A stretch of 64,000 bases of DNA from Prochlorococcus marinus str. MIT 0918 (GTDB lineage: Bacteria > Cyanobacteriota > Cyanobacteriia > PCC-6307 > Cyanobiaceae). Location: the NCBI RefSeq assembly GCF_027359415.1, contig NZ_CP114780.1, positions 992,001 to 1,056,000 of the forward strand. Reading direction: 5' to 3'. The translations under genes were made by a program, and so were the position numbers. The notes beneath the pieces were generated by a model. It was given only the letters and a program-made list of their open reading frames with translations, was not told the origin of the DNA and searched no databases. Below, one piece after another: positions 1 through 64,000 of this stretch (the stretch's first letter is position 1; every line of letters starts with the position of its first letter).

Positions 1-558
<558 letters not shown>

Positions 559-593
559 CTAATCAGAATGGGGGAAAGTAATGAAATAAAGGT

Positions 594-2513
<1,920 letters not shown>

Positions 2514-2549
2514 TTAATTAAAAATGCTAAAAACAGTTGATAAAAAAGG

Positions 2550-5500
2550 TTAATCCTCTTGATAATCAGAACCTAATGATTCATATGTTGGTCTACTTGG
2601 AGTACTCCTTCTAGGATTAACATCTTGCATTAAATCAACTTCTTTTCCTTCATCTGTATATACACCAATATCCAATCCTAATGATTGCAACTCTCGCATT
2701 AACACCTTAAAGGATTCAGGAGTCCCTGGCCTAGGAATTGGTTTACCTTTCACTATCGCATTTAGTGCTTCATTTCTACCTTGCATATCATCTGACTTAA
2801 CTGTGAGAAGTTCTTGCAATGTATATGCTGCCCCGTATGCCTCTAAGGCCCATACCTCCATCTCTCCTAAACGCTGGCCACCTTGTTGAGCTTTACCTCC
2901 TAAAGGTTGTTGGGTGACAAGAGAGTAAGGTCCAGTAGATCTTGCATGAATTTTGTCATCAACAAGGTGGACTAATTTAAGGAAATGGGAATACCCAACT
3001 GCCACTGGTTGGTCAAATGCTTCTCCAGTCCGGCCGTCACGCAATAAAAGCTTACCTGGATAATCAGGGTTAAATACCCATTCTTTCCCAGGCAATTTAG
3101 CAGCTTCTTTTAGATATAGCTGCACTGTTTCGTAAGATTTTTCTGCTCCATACATTTCATCAAAGGGGACTACTTTAACTCTGCAATCCAAATGAGCTGC
3201 GGCCCAACCCATTAACAATTCAAACACTTGACCTACGTTCATCCTGCTAGGTACACCAAGTGGATTTAGAACTATGTCTACTGGGGTACCATCAGGCAAA
3301 TAAGGCATGTCTTCTCTTGGCAAAATCCTACTAATTATTCCTTTATTGCCATGCCTGCCAGCCATCTTATCGCCAACCTGAATCTTTCTTCGTTGGGCTA
3401 CATAGACTCTAACAACCATATTTGCACCAGGGGGGAGTTCATCTCCTTGTTCTCTGGTATATATTCTTACGTCAACAACACGTCCTCTTTCTGTACTAGG
3501 TACTCTAAGAGAATTATCTCTTACATCTCTAGCCTTTTCACCAAAAATAGCTCTCAATAGTTTTTCTTCAGGGGGTTGATCAGATTCACCTTTAGGAGTA
3601 ACTTTCCCGACAAGAATATCTCCACTCTCTACAAAAGCTCCTACTCGAATAATTCCCATTTCATCGAGATTCCCTAAACTCTCTTCAGCAATATTTGGAA
3701 TTTCACGTGTAATTTCTTCAGGTCCTAATTTTGTCTGACGAGCTTCTATCTCATATTTTTCTATATGTACTGAAGTATACAGATCATCTTTAACTAATCT
3801 CTCACTAACTAAAATCGCATCTTCATAGTTATAACCTTCCCAAGGCATATATGCGATTAAAACATTTTGTCCTAATGCAATTTCCCCACCTTCGCAAGCA
3901 GAGCCATCTGCCAATACTTGGCCAATAATAACCTTGTCACCGTTATTTACTATTGGCCTTTGATTTAAACAGGTGTCTTGATTAGATCTTTGATACTTCT
4001 GTAAATCATGCAAATGCTCCCCCCCTTCTTCATCAGTAACAACAATGGAATTAGCATCTACAAAAGTTACCGTTCCATTTACCTGAGAGATAGGAACCAT
4101 TCCAGAATCCCTAGCAACTTGGGTTTCTAAACCAGTTCCTACCAGGGGTCGCTCTGGCCGTAAAAGTGGAACTGCCTGACGTTGCATGTTTGAACCCATG
4201 AGTGCTCTATTGGCATCGTCATGTTCAACAAATGGTATTAAAGATGTAGCAACTGAAATAACTTGGACAGGAGACAGTTGAACATAATCAACTTGTTCAG
4301 GAGGAACCTTCTCAAAATCTTGTCGATATCTTACCGGGATTAAATCAGCAATTATCATGCCATCTTTATCTGTGGCAACATCACCAGGTGCAACTCTGCA
4401 TTCATCTTCTAAATCTGCAGAAAGATAAATCGGATCTCCTTCTTTAATTACTTTGCCTTCTTCAACTTTCCAAAAAGGAGTCTCAATAAAACCATATGAA
4501 TTAACTCTTGCATGAGTAGCTAGAGAATTGATCAAACCTGCATTAGGTCCTTCAGGAGTTTCTATAGGACATAAACGACCATAATGAGAAGGATGAATAT
4601 CACGAACAGCAAAGCCTGCTCTCTCTCTAGTTAAACCTCCAGGGCCTAAGGCAGATATACGTCTTTTATGAGTTAACTCAGCCAATGGATTAGTTTGGTC
4701 CATAAACTGACTCAATTGACTTGAACCAAAAAATTCCTTAATGGCAGCAACAAGAGGCTTAGGGTTGACTAATTGAGCTGGAGTTAGGGAATCAGTTTCA
4801 CCAACAGTCATCCTTTCTTTAATTATTCTTTCTAATCGATTAAGTCCAACTCGAACTTGATTCTGAAGTAATTCCCCAACTGATCTAACTCTACGATTAC
4901 CTAAATGATCAATATCATCTAAGGTAGCTCCACCAACATCCAGTTCTAAGTTGATTAAATAATCAATTGTAGAAAGAACATCTTCATGGGTTAATGTTCT
5001 TAACGAATCTGGAATAGTTAAGCGTAGCTTTTTGTTTATTTTATATCTTCCTACCCTACCTAAATCATATCTTTTAGGATCAAAAAATCTACTTTGTAAA
5101 AGTTGCTGACCTCCACTCACAGAAGGAGGTTCCCCAGGTCTTAATTTCTTATATAGTTCTAATAATGCTTGATCTTCTGAACTAATCCCTTCATCATCTG
5201 CCGCCTGAATAGACTTTTGATAATATTCAGGATGTCTTAATTTATCTATTACGTCATTATCTGAAAGCCCCATGGCTCTCATGAGAACATGTGCATTTAT
5301 TTTTCTAGTTTTATCTACTCGTACATGCAGAAGATCATTTTTATCTGTTTCAAATTTTAACCATGCACCTCGATTAGGAATAACACTCGCATTATAAGTT
5401 CTCCTACCGTTTTTATCTTGCTCATCTTTAAAATAAACCCCAGGACTTCTAACAATTTGATTAACAATTACTCTTTCAGCGCCATTAATAATAAATGTCC

Positions 5501-5840
5501 CTCTTTCGGTCATCAAAGGAAGCTCGCCTATAAAAACTTCTTGTTCTTTTATTTCTCCAGTTTCCTTATTAACTAATCTACATGTCACATACATCTGAGA
5601 GGCAAATGTAGCATCTCTCCTTTTCGCCTCTTCAACATCATGCCTAGGGCGCTTTAACCTATAATCATCACCTATAAAATGAAGTTCTAGCTTTCCAGTG
5701 TAGTCAGTAATTGGAGAAAAATTCTCAAGTTCCTCAATTAAGCCTTTTTCTAAAAACCATTTGAAGCTTGCCCGTTGTACCTCTACCAAATCGGGTAAAT
5801 ATGTAGCGGTCTTAGCTACCTGAATGGCGCTTCTACTCAT
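2550..5840 (-). CDS. rpoB: RNA polymerase subunit beta (RpoB)
   Basis: The 1096-residue beta subunit forms the catalytic cleft together with RpoC1 and RpoC2. I chose the ATG at 5840 ([12 protein letters not shown]), because cyanobacterial RpoB proteins begin close to this [19 protein letters not shown] block. The open frame runs 23 codons further to 5909, but that segment does not resemble the family. Conserved regions include the rifampicin-pocket area [16 protein letters not shown] and the C-terminal [20 protein letters not shown] stretch. A 277 bp spacer separates it from tatD, so it may have its own promoter as well as read-through from rpsT-tatD. Confidence 0.97.
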
Positions 5841-6117
5841 TCGAGAACCTACTGCTTGTAAAGGAAGGATCTTATCTTGGGAGTGATCGTTACTAATGCA
5901 AAGAGTCAATGATCAAATAAAGAAATTGCTCCTCTCTTATTTTGAAAGGAACAAACACTAGAAGCTCAATGAACTCGCACCAAAAAGTAAGGCGTCAGCA
6001 AAAACTCTTTTAGAGAAATTAGATTCTCCAGATAATGACGCATTTGAACTACGCCAAGCCCAAGACAATATTTAATAGTACACTTATATGATTTTTTTAT
6101 CCACAATATTCTGTAAT

Positions 6118-6906
6118 TTATGGTAAATCAAACAATCTTCTTGCATTAGCAGTACTACTAAAGGCTACTGAGGCAAAGTTTTGCTCTCTTAGTTCTGCAA
6201 TTTTATGGGCCACTGACTGAACATAAGAGGGCTCATTCCTCTTCCCTCTTTTTGGAACAGGTGCTAAAAAAGGAGAATCTGTTTCAATAAGAAAACGGTT
6301 CTCTGGTACTTTCACAGCACAAGCATGAATTGATTTAGCACTTGAAAAAGTAACAGTACCGCTAAAACTTATATAAAAGCCTAAATCTAAAAAACCTTCC
6401 ATTTCCGCTAAGGTACCTCCCCAACAATGCATTACACCTTTAGCCGCACGGCCAGATTCTCTACGTTCATTCAATAAGTCAAACATAGGTGAGGCAGCAT
6501 CTCGGCAATGAATAATTACAGGCAAATCCAATTCATATGCCAAATCCAATTGGGGAATAAGAATAGCCAATTGCTCTTCTAAATTGGAATCTCGAAAAAG
6601 ATCTAATCCTAATTCGCCTATAGCTACGACTCGTTTATCATCTAGCGCTGAATTTCTTAAAGTCTCAATGGTGTCATTTTCAATCCAGGATTTTGTATCA
6701 AGAGGATGCAACCCTACTGAATATCTAATCTCTGGAAATCTATCTGCAAGAGATTTAATATCAGGTATTTCAGACGGTTTGACACAAGCATGCAGTAGAG
6801 CTTTAACTCCTACTTCTCTCCATCTTGAAGCAACCTCATCTAAATCATCTTTAAAATTTGGGAAAACAACATGACAATGGCTATCTATCAAATCGTGTTT
6901 ATACAT
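6118..6906 (-). CDS. tatD: TatD-family metal-dependent hydrolase
   Basis: This 262-residue protein belongs to the TatD deoxyribonuclease family, which forms TIM-barrel metal enzymes acting on DNA ends. Metal-binding motifs are visible: SHCHV at residues 9-13 for the HxH pair, IGELGLDL near residue 97 for the bridging Glu, IIHCRDA near residue 135, and ETDSPFLAP near residue 207 with the final metal Asp. The start is an ATG at 6906. It sits 48 bp after rpsT and ahead of rpoB, a neighbourhood common in cyanobacteria. The physiological substrate is not shown by the sequence; a role in DNA repair or turnover is the family expectation. Confidence 0.92.
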   Translation of the reverse strand: MYKHDLIDSHCHVVFPNFKDDLDEVASRWREVGVKALLHACVKPSEIPDIKSLADRFPEIRYSVGLHPLDTKSWIENDTIETLRNSALDDKRVVAIGELGLDLFRDSNLEEQLAILIPQLDLAYELDLPVIIHCRDAASPMFDLLNERRESGRAAKGVMHCWGGTLAEMEGFLDLGFYISFSGTVTFSSAKSIHACAVKVPENRFLIETDSPFLAPVPKRGKRNEPSYVQSVAHKIAELREQNFASVAFSSTANARRLFDLP

Positions 6907-6954
6907 AGTTCAATATTTCCTGTGTAACTAGAGATTTCAACCTACAGATTTCAT

Positions 6955-7302
<348 letters not shown>

Positions 7303-7388
7303 CTAACCAAACGAAAAGATGTTCTGCAACATATCAGACAGTTAAATAGGTAAGGATCTAATTTAGAACAAGAGTTCTTAAGAGAAAC

Positions 7389-8711
7389 TTGGCAGAAAGT
7401 GGGAAAATAATTGATTGCATAAAGGATTCAGAGGAAGTTCTTAAAAGGCTCGATCTGATTTCTGCTAGGACTTCATTAGATAGTCAAGAGAAGGCTTTTT
7501 CTATTGTCAAAGAGATTATCAAGGAAGTTCAAGCATCTGGAGACAATGCATTATTTAAATACACCAAACAATTTGATGGTTTTATCCCGGAACCATTAGA
7601 AGTATTACCAAATCAACTCATTGAAGCTTGGGAAAAAACTCCAAAAGAACTACAAGAGGCATTAAAACTAGCTAAGCAAAGAATCGAACAATTTCATAAG
7701 CTTCAAATCCCAAAGGATTTTCTAATAGAAGGTACATATGGAGAAAAACTTGGAAGACGCTGGGGGGCTGTTCAAAAAGCAGGGATTTATGTCCCGGGAG
7801 GAAGAGCTGCTTACCCAAGCACCGTACTAATGAATGCAATTCCTGCAGCTGTAGCAGGAGTAGAAGAAATAATAATGACCACTCCAGCCGGTACTCATGG
7901 GAAAATCAATTCAACAGTTCTAGCTGCAGCATATATTGCTGGCATTACAAAAATTTTCCGTATAGGAGGAGCACAAGCAATCGCTGCACTTGCATATGGA
8001 ACTGAATCCGTCCCAAAAGTGGATGTCATTAGTGGTCCTGGAAATCTATATGTAACGTTGGCAAAAAAATCTGTATATGGTCAAGTGGGCATTGACTCTC
8101 TTGCAGGACCAAGTGAAGTATTAATTATTGCCGACCATACTGCAAACCTAAAGCAGGTTGCTGCTGATTTACTTGCGCAGGCTGAGCATGATCCTTTAGC
8201 CTCAGCAATTTTATTAACTACCGAAATACAACTCGCAAAAAACATCACTAAAGAAATAAATAATCAACTAAAGAATCATCCGCGTGAAGAGATTTGTCGT
8301 GAATCTCTTAATAAATGGGGTTTAATTGTTCTATGCAAAGACATAAGAACTTGTGCAGAGTTAAGTAATTATTTTGCACCAGAGCATCTAGAATTATTAA
8401 TAGAAAATCCTTTTAAATTTACCTCAAAAATTAAAAATGCTGGGGCAATTTTTATAGGCAAATGGAGTCCTGAAGCTGCTGGTGATTATCTAGCAGGACC
8501 TAACCACACTTTGCCGACTTCAGGAACAGCAAGATTTAGCAGTGCGTTAAGCGTTGAAACTTTTATGAAATGCTCATCTATTATAGATTTCTCTGAGGAA
8601 GCCTTAAAAGAAACTGGCAAGGCAATTATTGAACTAGCTAATAGCGAAGGTCTACATAGTCATTCAGAGTCTATAAAAATTAGGAACTCTAATTCTTCTT
8701 TAAATGATTAA
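7389..8711 (+). CDS. hisD: Histidinol dehydrogenase
   Basis: HisD oxidises L-histidinol to L-histidine in two NAD-dependent steps, the last reactions of histidine synthesis. The 440-residue length fits. Diagnostic blocks are [20 protein letters not shown] near residue 136, [13 protein letters not shown] near 196, [12 protein letters not shown] near 215, the [14 protein letters not shown] region near 235, and AGPNHTLPT near 373 with the catalytic and zinc-binding histidine area. The start is a TTG at 7389; I see no better ATG upstream or close downstream. It stands alone, as cyanobacterial his genes are usually scattered. Its last 23 bp overlap the 3' end of convergent rpiA. Confidence 0.96.
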
Positions 8712-9402
8712 CCGAGGTAGATCCTTCAATAATTTCACCAACTAAAACTTGATCTGCAAGATTTATAAACAAACCATTTTCTAACACTCCAGGAATATTA
8801 TTAATTTCTTTTTCTATTAACTCAGGATTATTAATTCCATCTTGAAACCTAACATCAAGAACTAAATTACCTTGATCAGTAACAATAGGACCAGCTTTTT
8901 TTTCAGCCATTCGAAGAGCCGCTATTCCATCTAATTCTTTAAGTCTATTTTGAACTAATTGCCAAGTAGATGGTAAAACTTCAACAGGGAGCTTGAAATC
9001 TAAATTCAATTTCTTAACAAGTTTAGTTGAATCCACAACAACAACAAACTCCTCAGCAATTGATGCAACAAGCTTTTCTTGAACATGACAAGCTCCACCC
9101 CCTTTAATTAGCTGAAAAGATGGATCAACTTCATCAGCACCATCAATAGCTAAATCAATTTTTGAAACCGCCGAAAATGCAACTAAAGGGATGCCCAACT
9201 GTGAAGCAAGAACCTCACCTTGAAAAGAAGTCGTTACTCCAACAATATCTTTTAACACCCCCTCTTTAAGCTTTAAACCCAAAGCCTCAATCATTAGCGC
9301 CGCAGTAGATCCTGAACCAAGTCCAAGCACCATTCCATCTTTAATTTGTGTCACAGCTGCTTCTGCAACAGCCTTTTTCATTTGTGTTTGTAAATCTGTC
9401 AT
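8689..9402 (-). CDS. rpiA: Ribose-5-phosphate isomerase A
   Basis: This 237-residue enzyme interconverts ribose 5-phosphate and ribulose 5-phosphate in the Calvin cycle and the pentose phosphate pathway. RpiA motifs are GLGSGSTA near residue 26, the DGADEVD block near residue 89 with the catalytic acids, and the [14 protein letters not shown] block near residue 100 with the catalytic Glu and Lys. I start it at the ATG at 9402; a TTG lies directly upstream but adds only one residue. The C terminus overlaps hisD by 23 bp in convergent orientation. The htrA-like gene lies 32 bp upstream on the same strand, so the two may be cotranscribed. Confidence 0.96.
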
Positions 9403-9434
9403 CAAAAAATCTTAACTTGGTAATAATAATAGTT

Positions 9435-10607
<1,173 letters not shown>

Positions 10608-10699
10608 TTAGGGAAGCACCTTGAAAAAATACAAGCCAGAAAAAACTTTTCAAAAGATAGAAAATTAAAAGGTAATCCAGTAGAATTTGCTTACCTGAC

Positions 10700-10771
10700 G
10701 GTTACCTCCCTTTGAGGAGGCAGGTTAAATCGCAAACTGTTGGGCTCACAACCCAATCATCCCTGCCTCTT
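10700..10771 (+). promoter_or_regulatory. Structured rimP leader / start region
   Basis: Three mutually interacting pairings can be drawn by eye. The strand AGGAGGCAGG at 10715-10724 pairs with CCTGCCTCTT at 10762-10771 over 10 bp with one G.U. It encloses a second hairpin, TTGGG at 10740-10744 with CCCAA at 10752-10756, in which the putative TTG start is buried. Alternatively CCTCC near 10705 can pair with the GAGG/GGAGG stretch. The only Shine-Dalgarno-like sequence lies inside these stems. This suggests translational control of rimP or of the whole operon, but no energy calculation was done. Confidence 0.4.
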
Positions 10772-11237
10772 GTCTAACCAACTCGTCAGAGATTTAGAGC
10801 ATTTAGCTGGTCAAACAGCTTCTAAAGAGGGTTATCAGATAGTTGGGTTACATGTACTTGCTAATACCAATCCTATGACAATTCAAGTGCAAATTCGTCA
10901 AAAAGATGGCACAGATGTTTCTTTAGATGATTGTTCAGGATTTAGTTTTCCAATGGAAACCGCCATTGAAAACTCCAATCTTTTTAAAGCATCTTATATT
11001 TTGGAAATTAGCAGTCCTGGTCTTAGTGACATTTTGAAGACTGACAAAGAATTCGAAACATTCAAAGGTTTTCCTATTGAAGTTTCTACAAAGAACAAAG
11101 AAAATATTGAAGTCATTCAAAGTGGATTGCTCCACACAAGGTCAAAAGATCACCTACTTATCAATAACAAAGGTAAGGTGAGTAAGATACCTAGAGAGAA
11201 TGTTATCCAAGTACGTCTAGCTAGTCCTACAGGATAG
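10740..11237 (+). CDS. rimP: Ribosome maturation factor RimP
   Basis: RimP assists assembly of the 30S subunit. The 165-residue product has the family features: a central QKDGTDVSLDDCSGFS segment near residue 60 and the EISSPGL motif near residue 90, followed by a small Sm-like C-terminal domain ending in RLASPTG. The annotated start is a TTG at 10740; another TTG at 10770 (SNQLVRDLEHLAG) would give a product 10 residues shorter. Both lie within the folded leader region, so the start is uncertain. It is first in the rimP-nusA-ylxR-infB operon, an order widely conserved in bacteria. Confidence 0.93.
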   Translation: MGSQPNHPCLLSNQLVRDLEHLAGQTASKEGYQIVGLHVLANTNPMTIQVQIRQKDGTDVSLDDCSGFSFPMETAIENSNLFKASYILEISSPGLSDILKTDKEFETFKGFPIEVSTKNKENIEVIQSGLLHTRSKDHLLINNKGKVSKIPRENVIQVRLASPTG

Positions 11238-11291
11238 TTTTAACTACTTAAATTCTAACTCAAACATTCAAAATCAAACCTTCCATCATCG

Positions 11292-12725
11292 ATGGCATTA
11301 GTTCTCCTCCCTGGACTCAATAATCTAATCGAAGACATAAGTGAGGAGAAAAAGCTCCCTCCCCAAGTCATCGAAACTGCTCTTAGAGAAGCTTTGCTTA
11401 AAGGGTATGAGAGATATCGGAGGACACTATATTTAGGTATTAATGAAAATCCTTTTGAAGAAGAGTATTTCAGCAATTTTGATATTGGATTAGATCTTGA
11501 TGAAGAAGGTTACAGAGTCCTAGCAAGTAAAATCATTGTTGAAGAAGTTGAGAGTGAAGACCATCAAATAGCTCTTTCCGAAGTCATGCAAGTAGCCGAA
11601 GATGCACAGATCGGAGACACAGTAGTTCTTGATGTAACCCCAGAGAAAGAAGAGTTTGGAAGAATGGCTGCATCTACAACTAAGCAGGTGCTTGCTCAAA
11701 AATTACGTGATCAGCAAAGAAGAATGATTCAAGAAGAATTTGCTGATCTCGAAGACCCTGTTTTAACTGCTCGAGTCATACGTTTTGAACGTCAATCAGT
11801 CATTATGGCTGTAAGTTCTGGTCTAGGTAGACCAGAAGTAGAAGCAGAGCTACCAAGAAGAGACCAACTTCCAAATGATAATTATCGAGCTAATGCAACT
11901 TTTAAAGTATTTCTGAAGGAAGTTAGTGAAGTTCCAAGACGAGGCCCTCAATTATTTGTAAGCAGAGCAAATGCAGGTTTAGTAGTATATTTATTTGAAA
12001 ATGAGGTTCCTGAGATTCAAGAAGGTTCTGTCAGAATTGTTGCAGTTGCAAGAGAAGCTAACCCTCCTACTAGGTCTGTAGGACCACGAACAAAAGTTGC
12101 CGTAGATAGTATTGAGAGAGAAGTGGACCCTGTAGGAGCATGTATAGGAGCAAGAGGCTCAAGGATCCAGCAAGTAGTTAATGAGCTTAGAGGTGAAAAA
12201 ATAGATGTCATTCGTTGGTCTGCTGACCCAATTCAATACATATGCAATTCTCTTAGCCCTGCAAGAGTTGAACTAGTCAGGCTTGTAGACCCTGAAGGGC
12301 AACATGCTCATGTTCTTGTACCACCAGATCAATTAAGCCTTGCAATTGGTAGAGAAGGGCAAAATGTAAGATTAGCTGCACGGTTAACAGGTTGGAAAAT
12401 TGACATCAAAAACTCTCAAGAATACGACCAAGCTGCTGAAGACGCTGTGGTTGCAGAATTAATAGCACAAAGAGAAGAGGAAGAATCTCTACAAAAAGAA
12501 GCAGAAGATCGGTTGGCAGCTGAACAAGCTGCAAGAGCTGAGGAGGATGCTCGTTTAAGAGAACTATACCCTCTTCCTGAAGACGAATACGAAGACGAAG
12601 TTTCTGAATCTGAAAATAATGATTTAACAGACTCAAATCAAAATGACATTGAAGATCAAAAGAAAGAAACCATTTCAGATGCAGATGAGTCTAAGATTGA
12701 AACTCACGAGGATAGAACACGGTGA
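11292..12725 (+). CDS. nusA: Transcription termination/antitermination factor NusA
   Basis: NusA binds RNA polymerase and modulates pausing, termination and antitermination. The 477-residue protein shows an N-terminal polymerase-binding domain, an S1-like domain around residues 130-200, and two KH domains, recognisable by VGACIGARGSRIQ near residue 280 and LAIGREGQNVRLAARLTGWKI near residue 350, broken here as two parts of one KH repeat. The last 90 or so residues are an acidic, low-complexity tail (EEDARLRELYPLPEDEYEDE) in place of the repeats of enteric NusA. The start is an ATG at 11292. The stop overlaps the GTG start of ylxR in GTGA, suggesting translational coupling. Confidence 0.96.
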   Translation: MALVLLPGLNNLIEDISEEKKLPPQVIETALREALLKGYERYRRTLYLGINENPFEEEYFSNFDIGLDLDEEGYRVLASKIIVEEVESEDHQIALSEVMQVAEDAQIGDTVVLDVTPEKEEFGRMAASTTKQVLAQKLRDQQRRMIQEEFADLEDPVLTARVIRFERQSVIMAVSSGLGRPEVEAELPRRDQLPNDNYRANATFKVFLKEVSEVPRRGPQLFVSRANAGLVVYLFENEVPEIQEGSVRIVAVAREANPPTRSVGPRTKVAVDSIEREVDPVGACIGARGSRIQQVVNELRGEKIDVIRWSADPIQYICNSLSPARVELVRLVDPEGQHAHVLVPPDQLSLAIGREGQNVRLAARLTGWKIDIKNSQEYDQAAEDAVVAELIAQREEEESLQKEAEDRLAAEQAARAEEDARLRELYPLPEDEYEDEVSESENNDLTDSNQNDIEDQKKETISDADESKIETHEDRTR

Positions 12726-13000
12726 AACATAAACAGATCCTGCGTCGCTGTGTTACTTGCCGGAAGCTTATAGACCGAAAAGAGCTTTGGAGAGTAGTCA
12801 GAGACTATCAGGATGGTGTTGTTCTAGATAAAGGGATGGGTAGATCTGCCTACCTATGCCCTCAAGAGAACTGCCTAAAAGAAGCATGGCATCGAAAACG
12901 TTTACAAAAAGCCCTGAGATGTCAGGTAGACGTTAGCGTTATAGAAGTCCTTCAAGATAGATTGAATCACTGCAATGATTCAATTACTAAGGCAAGATAA
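12722..13000 (+). CDS. ylxR: YlxR-family (DUF448) RNA-binding protein
   Basis: A 92-residue basic protein of the YlxR family, small nucleic-acid-binding proteins almost always found between nusA and infB. The signature RRCVTCRKLIDRKELWRVVR lies at residues 8-27, and a second conserved part, GRSAYLCPQENCL, near residue 41. In other bacteria YlxR proteins have been linked to RNA binding and to RNase P; the role here is not shown. Its GTG start overlaps the nusA stop by four bases, and infB starts about 60 bp downstream, so expression is tied to the operon. Confidence 0.92.
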   Translation: MKHKQILRRCVTCRKLIDRKELWRVVRDYQDGVVLDKGMGRSAYLCPQENCLKEAWHRKRLQKALRCQVDVSVIEVLQDRLNHCNDSITKAR

Positions 13001-13061
13001 AACAAAGATCCAACATCATTAGGATCTTTAAAACAAATTGACCGCAACCACTAAAAATTTA

Positions 13062-16000
13062 ATGACAAGCAGCGGCAAAATCAGAATTTACGAACTTTCC
13101 AAGGATTTAAACCTTGAAAATAAGGATGTGCTTGATGCTGCAAAAAAACTTTCAATTTCCGCAAAAAGCCATAGCAGTTCAATAAGTGATATAGATGCAC
13201 AAAAAATCAAGAATTTACTAAAAAATAAAAAAGGTTCACCTTCATCACTAGCTCCTTCAAAACAAACGTCAAATAAGGAAATTCTGTCTGTTAAGAAAGG
13301 AATAACTTCCTCTACTCAAAAAAGAGAATCCCCCCAAGAGGCAAAGCCAAAAGACAAAAGCAATGCATCTCAATCTCAAAAGAGTATTGCAAAGTCTCCA
13401 ACACGTCCTTCTTCTTTAGGTAACTCTAGTACTAACAAAGAGACAGCATCTCATTTGAAACCTGCTAGTAATACAGCTCCAAAATCATCTTTCGAAGATT
13501 CTAGATCAAATAAACCATCTATAAAAGCTCCCAAACAACCTCAAAACCCCTCTCCTCCAAGGAAAGCACCAGTAGCAACAACTAGACAGCCTCTGAGCAA
13601 TACAAATCTCCAAAATAAGCCAACTAAAAACAAGCCGAATATCATTGGCAAGCCACAACCTCAACCAATTGACAAGAAACCAGAATTAATTAATAAGCCT
13701 CCAAAACCATCACCAAATATCTCAGAGAAAAAATTATCACCTCCCAAACCTACAGCTCAAAGACCACTAGCCTCTCCGCCGCGTCCAAATTTACAATCTC
13801 AAAACCAGCAAAAATCTATATCACCTAAACCAAAGTCCAACTATGGACAACATAAAAACCCCTCACAAAGGCAACGTCCAGATACGCAATACGCCAACAA
13901 TAACAATCAAAACAAGGACTCAAATCGTCCTTCTAACAGAAAAAACAATGCCCAGGGGCCAACTAGACCGAACCGTGTTGAACTAGTAGGGGCACCTATA
14001 AGAAGAACAAACAAGCCTAGCAATAATAAAAATCAAAGAGATGGCAACTTCCGTCCAGGACAATCAAATAGAAATAATTACATGTCCCGTCCAGGGGGAG
14101 GTAGACGTTCTGATGCAGCTGGTCGTCCTCCTATGCGTACTGGACCGGGAATGCCTCCAGGAATGCGTAAACCTGTTGCTCCTGGCGAACTTATGCAATT
14201 GCAAAAGCCAACAGGTGGAAGGAACGCTCCTCCAACAAAGCAACCTGTAGGGCCTAAAGGGCCGAAACGAGACGATAGCACTCCCACTGCGAAACCACCC
14301 TCTAACAGGCCTACTCCATCGGCCAGCCCTAAGAGGCCTCCAGCACGGGCTGGTGTGCCAGGCTCATCACGGAGGCGCAAATCGGACTGGGATGATGCTG
14401 CCAAACTTGAAGCCCTGCGAAATAAATCACCTCAAAAACAACGCCAAAAGGTTCATATTATTGGTGAAAATGATGATGCTCTAACTGCAGAGACCAGTGG
14501 TTTTGCTGGAGAACAACAAGCTGTATTACTTTCAGCCAGCCTTGCTCGTCCTGCTAAACCGAAAGCGAATAAAAAGACTACAACCAAACCTTCAGCTGCT
14601 CTGCGCAAGCGCAAAAAAGAATCAACTCGGCAAAGACAACGTCGAAGAGCAATGGAACTACGGGCTGCTCGTGAAGCAAAGCAAATCAGGCCTGAGATGA
14701 TTGTTGTTCCTGAAGACAATATTACTGTTCAAGAATTGGCTGATAAACTTAGTGTAGAGAGTTCCGAAATCATCAAATCTCTCTTCTTTAAAGGAATAAC
14801 TGCAACAGTAACTCAATCACTTGACCTTCAAACCATAGAAACTGTTGCAGAAGAGTTTGGAGTACCGGTTCTACAAGACGATATCGAAGAAGCTGCTAAG
14901 AAAACTGTCGAAATGATAGAAGATACAGATATCAAGCACTTAATAAAAAGGCCTCCTGTCGTAACAGTAATGGGTCATGTTGATCATGGTAAAACAAGTT
15001 TGCTAGATGCTATTCGCAAAGCTAGAGTTGCTGCTGGTGAAGCAGGAGGTATTACGCAACATATTGGTGCATACCAAGTTGATGTAGAGCATGATAAACG
15101 TCTAAGAACACTCACTTTCCTCGATACTCCAGGACATGAAGCCTTTACAGCAATGCGAGCGAGAGGAACGAAAGTTACTGATGTAGCTGTTCTCGTAGTT
15201 GCTGCGGATGATGGCGTCAGGCCTCAAACCTTAGAAGCAATTAGCCATGCACGTGCAGCTAAAGTTCCAATAGTAGTTGCAATCAACAAAACAGATAAAG
15301 AAGGCGCTTCACCAGATCGGGTTAAGCAGGAATTATCTGAACAAGAGCTTGTAGCTGAAGAATGGGGTGGTGATGTTGTTATGGTTCCTGTTAGTGCAAT
15401 AAAAGGTGAGAATATCGATAAGCTTTTAGAAATGATTCTTCTAGTTACTGAAGTTGAAGACTTACAAGCAAATCCAGATCGTTTAGCAAAAGGAACAGTT
15501 ATAGAAGCACATTTAGATAAAGCCAAAGGCCCTGTTGCCACCTTGCTAGTTCAAAATGGTACTCTTCAATCTGGAGATGTAGTAGCAGCTGGTCCAGTAC
15601 TAGGGAAAGTACGCGCCATGGTTGACGAAAATGGCAAGAGACTGAAATCAGCTGGTCCTTCTTGTCCAGTGGAAGCACTTGGTTTTAATGAAGTTCCTAC
15701 AGCAGGAGATGAATTTGAAGTCTATCCAGACGAGAAATCTGCAAGAGCTGTTGTAGGGGATAGAGCATCTAGTGCTAGAGCTACAAGACTTGCTCAGCAA
15801 ATGGCTTCAAGGAGAGTATCTCTATCCTCAATTTCAGGCCAGGCAAATGAAGGTGATCTTAAAGAGCTCAATCTTATACTGAAAGCTGATGTACAAGGAA
15901 GTGTCGAAGCAATTCTAGGGACTCTTGAACAATTACCTAAAGATGAAGTCCTTGTAAGAGTACTGTTATCAGCTCCTGGAGAAATCACCGAAACTGATGT

Positions 16001-16475
16001 AGATCTAGCTGCAGCTTCAGGTGCTGTAATTGTTGGATTTAATACCTCCATGGCTTCTGGAGCAAAAAGAGCTGCGGATGCCAATAGTGTAGATGTAAGA
16101 GAATATGAGGTGATTTACAAACTACTTGAAGATATTCAATTAGCTATGGAAGGCTTGTTAGAACCAGATTTGGTAGAAGAGAAAATTGGTGAAGCCGAAG
16201 TCCGCGCTATCTTTAGTATCGGCAAAAGCGCTGTTGCAGGTTGTTATATTACTAACGGAAAATTACAAAGAAATTGTCGTGTTCGTGTCAAAAGAGCACA
16301 ACAAACAGTATTCGAAGGAGATCTTGATTCTCTAAGGCGCAATAAAGATACAGTTAAAGATGTTTCTAGTGGTTATGAATGTGGAATTGGGTGTGATAGA
16401 TTTGCCAACTGGAAAGAAGGAGACATTATCGAAGGTTATAAGCTCGTAACCAAACGTCGATCATTAACAACCTAA
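13062..16475 (+). CDS. infB: Translation initiation factor IF-2
   Basis: IF2 is the GTPase that places initiator tRNA on the 30S subunit and promotes subunit joining. I start it at the ATG at 13062 ([17 protein letters not shown]), giving 1137 residues; a TTG 24 bp upstream is less likely. Domains run as an N-terminal helical motif, then a roughly 450-residue disordered region rich in Pro, Ser, Lys, Asn and Gln, a second IF2 N-domain near residue 555, and the G domain beginning at [15 protein letters not shown] near residue 635, with DTPGHEAF and NKTDKEG following. Beta-barrel and C-terminal domains complete it. The long linker resembles other cyanobacterial IF2 proteins. Confidence 0.97.
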
Positions 16476-16577
16476 AGAAATTTCACAATACGTCTAAGAG
16501 TTAATTAATAGTCAATTCCAATGTAATACAACAAAAAAGCCGTCATCTCACAGAAGAAAGTCTAATCCTTAGATTAT

Positions 16578-16814
16578 TTAATCGACTTTAGAACGATCAA
16601 AAACAGTCAGAGTAGCAAAAACTAAAAACGCAATAATCTGAATGCCAAAATCATTTCTTAAAACATGATCACCAGAAACAACTCTCACCGTCATAATCAA
16701 AAGACCTAAGCCAGCTGAAGTCATTAATAAAATCCAAGTGAGCCGACGTATACCTCTAAAAGGGTTTCTTGACTCTTGTAAGAGTTTTTTCTTTAAATTA
16801 GGATCTAAGTTCAA
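16578..16814 (-). CDS. Small two-helix membrane protein (DUF3493-like)
   Basis: A 78-residue protein with a basic N-terminal segment (KKKLLQESRNPFRGIRRL) and two predicted transmembrane helices, about residues 28-44 and 58-74. This layout, with the NPFRGIRR stretch just before the first helix, recalls the DUF3493 family of cyanobacteria and plastids; that assignment is from memory and unverified. The start is TTG at 16814, as no ATG is available. It is convergent to infB, from whose stop it is 102 bp away. Function is unknown. Confidence 0.7.
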   Translation of the reverse strand: MNLDPNLKKKLLQESRNPFRGIRRLTWILLMTSAGLGLLIMTVRVVSGDHVLRNDFGIQIIAFLVFATLTVFDRSKVD

Positions 16815-16866
16815 GGTTTCGCTGGAAGTAAGAATAAAAAGAATCAGAAGCTAAAATAAGTTTTAT

Positions 16867-16938
16867 GCCGGTGTAGCTCAGGGGCAGAGCAACTGTTTCG
16901 TAAACAGTAGGTCGATGGTTCAAATCCATTCACCGGCA
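16867..16938 (+). tRNA. tRNA-Thr (anticodon CGT)
   Basis: A 72-nt cloverleaf: acceptor GCCGGTG pairs with CACCGGC, a D-arm carries GCTC/GAGC, the anticodon stem ACTGT/ACAGT surrounds the loop TTCGTAA, and the T-arm GATGG/CCATT encloses TTCAAAT. The anticodon is CGT, reading the Thr codon ACG. The discriminator base is A at 16938 and CCA is not encoded. The D-loop is short but normal for this class. An inverted copy of the 3' end follows immediately; see the separate repeat entry. Confidence 0.96.
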
Positions 16939-16950
16939 TTGAATGGATTT
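16922..16950 (+). repeat. 11-bp inverted repeat spanning the tRNA-Thr 3' end
   Basis: AAATCCATTCA at 16922-16932, inside the T-arm and the first base pairs of the acceptor 3' strand, is matched by its perfect reverse complement TGAATGGATTT at 16940-16950. The 7-base loop is CCGGCAT. In the precursor transcript this hairpin would compete with the T-arm and acceptor fold. It is not followed by a run of T, so it is a poor terminator. Confidence 0.75.
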
Positions 16951-17376
16951 ATTAATAATAAAACATTGAAGTTGAATATATAATTATACGCTTTATAAAG
17001 TGACATAAGGTTTACTACTGAAAAATCAATAAATATAAGCACAAGATTGTACAAATAAAACCATTAAAATAAGAGGTAATTAACTTTTTTCTTTGATACT
17101 CAAAAGATATATTTCTACTGATAAGTATCGTAAATTATAGTGTTTTAACTTCTAAAACTTATATAAATTCTCTTAAGGGACTAGATAAAATAAAAAGAGT
17201 TATTCAAATTTGATGAAAAAGAAGAAACAAGCCCAGCAGTCAGAAAATATTGACAAAAATGTCATTCTTATATATAAACTATTCAAGAATCTCTAGAAAG
17301 CAAGGTCGTTTTTTAGAAATAGTAAAGCTTGTAATCAAGACAAACATAATCATGGGGGAAATTGTAAGATCTTAGA
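16939..17376 (+). promoter_or_regulatory. 438-bp AT-rich spacer with a sigma70-type promoter
   Basis: There is no convincing gene in this gap between tRNA-Thr and the radical SAM gene. The only short frame, from ATG at 17213 (27 codons, lysine-rich), has no support. A near-consensus promoter is visible: TTGACA at 17250-17255, a 17-base spacer, and TATAAA at 17273-17278. It would place transcription start near 17285 and give a leader of about 90 nt for the gene at 17377. The rest is AT-rich and featureless, apart from the inverted repeat at its left end. Confidence 0.6.
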
Positions 17377-19002
17377 ATGAGCCAAACGCAATCCAATAAA
17401 AAAAACAACTCCAGGCAAAAGTCTCCTCTTTTAGACACTGCAAAAGTCTTAATAATTAGACTTCCCTGTAATCCAATATTTCCTATAGGCCCTATATATC
17501 TTGCGGATCACTTACACAAATGTTTTCCGTCTTTATCTCAAAAGATTCTTGATCTAGCTGCTCTTCCTGTGATTGATGTGGAAAGAGTTTTAATATCCAA
17601 CATCAAAAATTTTAAGCCAACATTACTAGTCTTTTCCTGGAGGGATATCCAAATCTATGCACCTGTTGATGGGAGAGGAGGCAACCCTCTTCAATATTCA
17701 TTTGAAGCTTTTTATGCACGTAATCCGCTCAAAAGATTAAGAGGAGCTCTTGGCGGGTTCAATTTAATGAAGAGTCACTATGGAGAGCTATGGAGAAATG
17801 AAGGTTTAATCAAGAAAGGACTCAAACAAGCAAAAATTCATAATAAAGATGCCCGTGCCTTAATAGGTGGAGGTGCAGTAAGTGTTTTTTATGAACAATT
17901 AGGGAAAACACTTCCAAAAGGAACAATTATATCTATTGGAGAAGGTGAACCTTTATTAGAGAAAATTCTTAAAGAAGAAGCAATTGATAACGAAAGGTGT
18001 TTTGTAATTGGTGAATCACCTAGACCTGGATTAATTCATGAACAACCTAATAGTGCTCCTAAAACAGCTTGCAATTATTCATATATAGCATCTATATGGC
18101 CTCAACTAAATTGGTATCTGGAAGGAGGTGATTTTTACATAGGCGTTCAAACTAAACGAGGCTGTCCTCACAACTGTTGTTATTGTGTATATACAGTTGT
18201 AGAAGGTAAACAAGTTAGAGTTAATCCAATTGAAGAAGTTATTAATGAGATTAAACAGCTATATAATTTAGGAATTCGCAATTTTTGGTTTACAGACGCA
18301 CAGTTTATTCCTGCTCGAAAATATATCGAAGATGCTAAATCACTACTAAAAGCAATACATAAAGAGAAAATGAGTGATTTGAAATGGGCTGCTTATATTC
18401 GAGCAGATAATCTAGATGCAGAATTAGCAGAATTAATGGTCCTAACTGGAATGAGTTATTTCGAAATTGGGATAACTTCCGGTTCTCAAGAGTTAGTGAG
18501 AAAAATGCGGATGGGATATAACTTAAGGACAGTTTTGGACAATTGTCGATTACTTGCCAATGCAGGGTTTAAAGATCACGTATCAGTAAATTACTCATTT
18601 AATGTGATCGATGAAAGAGTAGATACTATTCGTCAAACAATTGCATATCATCGAGAACTAGAAAAAATTTTTGGATCCAACAAAGTTGAACCTGCAATAT
18701 TTTTCATAGGACTACAACCGCATACGCATTTAGAACAATATGGTTTTGACAAAGGTCTAATCAAACCTGGATACAATCCTATGAGTATGATGCCATGGAC
18801 AGCTCGAAAACTTTTATGGAATCCTGAGCCAATGGGTAAAACCTTTGGAAGAATTTGCCTAGAAGCTTTTGATATCGCTCCTAACAACTTTGGCAGAACA
18901 GTTATGGATCTTTTAGAAAGAGACTATGGAATTGCATCTTTGGATGAAGCATTACGTTCTCCGCTAGAGGGTCGTCCAGCAATGGCAAAAGCAGTGCGAT
19001 AA
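17377..19002 (+). CDS. B12-binding-type radical SAM protein (cyanobacterial PSII-acclimation family)
   Basis: A 541-residue radical SAM enzyme. The 4Fe-4S motif CPHNCCYC sits at residues 263-270 (Cys263, 267, 270). The N-terminal 200 residues contain Rossmann-like features (AKVLIIRLP, VSVFYEQLG, GTIISIGEGEPLLEKIL) as in cobalamin-binding N domains, although no DxHxxG cobalamin-ligand motif is evident. Cyanobacterial homologues are, as I recall, annotated as a photosystem II high-light-acclimation radical SAM protein. The reaction is unknown. It starts at ATG 17377 behind a good promoter. Its 3' end overlaps the convergent CPBP gene by 79 bp, so the two mRNAs would be antisense there. Confidence 0.85.
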   Translation: MSQTQSNKKNNSRQKSPLLDTAKVLIIRLPCNPIFPIGPIYLADHLHKCFPSLSQKILDLAALPVIDVERVLISNIKNFKPTLLVFSWRDIQIYAPVDGRGGNPLQYSFEAFYARNPLKRLRGALGGFNLMKSHYGELWRNEGLIKKGLKQAKIHNKDARALIGGGAVSVFYEQLGKTLPKGTIISIGEGEPLLEKILKEEAIDNERCFVIGESPRPGLIHEQPNSAPKTACNYSYIASIWPQLNWYLEGGDFYIGVQTKRGCPHNCCYCVYTVVEGKQVRVNPIEEVINEIKQLYNLGIRNFWFTDAQFIPARKYIEDAKSLLKAIHKEKMSDLKWAAYIRADNLDAELAELMVLTGMSYFEIGITSGSQELVRKMRMGYNLRTVLDNCRLLANAGFKDHVSVNYSFNVIDERVDTIRQTIAYHRELEKIFGSNKVEPAIFFIGLQPHTHLEQYGFDKGLIKPGYNPMSMMPWTARKLLWNPEPMGKTFGRICLEAFDIAPNNFGRTVMDLLERDYGIASLDEALRSPLEGRPAMAKAVR

Positions 19003-19799
19003 CAAATTAGAACACAAGATAACCCAACAATTCCAAAAATTCCACCAATCGGGTTAGGGGAATAATCCCCAGGCCCTATCAACCAGCTAGGTGTATTTGG
19101 AGCAAGATCTACCAAACTATTATTAATTAAAAACCATATTGATACCAAGCCACCATGCAAACCAATACAGCCACTCAAAACCCCTCTATCCAAGCGCCTT
19201 CTCAAAGCAAGAACTAAGCCTAACAAAAATAATCCAAACAAAAGAGCAAATAACTCTAAAAAAGCCAATCCTGATTTCAGAAGAGCAAGAAAATGAGCAA
19301 AGCTAAAAATTCCAGCCTGAACCAAAACAGCTGTTTGAGGATTAAAGAAAAGATTTAATTCACTCCATAGCCAACCACGGAAAATCAGTTCTTCTGCAAA
19401 ACCAACACCAAGGCCTAAGAAAACAGCATTTACTAAATCAGCTGAATTTAATTGCCCTACCCAGCTCCCCCAAGGGCTAAACAAAAGTGGTATCAAAACA
19501 ATACCGATTAAACCCAAAGCCCAACCAAACCCTCTAAAAAAAGCTCTAAAAAAAGATTGTCTATCTAAAAAACTTAAGCCTAAAACATAACAACTCTCTT
19601 TTTGTTTCCATCTTAATCTGACCCAACTTGGCAAAGATAAAAGAAAAAAAATAAAACTGAAAATTGTACCTAATAGAGAAATATCTTCTAAATCGAGGTC
19701 ATAAAAAAATACGGCTAAAAATTTAGCTATTAGCCATCCAGCTAAATATAAAATAGGGAAAAACAAGATTGTTGGTATCCAGCTGTACCTCTGAAGCAA
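18924..19799 (-). CDS. CPBP-family intramembrane metalloprotease
   Basis: A 291-residue, strongly hydrophobic protein with about eight membrane segments. The CPBP (Rce1/Abi) motifs are present: EELIFRG at residues 136-142 (EExxxR), FSFAHF with His169, and LHGGLVS with His215. Family members include prenyl-protein proteases and bacteriocin-immunity proteins; in cyanobacteria the substrates are mostly unknown. The start is TTG at 19799, 35 bp after clpS on the same strand. No ATG is available, so the N terminus is uncertain. The last 79 bp lie antisense to the radical SAM gene. Confidence 0.85.
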   Translation of the reverse strand: MLQRYSWIPTILFFPILYLAGWLIAKFLAVFFYDLDLEDISLLGTIFSFIFFLLSLPSWVRLRWKQKESCYVLGLSFLDRQSFFRAFFRGFGWALGLIGIVLIPLLFSPWGSWVGQLNSADLVNAVFLGLGVGFAEELIFRGWLWSELNLFFNPQTAVLVQAGIFSFAHFLALLKSGLAFLELFALLFGLFLLGLVLALRRRLDRGVLSGCIGLHGGLVSIWFLINNSLVDLAPNTPSWLIGPGDYSPNPIGGIFGIVGLSCVLICYRTAFAIAGRPSSGERNASSKDAIP

Positions 19800-19834
19800 C
19801 CAATTATTCCAAATAGCAGTAGGTATATTATTAA

Positions 19835-20146
19835 TCAGGTTTCTGGTTCAATAGTGCTTGTTAAACCCTTCGCCTTAAGAGATTCAGAATAAAATTCTGC
19901 AGGCTCAAGATCACAAGTAATAACCAAACCTATTCCAGTATTGTGCGTTTCAAGCATTACTGCAGTGGCATCTTGCTCACTTAATTGTGGGACAACCTGA
20001 CGCAAAGTGTTGACCACATAATCCATTGAATTAACAGGATCATTGTGAAGCAAAACCTTATATCGAGGAGATGTCTGCCTCACTCTTTCAGCCTGCTTCT
20101 CAATAACTGGTGCCCCACTAGGGCTAACATTTACCTTCTCCACCAT
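19835..20146 (-). CDS. clpS: ATP-dependent Clp protease adaptor ClpS
   Basis: ClpS delivers N-degron proteins to ClpAP/ClpCP. The 103-residue product has the family core: YKVLLHNDPVNSMDYVV near residue 29 containing the NDxxN-like substrate pocket, then AVMLETHNTGIGLV near residue 61. The N-terminal 25 residues form the usual flexible tail. It starts at an ATG at 20146 and is followed by the CPBP protease gene 35 bp downstream, suggesting a two-gene unit. Cyanobacteria often have two ClpS paralogues; this one looks like the standard form. Confidence 0.94.
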   Translation of the reverse strand: MVEKVNVSPSGAPVIEKQAERVRQTSPRYKVLLHNDPVNSMDYVVNTLRQVVPQLSEQDATAVMLETHNTGIGLVITCDLEPAEFYSESLKAKGLTSTIEPET

Positions 20147-20198
20147 TAAAAAAGTGGTAATTATGACAACTTTAGGGTCTATTTGTATTTTTACAAAG

Positions 20199-21425
20199 TC
20201 AAAGACTTGAGATTCTTCTCATCGCTTCTTCTACATTCTTTCTACTATTAAAAGCAGAAAGACGAAAATAGCCCTCTCCAGCAGCACCAAACCCACTCCC
20301 AGGCGTCCCAACAATATTTGCTTTATTAAGTAAAAAGTCAAAAAATTGCCAAGAATCTATGTTCGTTGGGGTTTTGATCCAAACATACGGAGCATGTTTC
20401 CCTCCATAGACTGTGTACCCAGAACCAGATAAATTATCTCGAATAATTTCAGCATTTTTCATATAAAAACTAACAAGCTCCTTTATTTGAGCTCTTCCCT
20501 CACTTGAATAGACAGCTTCGGCACCTCGTTGAACGATATAACTCACTCCATTGAATTTAGTGCTTTGACGCCTATTCCATAAAGACCATAAATCAACAAT
20601 GTCTCCATTAGCAGTTTTCCCTTTGAGAGTCTTAGGTATCACAGTAAAGGCACAGCGTGTTCCCGTAAAACCTGCATTCTTAGAAAACGACCGAAATTCA
20701 ATCGCACAATTTCGAGCACCATCAATCTCAAATATCGAATGAGGGATAAATGAATCTTGAATAAAAGCTTCATAAGCAGCATCAAAAAGAATTAACGCAT
20801 CATGCTCATTTGCATAATCAACCCATTTAGACAATTGATCCTTACTAGCAACAGAACCAGTGGGATTATTAGGAAAGCATAAATAAATTAAATCTACAGC
20901 CTTCTTAGGTATTTCTGCTTCAAAATTATTTTCTGCGTTCAATGGTATATAAGACAATCCTTCATATTGACCTAAAGAGTCAGCAGATCCAGTTCGACCA
21001 GCCATCACATTACTATCTACATAAACTGGATATACAGGATCGGTAACTGCTATGTGGTTACCTTGACCTAGGATATCCAAAATATTGCTGCTATCACATT
21101 TTGAACCATCTGAAATGAAAATTTCTTCAGGAGAAACATCACAACCTCTAGATTGAAAATCATTTTTAGCAATGGTTTCTCTAAGCCATAAATAGCCTTG
21201 CTCTGGACCATAGCCATGAAAGCCTTTATGGCTTTCCATATCTTCAATAGCTAATTTCATTGCCCTGCAACAAGCCTCAGGCAAAGGTTCAGTCACATCA
21301 CCAATACCAAGTCTTATCAAATCTGCTTTAGAGTTAGCCTCACAAAAAACGTTCACTCTCCTAGAAATTTCAGGAAAGAGATAACCAGCCTTAAGCTTCA
21401 GGTAATTACTGTTGACTTTAACCAC
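20199..21425 (-). CDS. dapL: LL-diaminopimelate aminotransferase
   Basis: DapL converts tetrahydrodipicolinate directly to LL-diaminopimelate with glutamate as amino donor, the short lysine/peptidoglycan route used by cyanobacteria and plants. I choose the GTG at 21425 ([20 protein letters not shown]), which gives 408 residues, the usual family length. The frame runs open to 21596, but those extra residues are unlike the family. PLP-site residues include Lys249 in RSFSKNAGF, the FPNNPTG motif at residues 184-190, and FDAAYE near residue 214. It is divergent from the large radical SAM gene at 21532. Confidence 0.94.
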
Positions 21426-21531
21426 GAGAGAATCAATACAATCCTTTTCCATACTGCCTTGAAAAAGGTACCTATGTGCACAGAAATTGCATACGATGTA
21501 AAAGAACGCATTTGTTTCTCTTGTATTAACT

Positions 21532-24210
21532 GTGAGCAAGTCAGCCGCAGAAACTAAAAAATTATTTAATCCAATTGACTTTGAGCAATTAATCAATGAT
21601 GAGATTCATCAGCCAGCTCAATACATGGGCAAAGAGCTTGGTACTCAAAACCAAGACTGGCATAAAAATGAAGTCCATTGGGTACTGAGTTATCCAGAAT
21701 TATATGAAGTAGGTGCAAGTAATCTTGGACATATAATTTTATATTCAATTCTCAATAAAATTCCAAATCAACTTTGTGACAGGGCATATCTCCCAGGACC
21801 TGATCTAGCAAAACGTCTACGAGAACAGTCAGTAGGTTTATTTGGTGTGGAATCTAGACAACCTTTAAAGAACTTCGACCTGATTGGATTTAGTCTCAGT
21901 TACGAATTAGGTGCAACAAATATTTTAGAGATGCTTGATTTAGCCGAAATTGATATTTACGCAAAAAATCGAGAAAACCTTAAATTAAACGATCCACATT
22001 CCTCTCCATTGATTTTTGCAGGGGGGCCAACAGCAACAAGTAATCCCGAACCCTATGCCTACTTTTTTGATTTTCTTGCTCTGGGAGACGGAGAAGAACT
22101 ACTCCCAGAAATAGGATTGATCATACAAGAATCCAAAAGATTAGCACTGAAGAGAACTGAAGCACTTCTTTACCTCTCTGAAATACCAGGTGTATATGTC
22201 CCTTCTCTATACCAAGCAAATCCTGATTACTCTTCGATTGAGCCATTAGACAAGTCATCCCCAAAGCAAATTATTAGACGAGTTGCCAATCCAATGCCCC
22301 AATATTCGATGGGGCTTGTCCCATACGTTGAAACAGTCCATGATCGACTAACAATTGAAATTAGAAGGGGTTGTACTCGCGGATGCCGTTTTTGCCAGCC
22401 TGGTATGCTTACGCGTCCAGCAAGAGATGTTGCTCCAGAAGAAATTGTCACCGCAGTTGAAACAGGGATGAAAAAAACTGGTTATAGCGATTTCTCTTTG
22501 CTATCACTTAGCTGTAGTGATTATTTATCCCTCCCACAAGTTGGTGTTGAACTTAGAAATAAGCTTGGAGACAAAAACATCACTTTACAATTGCCTAGTC
22601 AACGGATAGATAGATTTGATGACAATATTGCTCATATCCTTGGTGGTAGCCGCAAAGCAGGACTTACTTTTGCACCTGAAGCAGGAAGTCAACGGTTAAG
22701 AGATATTATTAATAAAGGCCTCACAAATGCTGACCTGCTTAATGGCATACGCAAAGCAATGGAGCATAAATACAAAAAAGTAAAGCTATATTTTATGATC
22801 GGATTACCAGGAGAAACAGATGAAGATATAAAAGACATTGCTGCAACCTGTCATTGGCTACAGGACGAGTGCAAAGACTTTGGAAGGTTATATCTTAATC
22901 TAACAATCAGTAATTTCACTCCTAAACCACATACACCATTTCAATGGCATAGTGTTTCTAGTCTTGAATTACAAAGACGTCAAGAACTTCTAAAACTAGA
23001 ATTTCAAAATCTGAATCTTAAGCATATCAAAATTAATTTTACAGATGTCAGGATTTCAACTATCGAAAATTTCCTTGGACGAGGAGATAGGCGACTGGCA
23101 CCTGTTATTGAAACAGCTTGGAAAAGTGGGGCAGGGATGGATGCTTGGTTCGAATCCCAAGACCGTGCTTATAAAGCATGGTCTATTGCGATCTCTAAAG
23201 CAGGCCTTCAAAATAAACTCAGAGATATAGAACTAGGCACTTGGGAATCGGTTAGAAAACTGACTGAAGATGAATTAATCGCTTTCTGCTCAAAACCACT
23301 TCCTTGGGACCACATAGATACAGGAATAAATAAGCAATGGCTAATAAAAGACCTCCAAAATGCTCTTGCGGCTGATACTGTTCCAGATTGTTCCTTTGAT
23401 AAATGTAGTAATTGTGGCGTATGCGGTCCTGAATTAGGTCACAACAATGTAATACAACCTCAAGAAATACCAGTCAGAGAAGACACTCAGTCCCCACATA
23501 TAGATAGAAAATGCCGAATAAGAATTAAATTTGCAAAAACAAATCCTATGCATTTAATAAGTCATTTAGATCTAATACGTTTATTAGAAAGAACATTCAG
23601 AAGAAGTGAATTGCCGATTAGTTATTCAGGTGGGTTTCATCCTCTTCCAAGATTGCAAATTGCACTTGCATTACCACTTGGTGTAGAAGGATTCGGAGAA
23701 TGGATGGATGTTGATTTCTATGAAGAAGTTGATCCTAAAATTATAAGAAATCAATTGCAGCGATTATTACCTAAAGGGATAAATTTACTAAAAGCAGAGA
23801 CAATTTTAATTAATAAAACTAGTCTTTCCCAAAATTTATCAAAAGCAAAATGGAGCTTTGTAATTACTACTAATTCCAATGAAGAAATGAATTTAAATAA
23901 ATGGAATCAAGCAATACAAAACATACTCAATTCACAAGAGCTAATTTGGATTGATACTAATAAAAAAGGGCATCGACGGGAAAGGGATTTTAAGCCTCAG
24001 TTAAACAGCTTAAAATTGAAAGATGCAATAATTAATGATAAAAAAACATCTAATCAAAAATCTATTTCAATAGAACTTGAATCCTCAATCTCGCCATTAG
24101 GTCAGAGCATAAAGCCAATACATGTAAAGTATTGGCTAACAAATTCTTTAGAAGCTACTTTGAGCATTACAGACATACAAAGAAATGAACTTATCTTAAA
24201 AAAGTGCTAA
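21532..24210 (+). CDS. Large radical SAM protein with C-terminal DUF2344 domain
   Basis: An 892-residue protein of the family annotated as B12-binding-domain radical SAM fused to a DUF2344 domain. The radical SAM core has the motif CTRGCRFC at residues 281-288, followed by the conserved LLSLSCSDY and [11 protein letters not shown] blocks. A Cys cluster ([13 protein letters not shown]) lies near residue 625. From about residue 660 comes the DUF2344 segment, recognisable by [17 protein letters not shown] and SGGFHPLPR. The start is GTG at 21532. It lies directly upstream of rne, an association I recall from many cyanobacteria. The function is unknown; a role in tRNA or rRNA modification is speculation from context. 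Confidence 0.85.
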
Positions 24211-24268
24211 AATAACTTTGGGTTGGTCAAAGGCTAAGTAGAGCTCAATCACCCTGAGGTTATTTTGG
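24207..24268 (+). ncRNA. Long imperfect hairpin at the start of the rne leader
   Basis: CTAAAATAAC at 24207-24216 pairs with GTTATTTTGG at 24259-24268 over 10 bp with one G.U. The pairing continues inward through 24217-24222 with 24253-24258, and, after one mismatch, 24224-24227 with 24248-24251, for about 20 bp in all. Five pairs are G.U when read as plus-strand RNA and would be A-C mismatches on the other strand. The hairpin begins at the stop codon of the upstream gene and has no T-run behind it, so it is not a simple terminator. Confidence 0.55.
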
Positions 24269-24459
24269 AAGAGCGATCAGTTTCAACTCAAAAAATCCGG
24301 GAAGTTGTATCCGGCACTTCATCAATCAATTCTTAATAAGAGCTAGCTCTCTTTTTTTAATCCTTCCAAAAGCCTAGATCTTAACGATTATCCAACTCAT
24401 AAGCAGATTTCCTGCAAATTATTTTTAAACACTGAGCACAGAACTCTCTTTTTTTCTAT
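24211..24459 (+). promoter_or_regulatory. 249-nt spacer and leader of rne
   Basis: There is no reading frame of note. After the long hairpin comes a weak second hairpin (GAAGT at 24301 with ACTTC at 24316). The palindrome AGAGCTAGCTCT follows at 24339-24350, then C and seven T, and a second CTCTCTTTTTTT lies at about 24443-24454, just ahead of the ATG. U-rich leader elements control RNase E autoregulation in other bacteria and have been described for a cyanobacterial rne, so this region is a candidate for the same feedback. The palindrome plus T-run could also act as a weak attenuator. Confidence 0.5.
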
Positions 24460-26250
24460 ATGCCCCAAAAAATTATCATCGCAGAGCAAGAGCGAATAGC
24501 CGCCTTGTTCACCGATGACCGAGTAGACAAATTAATCGTTGCACAAGGTCGTTACCAAATTGGAGATGTCTATTTAGGCACAATCGAGAATGTACTTCCA
24601 GGGATAGATGCTGCCTTTGTAAACATTGGAGCAAGTGAAAAAAATGGATTTATTCATGTAACAGATCTAGGTCCTTTAAAGCTACAGAAAAATGCTTCTA
24701 GCATTACCGAATTACTAGAGCCTCGTCAAAAAGTCTTAGTTCAAGTAATGAAGGAGCCAACAGGGAACAAAGGCCCTCGGCTAACAGGAAATATTTCATT
24801 GCCAGGTAGATACTTAGTGCTCCAACCAAATGGACAAGGCGTAAATATTTCTCGACTAATTAATACAGAAAATGAAAGGAATCGACTGAGAGCCTTAGGA
24901 GTCTTAATTAAACCTCCTGGCACAGGATTAACAATTCGTTCTGAAGCTAAGCAAATAGCAGAAGAGTTAATAATAGAAGATCTTGAAAATCTTCTAAAAA
25001 AATGGGAATTAATACAACAAGCATCCGAACGCGCTAATCCCCCGACACTCTTAAATAGAGATGAAGATTTTATTCATAGAGTTCTTCGAGATCACATAAA
25101 TTCTGAATTGTCTAAAGTTATTGTTGATTCAAATGCAGGGCAAGAAAGAGTTAAAAGATTTCTTGCGCAGGATTACTCAAATGTGATAGTTGAATGTCAT
25201 AACGAACCTAACAATTTAATTGAACACTTTAAAATTGACACGGCAATATTAAATGCTCTCAAGCCAAGAGTAGATCTTCTCTCAGGTGGTTATATCATAA
25301 TTGAACCTACAGAAGCATTGACTGTTATAGATGTAAATTCAGGATCTTTTACTCGATCATCTAACTCTAGAGAAACAGTTCTATGGACAAACTGTGAAGC
25401 AGCTGTAGAGATAGCCAGACAATTAAAGCTTAGAAATATTGGCGGTGTAATTGTAATTGATTTTATTGATATGGAATCACGAAGAGATCAATTACAACTT
25501 TTAGAATATTTTACATCCGCAATAAAAGATGACTCTTCAAGGCCTCAAATTGCTCAATTAACTGAACTAGGCTTAGTCGAGCTAACTCGAAAAAGACAAG
25601 GACAAAATATTTATGAATTATTCAGCAAAGAATGTAGCCACTGTTCAGGGCTGGGTCATATTGCCAAAATGCCTGAGAAAAAAGAAATGCACTCTTCAGT
25701 TTTGAATAATACCAATGCCGATAATATATCGAAAGAAAATGAAATCAACTCAAATAATCAAATCAATAATATTCCAGGAGAAAAAGGAGAGTCTAAAACA
25801 AAAGTATTAAGCCAAGAATTAAACATTGAAGAAGCAAATGCATCGCAAGAAATAGAAAAAGTTTCTATCAAAATGGATGCTGAAGAAGAGTATGTATATA
25901 GCTATTTAGGATTAAGTCCAACTTTACTGCTAGACAAAGAAACAACCAATGACAATCTATTAGTACATGTAATTAGAAAAAATGAAGAGAATGATGACCT
26001 TTTAAAACAAGAAGAAGTAACAGAGGTAATTACAACCAATACGAGAAAGAAAGCTAAAGAAAGCATTCAAGATTTATCTATAGAAACAGAATTGATTGAT
26101 AATCAAGTCGAAGCTATTCAAGAGATATCTAATAAAAAAGAAAATAATTTAGAAGTTAATCAAATTGATTCAACAGAATCAGATCAACAAGCACCTGAGG
26201 AGATAGAAGACCCTAGGCGCCGTAGAAGACGTTCATCTGCTTCTAGTTAA
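24460..26250 (+). CDS. rne: Ribonuclease E/G
   Basis: RNase E is the main endonuclease of cyanobacterial mRNA decay and RNA processing. The 596-residue compact form has an N-terminal S1 domain (residues 35-120, containing [20 protein letters not shown]), a central catalytic region with the metal-binding aspartates in VIDVNSG and VIDFIDME, and the Zn-link CSHC near residue 392. The C-terminal 190 residues are acidic and variable, ending in [11 protein letters not shown]. An arginine-rich terminal peptide like this is known to bind PNPase in cyanobacteria. It starts at ATG 24460 and is followed one base later by rnhB. Confidence 0.95.
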
Positions 26251-26251
26251 A

Positions 26252-26830
26252 ATGAATGAACCAATAGTCGCAGGTTTAGACGAAGTAGGGAGAGGAGCCT
26301 TGTTTGGGCCAGTTTATGCAGGAGCAGTCATTTTAGAAAAGAACGCAGAAACAGATTTGATTACAGCAGGTCTCAAAGACAGCAAAAAATTATCCGCTAA
26401 AAAAAGAGCTGCTCTAGTTCCATTAATTAAACGTGCATCTCAAAGCTGGGCTATTGGTGAAGCCTCAGCAAGAGAAATAGATTTAATTGGCATTCGTGCG
26501 GCCACAGAAAAAGCTATGTTGCGAGCGATCTCTTCTCTATCTCCGAAACCAGATCTACTTCTTATTGATGGGAAATTACCCTTACAAGGCTGGTTAGGTC
26601 CTCAGCAAACATTAATCAAAGGAGAAGATAAGGAAGCCTCTATAGCTGCATCAAGTGTTTTGGCTAAAGAAGCCAGGGATGCAATTATCAAACAATTAGC
26701 AAGTATTTACCCAGGTTATGGTTTAGAAAAACACGTTGGTTATGGCACAGCCTTTCATCGAAATGCATTAATTAAATCCGGCCCAACAAAGCTTCATAGA
26801 AAAACTTTTTTATCAAAAATAATTTCATAG
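26252..26830 (+). CDS. rnhB: Ribonuclease HII
   Basis: RNase HII cuts RNA in RNA-DNA hybrids and removes misincorporated ribonucleotides. The 192-residue product shows the family motifs: [15 protein letters not shown] at residues 8-22 with the first catalytic Asp-Glu pair, DSKKLS near 43, LLIDGK near 102 with a further Asp, and [21 protein letters not shown] near 122, here quoted only as a landmark. It starts at ATG 26252, one base after the rne stop, so the two are cotranscribed and perhaps coupled. It ends 18 bp from the convergent DUF1997 gene. Confidence 0.95.
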
Positions 26831-26848
26831 ATTATGAAGTGTCTCCTT

Positions 26849-27364
26849 TTATTCATATTTACACCAATCTTCAAAATCACTAATTAATTGCTTACCTACA
26901 CGAGCTTTAATGCCTAGTAAAATACCATTTAAAATTGATTGACCTGTGGATTCAAGAATTTTTGGAGGTATCAGTCTCAACAAAGGGGGTTGACTTACAC
27001 TCACTCCAAGGAAAGCCTCACCATTTAAACCTGTTTCAGTTGCAATCAGAGTCGCATCAAGCATTAATTCAAAGTCATCTACCAATCCCAATCCATCCAG
27101 CTCACTATCAGTAGCATGCATTTGTAGTTTATTCCCTTCACTGTTTTTAACCGCAATGGATACAACTGGGTTAACCTCTAATTGAAAAACCTTAAAACTG
27201 GTTACTCTATAACGAAAATTACCTTCACCTAAATAATCAAGCTTTTTAGAATCAAGCATTGCTCCAACAACTCTTTCTTGTTGTAAGAGATAATCAGGAA
27301 GTCGCTGAAAATTTTCTTTGACAGGCAAATCAATTTTCTGTCGAGCATTAAAAGCCAGAGACAT
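26849..27364 (-). CDS. DUF1997-family protein
   Basis: A protein of 171 residues from the ATG at 27364 (the frame extends to a GTG at 27385). It matches what I know of the DUF1997 family, conserved in cyanobacteria and plants: an N-terminal IDLPV start, a middle of alternating beta strands (YRVTSFKVFQLEVNPVVSIAV), and a C-terminal amphipathic helix. No catalytic motif is visible. It has the look of a START-like or lipid-binding fold, but that is only an impression. It is divergent from pheA, with 55 bp between start codons. Confidence 0.7.
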   Translation of the reverse strand: MSLAFNARQKIDLPVKENFQRLPDYLLQQERVVGAMLDSKKLDYLGEGNFRYRVTSFKVFQLEVNPVVSIAVKNSEGNKLQMHATDSELDGLGLVDDFELMLDATLIATETGLNGEAFLGVSVSQPPLLRLIPPKILESTGQSILNGILLGIKARVGKQLISDFEDWCKYE

Positions 27365-27419
27365 AATTGGCAACTGACGCGACACGATCCTATCGACACT
27401 TGCACTCTTTTTTTCACTA

Positions 27420-28280
27420 ATGCCAACTCAAGTGGCCTATCTCGGACCAAAAGGGACCTATGCCGAACAAGCAGCTTGTGCTTTGGCAAAGCTAGAAAAC
27501 CTGTCAGAGCCTATGTTTATACCTCGTATGGGGCTTAGGTCAGTGATTGAACATCTTGCTACTAAACATTGCGAAGCTGCTGTAGTACCCATAGAAAACT
27601 CTGTAGAAGGAGGAGTTACATCTACGTTAGATGCCTTATGGGCTTATCCAAATTTATTTATCAAAAGAGCACTGGTAATACCTATTCGTCATGCATTAAT
27701 CAGTAGTGGCAGCATAAATGAGATTTCAGAAGTTTTATCACATCCACAAGCACTAGCTCAATGTACTCAATGGCTCAATAAAAACGTACCTAATGCACTT
27801 CAATTACCAACAAGTTCCACTTCAGAAGCTGTAAGAATGGTTCAAGGTAGCAATTTTCGGGCTGCTATTGCTTCGAAGCATGCTATTGAAATTGAAGGGC
27901 TTAGATCCATTGCTTATCCCATTAATGATGTGGCTGGCAATTGCACTAGATTTGTATTACTCAACAATGAAGAACATATGCAAAAAGGTGACATAGCAAG
28001 TTTTGCATTTTCATTACATTCAAATACTCCTGGTTCTTTATTAAAAGCATTAACCGGCATAGCGGATTTAGGTCTTAACATGAGTCGGATAGAATCAAGA
28101 CCCTCAAAAAGAGAATTAGGTGAATATATTTTCTTTATTGATATTGAATTAAAGAAAAACACTATCAATGTAAAAGATATTCTTAAAACAGTATTAGAAC
28201 CTTTATGTGAACATATAGTTTATTTTGGATCTTATCTAAACAATGAAATGAATATAGATGAACTTACCCGCGGGTTTTAA
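27420..28280 (+). CDS. pheA: Prephenate dehydratase
   Basis: PheA converts prephenate to phenylpyruvate in phenylalanine synthesis. The 286-residue product has an N-terminal catalytic domain with AYLGPKGTYAEQAA at residues 6-19, VVPIENSVEGGV near 55, and the NCTRFVLL block near 177 that contains the catalytic Thr-Arg-Phe. A C-terminal ACT domain (SFAFSLHSNTPGSLLKAL, then IESRPSK) serves phenylalanine feedback. It starts at ATG 27420. Its last 17 bp overlap the 3' end of the convergent methyltransferase gene. There is no chorismate mutase fusion. Confidence 0.95.
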   Translation: MPTQVAYLGPKGTYAEQAACALAKLENLSEPMFIPRMGLRSVIEHLATKHCEAAVVPIENSVEGGVTSTLDALWAYPNLFIKRALVIPIRHALISSGSINEISEVLSHPQALAQCTQWLNKNVPNALQLPTSSTSEAVRMVQGSNFRAAIASKHAIEIEGLRSIAYPINDVAGNCTRFVLLNNEEHMQKGDIASFAFSLHSNTPGSLLKALTGIADLGLNMSRIESRPSKRELGEYIFFIDIELKKNTINVKDILKTVLEPLCEHIVYFGSYLNNEMNIDELTRGF

Positions 28281-29190
28281 ATACACCAAACTGCATCAAT
28301 CCGCTACCAAAAGCCCATCTCATCAAAAGAATAGTTGGAATTTCTCTAAGTCCCTTTATAAAAGATTGAGGACCTAGTTTGAACATAACGTCTGGCCTTC
28401 GCATCCCTTCGTAAATTGAATCATGCCATGAATCAATAGTAAAATCTGTCCAATCTTCTGTATATACTTTACTCGATGAAAATGAACTATTTAATAAATT
28501 AGCCCTGAAACTTTCAATCGTTGAGAACTCTGGATGAGACCACTGATTTAAGAGCTGTTTCATAACAATTTTCTCTATAAAATTAGTCTTTTTATCATCT
28601 CCTTTTTTATTCCAATCTGCTACAGCCAAAACACCACCTGGTCTTAAAATCCTAAGCATTTCATCAGCGTATAACTGCTTATGAAGAATATGAGGACCTG
28701 CTTCTACACTCCAGACTCCATCAAAACTTCCATTTTTAAATTTTAAATCTATAGCATCCATAACTTGAAAATCACAAGTAAGTTCTTTTGAAGTTAATTG
28801 CTTCGCTCTTTCAACTTGCTTAGAGCTAATAGTTATACCTAAAACATCAAAACCATAATCTTTAGCTAATATTCTTGAACTACCACCAATACCACAACCT
28901 ACATCAATTACTCGAGAACCCCTAGGGAGCTTATCTAATCCACTCCAATTAATTAATTGATGTACAAAGTCAATTTTTGCTTGTCTAAAATCAACCTTTT
29001 TTGAATAATTTGGATAATAACCAAGATGTATGTGTTCACCCCACAAATTCTCTAATAAGCGATCATTAGTCCATGAATCATATGCAGAGGAAACACTTCT
29101 AGATGAAACATATTTCCTATCATTCAACAATATTAATGAAATTATTAACGACCCAACAATAAATAGAATTATAAAAAGATTAGTAATCAT
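28264..29190 (-). CDS. MPBQ/MSBQ methyltransferase (plastoquinone/tocopherol synthesis)
   Basis: A 308-residue SAM-dependent methyltransferase with an N-terminal membrane anchor (residues 3-22). Motif I is DVGCGIGGSSRILAKDYGF near residue 96, followed by WSVEAGPHI and GGVLAVADWN. The overall sequence closely resembles Synechocystis sll0418, the 2-methyl-6-phytyl/solanesyl-benzoquinone methyltransferase, including the tail FIKGLREIPTILLMRWAFG; this match is from memory. The enzyme would add the ring methyl of plastoquinone-9 and, if made, tocopherol. Its ATG overlaps the stop of the LON-domain gene in TAATG, and its 3' end overlaps pheA by 17 bp. Confidence 0.85.
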   Translation of the reverse strand: MITNLFIILFIVGSLIISLILLNDRKYVSSRSVSSAYDSWTNDRLLENLWGEHIHLGYYPNYSKKVDFRQAKIDFVHQLINWSGLDKLPRGSRVIDVGCGIGGSSRILAKDYGFDVLGITISSKQVERAKQLTSKELTCDFQVMDAIDLKFKNGSFDGVWSVEAGPHILHKQLYADEMLRILRPGGVLAVADWNKKGDDKKTNFIEKIVMKQLLNQWSHPEFSTIESFRANLLNSSFSSSKVYTEDWTDFTIDSWHDSIYEGMRRPDVMFKLGPQSFIKGLREIPTILLMRWAFGSGLMQFGVFKTRG

Positions 29191-29852
29191 TAATTATTCT
29201 TTTGATCAGCGTTAGAAAGAGTTTCCTTTAAGGCAGTCCTAGCTGCTAGCTGCTTACGAGTAGTATCTAGCATCTCATATTCACGTTCTAAACGTGATTG
29301 AGTATCTAATATCTCCAATAATTTTTGTTGTTCCTCGGCTACTGGACCGCCCAAGTGTGAAGCAATCCAAAATGATAATTCTCTAGGGAGATCAGGAAGT
29401 TCCTCAGGTAAACTCCTTTCTGAATCTGTTAACTTCCCTGTCAAAGAAACTACATCTTTTAATGCAAGCAATACAGAGCTTGACAGTCTTAGCAACTCAT
29501 CTTGATCTGCAACGTTTTCATCATCTATCCAGCTAACCATTGCGGTATAGAAAGGCGCTTCCCTAATAATCTCTAATATTCGAAAACGCTGTTGACCAAG
29601 AGAAACAATATTACTACGGCCATCTGCTGAAGTCTGATGTTTAATAATTTGAGCGGAGCAGCCTACATCAGCGATCGTTTTAGTTGCTGGATTCAGGCGA
29701 ACTATTCCAAATAAACTATCCGTCTCCAAAACACTCTTGAGCATCATTCGATATCTAGACTCAAAGATGTGAAGTGGAAGAACCTCCTGAGGGAACAAAA
29801 CGACATCAGGAAGAGGGAAAAGTGGCAACTCCCTGACTGATATATCTGTCAC
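29190..29852 (-). CDS. LON substrate-binding-domain protein
   Basis: A 220-residue protein consisting of the N-terminal (LON) domain of Lon protease without ATPase or protease parts. The start of the domain, VRELPLFPLPDVVLFPQEVLPLHIFE, and the GIVRL and LGQQRFRIL strands are typical. A helical C-terminal region follows. I prefer the GTG at 29852, behind the Shine-Dalgarno-like GGAAGAG; the frame extends to a TTG at 29864. Such stand-alone proteins are conserved in cyanobacteria with unknown function. The stop shares TAATG with the methyltransferase start. Confidence 0.85.
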   Translation of the reverse strand: MTDISVRELPLFPLPDVVLFPQEVLPLHIFESRYRMMLKSVLETDSLFGIVRLNPATKTIADVGCSAQIIKHQTSADGRSNIVSLGQQRFRILEIIREAPFYTAMVSWIDDENVADQDELLRLSSSVLLALKDVVSLTGKLTDSERSLPEELPDLPRELSFWIASHLGGPVAEEQQKLLEILDTQSRLEREYEMLDTTRKQLAARTALKETLSNADQKNN

Positions 29853-29917
29853 GGGCTCTTCCAAAGAACATATATAGATATTACTTAAATGTTTTGTCTA
29901 ATGAGAGATTTTAAACA

Positions 29918-30238
29918 TCAAAGCTTAACTTCGATATCAACACCACTTGGCAAATCAAGTTTCATTAATGCATCAATTGTCTTAGCAGATGGATTATAAA
30001 TATCAATTATGCGTCTATGTGTACGAGTCTCGAAATGTTCTCTTGAGTCCTTATCAACATGAGGAGACCTTAATACGCAATAAATTTTTCTTTTTGTTGG
30101 AAGAGGAATTGGCCCTATAGCTGTAGCTGCTGTGTTATCAGCTGTCTCAATGATTTTTTCACAAGAAAGATCTAGCATTCGCCTATCAAAAGCTTTCAAG
30201 CGTATTCTTATCTTCTGCTGGGCTATAGCTGTTGACAT
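29918..30238 (-). CDS. rpsJ: 30S ribosomal protein S10
   Basis: The 106-residue S10 is recognised by [14 protein letters not shown] at residues 10-23, [20 protein letters not shown] near 42, and [14 protein letters not shown] near 62. S10 sits in the head of the 30S subunit and, in other bacteria, also serves as a NusE antitermination factor. It lies 142 bp after tufA at the end of the str operon, as in cyanobacteria, rather than at the head of the S10 operon as in E. coli. The start is an ATG at 30238. The 142-bp gap contains a strong hairpin described separately. Confidence 0.97.
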
Positions 30239-30345
30239 GAGATGTACTCCTGATAGTTTCCTCTTTATTGAGGGAATGAAATAGATTTTCTAGGTTCAAA
30301 AACTTAGCTCTAAATCAAATTAAAGCCTAATAAACTAATTTACCT

Positions 30346-30371
30346 GATGGCCAGATCGAAATCCAGCCATC
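30346..30371 (-). ncRNA. UUCG-capped hairpin just after tufA
   Basis: Read as minus-strand RNA, GAUGGCUGGAU pairs with AUCUGGCCAUC over 11 bp around the tetraloop UUCG. Two of the pairs are U.G and G.U wobbles that would be C-A and A-C mismatches on the plus strand, which supports a function as minus-strand RNA. It starts 9 nt after the tufA stop codon. No T-run follows, so it is more likely a 3'-end stabiliser, processing site or attenuator than a full terminator. Confidence 0.65.
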
Positions 30372-30380
30372 ATTCAAAAT

Positions 30381-31580
30381 TTATTTAATAATCTTTGAAA
30401 CAACTCCAGCTCCAATAGTCCGTCCACCCTCTCTAATGGCAAATCTCATGCCCTGCTCAATCGCAACAGGACAAATCAATTCACCAGTCATTTTTATTCG
30501 ATCTCCTGGCATAACCATTTCTACACTGGTACCATCATCAGCAGTAAAAGCTGTAATTTGACCTGTTACATCTGTTGTTCGGATATAAAACTGAGGACGA
30601 TAGCCTGCAAAGAAAGGAGTATGTCTGCCTCCCTCCTCTTTCTTAAGGACATACACTTCACCTTCAAATTGTGTATGAGGCGTAATCGATCCTTTTTTAA
30701 CAAGAACCATTCCACGCTCAATATCCTCTTTTTCTATTCCTCTAAGCAATAAACCAACATTATCTCCCGCTAAACCTTCATCCAAAAATTTTCTGAACAT
30801 TTCAATACCAGTAACAGTAGTCATTCTGGTGTCTTTAATACCAACAATTTCAACCTCCTCCCCTTTAGTTACCTTTCCTCTTTCAATACGCCCTGTAGCT
30901 ACTGTACCTCGGCCTGTAATAGAGAAAACATCTTCAACTGCCATCAAAAATGCTTTGTCTACATCACGCTCAGGCTCAGGTATAGAAGCATCAACCGCTT
31001 TCATTAGTTCTTCTACTTTGCCTTCCCATTCAGCATCACCCTCAAGAGCTTTTAAACCAGAGACCTGAACAATTGGGATTTCATCACCAGGGAAATCATA
31101 ACTATCTAAAAGCTCTCGGATTTCCATTTCAACAAGCTCGATAATCTCAGGATCATCAACCATGTCGCATTTATTAAGAGCAACAACAAGTGCTGGTACA
31201 CCAACTTGCTTAGCTAAAAGGATATGCTCTTTTGTTTGAGCCATTGGACCATCTGTGGCAGCACAAACCAAAATCGCCCCATCCATCTGAGCAGCCCCAG
31301 TGATCATGTTTTTTACATAATCAGCATGACCAGGACAATCAACATGAGCGTAATGCCTGCCTTCTGTCTCATACTCAACATGAGCAGTATTAATCGTGAT
31401 ACCGCGCTCCCTCTCTTCTGGAGCACCATCAATATCACCATAATCTTGTGCTTCCGCCTGACCTTTTTTAGCTAACACATTAGTGATAGCTGCAGTCAAA
31501 GTGGTCTTCCCATGGTCAACGTGACCAATGGTCCCAATGTTGACGTGCGGCTTGTTTCTTTCGAACTTCTCTCTAGCCAT
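30381..31580 (-). CDS. tufA: Elongation factor Tu
   Basis: EF-Tu brings aminoacyl-tRNA to the ribosome in a GTP-dependent step. The 399-residue product has the full set of GTPase motifs: GHVDHGKT at residues 19-26, DCPGHADYV near 81, and NKCDMVDD near 136, followed by two beta-barrel domains and the C-terminal [17 protein letters not shown]. It starts at ATG 31580, 46 bp after fusA in the str operon. The following UUCG hairpin may help set its high transcript level relative to rpsJ. Confidence 0.98.
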
Positions 31581-31626
31581 TTGTTTAAAGAATCAGGTTA
31601 ATAATAGACGATTGGTGTAGAAGATA

Positions 31627-33702
31627 TCAGGAATTGCCCTGATTCTTAGAGATAATTGCTTCAGCAACATTACGAGGGACTTCCTCATATTGGCTGAACT
31701 CCATTGAGAATATACCTCGTCCTTGAGTCATAGATCGAAGTTGAGTGGCGTAACCGAACATTTCAGCTAAAGGAACCTTTGACTGAACTTTAGAAACTCC
31801 ATCATCAATGGATTGTCCTTCAACCTGTCCTCTTCGTGAGGACAGATCCCCAATAATAGACCCTAGAAAATCCTCTGGAGCTTCGACTTCTACTTTCATC
31901 ATTGGCTCAAGCAAAACAGGGTTGCATTTTTTTACTCCGTCTTTGAAGGCCATTGAACCAGCAATTTTAAAAGCCATTTCGGAAGAGTCAACATCATGGA
32001 AAGAACCATCTACCATTGTGACTTTTACATCAATCAATGGATATCCTGCCAATACCCCTGATTCACACGTTTCTTTCATTCCATTAGATGCTGGGCCAAT
32101 ATATTCCTTGGGAACAACTCCTCCAACAATTTTATTAACAAATTCAAACCCTGAACCTGGTTCTCCTGGTTCCATCTCAATCACAACATGACCATACTGG
32201 CCTTTACCTCCAGTCTGACGTGCATATTTACCTTCTCCTTTAGAGCTAGATCTTATTGTCTCCCTATAAGAAACCTGTGGAGCACCAATATTAGCCTCAA
32301 CCTTAAACTCACGAAGCATTCTATCTACAAGAATTTCCAGATGTAATTCTCCCATCCCAGCTATAACAGTCTGATTTGTTTCTTGATCAGTGCTAACCCT
32401 AAATGTGGGATCTTCCTCTGCCAAAGCAATTAAAGCTTTTGACAATTTCTCCATATCGCCTTTTGTTTTTGGCTCAACAGCAACAGAAATAACTGGCTCA
32501 GGAACAAACAAAGTCTCAAGAACTATTGGATCATCTGTGCCGCATAAAGTGTCTCCAGTAGTGGTGTTTTTTAATCCAAGAACAGCGCCTAAATCTCCAG
32601 CACGAAGTTGATCAACCTCCTCACGATCATCTGCCTTCAATACAACTAATCTAGAAATACGCTCTTTGGCATCTTTCGTAGAATTTAGAACATAACTACC
32701 TTTTTCTAGCACTCCAGAATACAAACGAACAAAAGTTAATTTCCCATAAGGGTCTGCCATGACCTTAAAAGCAAGTGCACTAAATGGAGCATTATCCTCA
32801 GAAGCTCTTACATCCTCCTTTCCATTAGGCAAAAGCCCTTGTATAGGAGGAACATCAATAGGTGCAGGCAAATAATCAATTACTGAATCCAAAAGCAATT
32901 GGACTCCTTTATTTTTAAAAGCAGAGCCACATAGCATTGGCACAAGACCGTGTTTCAATACACCTTCACGAATACCTTTTTTTAACTGCTCTGTAGATAA
33001 TTCTCCATTTTCAAGAAAAGCTTCTATCAATGCTTCATCTGTTTCCGCAACAGTCTCCATTAACTTTGATCTCCATTCTTCTGCCTGATCTGCCATATCC
33101 GAAGGTATTGTTGTCTCTTCGATATCAGTGCCAAGATCATTTTTATAGACATAGGCCTTATTACTTACTAGATCAATAATTCCACTTAAGTCTCCTTCTG
33201 ATCCGATTGGAAGCTGAATGGGAGCAGCATTAGCTTTCAAACGATCTTTAATTTGTCCATAAACTTTTAAAAAATCTGCCCCAGTTCTATCCATTTTATT
33301 AACAAAAACCATTCTAGGAACTGAATATCGATCTGCTTGCCTCCATACAGTTTCAGATTGAGGCTGAACCCCACCAACCGCACAAAAAACAGCTATTACT
33401 CCATCAAGAACTCTCATTGATCTTTCAACTTCAATAGTGAAGTCAACGTGACCTGGAGTATCAATGATGTTAATCCTGTGATCTTGCCAACTAGTGGAAA
33501 TCGCTGCAGCAGTAATTGTTATACCCCGTTCTCTTTCTTGGGCCATCCAATCTGTAACAGCTGCACCGTCATGAACTTCTCCAATCTTGTGAACAACTCC
33601 TGAGTAAAAGAGAATTCGCTCAGTTGTAGTGGTTTTTCCAGCGTCTATATGCGCTGCAATACCAATATTTCTTATTCGTTCAAGGGGGAAGGCACGAGCC
33701 AC
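31627..33702 (-). CDS. fusA: Elongation factor G
   Basis: EF-G drives ribosome translocation and recycling. The 691-residue length is normal. GTPase motifs are [15 protein letters not shown] at residues 17-31, [21 protein letters not shown] near 81 (quoted as a landmark), and [10 protein letters not shown] near 137. Domains II to V follow, with [17 protein letters not shown] and the C-terminal [16 protein letters not shown]. The start is GTG at 33702. Within the operon it follows rpsG by 93 bp and precedes tufA by 46 bp. Confidence 0.98.
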
Positions 33703-33795
33703 AGCTATTTCTCCAGGTGCTGATGGTAAAAGCGGATGTGACTCTACAGGTCAACAGGTAAAAAGTGAAACGTTTTCTCTTTTTTTGCTAAAAAA

Positions 33796-34266
33796 TCAAT
33801 ACCGATAATGAGCAAAAGCTTTATTTGCTTCGGCCATTTTATGAGTTTCCTCACGCTTCCTAACTGCGCTACCGGCTTCATTAGCAGCATCCATTAATTC
33901 TCCAGCCAGCTTATGAGCCATACTCCTGCCATTTCTTGCTCTTGAAAAGTTTACAAGCCATCTCAGGGCCATTGCAGTACCTCTTTCCTGACGAACTTCC
34001 ATAGGCACTTGATATGTTGCCCCACCAACCCTTCTGGCACGAACTTCTACAAGAGGTGTTGCATTCTTTATTGCAGTTTCAAAGAGCTCTACAGGATCGC
34101 TTCCAGTCCTCTCATTTATGAGTCCAAAGGCTTGAGACAAAATTCTTTGAGCAGTTGATTTCTTTCCATGCTTCATTAGTCTTGCAACCATCATAGATGC
34201 AAGACGATTATTAAATTGAGGGTCAGGTAAAACTGGTCTTTTTTCTGCCGCATTTCGTCTAGACAT
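33796..34266 (-). CDS. rpsG: 30S ribosomal protein S7
   Basis: The 156-residue S7 nucleates assembly of the 30S head on 16S rRNA. The family features are [18 protein letters not shown] at the N terminus, the [12 protein letters not shown] helix near residue 33, and [16 protein letters not shown] near 78, then [20 protein letters not shown] near 117. It starts at ATG 34266, 45 bp after rpsL. In E. coli S7 represses its own operon; no equivalent site is evident here. Confidence 0.98.
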
Positions 34267-34311
34267 AAGATTTAATTAATAATGATTTAAATAATTAATA
34301 AAGAGTTTTTT

Positions 34312-34686
34312 TTATGATTTAGATGCTTTAGCGCCATACTTGGAACGAGATTGGCTTCGATCTTTAACTCCAGCGGTATCAAGAGTTCCACGAATTATGT
34401 GATATCGAACACCTGGAAGATCTTTAACACGACCACCACGCAATAAAACAACAGAGTGTTCTTGTAGATTATGTCCTATACCTGGAATATAAGCAGTTAC
34501 TTCAAATCCAGAAGTAAGACGAACACGAGCTACTTTGCGTAAGGCAGAATTAGGTTTTTTAGGTGTTGATGTATATACCCTTGTACATACACCCCTCCTC
34601 TCCGGGCAAGAGCGCAAGGCAGGCGACTTTGTTTTACGAGTAAGTCGTTGACGCTCTGTTCTAATTAGCTGTTGGATGGTTGGCAT
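34312..34686 (-). CDS. rpsL: 30S ribosomal protein S12
   Basis: S12 lies at the decoding centre. The 124-residue sequence carries [13 protein letters not shown] at the start, the streptomycin-determining loops [17 protein letters not shown] near residue 41 and [17 protein letters not shown] near 84, and a basic C terminus. It is the first gene of the str operon rpsL-rpsG-fusA-tufA-rpsJ. The 252-bp region upstream is shared with divergent gltB. On the minus strand it holds a possible promoter with TCGACA and TATGGA 16 bases apart, but this is weak. Confidence 0.98.
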
Positions 34687-34938
34687 CGAAGAGTGGCTAG
34701 ATCAATTAGGTTAGGAACCAAATCCATAATCTTTTATTCTACTCTGTCGAGCGCATCTATAAGATTTTTTTTAAAAGCATTTATTGATAATCATTAGTAA
34801 AAGAAGCTATATAAATAAATAAGGACTCAAATAATTGATTTATCACGCTTCTTGTTTTAAATCTATTAAATAAAGTCCTCTAGAATCATTTGATACCTCT
34901 CCAACTGCTTTTCAAGCTTTACTCAGGCAAAAAACAAA

Positions 34939-37900
34939 TTGGCTTCGTTCATGCCTAACAAATCTCATATTAATACTTGGCCTTACTGTGACAGCAGTTC
35001 CCCAAAAGCCTTATCAGGTGAAAAGGACGCTTGCGGAGTTGGCTTTTTAGCTCAAATAGACGGGGAAAATAGTTTTTGGGTTTTACAGCAAGCCCTAAAA
35101 GGCCTTGCCTGTATGGAGCATAGAGGAGGTTGTGGTGGCGATGGAGACTCGGGCGATGGAGCAGGGATCTTATGTGCTATCCCTTGGAAATTTTTGAACG
35201 GTATCTGGCCAGAAGCAAATCTCTGCAAAAAGTCTGCAACTGGCTTAGGGATGGTTTTTCTACCAAATGATCCAGAACAAAGAAACAAAGCTAAAGATAT
35301 TTTTGAATCAGAAGCTTTAAAGCTTGGCTTACGATCTAAAGGCTGGCGAGATGTCCCCGTTAATTCTTCTGTTCTTGGTCCACTAGCCCGACAAACATCT
35401 CCATTTATTCAGCAATGGCTTGTAGAAACCACTGAAAAAGAACAAGAACAAAACATAGAAAATCTCCTATTTAGATTAAGAAAACGTATACAAAACAGTG
35501 TTTCAGATAAATCACTAACAAATAAGGAAGAAGTATATCTTGCTTCGTTGAGCAATAAAACAGTTGTCTATAAAGGGATGGTTAGATCAGAAGTCTTAGA
35601 TGAATTTTATCTAGATCTACAAAACCAAAACTTTGAAATTTCTTTTGCTATTTACCATAGAAGGTTCAGCACAAATACACTCCCTCGATGGCCTTTAGCT
35701 CAACCTATGCGGTTGCTTGGTCATAATGGTGAGATTAATACTTTGCTGGGAAATTTAAATTGGGCAAAAGCATCTGAAACTCATCTAAATGAAATTTGGT
35801 CTGAATCAGCAAAAGATTTAAAACCAATTATTAATGAGGCCTTTAGCGACTCAGCCAATCTAGATGCAACTCTAGAAATATTCGTTCGAAGCGGTAGGCC
35901 GATTACAGATAGCTTACTAACCCTAGTCCCTGAAGCTTTTCGTAATCAACCTGAGTTGAAAACCCAAGAAAGCATAGAAGCTTTTTATGAATATTCGGCT
36001 TGCACACAAGAAGCATGGGATGGACCAGCATTACTTGTTTTCTCAGATGGTTGTTTCATAGGTGCAACACTAGATAGAAATGGCCTTCGCCCTGCTAGGT
36101 ACTGCATCACTAAAGATAATTTTGTGATTATGGGTTCCGAGACTGGTGTCGTTGATATTGAAGAAAGTAACATCATAGAAAAAGGTAGATTAGGCCCTGG
36201 CCAAATGTTGGCAGTTGATCTTGTAAACAAGAGATTATTACGTAATTGGGAAGTAAAAAAAGAAGCTGCGAATAGATATCCCTATAAAAAATGGCTCACT
36301 AAAAATCAATTCAAATTTCATGTGCAACCTTGGTCTAAAGATACAATATTAGATAAATTAGATCTTTTACAGCAGCAAACAGCATTTGGATTTTCAGTAG
36401 AAGATTTAGATATAATAATTGAATCAATGGCAAGCAATAGTAAAGAGCCTACATACTGTATGGGAGATGATATTCCGCTAGCAATTCTCTCTAACAAACC
36501 GCATCTACTTTACGATTATTTTAAACAACGATTTGCCCAGGTAACAAACCCTCCTATAGACCCATTACGCGAAAAGCTTGTAATGAGTCTTGAGATGCAT
36601 TTAGGTAAAAGAGGTTCTCCTCTTTTACCTAAAGAAAATACATTCTCTGTAATTAGCCTTGAATCTCCAATCCTCAATGAAAGTGATCTGACTTATATAA
36701 CAAATCAAGATTTATTAACGAAAACATTATCAACACTAATTCCAATTGATGGTAATTTTACAGGCCTTAAAGATACTCTAAATCAAATCTGTAATGATGC
36801 AGAAATAGCAGTTAAGGAAGGAACAAAAATATTAATACTTTCAGATCGTGGTATTAATCAAAATCAAACATATATACCCCCTTTATTAGCAGTTGGAGCT
36901 GTCCATCATCATTTATTAAATAAACAAATAAGACTTAATGCATCAATAATTATTGATACTGCTCAATGCTGGAGCACGCACCATGTTGCATGTCTAATTG
37001 GCTATGGTGCAAGTGCAATTTGCCCTTGGCTCACCTGGGAAACAACTAGACATTGGTTTTTAAGTGCTAAGACTCAGAAATTAATTGAAAGTAAAAAAAT
37101 ACCCTCACTAAATATTGAACAAGCACAATATAATTTGAAAAAAGCATTAGAAGATGGTTTACGTAAAATACTTTCTAAAATAGGCATCTCTCTATTAGCT
37201 AGTTATAACGGTGCTCAAATTTTTGAAGCTGTTGGAATTGGTTCTGACATTATAAATGTTGCTTTTAAAGGTACTACTAGCAGAATAGCTGGTTTATCTT
37301 TAAAAGAATTATCGAACGAAATACTCTTATTCCATACACAGGCATATCCTAATCTTGAACGAAAAAAACTTGACTTCTTTGGATTTGTTCAATATCGCAG
37401 TGGAGGAGAGTTCCATTTAAATAACCCAGCAATGTCAAAGGCATTGCATGAGGCAGTAAAGCAAGGCTCAAATTACAATCATTTTTCAACCTATCAATCA
37501 CTTCTTGAATCAAGACCACCTACGGCTTTGCGCGACTTAGTCAAATTCAGCAAAAACAAACGGTCTCTTCCTATCGAACAAGTTGAAAGTGTGGAAAGTA
37601 TTTGCAAAAGATTTTGCACAGGTGGAATGAGTCTTGGTGCTCTTTCAAGAGAGGCGCATGAAGTGCTTGCAATTGCAATGAACCGAATAGGAGGGAAAAG
37701 CAATAGTGGAGAAGGAGGTGAAGACCCTCAAAGGTTCAAAATTCTTGATGATGTAAATACAGATGGCGTCTCGAACATTTTGCCTAATCTAAAAGGTCTG
37801 AAAAATGGAGATACTGCATGTTCAGCTATTAAACAAATTGCTTCTGGAAGATTTGGAGTTACTCCAGAATATATAAGAAGTGGAAAACAGCTAGAAATAA

Positions 37901-39546
37901 AAGTAGCCCAAGGCGCCAAGCCTGGAGAAGGAGGTCAATTACCAGGCCCGAAAGTGGATACCTATATTGCAAAACTTAGAAATAGCAAGCCTGGCGTTGC
38001 ACTAATTTCTCCTCCTCCTCATCACGACATTTATTCCATAGAAGATTTGGCTCAGCTGATTCATGATCTTCACCAAATTCATGAGAAAGCAAAAGTAAGC
38101 GTCAAATTAGTCGCAGAGATAGGGATAGGAACTATTGCAGCTGGAGTTGCAAAAGCAAATGCAGATGTAATACAAATTTCTGGACATGATGGAGGAACTG
38201 GGGCCTCACCTCTAAGTTCAATTAAACATGCAGGCTTACCATGGGAATTAGGCTTGACTGAAGTTCATAAATCCCTATTAGAAAATGGATTAAGAGATCG
38301 AGTCTTGTTAAGAGCAGATGGAGGGTTGAAAACTGGGTGGGATGTTGTTATCGCAGCAATGCTTGGAGCAGAAGAATATGGATTTGGATCAATCGCAATG
38401 ATTGCTGAAGGCTGTATTATGGCAAGAATATGTCATACAAATAAATGTCCTGTAGGGGTAGCTACTCAACAAGAATCTTTGCGAAAGCGTTTCCCTGGAC
38501 TTCCTGAACATGTAGTTAATTTCTTCTTATTTATTGCTGAAGAAATAAGGCATATCTTAAGTGAATTAGGTTACTCATCTTTAGAAGAAATCATTGGAAG
38601 AAATGACTTGCTTGAACCTCGTAAGATAAATCTTTCAAAAACTAACTCCATTGATCTGAGTTCTTTACTCAACTCAAGCAAAAAAGATGCTCATGATAGA
38701 TCATGGCTAATTCATCAAAAAGAAGCACATGGGAATGGAAATGTTCTAGAGAATGAACTACTAGAAGACAAAGAAATTTCTAATGCAATTATCTCTCATG
38801 GCTCTATTTCACGAACAATCCAAATATTAAATACAGATCGAAGTGTATGCGCTCGTATTGCAGGCCATATTGCTGAAATACATGGGAACAAAGGTTTCAG
38901 TGGAAAGCTGAATCTCACATTCAAAGGCTCTGCAGGGCAAAGTTTTGGCGCTTTCTTGCTACAAGGCATGAATATTGTTCTTGTAGGAGAAGCTAATGAT
39001 TATGTAGGTAAAGGAATTAACGGAGGGACAATCACCTTAGTGCCGCAGCATTTAAAAGAAAATTCATCCAATCAAGTCATTCTAGGGAATACATGTCTAT
39101 ATGGAGGGACGGGAGGGCAATTATTTGCTCTTGGAAAAGCTGGAGAACGCTTTGCTGTAAGAAATAGTGGGGTAGAAGCCGTTATTGAAGGAGCAGGAGA
39201 TCATTGCTGTGAATATATGACTGGTGGAACAATTGTTGTTTTAGGAGAAACGGGTCGAAATATTGGAGCGGGAATGACAGGTGGCATAGCCTTTTTACTT
39301 GATGAAAAACAACAATCTGAGCACCTTACCAACCAAGAAATTGTTGAAATACATGATTTAAAAACTAAAGAACAAGAAAATCTTCTAAAGCCCTTAATTG
39401 AAAAACATTTCATCCATACAAAAAGTGCTAAATGCAAAAAGATTTTAAAAAATTGGCAAACATTTAAAAAACAATTTAAAGTTTTAATTCCCCCAAGCGA
39501 GAAAATAAGAATGGGGCTTTTAGTAGACGAAAATAATGTTCATTAA
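34939..39546 (+). CDS. gltB: Ferredoxin-dependent glutamate synthase
   Basis: This 1535-residue enzyme makes two glutamates from glutamine and 2-oxoglutarate with electrons from ferredoxin (also named glsF). The mature N terminus is the nucleophile Cys32 in KDACGVGFLAQ after a propeptide. The glutaminase domain shows MEHRGGCGGDGDSGDGAG and HNGEINTLLGN; the central and FMN domains include GGKSNSGEGGEDP and the 3Fe-4S cluster CHTNKCPVG; the C-terminal beta-helix domain has GTGGQLFALG. The start is TTG at 34939 or ATG at 34951; both lie in the propeptide. No gltD follows, as expected for the ferredoxin type. Confidence 0.96.
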   Translation: MASFMPNKSHINTWPYCDSSSPKALSGEKDACGVGFLAQIDGENSFWVLQQALKGLACMEHRGGCGGDGDSGDGAGILCAIPWKFLNGIWPEANLCKKSATGLGMVFLPNDPEQRNKAKDIFESEALKLGLRSKGWRDVPVNSSVLGPLARQTSPFIQQWLVETTEKEQEQNIENLLFRLRKRIQNSVSDKSLTNKEEVYLASLSNKTVVYKGMVRSEVLDEFYLDLQNQNFEISFAIYHRRFSTNTLPRWPLAQPMRLLGHNGEINTLLGNLNWAKASETHLNEIWSESAKDLKPIINEAFSDSANLDATLEIFVRSGRPITDSLLTLVPEAFRNQPELKTQESIEAFYEYSACTQEAWDGPALLVFSDGCFIGATLDRNGLRPARYCITKDNFVIMGSETGVVDIEESNIIEKGRLGPGQMLAVDLVNKRLLRNWEVKKEAANRYPYKKWLTKNQFKFHVQPWSKDTILDKLDLLQQQTAFGFSVEDLDIIIESMASNSKEPTYCMGDDIPLAILSNKPHLLYDYFKQRFAQVTNPPIDPLREKLVMSLEMHLGKRGSPLLPKENTFSVISLESPILNESDLTYITNQDLLTKTLSTLIPIDGNFTGLKDTLNQICNDAEIAVKEGTKILILSDRGINQNQTYIPPLLAVGAVHHHLLNKQIRLNASIIIDTAQCWSTHHVACLIGYGASAICPWLTWETTRHWFLSAKTQKLIESKKIPSLNIEQAQYNLKKALEDGLRKILSKIGISLLASYNGAQIFEAVGIGSDIINVAFKGTTSRIAGLSLKELSNEILLFHTQAYPNLERKKLDFFGFVQYRSGGEFHLNNPAMSKALHEAVKQGSNYNHFSTYQSLLESRPPTALRDLVKFSKNKRSLPIEQVESVESICKRFCTGGMSLGALSREAHEVLAIAMNRIGGKSNSGEGGEDPQRFKILDDVNTDGVSNILPNLKGLKNGDTACSAIKQIASGRFGVTPEYIRSGKQLEIKVAQGAKPGEGGQLPGPKVDTYIAKLRNSKPGVALISPPPHHDIYSIEDLAQLIHDLHQIHEKAKVSVKLVAEIGIGTIAAGVAKANADVIQISGHDGGTGASPLSSIKHAGLPWELGLTEVHKSLLENGLRDRVLLRADGGLKTGWDVVIAAMLGAEEYGFGSIAMIAEGCIMARICHTNKCPVGVATQQESLRKRFPGLPEHVVNFFLFIAEEIRHILSELGYSSLEEIIGRNDLLEPRKINLSKTNSIDLSSLLNSSKKDAHDRSWLIHQKEAHGNGNVLENELLEDKEISNAIISHGSISRTIQILNTDRSVCARIAGHIAEIHGNKGFSGKLNLTFKGSAGQSFGAFLLQGMNIVLVGEANDYVGKGINGGTITLVPQHLKENSSNQVILGNTCLYGGTGGQLFALGKAGERFAVRNSGVEAVIEGAGDHCCEYMTGGTIVVLGETGRNIGAGMTGGIAFLLDEKQQSEHLTNQEIVEIHDLKTKEQENLLKPLIEKHFIHTKSAKCKKILKNWQTFKKQFKVLIPPSEKIRMGLLVDENNVH

Positions 39547-39549
39547 ACA

Positions 39550-39858
39550 ATGTCTTTTTTTATAAAAAAAGAACAATTTAATGAAAAAATTTTAACTCTA
39601 TCCTCTAAAGAGAAGCAGAAATATATTCTAGAGCATAAGAAATGGGTTCAAAAGTTAAGAGATTCAGGTCATAATCTTTCATCTGGTTATCTAATAAATA
39701 ACGAGGGAAATCCTGGTGGTGGAGGAATATTATTACTAGAAGCTAAAAACTTTGAAGAAGCAAGGCTAATTATTATCCAAGATCCAATGATAATTAATAA
39801 TTTAGTAAATTGGGATCTACAAGAATGGATCCAAGTTGCTGGCAAAGCTATTTATTAA
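39550..39858 (+). CDS. YciI-like protein
   Basis: A 102-residue protein with the compact alpha/beta layout of the YciI superfamily: an N-terminal helix (YILEHKKWVQKLRDSGH), a glycine-rich turn (GNPGGGGILLLEA), and FEEARLIIIQDPMI, a segment typical of these small putative enzymes. The His at residue 29 (LEHKKW) may correspond to the active-site His of the family. The function is not known. It begins 3 bp after gltB, so it is in the same transcript, and it ends directly against the stop of convergent lipA with no base between. Confidence 0.75.
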   Translation: MSFFIKKEQFNEKILTLSSKEKQKYILEHKKWVQKLRDSGHNLSSGYLINNEGNPGGGGILLLEAKNFEEARLIIIQDPMIINNLVNWDLQEWIQVAGKAIY

Positions 39859-40734
39859 TTATCGTGGATACATTTCCATTAATTTTCTCACTTCTCCAGC
39901 ATGATAACTACTACGTGTTAAAGGCGAACTAATTATCTGTAAAAAATTTAAATTCGTCTCACTTTGTTTTCTATAGGTATCAAATTGATTAGGTTGAACA
40001 AACCTATCAACTGGTAAATGCTTAGGCCCTGGCGAAAGATACTGACCTATTGTAACGATATCTACTTTATGATCATTAAGATCAGAAAGAACTTGAAAAA
40101 CTTCATCATCTGTCTCACCAAGGCCAACCATTAAACCTGACTTAGAATAAACCTTTGAAGAATGTTCTTTAACGCGTAATAATAACTCCAAAGAACGTTT
40201 ATATATTCCTTGAGGCCTAGCCTTCTTATATAATCTGGGTACTGTTTCAATATTATGATTAAGAACATTTGGAGAAGCATGCATAACCATTCTCAACGCA
40301 TCCCAATTACCACAAAAATCAGGAATTAACAGTTCAATAGTTGTTTGAGGAGAACTAAATCGCACAGCATCAATGCACTTTATAAATTGACTTGCACCTC
40401 CATCATTTAAATCATCTCGATTTACTGAAGTAATAACCACATGTTTTAAACCAAGTCTTTTAACTGCTTCACCAAGGCGTTCTGGTTCAGAAGGGTCCAA
40501 ACCTCTTACGCTTTTATCAAAATCAATATCACAATAAGGACAAGCTCTCGTACAACCAGGTCCCATAATTAAAAAGGTAGCCGTCCCGCCTGCAAAACAT
40601 TCACCTATATTTGGACAACTAGCTTCTTGGCATACTGTATTTAAATTTAAATCTGACAATAATTCGGATACATATCCAACCCTTTCATACTGAGGTGCTT
40701 TAACTCTTAACCACTGAGGTTTGTTAGTATCCAT
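39859..40734 (-). CDS. lipA: Lipoyl synthase
   Basis: LipA inserts two sulfur atoms into protein-bound octanoyl groups to make lipoyl cofactors. The 291-residue product shows both iron-sulfur sites: the auxiliary cluster motif [12 protein letters not shown] near residue 34 and the radical SAM motif CTRACPYC near residue 60, plus the C-terminal [10 protein letters not shown] start it at the ATG at 40734 ([12 protein letters not shown]); a TTG 9 bp upstream is less likely. It abuts the YciI-like gene at its 3' end. Cyanobacteria often carry two lipA copies, so this may not be the only one. Confidence 0.95.
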
Positions 40735-40773
40735 TCGTTTCAAAATTCAAGTAATAAAAAATTAACAACTGCA

Positions 40774-40805
40774 TTGATCTTTTCTTGATTCAGAAAATAG
40801 ATCAA
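40774..40805 (-). promoter_or_regulatory. Hairpin between cobJ and lipA
   Basis: TTGATCTTTTCT at 40774-40785 pairs with AGAAAA and GATCAA at 40792-40805, with a two-base TA bulge and the loop TGATTC. Read on the minus strand, the direction of transcription from cobJ to lipA, a T-rich stretch (ATTTTTTATT) follows about 12 nt later. It may be a weak terminator or attenuator between the two genes. It is built mostly of A-T pairs. Confidence 0.35.
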
Positions 40806-40875
40806 GGGATTATCTCAAAAAAGCAAAGAAATCATTTTTGAAAGTAAAATCTACTGTATTTAAGCAATATAAGAA

Positions 40876-42696
40876 TTAGTAGCCACGAGGGGTTACTACA
40901 TATCCATCGTTAACAAAGCTATCACTATTACCAACTAACAATACTGTCAGCATATTAACTCTATCTATAGGAACAGATTCAAGAGTATAAACTTTCACTT
41001 CTTCTTCAGATCTACCAACTTGATAAGCGAAAACGACAGGTGTTTTTCTTGAACGATTTGTCATCAAAATATTAAGTGCTTTCTGCAGTTGCCAACTACG
41101 CTCTTTAGACCGAGGATTATAAAAAGCAATTACAAAGTCAGAATCAGAGGCTGCTTTAATTCTCTCTTCAATTTGCCCCCAAGGAGTTAAGCAATCACTC
41201 AGGCTAATTGCACAAAAATCGTGCATTAAGGGAGCGCCTATCTTAGAAGCAGCAACCTGTAGAGCACTAATACCTGGGTGAACTTGGAAATCAGGTCTTT
41301 CAGCTTTAGTTTTTGCCAACCAAAGTTCCAAAGCCAAACCTGCCATTCCATAGATACCACTATCCCCAGATGAAATCAGTGCGACACATACTCCTTGGGT
41401 TGCAAGTCGCAATGCTTCAGAACAACGTTCTTTTTCATTAGTTAAAGAACTATCAATACGCACTTGATCAAATCTTCTTAAAGGTTCTATTAGATCTAAA
41501 TATCGTTTATATCCAATCCAAATCGCACTTCTTGAAAGTGCATATCTAGAATCATTTGTTAAAAAGCTAATCTCTCCAGGACCAGTACCAATCAAATGCA
41601 GCTCACCTCTCTGCGGAGCAAAAGGCTCCTTAGATTGAGAGATTGCTATTGTCACTGCACCTATTTCATTTTCAAGTGACTTATAGATATGTTTAGGGAA
41701 CTTAAGAGAACCTCCCTTACCAGCAGCCAATAAAGAGGATGCTTCTGCAACTGAATGAGTATCTACCTCTAATTGCACTATCTTTGATGGATTAGGTACA
41801 GAGACCTTTGCCAATTCTTCAGCGGTATAAAAACGGATTGGCAATTCTGCTTTTAATTGAAGAGATTTTATTCCTATTTCATTTGATTTGATATCAATAG
41901 TTGCCAAACCTGCAATAGCTTCTTTTGCCAAGCCTGCTTCAGCAAAAGCCTTTGTTAATGATCTTTCTATAAGGCTTTCACTAGTATTTTTTTCACATCC
42001 TATACCCACCCACAACATTGGAGGATGCCAACAACACTTATTCAGAGCCTCTGAACAAATATGAAAAAGAGGAGTATTTAGAGAATTATTTTCAGTATTA
42101 GATTTCTTAGAGAAAAGATTAAGTGCACCTTCTGAGGAGTTCCATAAAGTCGATCCAACATTTTGCTCAAAAGATATGGAAAGTTTTTTCGAGATGTGCA
42201 TCATCAAATTATTCCAATCAGCAATCGATCCAGAACGCTTCCAACCCCAAGTATCACCAAAACTATCTATTGACAAAAAATTCTCTGTTCTAGAAAAGCC
42301 AGTAAAAATAGATTGAGCTCCAAAGTCTTCAGATAAATGGCAAGCTAATTCTTCAGCTCCAGCTTTATGACCTCCTAGTATTGGCACTATATTCTTTGCC
42401 CGGGAATCCATTACAAGTACAGCTGGATCCTTAGTTTTTTCAGTTAATAGAGGTGCAATTATTCTAATAACAGCTCCAATTGCACCTATCACAATAAAAG
42501 TTGTATCTGGTCCCCAAAATCGTTGAAAAAGCTTCTCAGGCCTGTCGATCAAGATTTCCTCTGATCTAATATCTATTTGAGATACTGCGCCAGGGGTCAA
42601 AGCAATGATTTCTGCGTGGCCCCGTGTTTTAATTCTCTGCAATAAGCTAAATGCAGAAGAAGAAAACCCAAGAGCAATTCTTTTGTTAGGTTTCAA
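40876..42696 (-). CDS. cobJ: CbiG-CobJ fusion of cobalamin synthesis
   Basis: A 606-residue fusion of two corrin-ring enzymes. Residues 1 to about 345 resemble CbiG (cobalt-precorrin-5A hydrolase): an N-terminal part with GAIGAVIRIIAPLL and GGHKAGAEELA near 108, and a C-terminal part with WVGIGCEKNTS near 229. Residues 366-606 form a tetrapyrrole methylase of the CobJ/CbiH type, starting LHLIGTGPGEISFLT and containing SSGDSGIYGMAGL; this adds the C-17 methyl during ring contraction. The start is TTG at 42696. The fusion implies that both steps act close together in the B12 pathway. It stands alone, without other cob genes in the window. Confidence 0.9.
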   Translation of the reverse strand: MKPNKRIALGFSSSAFSLLQRIKTRGHAEIIALTPGAVSQIDIRSEEILIDRPEKLFQRFWGPDTTFIVIGAIGAVIRIIAPLLTEKTKDPAVLVMDSRAKNIVPILGGHKAGAEELACHLSEDFGAQSIFTGFSRTENFLSIDSFGDTWGWKRSGSIADWNNLMMHISKKLSISFEQNVGSTLWNSSEGALNLFSKKSNTENNSLNTPLFHICSEALNKCCWHPPMLWVGIGCEKNTSESLIERSLTKAFAEAGLAKEAIAGLATIDIKSNEIGIKSLQLKAELPIRFYTAEELAKVSVPNPSKIVQLEVDTHSVAEASSLLAAGKGGSLKFPKHIYKSLENEIGAVTIAISQSKEPFAPQRGELHLIGTGPGEISFLTNDSRYALSRSAIWIGYKRYLDLIEPLRRFDQVRIDSSLTNEKERCSEALRLATQGVCVALISSGDSGIYGMAGLALELWLAKTKAERPDFQVHPGISALQVAASKIGAPLMHDFCAISLSDCLTPWGQIEERIKAASDSDFVIAFYNPRSKERSWQLQKALNILMTNRSRKTPVVFAYQVGRSEEEVKVYTLESVPIDRVNMLTVLLVGNSDSFVNDGYVVTPRGY

Positions 42697-43068
42697 TTGA
42701 GAAAAATCTGGCTGATTTGTAAAGAATTTGAGAGTGTCTCGTTTATAAAAAAATTAGTTTTTTTGAATAGCTTGATCTTAATATTTCCATCCATCGTGAC
42801 AATCATCTAAGGAAAACCCAGTATAGAGGCCTATTTCCAGATCTATTGAAAAAAAGAATTTAGATTTTGGCAAAAAGAAAAAAGAAAAATCTGGGTAGAA
42901 CATTTGTTACTTGAATAGGTAGTAACTAGCTCTCGGATCTATGCTCTTTAAATCAGATCCTTTAAATAGGGATCCTTTATTCAATTTTGAAGTAGATCAT
43001 TGCTCTATTTCAAAATTGCAAACCAGGTGGAAACCCACCAAGAACCCATTCCTCGAGGAAAAATCTCG
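42697..43068 (+). promoter_or_regulatory. psaA upstream region with repeats and leader hairpins
   Basis: A 372-bp divergent spacer between cobJ and psaA without genes. Visible elements: a dyad GTTAC-N11-GTAAC at 42906-42926; a threefold direct repeat built on CTTTAAAT/GATC between 42946 and 42980 (CTTTAAATCAGATC, CTTTAAATAGGGATC, CTTTATTC); the hairpin GGTGG-AAAC-CCACC at 43026-43039; and TCGAG at 43053-43057 pairing with CTCGA at 43065-43069, which covers the Shine-Dalgarno GAGGA and the A of the start codon. No clear -35/-10 pair stands out. The elements suggest transcriptional and translational control of photosystem I, by inference only. Confidence 0.5.
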
Positions 43069-45390
43069 ATGACCATTAGCCCACCAGAACGTGGGGAGAA
43101 AGCTAAAGGGGGAGCACCCACCCCTTATGACCAGCCAGTCGATAGAGATCATGCTCCTATCGACTATGAAAAACTCAATAAACCTGGGTTCTGGTCTTCA
43201 AAGCTTTCAAAAGGTCCCAAAACCACTACATGGATTTGGAACCTCCACGCTGACGCTCACGACTTTGACACTCATCTAGGTGACCTAGAAGAGACAAGTA
43301 GAAAAATCTTTTCTGCTCATTTTGGACATTTAGCAGTCGTCTTTATTTGGATGAGTGCTGCCTTTTTCCATGGAGCACGCTTCTCTAACTACACTGGTTG
43401 GCTAGCCGACCCTGCAAATGTAAAGCCTGGAGCTCAGGTTGTTTGGCCAGTTGTAGGTCAAGAAATACTCAATGCTGATTTAGGAGGCAATTATCAAGGC
43501 CTTCAAATCACTTCAGGTATTTTCCAAATGTGGAGAGCTTGGGGTATTACCAGCGAAGTCCAACTAATGGCTTTAGCCATTGGTGGTGTGATTATGGCTG
43601 CATTAATGCTTCACGGCGGTATTTACCATTATCACAAGGCTGCTCCAAAACTTGAATGGTTCCAAAAAATCGAACCTATGCTTCAGCATCATCAGATTGC
43701 TCTGATTGGCTTAGGTTCTATTGCATGGGCCGGACACTTAATTCACATAGGCGCGCCAGTCGCAGCACTTTTAGATGCGATAGATGCAGGTAATCCACTA
43801 GTTGTGGATGGCGTCTCTATTGCTAGTGCAGCAGATGTAACTAATCTTGCTCCCCGACTTTGTGATCCTTCTGTTGCCAGTCAAATTTTCCCAAGTCTTG
43901 CTGGACGAACAGTAGAAAACTTCTTCACACTTAACTGGTGGGCCTTCACAGATATTCTTACAAACAAAGGTGGCTTAAACCCTGTTACAGGAAGCCTTTG
44001 GATGACAGATATCTCACACCATCACCTTGCTTTTGGTGTCTTTGCCATATTTGGCGGTCATATGTGGCGGAACAATGTTCATGGTGTTGGTCACAGCATG
44101 AAAGAAATTATGGATGTCCATAAAGGCGATCCAGTGCTTTTCCCTGCTCCAAAAGGACATGAAGGGATCTTTGAATTTCTCAGCAATAGTTGGCATGGTC
44201 AACTAAGTATCAACCTTGCAATGGTTGGTTCTGCGAGCATTGTTGTTGCTCATCACATGTATGCTTTGCCACCATATCCTTATCTTGCAATTGATTACCC
44301 AACAGTTTTAGGACTGTTTACTCATCACATGTGGATAGGTGGACTATTTATATGTGGAGCTGCAGCTCATGCTGGAATAGCAATGATTAGAGATTATGAC
44401 CCAGCAATCCATATAGATAATGTTCTTGATCGCATACTAAAAGCACGTGATGCAATTATCAGTCACTTGAATTGGGTTTGCATGTGGCTTGGATTCCATA
44501 GTTTTGGACTTTATGTTCATAATGATGTAATGCGTGCTCTTGGTAGACCGCAAGATATGTTCAGCGATACAGGCATTCAATTACAACCATTTTTGGCCCA
44601 ATGGGTTCAAAATCTTCAACAAAGTGCTGTAGGAACAGGAAATTTAGTAGGTGCTGGTAATTTACCTGGCAGTGTTCTAAGTGAAGTTTTTAACGGGAAT
44701 GTAGTTGAGGTCGGTGGCAAAGTTGCCATAGGTCCAATTCCCCTAGGTACTGCTGACTTGATGATTCATCATGTTCATGCATTCACTATTCATGTAACAC
44801 TGCTAATTCTTCTAAAGGGTGTTCTTTATGCAAGAAGTTCAAGGCTAATTCCTGATAAAGCTCAACTTGGTTTCCGTTTCCCATGTGATGGTCCAGGAAG
44901 AGGGGGTACATGTCAGGTATCTTCTTGGGACCACGTTTTCCTTGGTCTTTTCTGGATGTACAACGGCATCTCTGTAGTTATCTTCCATTTCTCATGGAAG
45001 ATGCAAAGTGATGTATGGGGACTAACCGGTGGAAACTTTGCACAAAGTTCTATCACTATTAATGGTTGGTTACGTGACTTCCTTTGGGCACAATCTTCCC
45101 AAGTTCTCACTAGCTATGGTCAAGCCATAAGCATGTATGGCCTGATGTTCCTAGCAGCTCATTTCGTTTGGGCTTTCAGCCTCATGTTCCTATTCAGTGG
45201 CAGAGGCTACTGGCAGGAACTATTTGAGTCCATAATATGGGCACATAACAAACTAAAACTAGCTCCAACTATTCAGCCACGTGCTCTTTCAATTACTCAA
45301 GGCCGTGCTGTAGGTGTTGCTCATTTCCTTCTAGGTGGAATAGCCACCACCTGGGCTTTCTTCCACGCCCGCCTTATTGGGCTCGGCTAA
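43069..45390 (+). CDS. psaA: Photosystem I core protein PsaA (P700 apoprotein A1)
   Basis: PsaA and PsaB form the photosystem I reaction-centre heterodimer in the thylakoid membrane. The ATG at 43069 ([15 protein letters not shown]), preceded by GAGGA, gives 773 residues; the frame is open back to a TTG at 43000, but that part is not PsaA-like. The sequence shows the many paired His residues of chlorophyll ligation, eleven membrane helices by family, and the Fx cluster motif [12 protein letters not shown] near residue 605. psaB follows after 22 bp, so the two are cotranscribed. Confidence 0.97.
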
Positions 45391-45412
45391 CCTTTCCTGA
45401 ACCTCTCCCTCA

Positions 45413-47656
45413 ATGGCAACGAAATTTCCATCGTTCAGCCAGGGTCTGGCACAGGACCCTACAACCCGTCGTATTTGGTACGGCATTGCAACCGCTCATG
45501 ACTTTGAAAGTCATGACGGAATGACTGAAGAACAGCTTTATCAAAAGCTGTTCGCAACACATTTCGGTCATTTAGCCATAATTGGCTTATGGGTTGCAGG
45601 GAACCTGTTCCATATCGCCTGGCAGGGCAACTTTGAACAGTGGGTTACCGACCCACTGCATATACGCCCAATTGCTCATGCAATTTGGGATCCACATTTT
45701 GGTCAAGGCATTACAGATGCATTGACTCAAGCTGGAGCAACCTCACCTGTAAATATTGCCTATTCAGGCCTATACCATTGGTGGTACACCATCGGTATGA
45801 GAACCAATGCACAGCTTTTTCAAGGTGCAATTTTTATAAACATTCTTGTTTGCTGGTTATTGTTTGCTGGATGGTTGCATCTTCAACCCAAATTCAGACC
45901 CTCTTTAGCATGGTTCAAAAACGCTGAAGCTCAGTTAAATCATCATTTAGCTGTTTTATTTGGCTTTAGTAGTATTGCTTGGACAGGACATCTTGTTCAC
46001 GTTGCTATACCTGAATCAAGAGGTCAACATGTTGGATGGGATAACTGGCTAACTGTTTTACCACATCCAGAAGGCTTAGCTCCATTCTTCTCTTTGAATT
46101 GGGGAGCATACGCTCAGAATCCTGACTCAGTAGACGCAGTTTTCGGTACATCCCAAGGAGCTGGAACTGCAATATTCACTTTCTTAGGAGGTTTACATCC
46201 CCAAAGTGAATCACTCTGGCTAACTGATATATCTCATCATCATTTAGCAATTGGTGTGATGTTTATCGTTGCTGGCCATATGTACCGCAACACATTTGGT
46301 ATTGGTCATACACTTAAAGAGATCACAGAGGTACATAACACTGATAATCCAAATGATCCTCATACCACTGCCAAGGATGGGCGTCATTTTGGTGTTAATC
46401 ACAATGGAATTTTTGAGACAGTTAACAACTCTCTCCATTTTCAACTTGGTTTAGCACTTGCTTCTCTTGGCGCTGCATGCAGCTTGGTAGCTCAACATAT
46501 GGGTGCACTGCCATCTTATGCATTCATTGCTAGGGACTACACAACTCAATCTGCTCTTTATACACATCATCAGTACATTGCAATGTTCTTGATGGTTGGA
46601 GCTTTCTCACATGGCGCAATCTTCTTTGTTCGCGACTATGATCCTGAGCTTAATAAAGACAATGTACTTGCAAGAGTTCTAAGTACAAAAGAAGCTTTAA
46701 TTAGCCACCTTAGTTGGGTAACTATGCTTCTTGGATTCCATACACTTGGTATCTATGTACACAACGATGTTGTTGTAGCTTTTGGTAACCCAGAAAAGCA
46801 AATCTTAGTTGAACCAGTTTTTGCTCAAGCAATTCAGGCATTCAGCGGAAAAGTGATGTATGGAATTGACGCACTTTTAGCTAATGCAAATAGCTCAGCA
46901 ACTTTGGCAGCTAATAGCATGCCAGGGAATCATTATTGGATGGACATGATTAATAGACAGGATGCTTTAACCAACTTCCTACCTATTGGCCCAGCAGATT
47001 TCTTGGTTCACCATGCTATTGCACTTGGTCTTCATACAACTGCACTCATACTCATCAAAGGTGCACTTGATGCAAGAGGTACTAAATTAATTCCAGATAA
47101 AAAAGACTTTGGCTACGCCTTCCCTTGTGATGGCCCTGGTAGAGGTGGTACTTGTGATAGTTCAGCTTGGGACGCAACTTACCTTGCAATGTTCTGGGCA
47201 TTAAACACAATTGCTTGGGTTACCTTCTATTGGCACTGGAAACATTTAACAATATGGCAAGGGAATGTGGCTCAATTCAACGAGTCAGGTACTTATCTAA
47301 TGGGATGGTTTAGAGATTATCTGTGGCTCAATAGCTCTCAGCTAATCAATGGATACAACCCCTTTGGAGTTAATGCTTTATCTCCTTGGGCATGGATGTT
47401 CCTCTTTGGTCATTTAATCTGGGCTACAGGTTTCATGTTCCTAATTTCATGGAGAGGTTACTGGCAAGAGTTAATTGAAACTCTTGTTTGGGCTCATCAA
47501 CGTACCCCAATTGCCAATCTTGTTGGCTGGAGAGACAAACCAGTTGCACTTTCCATCGTACAAGCGCGACTTGTAGGCTTGACGCATTTCACGGTTGGTA
47601 ACTTTGTTACCTTTGGTGCTTTTGTAATTGCCTCAACTTCAGGAAAATTCGGATAG
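45413..47656 (+). CDS. psaB: Photosystem I core protein PsaB (P700 apoprotein A2)
   Basis: The 747-residue partner of PsaA binds half of P700, antenna chlorophylls and the Fx cluster, and docks plastocyanin/cytochrome c6 on the lumenal side. It begins [16 protein letters not shown] at ATG 45413. The Fx motif [12 protein letters not shown] is near residue 565, and the C-terminal part ends in [18 protein letters not shown] strong terminator lies 34 bp after the stop and closes the psaAB unit. Confidence 0.98.
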
Positions 47657-47690
47657 GTTCACTCATCTAATCAAACCAAGAAGGAAAGGA

Positions 47691-47726
47691 AAAAACCCCG
47701 TCAATCTAATTGACGGGGTTTTTTTA
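47691..47726. terminator. Bidirectional intrinsic terminator after psaB
   Basis: AACCCCGTCAA pairs with TTGACGGGGTT over 11 bp around the loop TCTAA, with an A-run on the left and a T-run on the right. It can therefore stop psaAB on the plus strand and the serine-hydrolase gene on the minus strand. The T-run overlaps the stop codon of the latter at 47724. Confidence 0.92.
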
Positions 47727-48620
47727 TTGCATTTTCCATTTACTAAATTCTTCAGCAAATGCAGGTAACAAGAAATTGTTTTTTGCAAGAGCTTCCCCTT
47801 GAGAAAAAATTATCAGCAACATTTTTTGCCCATTGGGAGTAAGAAACCAAGCAGCGTCATGTCTTACTTCAGACATAAGCCCTGCTTTACTCCATAATTG
47901 AGATGAAATAGGTAATCCCTCTCCTAAAAAGCCATCTACTTGATTTTCTGGATTTTCCTTCCTTTTAATATGATCTAAAGATCTAAAAAGAAGTGATTTA
48001 AGTTTCCTAGTTGCTTGAGGTGGTAACAAATCTCCTGTCATTAAAGATTCAATTAGTCTTGCTGTTCCAAGGGTTGTAAGTGCATTACGATTTTGCAAAG
48101 ATTCTCCATAAAAATCCTTATCACGGCCAAAAGGTCCATCACTCCAAGTTTTTTGACAACAATTAAGATTTTGGAACTCATCCCATGGAAAGCTTTTCAA
48201 CCAATCATTAATACAATTTCTCTGTTTTTTCCAAACCATCCATTTTTGTCCTTTTAAAGAAGGTCCACTTGTTGTGGCTGTTAAAAGATCCACAATGTAG
48301 CTAGTGGCATCATTACTTGAATTGATAATCATTTCTGATAGAGCTCTTTGAAGCTCTGAAGAATCAAGAATCAAATCTTTCAGCAACCAACTTTCTATCG
48401 CACATGCATAAAACAACTTAACGATACTTGCAGGATAGAAAAGCCTTTTTTCTATCCATCCAGCTCCTTTCCCACTTAATGGTTTTGGATTCTGATCTTG
48501 ATAACAAACCCAAGTAATAGAAATATTATTTTTAAGATCAAATCTAAATTCTGTTTCAAATTTCTCAATTAACTTTCGTATATAAGATCCCATTGCAGGA
48601 TCATGACTATAGAAACTCAT
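47724..48620 (-). CDS. Serine hydrolase of the class A beta-lactamase fold
   Basis: A 298-residue protein with the penicillin-binding/beta-lactamase fold. The catalytic motif SIVK lies at residues 65-68 (YPASIVKLFYA), an SSN motif at 101-103 stands for the usual SDN, and SKAG near 240 stands for KTG. No signal peptide is seen from the ATG at 48620, but a shorter form may begin at the ATG at 48593. Likely roles are peptidoglycan or D-amino-acid peptide hydrolysis; there is no evidence that it is a resistance enzyme. Its start lies only 16 bp from that of the divergent NlpC/P60 gene. Confidence 0.8.
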   Translation of the reverse strand: MSFYSHDPAMGSYIRKLIEKFETEFRFDLKNNISITWVCYQDQNPKPLSGKGAGWIEKRLFYPASIVKLFYACAIESWLLKDLILDSSELQRALSEMIINSSNDATSYIVDLLTATTSGPSLKGQKWMVWKKQRNCINDWLKSFPWDEFQNLNCCQKTWSDGPFGRDKDFYGESLQNRNALTTLGTARLIESLMTGDLLPPQATRKLKSLLFRSLDHIKRKENPENQVDGFLGEGLPISSQLWSKAGLMSEVRHDAAWFLTPNGQKMLLIIFSQGEALAKNNFLLPAFAEEFSKWKMQ

Positions 48621-48636
48621 CGATTTTTATCCCTCA

Positions 48637-49380
48637 ATGTCTAGAATAAATATTGCTTGCAGCGAAGAAAAACTCATTTCTGGAAGCTTGTGGAAACTTA
48701 ATACTAATGTTAATGGCTTTAAAAATATTAAAAGTAATGAATTAGCTACTGAGGTAATTTCAGGAAGAAAATTTGAAATAAAGCATAATATTCAAAGAAC
48801 CTATAATGGAACAAGACTTAGGGTTAGACTTCTAGAAGATTCTTATGATTGTTGGTTTGAATTAAAAGATATTATTGACCATATAGAACCTATAAATAGA
48901 TGGAGACCAACAACTTTAAGTAAGGAGCAAATCAAAAAGAAATTACCAAATATTCTCAATTGGATTGAAAAATCATACAATATCCCTAATCATTATTTAT
49001 GGGGAGGAACTGTAGGCCCAAACTTTGATTGCTCAGGATTAATTCAAAGAGCTTTTTCTATAGAAGGAATTTGGCTGCCTCGTGATGCATATCAACAAGA
49101 AAGATTTTGTACAAGTTTAAAATTTGATCAAAATACTTTAAAAGAAATTCACCCAGGAGATCTTTTATTCTTTGGGACTAAATACAAGTGTTCTCATGTT
49201 GCCATTTATAAAGGAGGCAGCTCATATTGGCATAGCTCTGGAAAACAACATGGGCATAATGGCATTGGGATAGATACTCTCCAACCTATAACCAAAAATA
49301 CTATTTCTTCTTATTATCTATCAATATTCCGAGGTGCAGGTAGAGTTGAATCTTGTCATGATGGGAGCTCACTAACCTGA
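48637..49380 (+). CDS. NlpC/P60 cysteine peptidase with SH3-like N domain
   Basis: A 247-residue cell-wall peptidase (C40 type) that would cut the gamma-D-Glu-diamino acid bond of peptidoglycan stem peptides. The catalytic Cys132 is in NFDCSGLIQRAF, the His187 in CSHVAIY, and the third polar residue is probably His199 in YWHSSG. The N-terminal 90 residues resemble a bacterial SH3 region. No signal peptide is evident from ATG 48637. In cyanobacteria such SH3-NlpC proteins (crystal structures from Anabaena/Nostoc exist) act in cell-wall recycling. It precedes a glycosyltransferase gene by 32 bp. Confidence 0.88.
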   Translation: MSRINIACSEEKLISGSLWKLNTNVNGFKNIKSNELATEVISGRKFEIKHNIQRTYNGTRLRVRLLEDSYDCWFELKDIIDHIEPINRWRPTTLSKEQIKKKLPNILNWIEKSYNIPNHYLWGGTVGPNFDCSGLIQRAFSIEGIWLPRDAYQQERFCTSLKFDQNTLKEIHPGDLLFFGTKYKCSHVAIYKGGSSYWHSSGKQHGHNGIGIDTLQPITKNTISSYYLSIFRGAGRVESCHDGSSLT

Positions 49381-49412
49381 TCATGAAAAAAATCCATAGT
49401 TAAATTTTTTAC

Positions 49413-50363
49413 ATGGACAATCAAATAGACATATCTATTGTCATCCCAATCTTTAATGAAGAAGAAAGTATTCAACAACTTATTAAAGAAGTAATCAATA
49501 CCATGAGAGAAACTAATGAAAGTTTTGAAGTAATTGTTATCAATGATGGATCAATTGATAATAGTGCAGAAGTTTTATCAAGACTTAGCCAAAATATTCC
49601 AGAATTAACCTCTATTTTACTTAGAAAAAATTATGGTCAAACAGCTGCTATGGCAGCAGGTTTTGATATCTCAAATGGGAAAATTATTGTTAGTCTTGAT
49701 GGAGACTTGCAAAATGATCCATCAGATATACCCATTTTAATAAATAAGTTAAAAGAAGGTTTTGACTTGGTAAGTGGATGGCGTCATGATCGCAAAGATG
49801 CTGAAATAACAAGAAAACTACCCTCAAAAATTGCAAATAAAATTATTGGCAAAGTAACAGGTGTTGAGCTAAATGATTATGGTTGCTCTCTTAAAGCCTA
49901 CAGACGCGAAGTTCTGTCTGATATGAAACTATATGGAGAGTTACATAGGTTTCTTCCAGTCTTAGCAAATATTGAAGGGGGTAGAATTACGGAAATCAAA
50001 GTTAATCATAGGCGAAGAAAATATGGGAAAAGTAAGTATGGAATTGATAGAACATTTAGAGTGATGATGGATTTACTTACTATTTGGTTTTTAAATAGAT
50101 TCCTTACAAGGCCTATGTATGTTTTTGGTTTTGGAGGAATTATTGCAATTCTAAGTAGTTTTTTTACATGTTTTTATCTTTTATTTGTCAAATTATCAGG
50201 GAATGATATCGGTGATAGGCCACTATTAATTTTTGCATTAATTCTTGGGATTGCAGGCGTACAGTTATTTTGTTTTGGACTCCTGGGTGAATTACAAATC
50301 CGCACTTACCATGAAAGTCAAGGCCGTCCTATTTACCGCATACGAGAAATATTAAGAGGATAA
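49413..50363 (+). CDS. Family 2 glycosyltransferase, dolichol-phosphate-mannose-synthase-like
   Basis: A 316-residue membrane-bound GT2 enzyme. The catalytic domain opens with ISIVIPIFNEEESIQQLI near residue 7 and has the metal-binding SLDGDLQNDP near residue 94; the sequence GCSLKAYRREVL near 155 matches the polyprenyl-phosphate transferases of the DPM1/ArnC/GtrB type. Two transmembrane helices occupy about residues 234-258 and 272-296. It probably attaches a sugar to a lipid carrier for cell-envelope glycans; the sugar is unknown. The 3' end overlaps the convergent HEAT-protein gene by 31 bp. Confidence 0.88.
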   Translation: MDNQIDISIVIPIFNEEESIQQLIKEVINTMRETNESFEVIVINDGSIDNSAEVLSRLSQNIPELTSILLRKNYGQTAAMAAGFDISNGKIIVSLDGDLQNDPSDIPILINKLKEGFDLVSGWRHDRKDAEITRKLPSKIANKIIGKVTGVELNDYGCSLKAYRREVLSDMKLYGELHRFLPVLANIEGGRITEIKVNHRRRKYGKSKYGIDRTFRVMMDLLTIWFLNRFLTRPMYVFGFGGIIAILSSFFTCFYLLFVKLSGNDIGDRPLLIFALILGIAGVQLFCFGLLGELQIRTYHESQGRPIYRIREILRG

Positions 50364-50800
50364 CTTTTTAAAGGTTTTTGTAAAACAGTTTTCGAAGAGC
50401 CTCGAAACTTAGCAATCCCCTCAGCAGATTTAATAACTACACGACTATCTATATCTCTTAAACCTCTTTTTAAAATAGGAATAACTGATGGGTGACCCCA
50501 TTCACTAGCTAATTGGACCGCCAACAATCTTTCGTCAGGACCACAAGAAATTAATTTTTTTAGTTGTTTAAGAAGAAGAATTCGTTGTTGAGATTTATTT
50601 GGTAAATAATCATTCAATTCAAGTTGCTTAGATCTAGATTGGTTTTTTACAGCGGTCAATGAAGGCTCCACTAAAGACACTTGGCTCAAAGCTAAACCTT
50701 CAGGATCCCTTGTCCTAAAAAGGTTTTTAGGCTTTTTTCCAAATCCCCAGAGAGTGAAGGCAAGTACTAAAGCTGCTCCAGCAGCGAAAAACTGATTCAT
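50333..50800 (-). CDS. HEAT-repeat-like protein with N-terminal membrane anchor
   Basis: A 155-residue protein with one N-terminal hydrophobic segment (FFAAGAALVLAFTLWGF, residues 4-20) followed by a soluble part. From about residue 80 there are two helical repeats resembling HEAT/PBS-type repeats (LLAVQLASEWGHPSVIPILKRGLRDIDSRVVIKSA, abbreviated as residues 98-133). Such repeats bind other proteins, and in cyanobacteria are often tied to phycobilisome or lyase functions, but nothing specific is seen here. It starts at ATG 50800, divergent from psaI. Confidence 0.6.
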   Translation of the reverse strand: MNQFFAAGAALVLAFTLWGFGKKPKNLFRTRDPEGLALSQVSLVEPSLTAVKNQSRSKQLELNDYLPNKSQQRILLLKQLKKLISCGPDERLLAVQLASEWGHPSVIPILKRGLRDIDSRVVIKSAEGIAKFRGSSKTVLQKPLKSYPLNISRMR

Positions 50801-50893
50801 TGGTTTAAGGGTGATAGATGAGTCATTGAACCGTAATGGATTGAACTTTTATGTCACCAATGAGGGTATTGCGTATCTATTACACGTTAACTC

Positions 50894-50899
50894 TATAAA
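50894..50899 (+). promoter_or_regulatory. Putative -10 box of psaI
   Basis: TATAAA lies at 50894-50899. Transcription would start near 50906, about 20 nt before the preferred psaI start and right on top of an earlier ATG, which argues that the second ATG is the real one. The matching -35 (TTGCGT at 50869) is 19 bases away, which is longer than ideal. Confidence 0.4.
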
Positions 50900-50926
50900 G
50901 TATTAATGGATCTTTTGGTATATCCG

Positions 50927-51043
50927 ATGTCTAGCGAGTTTGCCGCAACCTGGCTTCCTGCTGTGTTTGTCCCTCTTATAGGGCTTGTTACACCAGCAGT
51001 TTTCATTGTTCTCATTGGTCGCTACATCACAGCAACCGATTAA
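50927..51043 (+). CDS. psaI: Photosystem I subunit VIII (PsaI)
   Basis: A 38-residue single-helix membrane protein, MSSEFAATWLPAVFVPLIG followed by LVTPAVFIVLIGRYITATD. The AATWLPxxxVPLIG and PAV pattern matches cyanobacterial PsaI (AASYLPWILIPMVG... in Synechocystis, from memory), and the alignment gives the same N-terminal length when starting at ATG 50927. An ATG at 50906 in the same frame would add seven residues. PsaI stabilises PsaL and trimer formation; psaL starts 42 bp downstream, as expected. The C terminus lacks the usual acidic tail. Confidence 0.82.
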   Translation: MSSEFAATWLPAVFVPLIGLVTPAVFIVLIGRYITATD

Positions 51044-51085
51044 AACATTGTTTCTATTTAAGTCAACCAAGTTTTTTATACGCCC

Positions 51086-51685
51086 ATGACTGAATTCCAA
51101 GACCCTTTTTTAAAGTCAGCTGAACCTGTCAAATTCAACAAAAAATATGTTGATGACACAGTTCGTCCTGGCGACATAGGAATTAGTGATCAATGGGCTG
51201 TCAACCCAGTCGCTGATCCATGTGTAGGAAACTTAGAAACTCCAGTTAATACTGGTTATTTCACAAAAGCTTTCATCAATAATCTTCCCTTCTACCGTGC
51301 TGGTCTTTCACCAAATTTTCGTGGCTTAGAAGTAGGGGCAGCTTTTGGGTATCTCCTTTATGGCCCTTACGCAATGACTGGTCCATTAAGAAATAGTGAA
51401 TTTGCACTGACTGCAGGTTTATTAGGGACTATTGGTGCAGTTCATATTCTGACAGCTTTATTTGTTTTATATAACGCTCCAGGGAAAGCACCAAACGTTC
51501 AACCAGAAGATTGCACCGTTTCTAATCCACCCAATGATTTATTCACTAGATCAGGATGGGCAGATTTCACAAGTGGTTTTTGGCTTGGCGGATGTGGAGG
51601 TGCTGTTTTTGCATGGTTACTATGCGGAACACTTCATTTAGATACAATTATGCCAATTGTTAAAGGAGTTTGGGCTGCTGGATAA
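51086..51685 (+). CDS. psaL: Photosystem I subunit XI (PsaL)
   Basis: The 199-residue PsaL lies at the centre of photosystem I trimers. It has an N-terminal extension of about 45 residues compared with freshwater cyanobacteria, then the conserved [20 protein letters not shown] and [16 protein letters not shown] regions and three membrane segments (about residues 90-107, 113-132 and 163-183). The longer N terminus is, as I recall, typical of Prochlorococcus. It starts at ATG 51086 and ends 24 bp ahead of a strong terminator. Confidence 0.95.
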
Positions 51686-51708
51686 GCTAAAAAAGAACAT
51701 CTAAAATT

Positions 51709-51748
51709 AAAAAGGCCTGAGAATTCTTTAATTTCTCAGGCCTTTTTA
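51709..51748. terminator. Bidirectional intrinsic terminator after psaL
   Basis: AAAGGCCTGAGAA pairs with TTCTCAGGCCTTT over 13 bp around a loop of about eight bases, with A-rich and T-rich flanks. It separates psaL on the plus strand from tRNA-Ser and alr on the minus strand and can serve both. Confidence 0.92.
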
Positions 51749-51816
51749 GTAGTTTTAAGCAATTAAAAACAGAACATGCTGAAAGGCGATGGACAATTTT
51801 CAAAGCTTTTCTCAAC

Positions 51817-51904
51817 GGAGAGGGAGGGATTCGAACCCTCGACAGAAGTTGCCTCCTGTAACTCCTTAGCAGGGAGCCGCTTTCAACCACTCAGCCACCT
51901 CTCC
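51817..51904 (-). tRNA. tRNA-Ser (anticodon GCT)
   Basis: An 88-nt class II tRNA on the minus strand. The acceptor GGAGAGG pairs with the 3' CCTCTCC side, the anticodon stem GCTCC/GGAGT encloses the loop CTGCTAA with the anticodon GCT (codons AGC/AGT), a long variable arm follows as expected for serine, and the T-arm contains GGTTCGAATCC. The CCA is not encoded. It lies downstream of alr on the same strand. Confidence 0.95.
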
Positions 51905-51972
51905 AGCAGCTACTACACCTTATCAAGTCAAGATTAATTATCCCAAGAAAATATCCAGATTCTTCAGAATTA

Positions 51973-53118
51973 TCAAATTACCACCCTAGGAAGACGATAT
52001 TTAAAACCACAAAGAATCTCCCAAGGGATCGATCCACTGATAGAACTCCATTGAAATGGGGATATACATGCCTTTCCATCAGGGCCAAGCAAAGTAACAA
52101 CACTGCCCACTTTGATATGTGGATTTTCAGTAATATCAACAACAAGTTGATCCATAGTAATTGATCCAACTTGAGGATAAAATTTACCATCAATCAAAAC
52201 TGAGATTTTGCCTGAAAGAGCTCTATTAACACCATCTGCATAACCTATTCCAACAACAGCTAGTCGACTAGGACTTTTAGTCTTAAAAGTATGTCCATAA
52301 CTCACACCAACATTAGAAGGCACATCTCGAATTAAAGTAACTTTAGCTCTCACTGCCAAAGCAGGTTGTAAAAAAACATTATTTTGGAACTTTTTCAATG
52401 GACTATAACCATATAAAGCAAGTCCAATACGAACCATATCGAAATGAAGCTCTTTCCCAAGAAAAGTACCTGCTGAATTAGCCAAATGTATACAACATGA
52501 ATGAGATCGGTCAGCTACATGAGAAATAAACTTTTCAAATTTTGTTTTTTGAAGAGATGTGAACTTCTCAGCATAATTATCAGATTCTCCATCAGCCAAA
52601 GCAAGATGACTATAAATTCCTTTCAAAATAATATTTGGAAGATTATCAATTAAATAAATTAACTCCGAAGCAATTGCCAAATCACAACCCAATCGGGTCA
52701 TTCCAGTATCAATCTTTATATGAACATTAAACTTAGTAGAATTAGCTTCAGCAATTTTTTGACATAGCTTTATCTGTTGAATACAGCTGATAGTGGGCAT
52801 TAAATCAGCCTTCAAGCAAATATCTAACTCTTCAGAAGTAACTAAATTACCCAAAACAAGAATCGGACAAATTAAACCAACTTTTCTTAGATCAATCCCT
52901 TCCTGCAAAGTAGCGACTCCTAAACTATCTGCCCCACCTCTCAAAGCTGCAGATGCAACTGTTTCTGATCCATGACCATAACCATCAGCCTTTACTACTG
53001 CCATCAACAAACAGCTATCTGACAAAAGGCTTTTAATAGCTAATGTGTTTTGCGTAATCGCTGAAGGAAAAACTTCTACCCAAGCTCTTTGACGTGGATC
53101 AATCTTATCGAAAAGCAT
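51973..53118 (-). CDS. alr: Alanine racemase
   Basis: Alr makes D-alanine for peptidoglycan from L-alanine with PLP. The 381-residue product has the PLP-lysine motif AVVKADGYGHG near residue 44, a TIM barrel with KIDTGMTRLG near 131 and HLANSAG near 205, and the C-terminal beta domain with the catalytic Tyr in GVSYGHTF near 268. The start is an ATG at 53118. It is the only gene between the HNH protein and tRNA-Ser and probably has its own promoter. Confidence 0.95.
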   Translation of the reverse strand: MLFDKIDPRQRAWVEVFPSAITQNTLAIKSLLSDSCLLMAVVKADGYGHGSETVASAALRGGADSLGVATLQEGIDLRKVGLICPILVLGNLVTSEELDICLKADLMPTISCIQQIKLCQKIAEANSTKFNVHIKIDTGMTRLGCDLAIASELIYLIDNLPNIILKGIYSHLALADGESDNYAEKFTSLQKTKFEKFISHVADRSHSCCIHLANSAGTFLGKELHFDMVRIGLALYGYSPLKKFQNNVFLQPALAVRAKVTLIRDVPSNVGVSYGHTFKTKSPSRLAVVGIGYADGVNRALSGKISVLIDGKFYPQVGSITMDQLVVDITENPHIKVGSVVTLLGPDGKACISPFQWSSISGSIPWEILCGFKYRLPRVVI

Positions 53119-53194
53119 AGAAGAATTAATAGATAAAACAGCAGGATTCTTTTAATGCAAGTAACATGAATTTAATTAATTAGCTGGAACTGGA

Positions 53195-53701
53195 ATGAGC
53201 CAAGTTCTAGTGTTAAATGCCTCCTATGAGCCATTGAACATCACTAGTTGGCGAAGAGCCACAGTGTTGATGTTAAAAGGTAAAGCCGAAAGTTTAGAAG
53301 AAGATACAAATCATCAAATTAGGAATGATCTAAAGCTACCTACTGTCATACGTCTGAGATACTTTATTAAAGTTCCTTATAGGGAATTAGCACTGAATAG
53401 AAAGAATATTCTTAAAAGAGATAACTACTTTTGCCAATACTGCGGATATCGGGGTGAGAAGTTATCTATCGATCATGTAATGCCTAGAAGTAGAGGTGGA
53501 GAAGATAATTGGCAAAACGTTACTACAGCCTGTATTTCATGCAATATCAAAAAAGGGAATCGTACCCCCAAAGAAGCAAATATGCCATTAAAAAGAAAGC
53601 CTCATAAACCATTTGGCAATCTAAGTTTTGAGGCGACAAAACAAATTGATTCGGGCTTTCATAAGGAATGGAGTAAATATGTTATTGGATACAGCAGGTA
53701 A
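53195..53701 (+). CDS. HNH endonuclease family protein
   Basis: A 168-residue protein with a zinc-supported HNH nuclease domain. The motif reads CQYCGYRGEKLSIDHVMPRSRGG (in parts: CQYC near residue 80, IDHV near 90) and continues with NVTTACISCNIKKGNRTP; the two CxxC pairs hold zinc and the His is catalytic. The N-terminal half begins VLVLNASYEPLNITSWRRA, which is typical of a widely conserved HNH family of cyanobacteria. The cellular role is unknown; there is no neighbouring methylase or restriction partner. It ends 8 bp from the convergent prfA. Confidence 0.88.
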   Translation: MSQVLVLNASYEPLNITSWRRATVLMLKGKAESLEEDTNHQIRNDLKLPTVIRLRYFIKVPYRELALNRKNILKRDNYFCQYCGYRGEKLSIDHVMPRSRGGEDNWQNVTTACISCNIKKGNRTPKEANMPLKRKPHKPFGNLSFEATKQIDSGFHKEWSKYVIGYSR

Positions 53702-53709
53702 CTAAAAAA

Positions 53710-54807
53710 CTATAAATCTGATTGTTGCCCCAACTCTTCCATTTTCAATCTTTGCTCTTCAGCAATGCAAGCGCTAATTAAATCATCTAATTGTCCTTCA
53801 AGAACGTTTTCTAGTGGAAAATTTTCTCCCAATCTATGATCAGTAGTACGATTGTCTTTATAATTATAAGTTCTGATTTTTTCACTTCTATCTCCAGTGC
53901 CAACTTGAGCCAATCTGGCAGATCGCTCTTTAGCATTGGCTTCTTCTATTTCTCTCTCTAATAATTTAGCCCTCAAAATTTCCAAAGCTCGTTCTCTATT
54001 TTGCAACTGAGATCTTTCTTGAGTACAAAAAACCCTAATCCCAGTGGGTTTATGCAATAAATCAACTGCTGTTTCCACTTTGTTTACATTTTGGCCACCC
54101 GCTCCTCCAGATCTGGCCGTACTAATTTCTAATTCAGTAGGATCTAGTTTTACTTCTACTGGATCTGCCTCTGGCATAACAGCAACAGTAGCTGTGGAAG
54201 TATGGACTCTCCCTTGAGATTCAGTAGCGGGTACCCGTTGCACCCTGTGAACTCCTGCTTCAAATTTTAATTGACTAAATACTGATTCACCTTTAACAGA
54301 AATAATCAATTCTTTAAAGCCACCTAGATCTGCTTCAGTAGCACTCATTGGCTTAACAGACCAACCAATTTTCAAGCTATATCTTTCATACATTCTAGCT
54401 AAATCACCGGCCCATATACATGCTTCATCACCTCCAGCTCCAGCCCTAATCTCAAGCATTACACTTCTTTCATCTCTAGGATCCTTTGGCAAAAGAGCAA
54501 TAGTTAAACGCTTCAACAAAACCTGTTCTATATGTTCTAATTTCTGTAACTCTTCCTGAGCAAGTTCCTCCATCTCTTTATCAGACTTACTTTCCCGCAA
54601 GAACTGTTTTGCTTCGAGTAGATCAATCTCAGTAGATTGAAGCTGCTGATAGTCTAAAACTAAAGGCTCTAAACGAGATCTTTCTCTGGCTATAGTTTCA
54701 AGTCGTTTAGGGTCTGAAGCAACATCAGGATCAGCTAATTGAAGCTCTAAGTTTTTAAAACTTGAACATGCTGTTTCTAATCTTGCTTTAAGGGTTGAAG
54801 TGTCCAT
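53710..54807 (-). CDS. prfA: Peptide chain release factor 1
   Basis: RF1 ends translation at UAA and UAG. The 365-residue length is normal. The catalytic GGQ motif is present in [17 protein letters not shown] near residue 233, followed by the conserved [12 protein letters not shown]. The codon-recognition region shows [20 protein letters not shown] near 195. It starts at ATG 54807, 31 bp after rpmE, and closes this minus-strand ribosomal cluster. Confidence 0.97.
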
Positions 54808-54838
54808 ACCACATCAACTTCCTATATATTGAAAAAAT

Positions 54839-55120
54839 TTAAGAGTTTTTAGAAGATGAGTCTTCAGCTGATTGTGTCTTTTTAGATGGTTCATTCTTAG
54901 AATCCTGAGCTGAATTTTCCATACCATATTTCCTCATAAAACGATCCACTCTACCTTCTGTATCTAAAATCTTTTGTGTTCCCGTATAAAATGGATGATT
55001 CCCACTCCAAACATCAACATGAATCTCTGGCTGAGTGGAACCAGTAGTCATAACTACTTCTCCATTACAAATAACCTTTGCATCTGGATACCATTTGGGA
55101 TGTATATCTTTTTTAGGCAT
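54839..55120 (-). CDS. rpmE: 50S ribosomal protein L31
   Basis: The 93-residue L31 starts MPKKDIHPKWYPDAKVICNG and contains DVWSGNHPFYTGTQK and GRVDRFMRKYG. The zinc-binding cysteine pairs of the C+ form are mostly lost (only one Cys remains), so this is a zinc-independent C- form. The last 25 residues are a Ser/Lys/Glu-rich tail not needed for the fold. It lies between rpsI and prfA, as in other marine picocyanobacteria. Confidence 0.93.
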   Translation of the reverse strand: MPKKDIHPKWYPDAKVICNGEVVMTTGSTQPEIHVDVWSGNHPFYTGTQKILDTEGRVDRFMRKYGMENSAQDSKNEPSKKTQSAEDSSSKNS

Positions 55121-55171
55121 TTTTTTAAATAATAAAAATCAATTAATTAATAATAAATAAAAATAAGATGT

Positions 55172-55582
55172 TTAACGCTTAGAGAACTGAGGAGCTTTAC
55201 GCGCTTTCTTTAAGCCATATTTTCTTCTCTCTTTAGCTCGTGGATCTCTACTCAAATGGCCTTCATTTTTCAATGGCTTACGATTATCAGCAGACAATTC
55301 ACAAAGAGCTCTTGCTGCACCTTGCTTAATGGCATCTGATTGACCTGTTAAGCCACCACCATAAACATTGACCAAAACATCATATGCATCAGCCAAACCA
55401 AGTGTTATTAATGGAGCTCTAACAGCAGAAAGATATGCAGGGTTGAAATTTAAATAGTGCTCACCAGCTCTACCATTAATAGTTACTTTGCCAGTACCAG
55501 GAACTAAGCGAACACGGGCCACAGAAGTTTTTCTTCGGCCAGTACCCCAGTAGACAACAGTATTTTTAGGTGAATTATTCAT
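55172..55582 (-). CDS. rpsI: 30S ribosomal protein S9
   Basis: The 136-residue S9 has [21 protein letters not shown] near its N terminus (residues 9-29, mentioned as a landmark), a central [19 protein letters not shown], and the conserved C-terminal [15 protein letters not shown], whose final Arg contacts the P-site tRNA. It starts at ATG 55582, four bases after the rplM stop, so the pair is tightly coupled. Confidence 0.97.
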
Positions 55583-55586
55583 TTAA

Positions 55587-56033
55587 CTAATTAGAAATAG
55601 AATTAAGTTTAAGAATTTGTGGATTTTGAGCAGCATGAGGATGCTCAGAACCTCTATAGACTTTTAATTTTCGAAATAATTGTCTCCCCAGTGCATTATG
55701 AGGAAGCATACCTTTAATTGCTTTTTCAATAATTCTTTCGGGTATACGTTCCTGAAGAGCATTAAAAGTTTCAACTTTCATTCCACCAGGTCTACCTGAA
55801 TGCCTTCGATAAAGCTTTTGCATGCCTTTTTTGCCACTAACCTGAATTTTCTCAGCATTAACAACAACAACAAAATCTCCAGTATCTAAATGTGGAGTAA
55901 AGCTTGGCTTTCTTTTACCACGAAGAATTGATGCAACTTCAGTAGCAAGTCTTCCTAGTGTTTGATTCTCTGCGTCTACCAGATACCACTGGCGGTTGAG
56001 GGAATTTAGGGATGGGGTAATAGTCTTGTTCAT
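55587..56033 (-). CDS. rplM: 50S ribosomal protein L13
   Basis: The 148-residue L13 shows [18 protein letters not shown] near residue 14, [24 protein letters not shown] near 37 (landmark only), and the [20 protein letters not shown] block near 108. It starts at ATG 56033, almost directly behind the GGAGAG sequence. The upstream 194 bp contains two inverted repeats, described separately, and may hold a promoter for rplM-rpsI. Confidence 0.97.
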
Positions 56034-56076
56034 CTCTCCGGCATGCCGGTTGAGTATACCTCTGCCTAAGGCAGGG
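56034..56076 (-). promoter_or_regulatory. rplM leader with inverted repeats next to the start codon
   Basis: CCGGCATGCCGG at 56038-56049 is a perfect 12-bp palindrome whose last bases overlap GGAGAG, the only Shine-Dalgarno candidate, which touches the ATG. A second hairpin at 56060-56076 (CTCTGCC-TAA-GGCAGGG, read on the top strand) lies 10 bp upstream. Ribosomal-protein leaders with stems at the start codon are known for L13 in Firmicutes; whether this is related cannot be judged by eye. Confidence 0.45.
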
Positions 56077-56227
56077 CTTATTCGCTGAGACTAAGACCAA
56101 AAAGTATGATCTTTAGCTCAAACAATTATTTTACACTTCGACAGAATAATTTGAAAATTTTAATTTAATAAAAGCAGGCTGAAGTCTTGATTATTTGCAA
56201 CTCCATACAAGAATGAGCGTTGTTAAC

Positions 56228-57070
56228 TTAATTAAGAAGAGGAGGCTGTGGCGGTGGATTATTCGTTGCAACAGAAAAATCTGGAAAGCTATCTAAAGGA
56301 CTATTCTCAGGGAAAACTGGCTCTGGATAGCCAGCACTAAGAAAACAAAGTCCTTTAGCAGGTGCAGCTTCTTTTACTTCTGATCTTAACTTTTTCTGCC
56401 ATCTAGTATTAAATTCATTTATTGAAAGTTTATGCTCTCCTATTGCCACAAGTTGTCCAACTAATAATCTAACCATTCCATATAAAAAACCACTCGCCTG
56501 AATTTCTAAAATCACTAAATCTCCGTTTCTCCAAAGGCTAGTTTTTTGAATAGTTGTCAATGCATTAACTCTATTACTTCCGCTTCGTTGAAAGGCAGAA
56601 AAATCATGATAGCCAATAATACTATTCAATGCAAATCCCATTAATTTTTCATCCAATTTATATTGATATTTATGCCAACTCCAAGGAGATAAAAAAAGGT
56701 TAGGAGTGAGGCTATTGTAAATCATATATTTATATCTTCTATAAATAGCTGAGTAACAAGCATGCCATTCAAATGGTTTTTCCACGCAATCAATAACCCT
56801 AACTGACGAAGGTAATCTGCCATTTAATGCAGATGGCCATCTGTGTACAGGTATTTGTCCAACAGAATCAAAATGAACTACTTGACCAGCAGCATGTACT
56901 CCAGAATCAGTTCTCCCAGCAGCGACAACTTTTATCTCATGAAATGGCTCTAAAGAAAAAATACTTTCTTCAAGAATTTTTTGAACAGTTTCTCCAGCTT
57001 TTTGTCTTTGCCAACCATTAAAATATGTACCTTGATATTGAATTAATAATGCTATTCGCCGAAGCTTCAT
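56228..57070 (-). CDS. truA: tRNA pseudouridine synthase A
   Basis: TruA makes pseudouridine at positions 38-40 of the tRNA anticodon arm. The 280-residue product has the catalytic Asp in [19 protein letters not shown] near residue 54, plus RRYKYMIYN near 110 and [12 protein letters not shown] near 195. The C-terminal 20 residues are a proline-rich tail ([11 protein letters not shown]). It follows rplQ by 58 bp in the ribosomal cluster, the usual place in cyanobacteria. Confidence 0.95.
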
Positions 57071-57128
57071 ATAATTAATTAAGCCTTAAAAACCTCAATA
57101 AGGATAAGGAAATAATTATATTTTCACC

Positions 57129-57479
57129 TTAAACAAGCTCAATAATTGCCATTTCAGCATTATCACCTTTTCTAGAAACTGTTCTTACAATTCTCGTATA
57201 ACCACCAGCTCTATCCCCATAACGTTCTTTAGCTTTTTCAAATAAAGAATGCACAAGTTTTTTATCATATATAAAGCCTATTGCTCTTCTTCTGGCAGCC
57301 AAACTTCCATCTTTTGCAAGAGTTATCATTCTTTCAACCTCATCTCGAAGAGCTTTTGCCCGGGCTTTGGTAGTTGTAACTCTGCCTTCACGAATTAACT
57401 GCGTTGTTAATCCACGCAATAATGCTTTTCTTTGATCAGCTGGCAATCCAAGCTGTGGAACACGTAGTTGATGACGCAT
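57129..57479 (-). CDS. rplQ: 50S ribosomal protein L17
   Basis: The 116-residue L17 is identified by [19 protein letters not shown] near residue 20, [16 protein letters not shown], and the C-terminal [23 protein letters not shown] (residues 94-116). It follows rpoA by 37 bp, as in most bacteria. It starts at ATG 57479. Confidence 0.97.
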
Positions 57480-57516
57480 AGTCTTAACTCCTCCTAAGAA
57501 CTAGTACAAATTAAAT

Positions 57517-58455
57517 TCATGCAGATGTTCTGCTCTGAGGAATAGAAATTCCAATTCTTTCCAAAGCTTCAATAACTTCATCTGCGGATTTAGAACCAAA
57601 GTTTTTAATCTCTAGTAAATCTTCATAGCTAAATCCCATTAAATCAGAAACTGAGTTAACTTGAGCTCGTTTTAAACAGTTATATGCTCTTACTGAAAGA
57701 TTTAATTCTTCTAAAGGTATTTGAGCTTCTGAAGGAGGCTCTGGTTCTACTGGAACTTCTTCAACCATAGTCACTGTTGCTAAAGGCTGAAAAAGCTCTA
57801 TTAATTGATTAGCCGCTTCAGCTACTGCGTCATCAGGAGTAATAGAACCATCAGTAACAATTTCCAAGCGCAGCCTTTCTCGTGAAGATGCACCTTCAGA
57901 TACAGCAGTTTCGTCAATTGTAAAATTAACTTTTTTGATAGGCATAAAAACCGCATCTATCTGAAGCAAGTCAATTGCACTTGTCTCTTCATTTCTACGA
58001 TCTACAGGGCGATATCCAATACCTCTTTCAACATGAAGCTCTAGCTCAAGACTATGACCTGACTGAACTGTTGCTATAGGACGATCATTATCAACAACTT
58101 GAACTTGTGATGAGAATTGAAGATCTCTTGCTTTAACTTCAGCTGGACCATTTACCACAAGACGACCTATTTCCAACTCCTGGCTTCTACTATTGACAGT
58201 GAGCTCTTTACAATTCAATAAAATATCTAAGACATCCTCACGAACCCCTGGGACAGTGGCATATTCGTGATTAACTCCGGAAATTCGTACTGCTGTGACT
58301 GCACTACCCTCTAGTCCTCCCATAAGAACTCTTCTAAGAGAATTACCCAAAGTAGTTGCTTGACCTCTATCAAGAGGTCCTATTAGGAATATTCCTGTTT
58401 GGGAGCGATCATTAGAAACTTGATGATCGATACGGTCAATCTGGTATTGCAACAC
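57517..58455 (-). CDS. rpoA: RNA polymerase subunit alpha
   Basis: The 312-residue alpha subunit forms the dimer on which RNA polymerase assembles. The N-terminal domain contains [20 protein letters not shown] near residue 24 and [14 protein letters not shown] near 70. The C-terminal DNA- and activator-binding domain begins after a linker at about residue 240, with [19 protein letters not shown] and [17 protein letters not shown]. The start is GTG at 58455, 52 bp after rpsK. It completes the core enzyme set present in this window. Confidence 0.98.
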
Positions 58456-58507
58456 GGGCTAAATCAATAAATAGAGGGATAAAGAAATTTAGAATAATTG
58501 AAAAAGG

Positions 58508-58900
58508 TTAAACGCGCCTGCGCTTAGCTCTTCTACAACCATTGTGAGGTAGAGGTGTCACGTCACGTATTAGTGTGATCTCTAGACCAGCCACTTGCAA
58601 AGCGCGAATGGCGGTTTCACGACCAGAGCCTGGTCCTCTAACAAGGACCTCAATCTGTCGCATGCCTTGATCAACTGCTCTTCTCGCTGCAGCTTCTGCA
58701 GCAGTTTGAGCAGCAAATGGTGTACCTTTTCTAGCTCCTTTAAAGCCACTTGCACCAGCTGATGACCATGAAATAACTTCACCATTAGTATCAGTTATAG
58801 AAACAATTGTGTTATTAAAGGTGCTTTGAATATGCACAACTCCATTAGGGACATTGCGCTTATTCTTCTTTGAACCTGTTTTCTTTGCTGGAGTGGCCAT
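58508..58900 (-). CDS. rpsK: 30S ribosomal protein S11
   Basis: The 130-residue S11 has [21 protein letters not shown] near residue 21 (landmark), [17 protein letters not shown] near 49, and the C-terminal [20 protein letters not shown]11 lies on the 30S platform next to the Shine-Dalgarno duplex. It starts at ATG 58900, 71 bp after rpsM; the gap holds a strong hairpin. Confidence 0.97.
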
Positions 58901-58937
58901 TAGGGTGGGCCTGCTGGAGAAGTGGATAAGAGAAAGA

Positions 58938-58959
58938 AAGCCTTAGATAGCTAAGGCTT
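58938..58959 (-). terminator. Hairpin between rpsM and rpsK
   Basis: AAGCCTTAG pairs perfectly with CTAAGGCTT over 9 bp around the four-base loop ATAG (top-strand reading). On the minus strand it is followed by TCTTTCTCTT, a broken T-rich tail. It looks like a weak or partial terminator inside the operon, which could lower expression of rpsK, rpoA and rplQ relative to upstream genes, or act as a processing site. Confidence 0.55.
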
Positions 58960-58971
58960 GGAAGCAAAAAA

Positions 58972-59337
58972 TTATTTCTTTCTACCTGCAACTGTTTTAC
59001 GAGAACCTCTACGAGTACGAGCATTTGTCCTAGTACGTTGACCTCGAACAGGAAGGCTCATTCGATGACGACGACCACGAAGACATCCTATGTCTTGCAA
59101 TCGTTTCAAAGCCATTCCTTCCTGGCGACGCAAATCACCTTCAACAGTGAAGGATTCAGTTGCTGCTCTTAGTTTTTGAACATCACCATCATCTAAATCC
59201 TTAACACGTATATCAGGGTTTACCCCTGTTTTAGAAAGGATAGTCTGGGCTCGGGTTAAACCAATCCCATATATATAGGTGAGGGCAACCTCTACCCGTT
59301 TTTCACGGGGTATGTCGATGCCAGCGATTCTTGCCAC
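58972..59337 (-). CDS. rpsM: 30S ribosomal protein S13
   Basis: The 121-residue S13 begins [21 protein letters not shown] and has the [13 protein letters not shown] segment near residue 22, the [20 protein letters not shown] block near 69 and the C-terminal [20 protein letters not shown]. It contacts the P-site tRNA and the 50S subunit. The start is GTG at 59337, with no clear Shine-Dalgarno sequence. Hairpins flank it on both sides. Confidence 0.97.
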
Positions 59338-59365
59338 TTAAACTTTGAATCGAAGATAAAGGTGA

Positions 59366-59384
59366 AATCACTCAAAGAGTGATT
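59366..59384 (-). promoter_or_regulatory. Hairpin in the rpmJ-rpsM spacer
   Basis: AATCACTC pairs perfectly with GAGTGATT over 8 bp around the loop AAA, 29 bp ahead of the rpsM GTG on the minus strand. There is no T-run after it. It may mark an RNA processing point or translational control of rpsM. Confidence 0.45.
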
Positions 59385-59455
59385 AATTAAACAATCTAAA
59401 GGAAAAGATCAACTAAAAACTAGCAACCATTTTCTTAAGAAATAAAGCCAAGGTT

Positions 59456-59572
59456 TTAGCCTTGACGCTGTTTGTGCTTTTGAGTAGCAGTGCAAATGAC
59501 CATTACTCTGCCGTGGCGACGAATCACCCGACATTTTTCACACATTTTCTTGACTGAAGCGCGCACCTTCAT
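59456..59572 (-). CDS. rpmJ: 50S ribosomal protein L36
   Basis: A 38-residue frame running from the ATG at 59572 to a TAA at 59456, reading [20 protein letters not shown] followed by [18 protein letters not shown]. This is the C+ form of L36, with the zinc ligands Cys11, Cys14, Cys27 and, in place of a fourth Cys, His33. It lies between adk and rpsM, the normal cyanobacterial position. The stop codon overlaps a small inverted repeat (CAAGG/CCTTG). Confidence 0.96.
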
Positions 59573-59618
59573 ATGGTGAGGCCCTCCATATTTGCAAACA
59601 CAAATTTTACTACACCGT

Positions 59619-60167
59619 TCAATTTAATGCGTTTCTGATCCGACTTTTCACATCTTTTATGTTTCCACACCCTTCAACAGATCTTAAAATTCCTAAATTT
59701 TGATAGAAATTTATTAAAGGAGCCGTTTTTTCCCTATAGATACTCAACCTATTTCTTATAACTTCTGCATTGTCATCTTTTCTTCCTCGTGAGAGCAATC
59801 TATCAGTAAGGGTCTCATCATCTATTTCTATTAAAAGAACTGCTTTTATAGGCTGAACAATCTTTTCTAATAATTCTCCTAATAATTGTGCTTGAGCAAG
59901 ATTCCGAGGAAAACCATCCAATAACCAGCCTTGACTACAATTTGAAAGCCTTTTCTTAACTATAGACAAAACAATGTCATCACTTACAAGTTCACCTCTA
60001 TTCATAATCAATTCAGCCTCTTTACCCAAGTCAGTTCCCGCTGAAACTTCTTCTCGTAACAATTCTCCTGTGGATAAATGCAATAAACCGTGATCATTGC
60101 AAAGCAATTCTGCCTGAGTACCTTTGCCAGCTCCTGGAGGGCCTAAAAACAATAGTCGGTTCTGCAT
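59619..60167 (-). CDS. adk: Adenylate kinase
   Basis: Adk interconverts AMP plus ATP with two ADP. The 182-residue product is the short-lid type usual for cyanobacteria. The P-loop is [16 protein letters not shown] at residues 7-22, the AMP-binding part has [11 protein letters not shown] near 32, and [13 protein letters not shown] near 84 is diagnostic. The lid is reduced (SRGRKDDN). It lies between secY and rpmJ, 37 bp after secY, as in many bacteria. Confidence 0.96.
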
Positions 60168-60204
60168 TTTATTAAATCAAGATAAAAGTTTAGATTGAAT
60201 TAGA

Positions 60205-61524
60205 TTATTGACGAACAAGACCCTCATACCTTTGTGAAATCACATAAGTTTGAACTTGTTTCGCTGTATCTATAGCAACACCAACGAGAATCAATAAAGA
60301 TGTTGCTCCTAATCCCTGAAAAGTTTGAACATTAGTAGCACGTTCAACAGCAGCAGGAACAATTGCAACAGATCCTAAGAAAACACCCCCTAATAAAGTC
60401 AACCTATTTTGAACACCAGAGAGATATTTTGCAGTAGCACTTCCAGGGCGAACTCCTGGTATAGCAACACCACCCCGCTTTAGATTCGCTGCAATATCTA
60501 TTGGATTGATTGTTAAAGAAGCATAAAAATATGCAAAGCCAAGAATTAAAGCAAAGAAGGTAATTGCATAAGGCCAAGGATTAGCTGCTCCTGGATTTAA
60601 TGCACTAGCAGCTTTTATTAAAAAAGGATTCTTAGTAACATTTGCAATTGTAATAGGTAAAAAAATCAATGCAGAAGCAAAAATAATGGGCATTACCCCT
60701 CCAGCATTAAGTTTAAGAGGTAAATAACTTTGACGAGTGGGTAATAAAGCACTGCCTCCTATTTGTCTTTTAGCGCTTACAATTGGCAGTCTTCGAGCTC
60801 CCTCCTGAACAAAAATTATTCCAACAATGGTTATCAAAAAGACTATTAAAAGAACAATTATTCCAAAAACATCACTTCTATCACCTGTTTGGGCCTTTTC
60901 AATCGTAGAACTAAGTGCCTTAGGCAAAGTAGCCACAATATTCAAAAAAATTACTAAGGAAGCTCCCTGACCAATCCCTTTTTCAGTAATAATTTCACTT
61001 AACCACATCACAATCATTGAGCCTGTAACTAGCGCAATTGATGTTTGAACAACAAATGCAACCTCACTCAAATTCTCCACTGAATATTGTCTAAGAATTA
61101 ATGCAAATACTAAGCTTTGCATTAGCCCCCAGCCTAAAGCTAAGTAACGAGTAATTTGAGAAATTTTTCTCCGACCAGCTTCCCCTTCATTTTTTTGTAA
61201 ATCTTCCAACTGAGGTAATGCAGCCGTAAGAAGCTGAATAATAATCGAAGCATTAATAAAGGGAAGAATTCCAAGCGCAAAAATCCCAAGAGTTGAAATA
61301 CCTCCTCCAGTAAATATGTCCAAAAAACCAATAAGCTGTCCTCCTTGTTGAATAAATTCTTTAAAAGCTTCCCTATCTATGCCAGGGACTGGAATATAAA
61401 TACCTAGTCTCACAAAAAAAAGAAGGCCTAAAGTTATTAATACTCTCCCTCTAAGCTCCTTATTGAGAATTAACTGAGTAATTACTTCCGATGCACTTGG
61501 ATTTCTACCTCTTGTAACAAGCAT
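60205..61524 (-). CDS. secY: Protein translocase subunit SecY
   Basis: SecY is the channel of the Sec translocon in the plasma and thylakoid membranes. The 439-residue protein has ten predicted membrane segments. Typical blocks are RLGIYIPVPGIDREAF near residue 40, the plug region GGGISTLGIFALGILPFINASI near 73 (landmark only), and the cytosolic loop QEGARRLPIVSAKRQIGG near 240. It starts at ATG 61524, 71 bp after rplO and ahead of adk, in the standard spc-operon order. Confidence 0.97.
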   Translation of the reverse strand: MLVTRGRNPSASEVITQLILNKELRGRVLITLGLLFFVRLGIYIPVPGIDREAFKEFIQQGGQLIGFLDIFTGGGISTLGIFALGILPFINASIIIQLLTAALPQLEDLQKNEGEAGRRKISQITRYLALGWGLMQSLVFALILRQYSVENLSEVAFVVQTSIALVTGSMIVMWLSEIITEKGIGQGASLVIFLNIVATLPKALSSTIEKAQTGDRSDVFGIIVLLIVFLITIVGIIFVQEGARRLPIVSAKRQIGGSALLPTRQSYLPLKLNAGGVMPIIFASALIFLPITIANVTKNPFLIKAASALNPGAANPWPYAITFFALILGFAYFYASLTINPIDIAANLKRGGVAIPGVRPGSATAKYLSGVQNRLTLLGGVFLGSVAIVPAAVERATNVQTFQGLGATSLLILVGVAIDTAKQVQTYVISQRYEGLVRQ

Positions 61525-61595
61525 GAACTGATCTAAGGAAATTTCAAGCTAATAAAATAATTTTAATAAATTAAAGTTTATCTTTACCATATTTG

Positions 61596-62045
61596 CTAAA
61601 AACTCTCACACGAGCCTCCAGCAGCTTCGATTTTTTGTTGTGCAGATTTAGTAAAAGAAGAAGCTTGAACTGTCAATTTCACTTTCAAATTACCATTGCC
61701 CAAAACCTTTAATGGATTCTTAGGACTAGTAACAATACCTGCTTTAACTAGAGAGTCAAGATTGACAACTGTTCCTTCTTTTAAATCATTTAAAGCAGAA
61801 ACATTAATGATTGTAAAGGATTTTGGATTGATTAAAGGAAAGTGCTTCAACTTAGGAACGCGTCTATATAAAGGCATTTGGCCTCCTTCAAAGCCAGGTC
61901 GAGTTGGCCTTCCAGATCTAGATTTTTGTCCTCGCATACCAAAGCCACAACTGGCTCCCTGTCCAGCAGAAATACCTCTGCCTTTCCTCAACTTGGGCTT
62001 ACGTGCACCCTTATTTGATTTTAAAGATTCAAGTTTAAAAGTCAT
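61596..62045 (-). CDS. rplO: 50S ribosomal protein L15
   Basis: The 149-residue L15 begins at the ATG at 62045 ([20 protein letters not shown]). An in-frame TTG nine bases upstream would overlap rpsE and is less likely; the ATG choice leaves a 5-base gap. Landmarks are [26 protein letters not shown] near residue 20 (seen in two parts) and [15 protein letters not shown] near 61. It contributes to late 50S assembly. Confidence 0.95.
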
Positions 62046-62050
62046 GGTTT

Positions 62051-62677
62051 TCAAGAATAAATCTGTTCTAGGGATATACCCCGTTCTTTTGCAGTGGCTT
62101 TATGAGTACGCAATTCCCCCAATGCAACCATTGCAGCCCTTGCATTATTCAAAGGTGTTTTACTACCTAATCTCTTAGCTAAAACATTTTTTATTCCAGC
62201 AAGTTCTAAAACTGTACGAATAGAACCTCCAGCAATAACACCTGTACCAGGGGCAGCAGGGCGGATCAAAACACTAGCTGCCCCATCTCTTCCATTAGAA
62301 AGTGTAGGGATAGAACTACTAGAGGTTAAAGGAACTCTAACAAGATTCTTTTTTCCATCTGCAACACCTTTTCTTACGGCTCCTATAACATCTCCTGCCT
62401 TTCCTACTCCAACTCCTACTTGACCTTTTTCATTGCCCACTACAACAATTGCTCTAAAACTCATCTTTTTACCACCTTTAACAGTTTTAGAAACTCTGCG
62501 AATCTGAATAACTCTTTCCTGCCATTCAGAATCCCTTTCCTGATTCCTCCTGTCAGAACGTCTTCCTTTGCGGTCTCCACGATTACTTTTTCTTTGCTCT
62601 TGTTGCTGTCCTTCTGCAGCAGAAGGGGCTGAAGCACCTTGTTCTTTTGTTTTGCCTTTTGATTTAGTATCGGTCAT
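62051..62677 (-). CDS. rpsE: 30S ribosomal protein S5
   Basis: The 208-residue S5 carries an N-terminal charged extension of about 50 residues (Lys/Gln/Arg/Glu-rich, ending in [19 protein letters not shown]) typical of marine picocyanobacteria. The conserved core follows: [19 protein letters not shown] near 59, [15 protein letters not shown] near 88, and [18 protein letters not shown] near 152. S5 helps decoding accuracy and mRNA entry. Its start is ATG 62677, 14 bp after rplR. Confidence 0.96.
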
Positions 62678-62691
62678 TTGTAAAACAATAA

Positions 62692-63060
62692 TCAGAATGT
62701 AAGACCTGCTTGACGCGCAGCCTCTGCTAGAGCCTTAACTCTACCGTGATAAATACTGCCCCCTCTGTCAAAAACAACTTGCTTTATACCCTTTTCGAGA
62801 GCACGCTGTGCAAGAAGTTTTCCGACAGAAGAAGAAGCAGCACAAGTACCTGGATTAACTTTACTATCCGCACGGAGCTCCTTCTCAAGTGTTGAAGCGG
62901 CACAAAGAGTGTTTTGAGCTAAATCATCAATAATCTGAGCATAAATATGGTTGTTAGAACGAAAAACAGCAAGCCTAGGACGCTGCTCTGTTCCACTCAA
63001 AAAACGACGAAGACGTTTATGCCGCTTTTGAGTTTTCTGTTTTCTAGAAAGAGTTGTCAT
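62692..63060 (-). CDS. rplR: 50S ribosomal protein L18
   Basis: The 122-residue L18, which binds 5S rRNA, has [20 protein letters not shown] near residue 13, [12 protein letters not shown] near 35, and the C-terminal [20 protein letters not shown]. It starts at ATG 63060, 30 bp after rplF in the spc-operon order. Confidence 0.96.
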
Positions 63061-63090
63061 AATTAAAAAAGAAAATGGAATAGAGATAAA

Positions 63091-63630
63091 TTATTTTTTA
63101 CCTGACTTACCAGCTTTTCTAATAATACGTTCACCATCATATTTAATTCCTTTACCTTTATAAGGCTCTGGAGGACGAATACTGCGGATTTTGGCAGCTT
63201 CATTGCCAACCAATTCTTTATCGATACCACTAATTAATACACTAGTATTATTTTCAACTTTAAATGTAATTCCAGAAGGAGGAATAACCTCAACAGGGTG
63301 GCTATACCCTGCACTCACAACAAGATTCTTACCCTTTACCTGTGCTCTGGAACCTACTCCGACAATCTCTAACTTCTTTGAATAACCATTGCTTACCCCT
63401 TCAACCATATTGGCAATTAAAGTTCTAGAAAGTCCATGAAGTTCGCGAGATTTTCTCTTATCACTCTCTGCAGAAACAACTATAGAGCCTTGATCCTGAC
63501 TAATCAGGACTCCTTCAGGAAGAGTTCTACTTAATTCTCCTTTAGGCCCTTTAACGGTTACTAAAAGCCCATCTAATGTGACAGCAACCTTTTCAGGGAC
63601 AGGAATGGGTTTTTTACCAATGCGAGACAT
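63091..63630 (-). CDS. rplF: 50S ribosomal protein L6
   Basis: The 179-residue L6 starts at the ATG at 63630 ([17 protein letters not shown]), the conserved N terminus. The open frame runs on to 63705, but that part overlaps rpsH and is not L6-like. Both L6 repeats are visible, with [16 protein letters not shown] near residue 19 and [29 protein letters not shown] at the end (residues 151-179). L6 lies near the factor-binding site of the 50S subunit. Confidence 0.96.
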
Positions 63631-63646
63631 AATAAAAAGCTCCTGA

Positions 63647-64000
63647 TTAATAGACGTAGCAGAGAACTTCTCCGCCAATGCCCTGTTTACGAGCATCTCG
63701 ATCACTCATGACCCCTTTAGAAGTAGAAATAATTGCAACTCCTAAACCACCTAAAACCTTTGGCAAACCACGATTATTTTTATAAATTCTCAATCCAGGT
63801 TTACTTACTCTTTTCATCGAACGAATGGTTGGATGACGATGCTTACCGCTGTACTTCAATTGGAGAATAAGATGTTTCTGCACACCTTCTCCTTCTTCAC
63901 TAATTTGAGAGATAAAGCCTTCATTCTGAAGGACTTTTGCAATACTCCTAGACATTCTAGAAGCAGGAACACGAGTGTTTTCGTGTCGTTTTTCACTCGC
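63647..64000 (-). CDS. rpsH: 30S ribosomal protein S8, partial
   Basis: The frame is open to the window edge, so the N terminus is missing; about 16 residues are expected beyond it. Visible are [20 protein letters not shown] at the edge side, then the core [21 protein letters not shown] and the C-terminal [20 protein letters not shown] and GGEVLCYVY. The ATG at 63955 lies inside the protein and is not the start. S8 binds 16S rRNA and is the classical repressor of the spc operon in E. coli. Confidence 0.95.

Follow-up and report, generated by a model that had tools for sequence, protein, structure and literature searches.

In Escherichia coli, RNase E, a messenger RNA-degrading enzyme, is known to regulate its own synthesis: the 5′ untranslated region (UTR) of rne, represented in Rfam by the family rne5, is a long leader of hairpins through which RNase E exerts feedback in cis. 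A structured RNA is likewise located upstream of rne in pseudomonads (the rne-II motif of Rfam). For cyanobacteria the closest described systems are those of Synechocystis, in which the enzyme cleaves the 5′ UTR of its own mRNA at a U-rich site, rne UTRs of 458–622 nt being reported for this and other non-marine cyanobacteria (PMC10989929), and of Prochlorococcus MED4, for which an autoregulatory cleavage site in the rne 5′ UTR has been reported (Stazic et al. 2016, cited through PMC9692554). The transcription start TSS1 of MED4 rne has been mapped at −220, and phage P-SSP7 bypasses the MED4 site by having transcription begin at G+3 of the start codon (PMC9692554); the part of the text of that paper drawn on here does not describe the fold of the leader. 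For marine cyanobacteria, we found no account of what form the sensor takes.

The locus described here lies in a window of 64,000 nucleotides from a Prochlorococcus chromosome of 1,789,313 bases, and all coordinates refer to this window. A dapL-like aminotransferase gene on the minus strand is followed by a radical SAM fusion gene, by rne and, from 26252 onwards, by rnhB. The rne gene had been named in a preliminary description of this DNA, made from the sequence alone, and this assignment is confirmed by matches to two NCBIfam families (TIGR00757 and NF052586).

21532–24210, plus strand: gene for a TIGR03960/TIGR03936 B12-binding radical SAM fusion protein (open reading frame list, NCBIfam)
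24460–26250, plus strand: rne, ribonuclease E (TIGR00757, E = 1.6e-132; NF052586, E = 5.2e-219)

The encoded RNase E scores 729 bits against a curated cut-off of 900 for the cyanobacterial equivalog, despite an E-value of 5e-219, and its best-matching stretch comprises residues 1–419, which points to a short or divergent C-terminal part. Because rnhB (RNase HII) begins only 2 bases past the last base of rne (26250–26252), the two genes probably share a transcript and the leader. The radical SAM (TIGR03960/TIGR03936) gene is absent between dapL and rne in the HL and NATL-type genomes tested, in which dapL is directly divergent from rne, with promoter and leader being kept.

The locus shares with MED4 the gene itself, a homologous −10 element and start, and a hairpin at the 5′ end, but the leader sequences are mostly unalignable, and the 5′ hairpin, which is local in MED4, takes the form of a long-range helix (helix I) here. 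With Synechocystis 6803 it has in common a long structured rne leader, a U-rich tract and presumably RNase E feedback, whereas the premature termination proposed there is unsupported in the window. Its fold differs from that of E. coli rne5. Searches against Rfam gave no match at gathering threshold; rne5 gave none in the window up to E = 10 and none in four other leaders (L015, L027, L035 and L077), and the pseudomonad rne-II motif gave none in the window. The best score among riboswitch families, 20.6 bits for SAM-II against a gathering score of 44, lies across the promoter and is regarded as chance. The leader fold thus matches no Rfam family. We consider it likely that the region consists of a promoter and a structured rne 5′ leader of about 240 nt, with RNase E feedback as its function. 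The gene and region singled out in the preliminary description are thereby upheld; autoregulation, which it also proposed and which has been reported for MED4 and Synechocystis (PMC9692554, PMC10989929), is retained as the likely function only.

The promoter and the predicted start of the rne transcript

About 140 rne upstream regions were gathered from Prochlorococcus, marine Synechococcus and relatives, including genomes that we take to be those of SS120, MIT9211 and MED4; a further 80 loci, mostly distant RNase E/G genes, were excluded. The motif TGnTAnnnT is present at −212 to −286 in nearly all Prochlorococcus and marine Synechococcus leaders, and is missing or located farther out in the leaders of several other genera, which are probably larger-genome Synechococcus/Cyanobium types. 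In the window this element lies 255 nt ahead of the rne start codon and overlaps the stop codon of the upstream radical SAM gene (TAA, 24208–24210), which falls inside the promoter. The outer 5′ arm of a long hairpin, discussed below, also begins within it.

24205–24213, plus strand: extended −10 promoter element TGCTAAAAT of rne (TGnTAnnnT, at the equivalent position in other leaders)
24218–24220, plus strand: predicted rne transcription start (−10 offset carried over from MED4 TSS1, PMC9692554)

The conservation of the motif might be ascribed to the stop codon, but TGnTAnnnT persists in HL and NATL-type genomes, from which the radical SAM gene has been lost. In MED4 the −10 motif begins at −233, 13 nt before the mapped TSS1. 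As the motif in the window is placed in the same way as that of MED4 relative to TSS1, transcription of rne should begin near 24218–24220.

A covarying fold in the rne leader

Taken by itself, the 253-nt leader is only as stable as shuffled sequences (z = −0.55), so that its structure becomes apparent only by comparison with relatives. RNAalifold, applied to 18 leaders, returns helix I, helix II (GGAAG/CUUCC), a small GGCUC/GAGC hairpin and hairpin V. The helices of the model contain 8 pairs with double changes, compared to 2.4 ± 1.2 in shuffles (0/500). Against column shuffles the RNAalifold alignment energies give z-scores of −7.2 to −16.7 in six sets; the same shuffle gives −1.4 to −4.9 for coding controls, which shows that it is somewhat lenient. 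The reverse strand of the alignments scores nearly as well (z = −9.3 and −14.7), as is expected for helices that are mostly Watson–Crick. When plain MAFFT alignments were put to a strict G-test whose null was based on a tree, no pair fell below E = 0.4, a result that we attribute to the shortness of the arms, to gaps and to the small size of the sets; the case for covariation therefore rests on the tests used in its place, i.e., cognate-arm permutation, pair counts and a covariance model. This model (R1), trained on 18 near relatives only, recovers the leader at full length, up to the start codon of rne, in clades outside the training set, with E-values down to 5.6e-10. In scans of whole genomes it never has more than one match per genome, and 23 genomes of other cyanobacterial families yield none. 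Two weak matches (G023:C3:16979-17214, E = 0.007, and G026:C4:27127-27254, E = 0.08) are not known to adjoin rne, and no match to the leader was found in phage genomes. On the comparative evidence of double changes, permutations, RNAalifold and the covariance model, the structured leader suggested in the preliminary description holds, and a leader of about 240 nt with a conserved fold ahead of rne is, as judged from the aligned sequences, real.

24219–24226, plus strand: helix I 5′ arm UGGGUUGG, tying up the predicted mRNA 5′ end (RNAalifold consensus, permutation test)
24392–24399, plus strand: helix I 3′ arm CCAACUCA (consensus and permutation; the window has a compensating U-to-C change)
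24220–24255, plus strand: alternative local 5′-terminal hairpin GGGU...ACCC (fold of −9.3 kcal/mol; the form that other clades use here)
24232–24245, plus strand: small hairpin GGCU/AGCU of the first domain (paired in 89.6–91.7% of cells; only one of its four pairs varies)
24263–24271, plus strand: helix II 5′ arm UUUUGGAAG, overlapping the 3′ arm of the hairpin of the preliminary description (94.8% of cells paired)
24363–24371, plus strand: helix II 3′ arm CUUCCAAAA (pair counts, RNAalifold consensus, cross-clade test)
24297–24314, plus strand: hairpin III CCGG/CCGG (compensated in relatives, z = −6.7)
24339–24350, plus strand: hairpin IV AGAG/CUCU (a weak stem here; several relatives have 5 to 6 bp)
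24403–24415, plus strand: hairpin V GCAG/CUGC (91% of cells paired; in the RNAalifold consensus)
24434–24446, plus strand: hairpin VI GAG/CUC (a weak stem here; z = −5.1 for LLIV-type leaders)
24444–24459, plus strand: U-rich tract before the start codon, candidate RNase E site (U fraction 0.43)

Helix I contains 5 double-changed cells, compared to 1.3 in permutations (16/5000). Its compensated changes are A-U to G-C in the window, G-C to A-U in leader L016, G-C to U-G in L007 and G-C to U-A in SS120, and a G·U pair within the helix, conserved in 17 of the 18 leaders, points to the plus strand. The long-range helix is broken or weak in L003, and the LLIV-type clade has a local hairpin instead. 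In every clade a helix begins at the 5′ end, as set by the promoter motif, or no more than a few bases from it, but its sequence is unrelated: UAGUUAUGAUU/AAUCAUAGCUA in HL, GACGC/GCGUC in LLIV-type and UAGAAC/GUUCUA in NATL leaders. For 112 leaders of all clades the cognate arms of these 5′ helices pair with −10.8 kcal/mol, against −7.8 kcal/mol for permuted arms (z = −12.4, 0/2000), a score that may be raised by differences between clades. For this reason the values that matter are those obtained at control positions (z = −1.0 to +1.6) and inside the LLIV-type set (z = −4.5); among HL leaders, as among those of this genus, the 5′ arms are too invariant for such a test.

Helix II is supported across clades when NATL leaders are included (z = −3.24, 2/5000), with compensated versions in NATL (CUUGAAGGGA/UCUCUUCAAG against CUUAAAGAGA/UCUCUUUAAG). 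Permutation within the clade of the window alone was not significant (z = −0.85), because helix II hardly varies there. Hairpin III, already noticed in the preliminary description as a second short hairpin, occurs in relatives as UCCGG/CCGGA, CCUGG/CCAGG and GCCUGG/CCAGGC. Hairpin VI takes the forms GAGCU/AGCUC or GAGCC/GGGCUC in relatives, and is 38% paired in the genus alignment, in which it is poorly aligned. A repeated CTCTCTTTTTTT, described earlier, is indeed present at 24347 and 24444. In this genus the U fraction before the start codon amounts to 0.43, compared with 0.30 elsewhere in the leader, and a Shine-Dalgarno core was found in none of the leaders tested. By analogy with Synechocystis (PMC10989929), the U-rich tract may be cut by RNase E.

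Alternative readings of the leader

The preliminary description had drawn one hairpin of about 20 bp at 24207–24268, starting at the stop codon of the upstream gene and containing five G·U pairs. As plus-strand RNA this segment folds with 16 + 4 + 4 pairs at −23.4 kcal/mol (z = −4.39), none of 200 shuffles being equally stable. The overlap with the TAA codon at 24208–24210 is correct, and the pair list places all five G·U pairs within the outer 20 pairs. The stable fold is therefore real, but it is wrong as a functional unit: as far as about 24217, its 5′ arm belongs to the promoter and should be absent from the rne transcript. Since the predicted rne start lies inside the hairpin, the outer ~11 pairs, which use promoter DNA, would form only in read-through RNA. 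The genus alignment shows no excess of compensation in the outer helix, the pairs of which are either fixed or broken, and the RNAalifold consensus omits it; the hairpin as drawn has 5 double-changed pairs, against 3.6 in shuffles (102/500). Compensatory changes, which the preliminary description had expected in relatives, are thus found in the leader and not in this hairpin, and the hairpin as a single functional unit is rejected on account of its uncompensated outer helix. The conservation of UUUUGGAAG is explained by the outer 3′ arm of the hairpin doubling as the 5′ arm of helix II. That a hairpin of 16 to 20 bp works as drawn, by processing or stabilizing read-through RNA from the upstream gene, would agree with its formation in such RNA at the energy given above and with the weaker outer pairing seen in several relatives, but with its outer pairs uncompensated, its 5′ arm constrained as promoter and its 3′ arm as part of helix II, this role is very improbable. 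Even less probable is a transcription attenuator, in which the hairpin at 24339–24350 and seven T would end most transcripts before rne. The palindrome AGAGCTAGCTCT, from which this function had been surmised, is present at 24339–24350 and is followed by C and a U-run of seven T (24351–24358), and premature termination after the rne UTR has been inferred for Synechocystis (PMC10989929). However, the stem before the U-run has an energy of only −2.6 kcal/mol, among 12 members of the genus a U-run of 6 or more occurs in just one, the window itself, and a terminator scan did not find an attenuator candidate. The attenuator claim fails on the weak stem and the unconserved U-run.

A different question is posed by the 5′ arm GGGUUAG, which in this clade has two candidate partners, a local UUAACCU and a distant CUAACUC. 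Both partners occur in most of the genus, and in several members the predicted populations are split between both forms, as would suit a conformational switch triggered perhaps by temperature or by the binding of RNase E or another protein. RNAalifold picks the distant partner on the 18 leaders. Compensation within the clade is seen for the long-range partner only (z = −2.3, versus +0.5 for the local one), and in the window transcript helix I has a probability of 0.54 and the local form of 0.02, which makes such toggling decidedly improbable. As a separate observation, in LLIV-type and Synechococcus leaders (e.g., L027) GAGGCC can pair either with AGGCCU, which lies upstream, or with a stretch of CCUC downstream, with a cognate-arm signal for both pairings (z = −5.5 in the LLIV-type set and −3.9 in Synechococcus), and this alternative pairing is a possible switch. 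It is doubtful that the marine picocyanobacterial leaders constitute an undescribed RNA family outside Rfam, in which the rne 5′ end is always held in a helix, long-range or local according to clade, and in which the leader of the clade with the long-range pairing switches between two states and thereby reports free RNase E. Finally, the structure may mainly stabilize the rne mRNA, like the 5′ stem-loop of E. coli ompA, or tune its translation, without RNase E feedback. Both the paired 5′ end, which is the sole feature common to all clades, and the lack of a Shine-Dalgarno core in any leader tested speak for this. Nevertheless, a simple protecting hairpin needs neither some 200 nt of extra conserved structure nor a second long-range helix, and an autoregulatory site has been reported in the MED4 UTR, as related in PMC9692554. 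We therefore regard this explanation as unlikely, and prefer RNase E feedback.

The proposed feedback mechanism

By analogy with the described systems, RNase E probably limits its own production through the leader. RNA polymerase would start at about 24218–24220 from the extended −10 element that lies over the upstream stop codon. The first RNA bases would then be tied up in helix I, which is long-range here and replaced by a local 5′ hairpin in other clades, while the second long-range helix and the small hairpins would form a compact domain. Between this domain and a start codon without Shine-Dalgarno sequence, the RNA would be U-rich and for the most part unpaired. Decay by RNase E is generally viewed as either dependent on the 5′ end or starting by internal entry. 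The helix at the 5′ end suggests that 5′-end-dependent decay may be blocked and that RNase E would enter at internal, unpaired U-rich sites. In such a mechanism the sequestered 5′ end would close the quick decay route, and the fate of the mRNA would be set by RNase E, which would bind to the fold of the leader and cleave it close to the start codon, where U-rich sites are single-stranded. At high RNase E levels the mRNA would be destroyed, and at low levels it would be translated.

The result is a concrete model of the leader, backed by covariation and with named arms, the pairing predictions of which are directly testable. The model fits the report of a phage that raises RNase E via a transcription start downstream of the leader. 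It further suggests that the double-stranded 5′ end is a trait under selection while the sequence that forms it changes.
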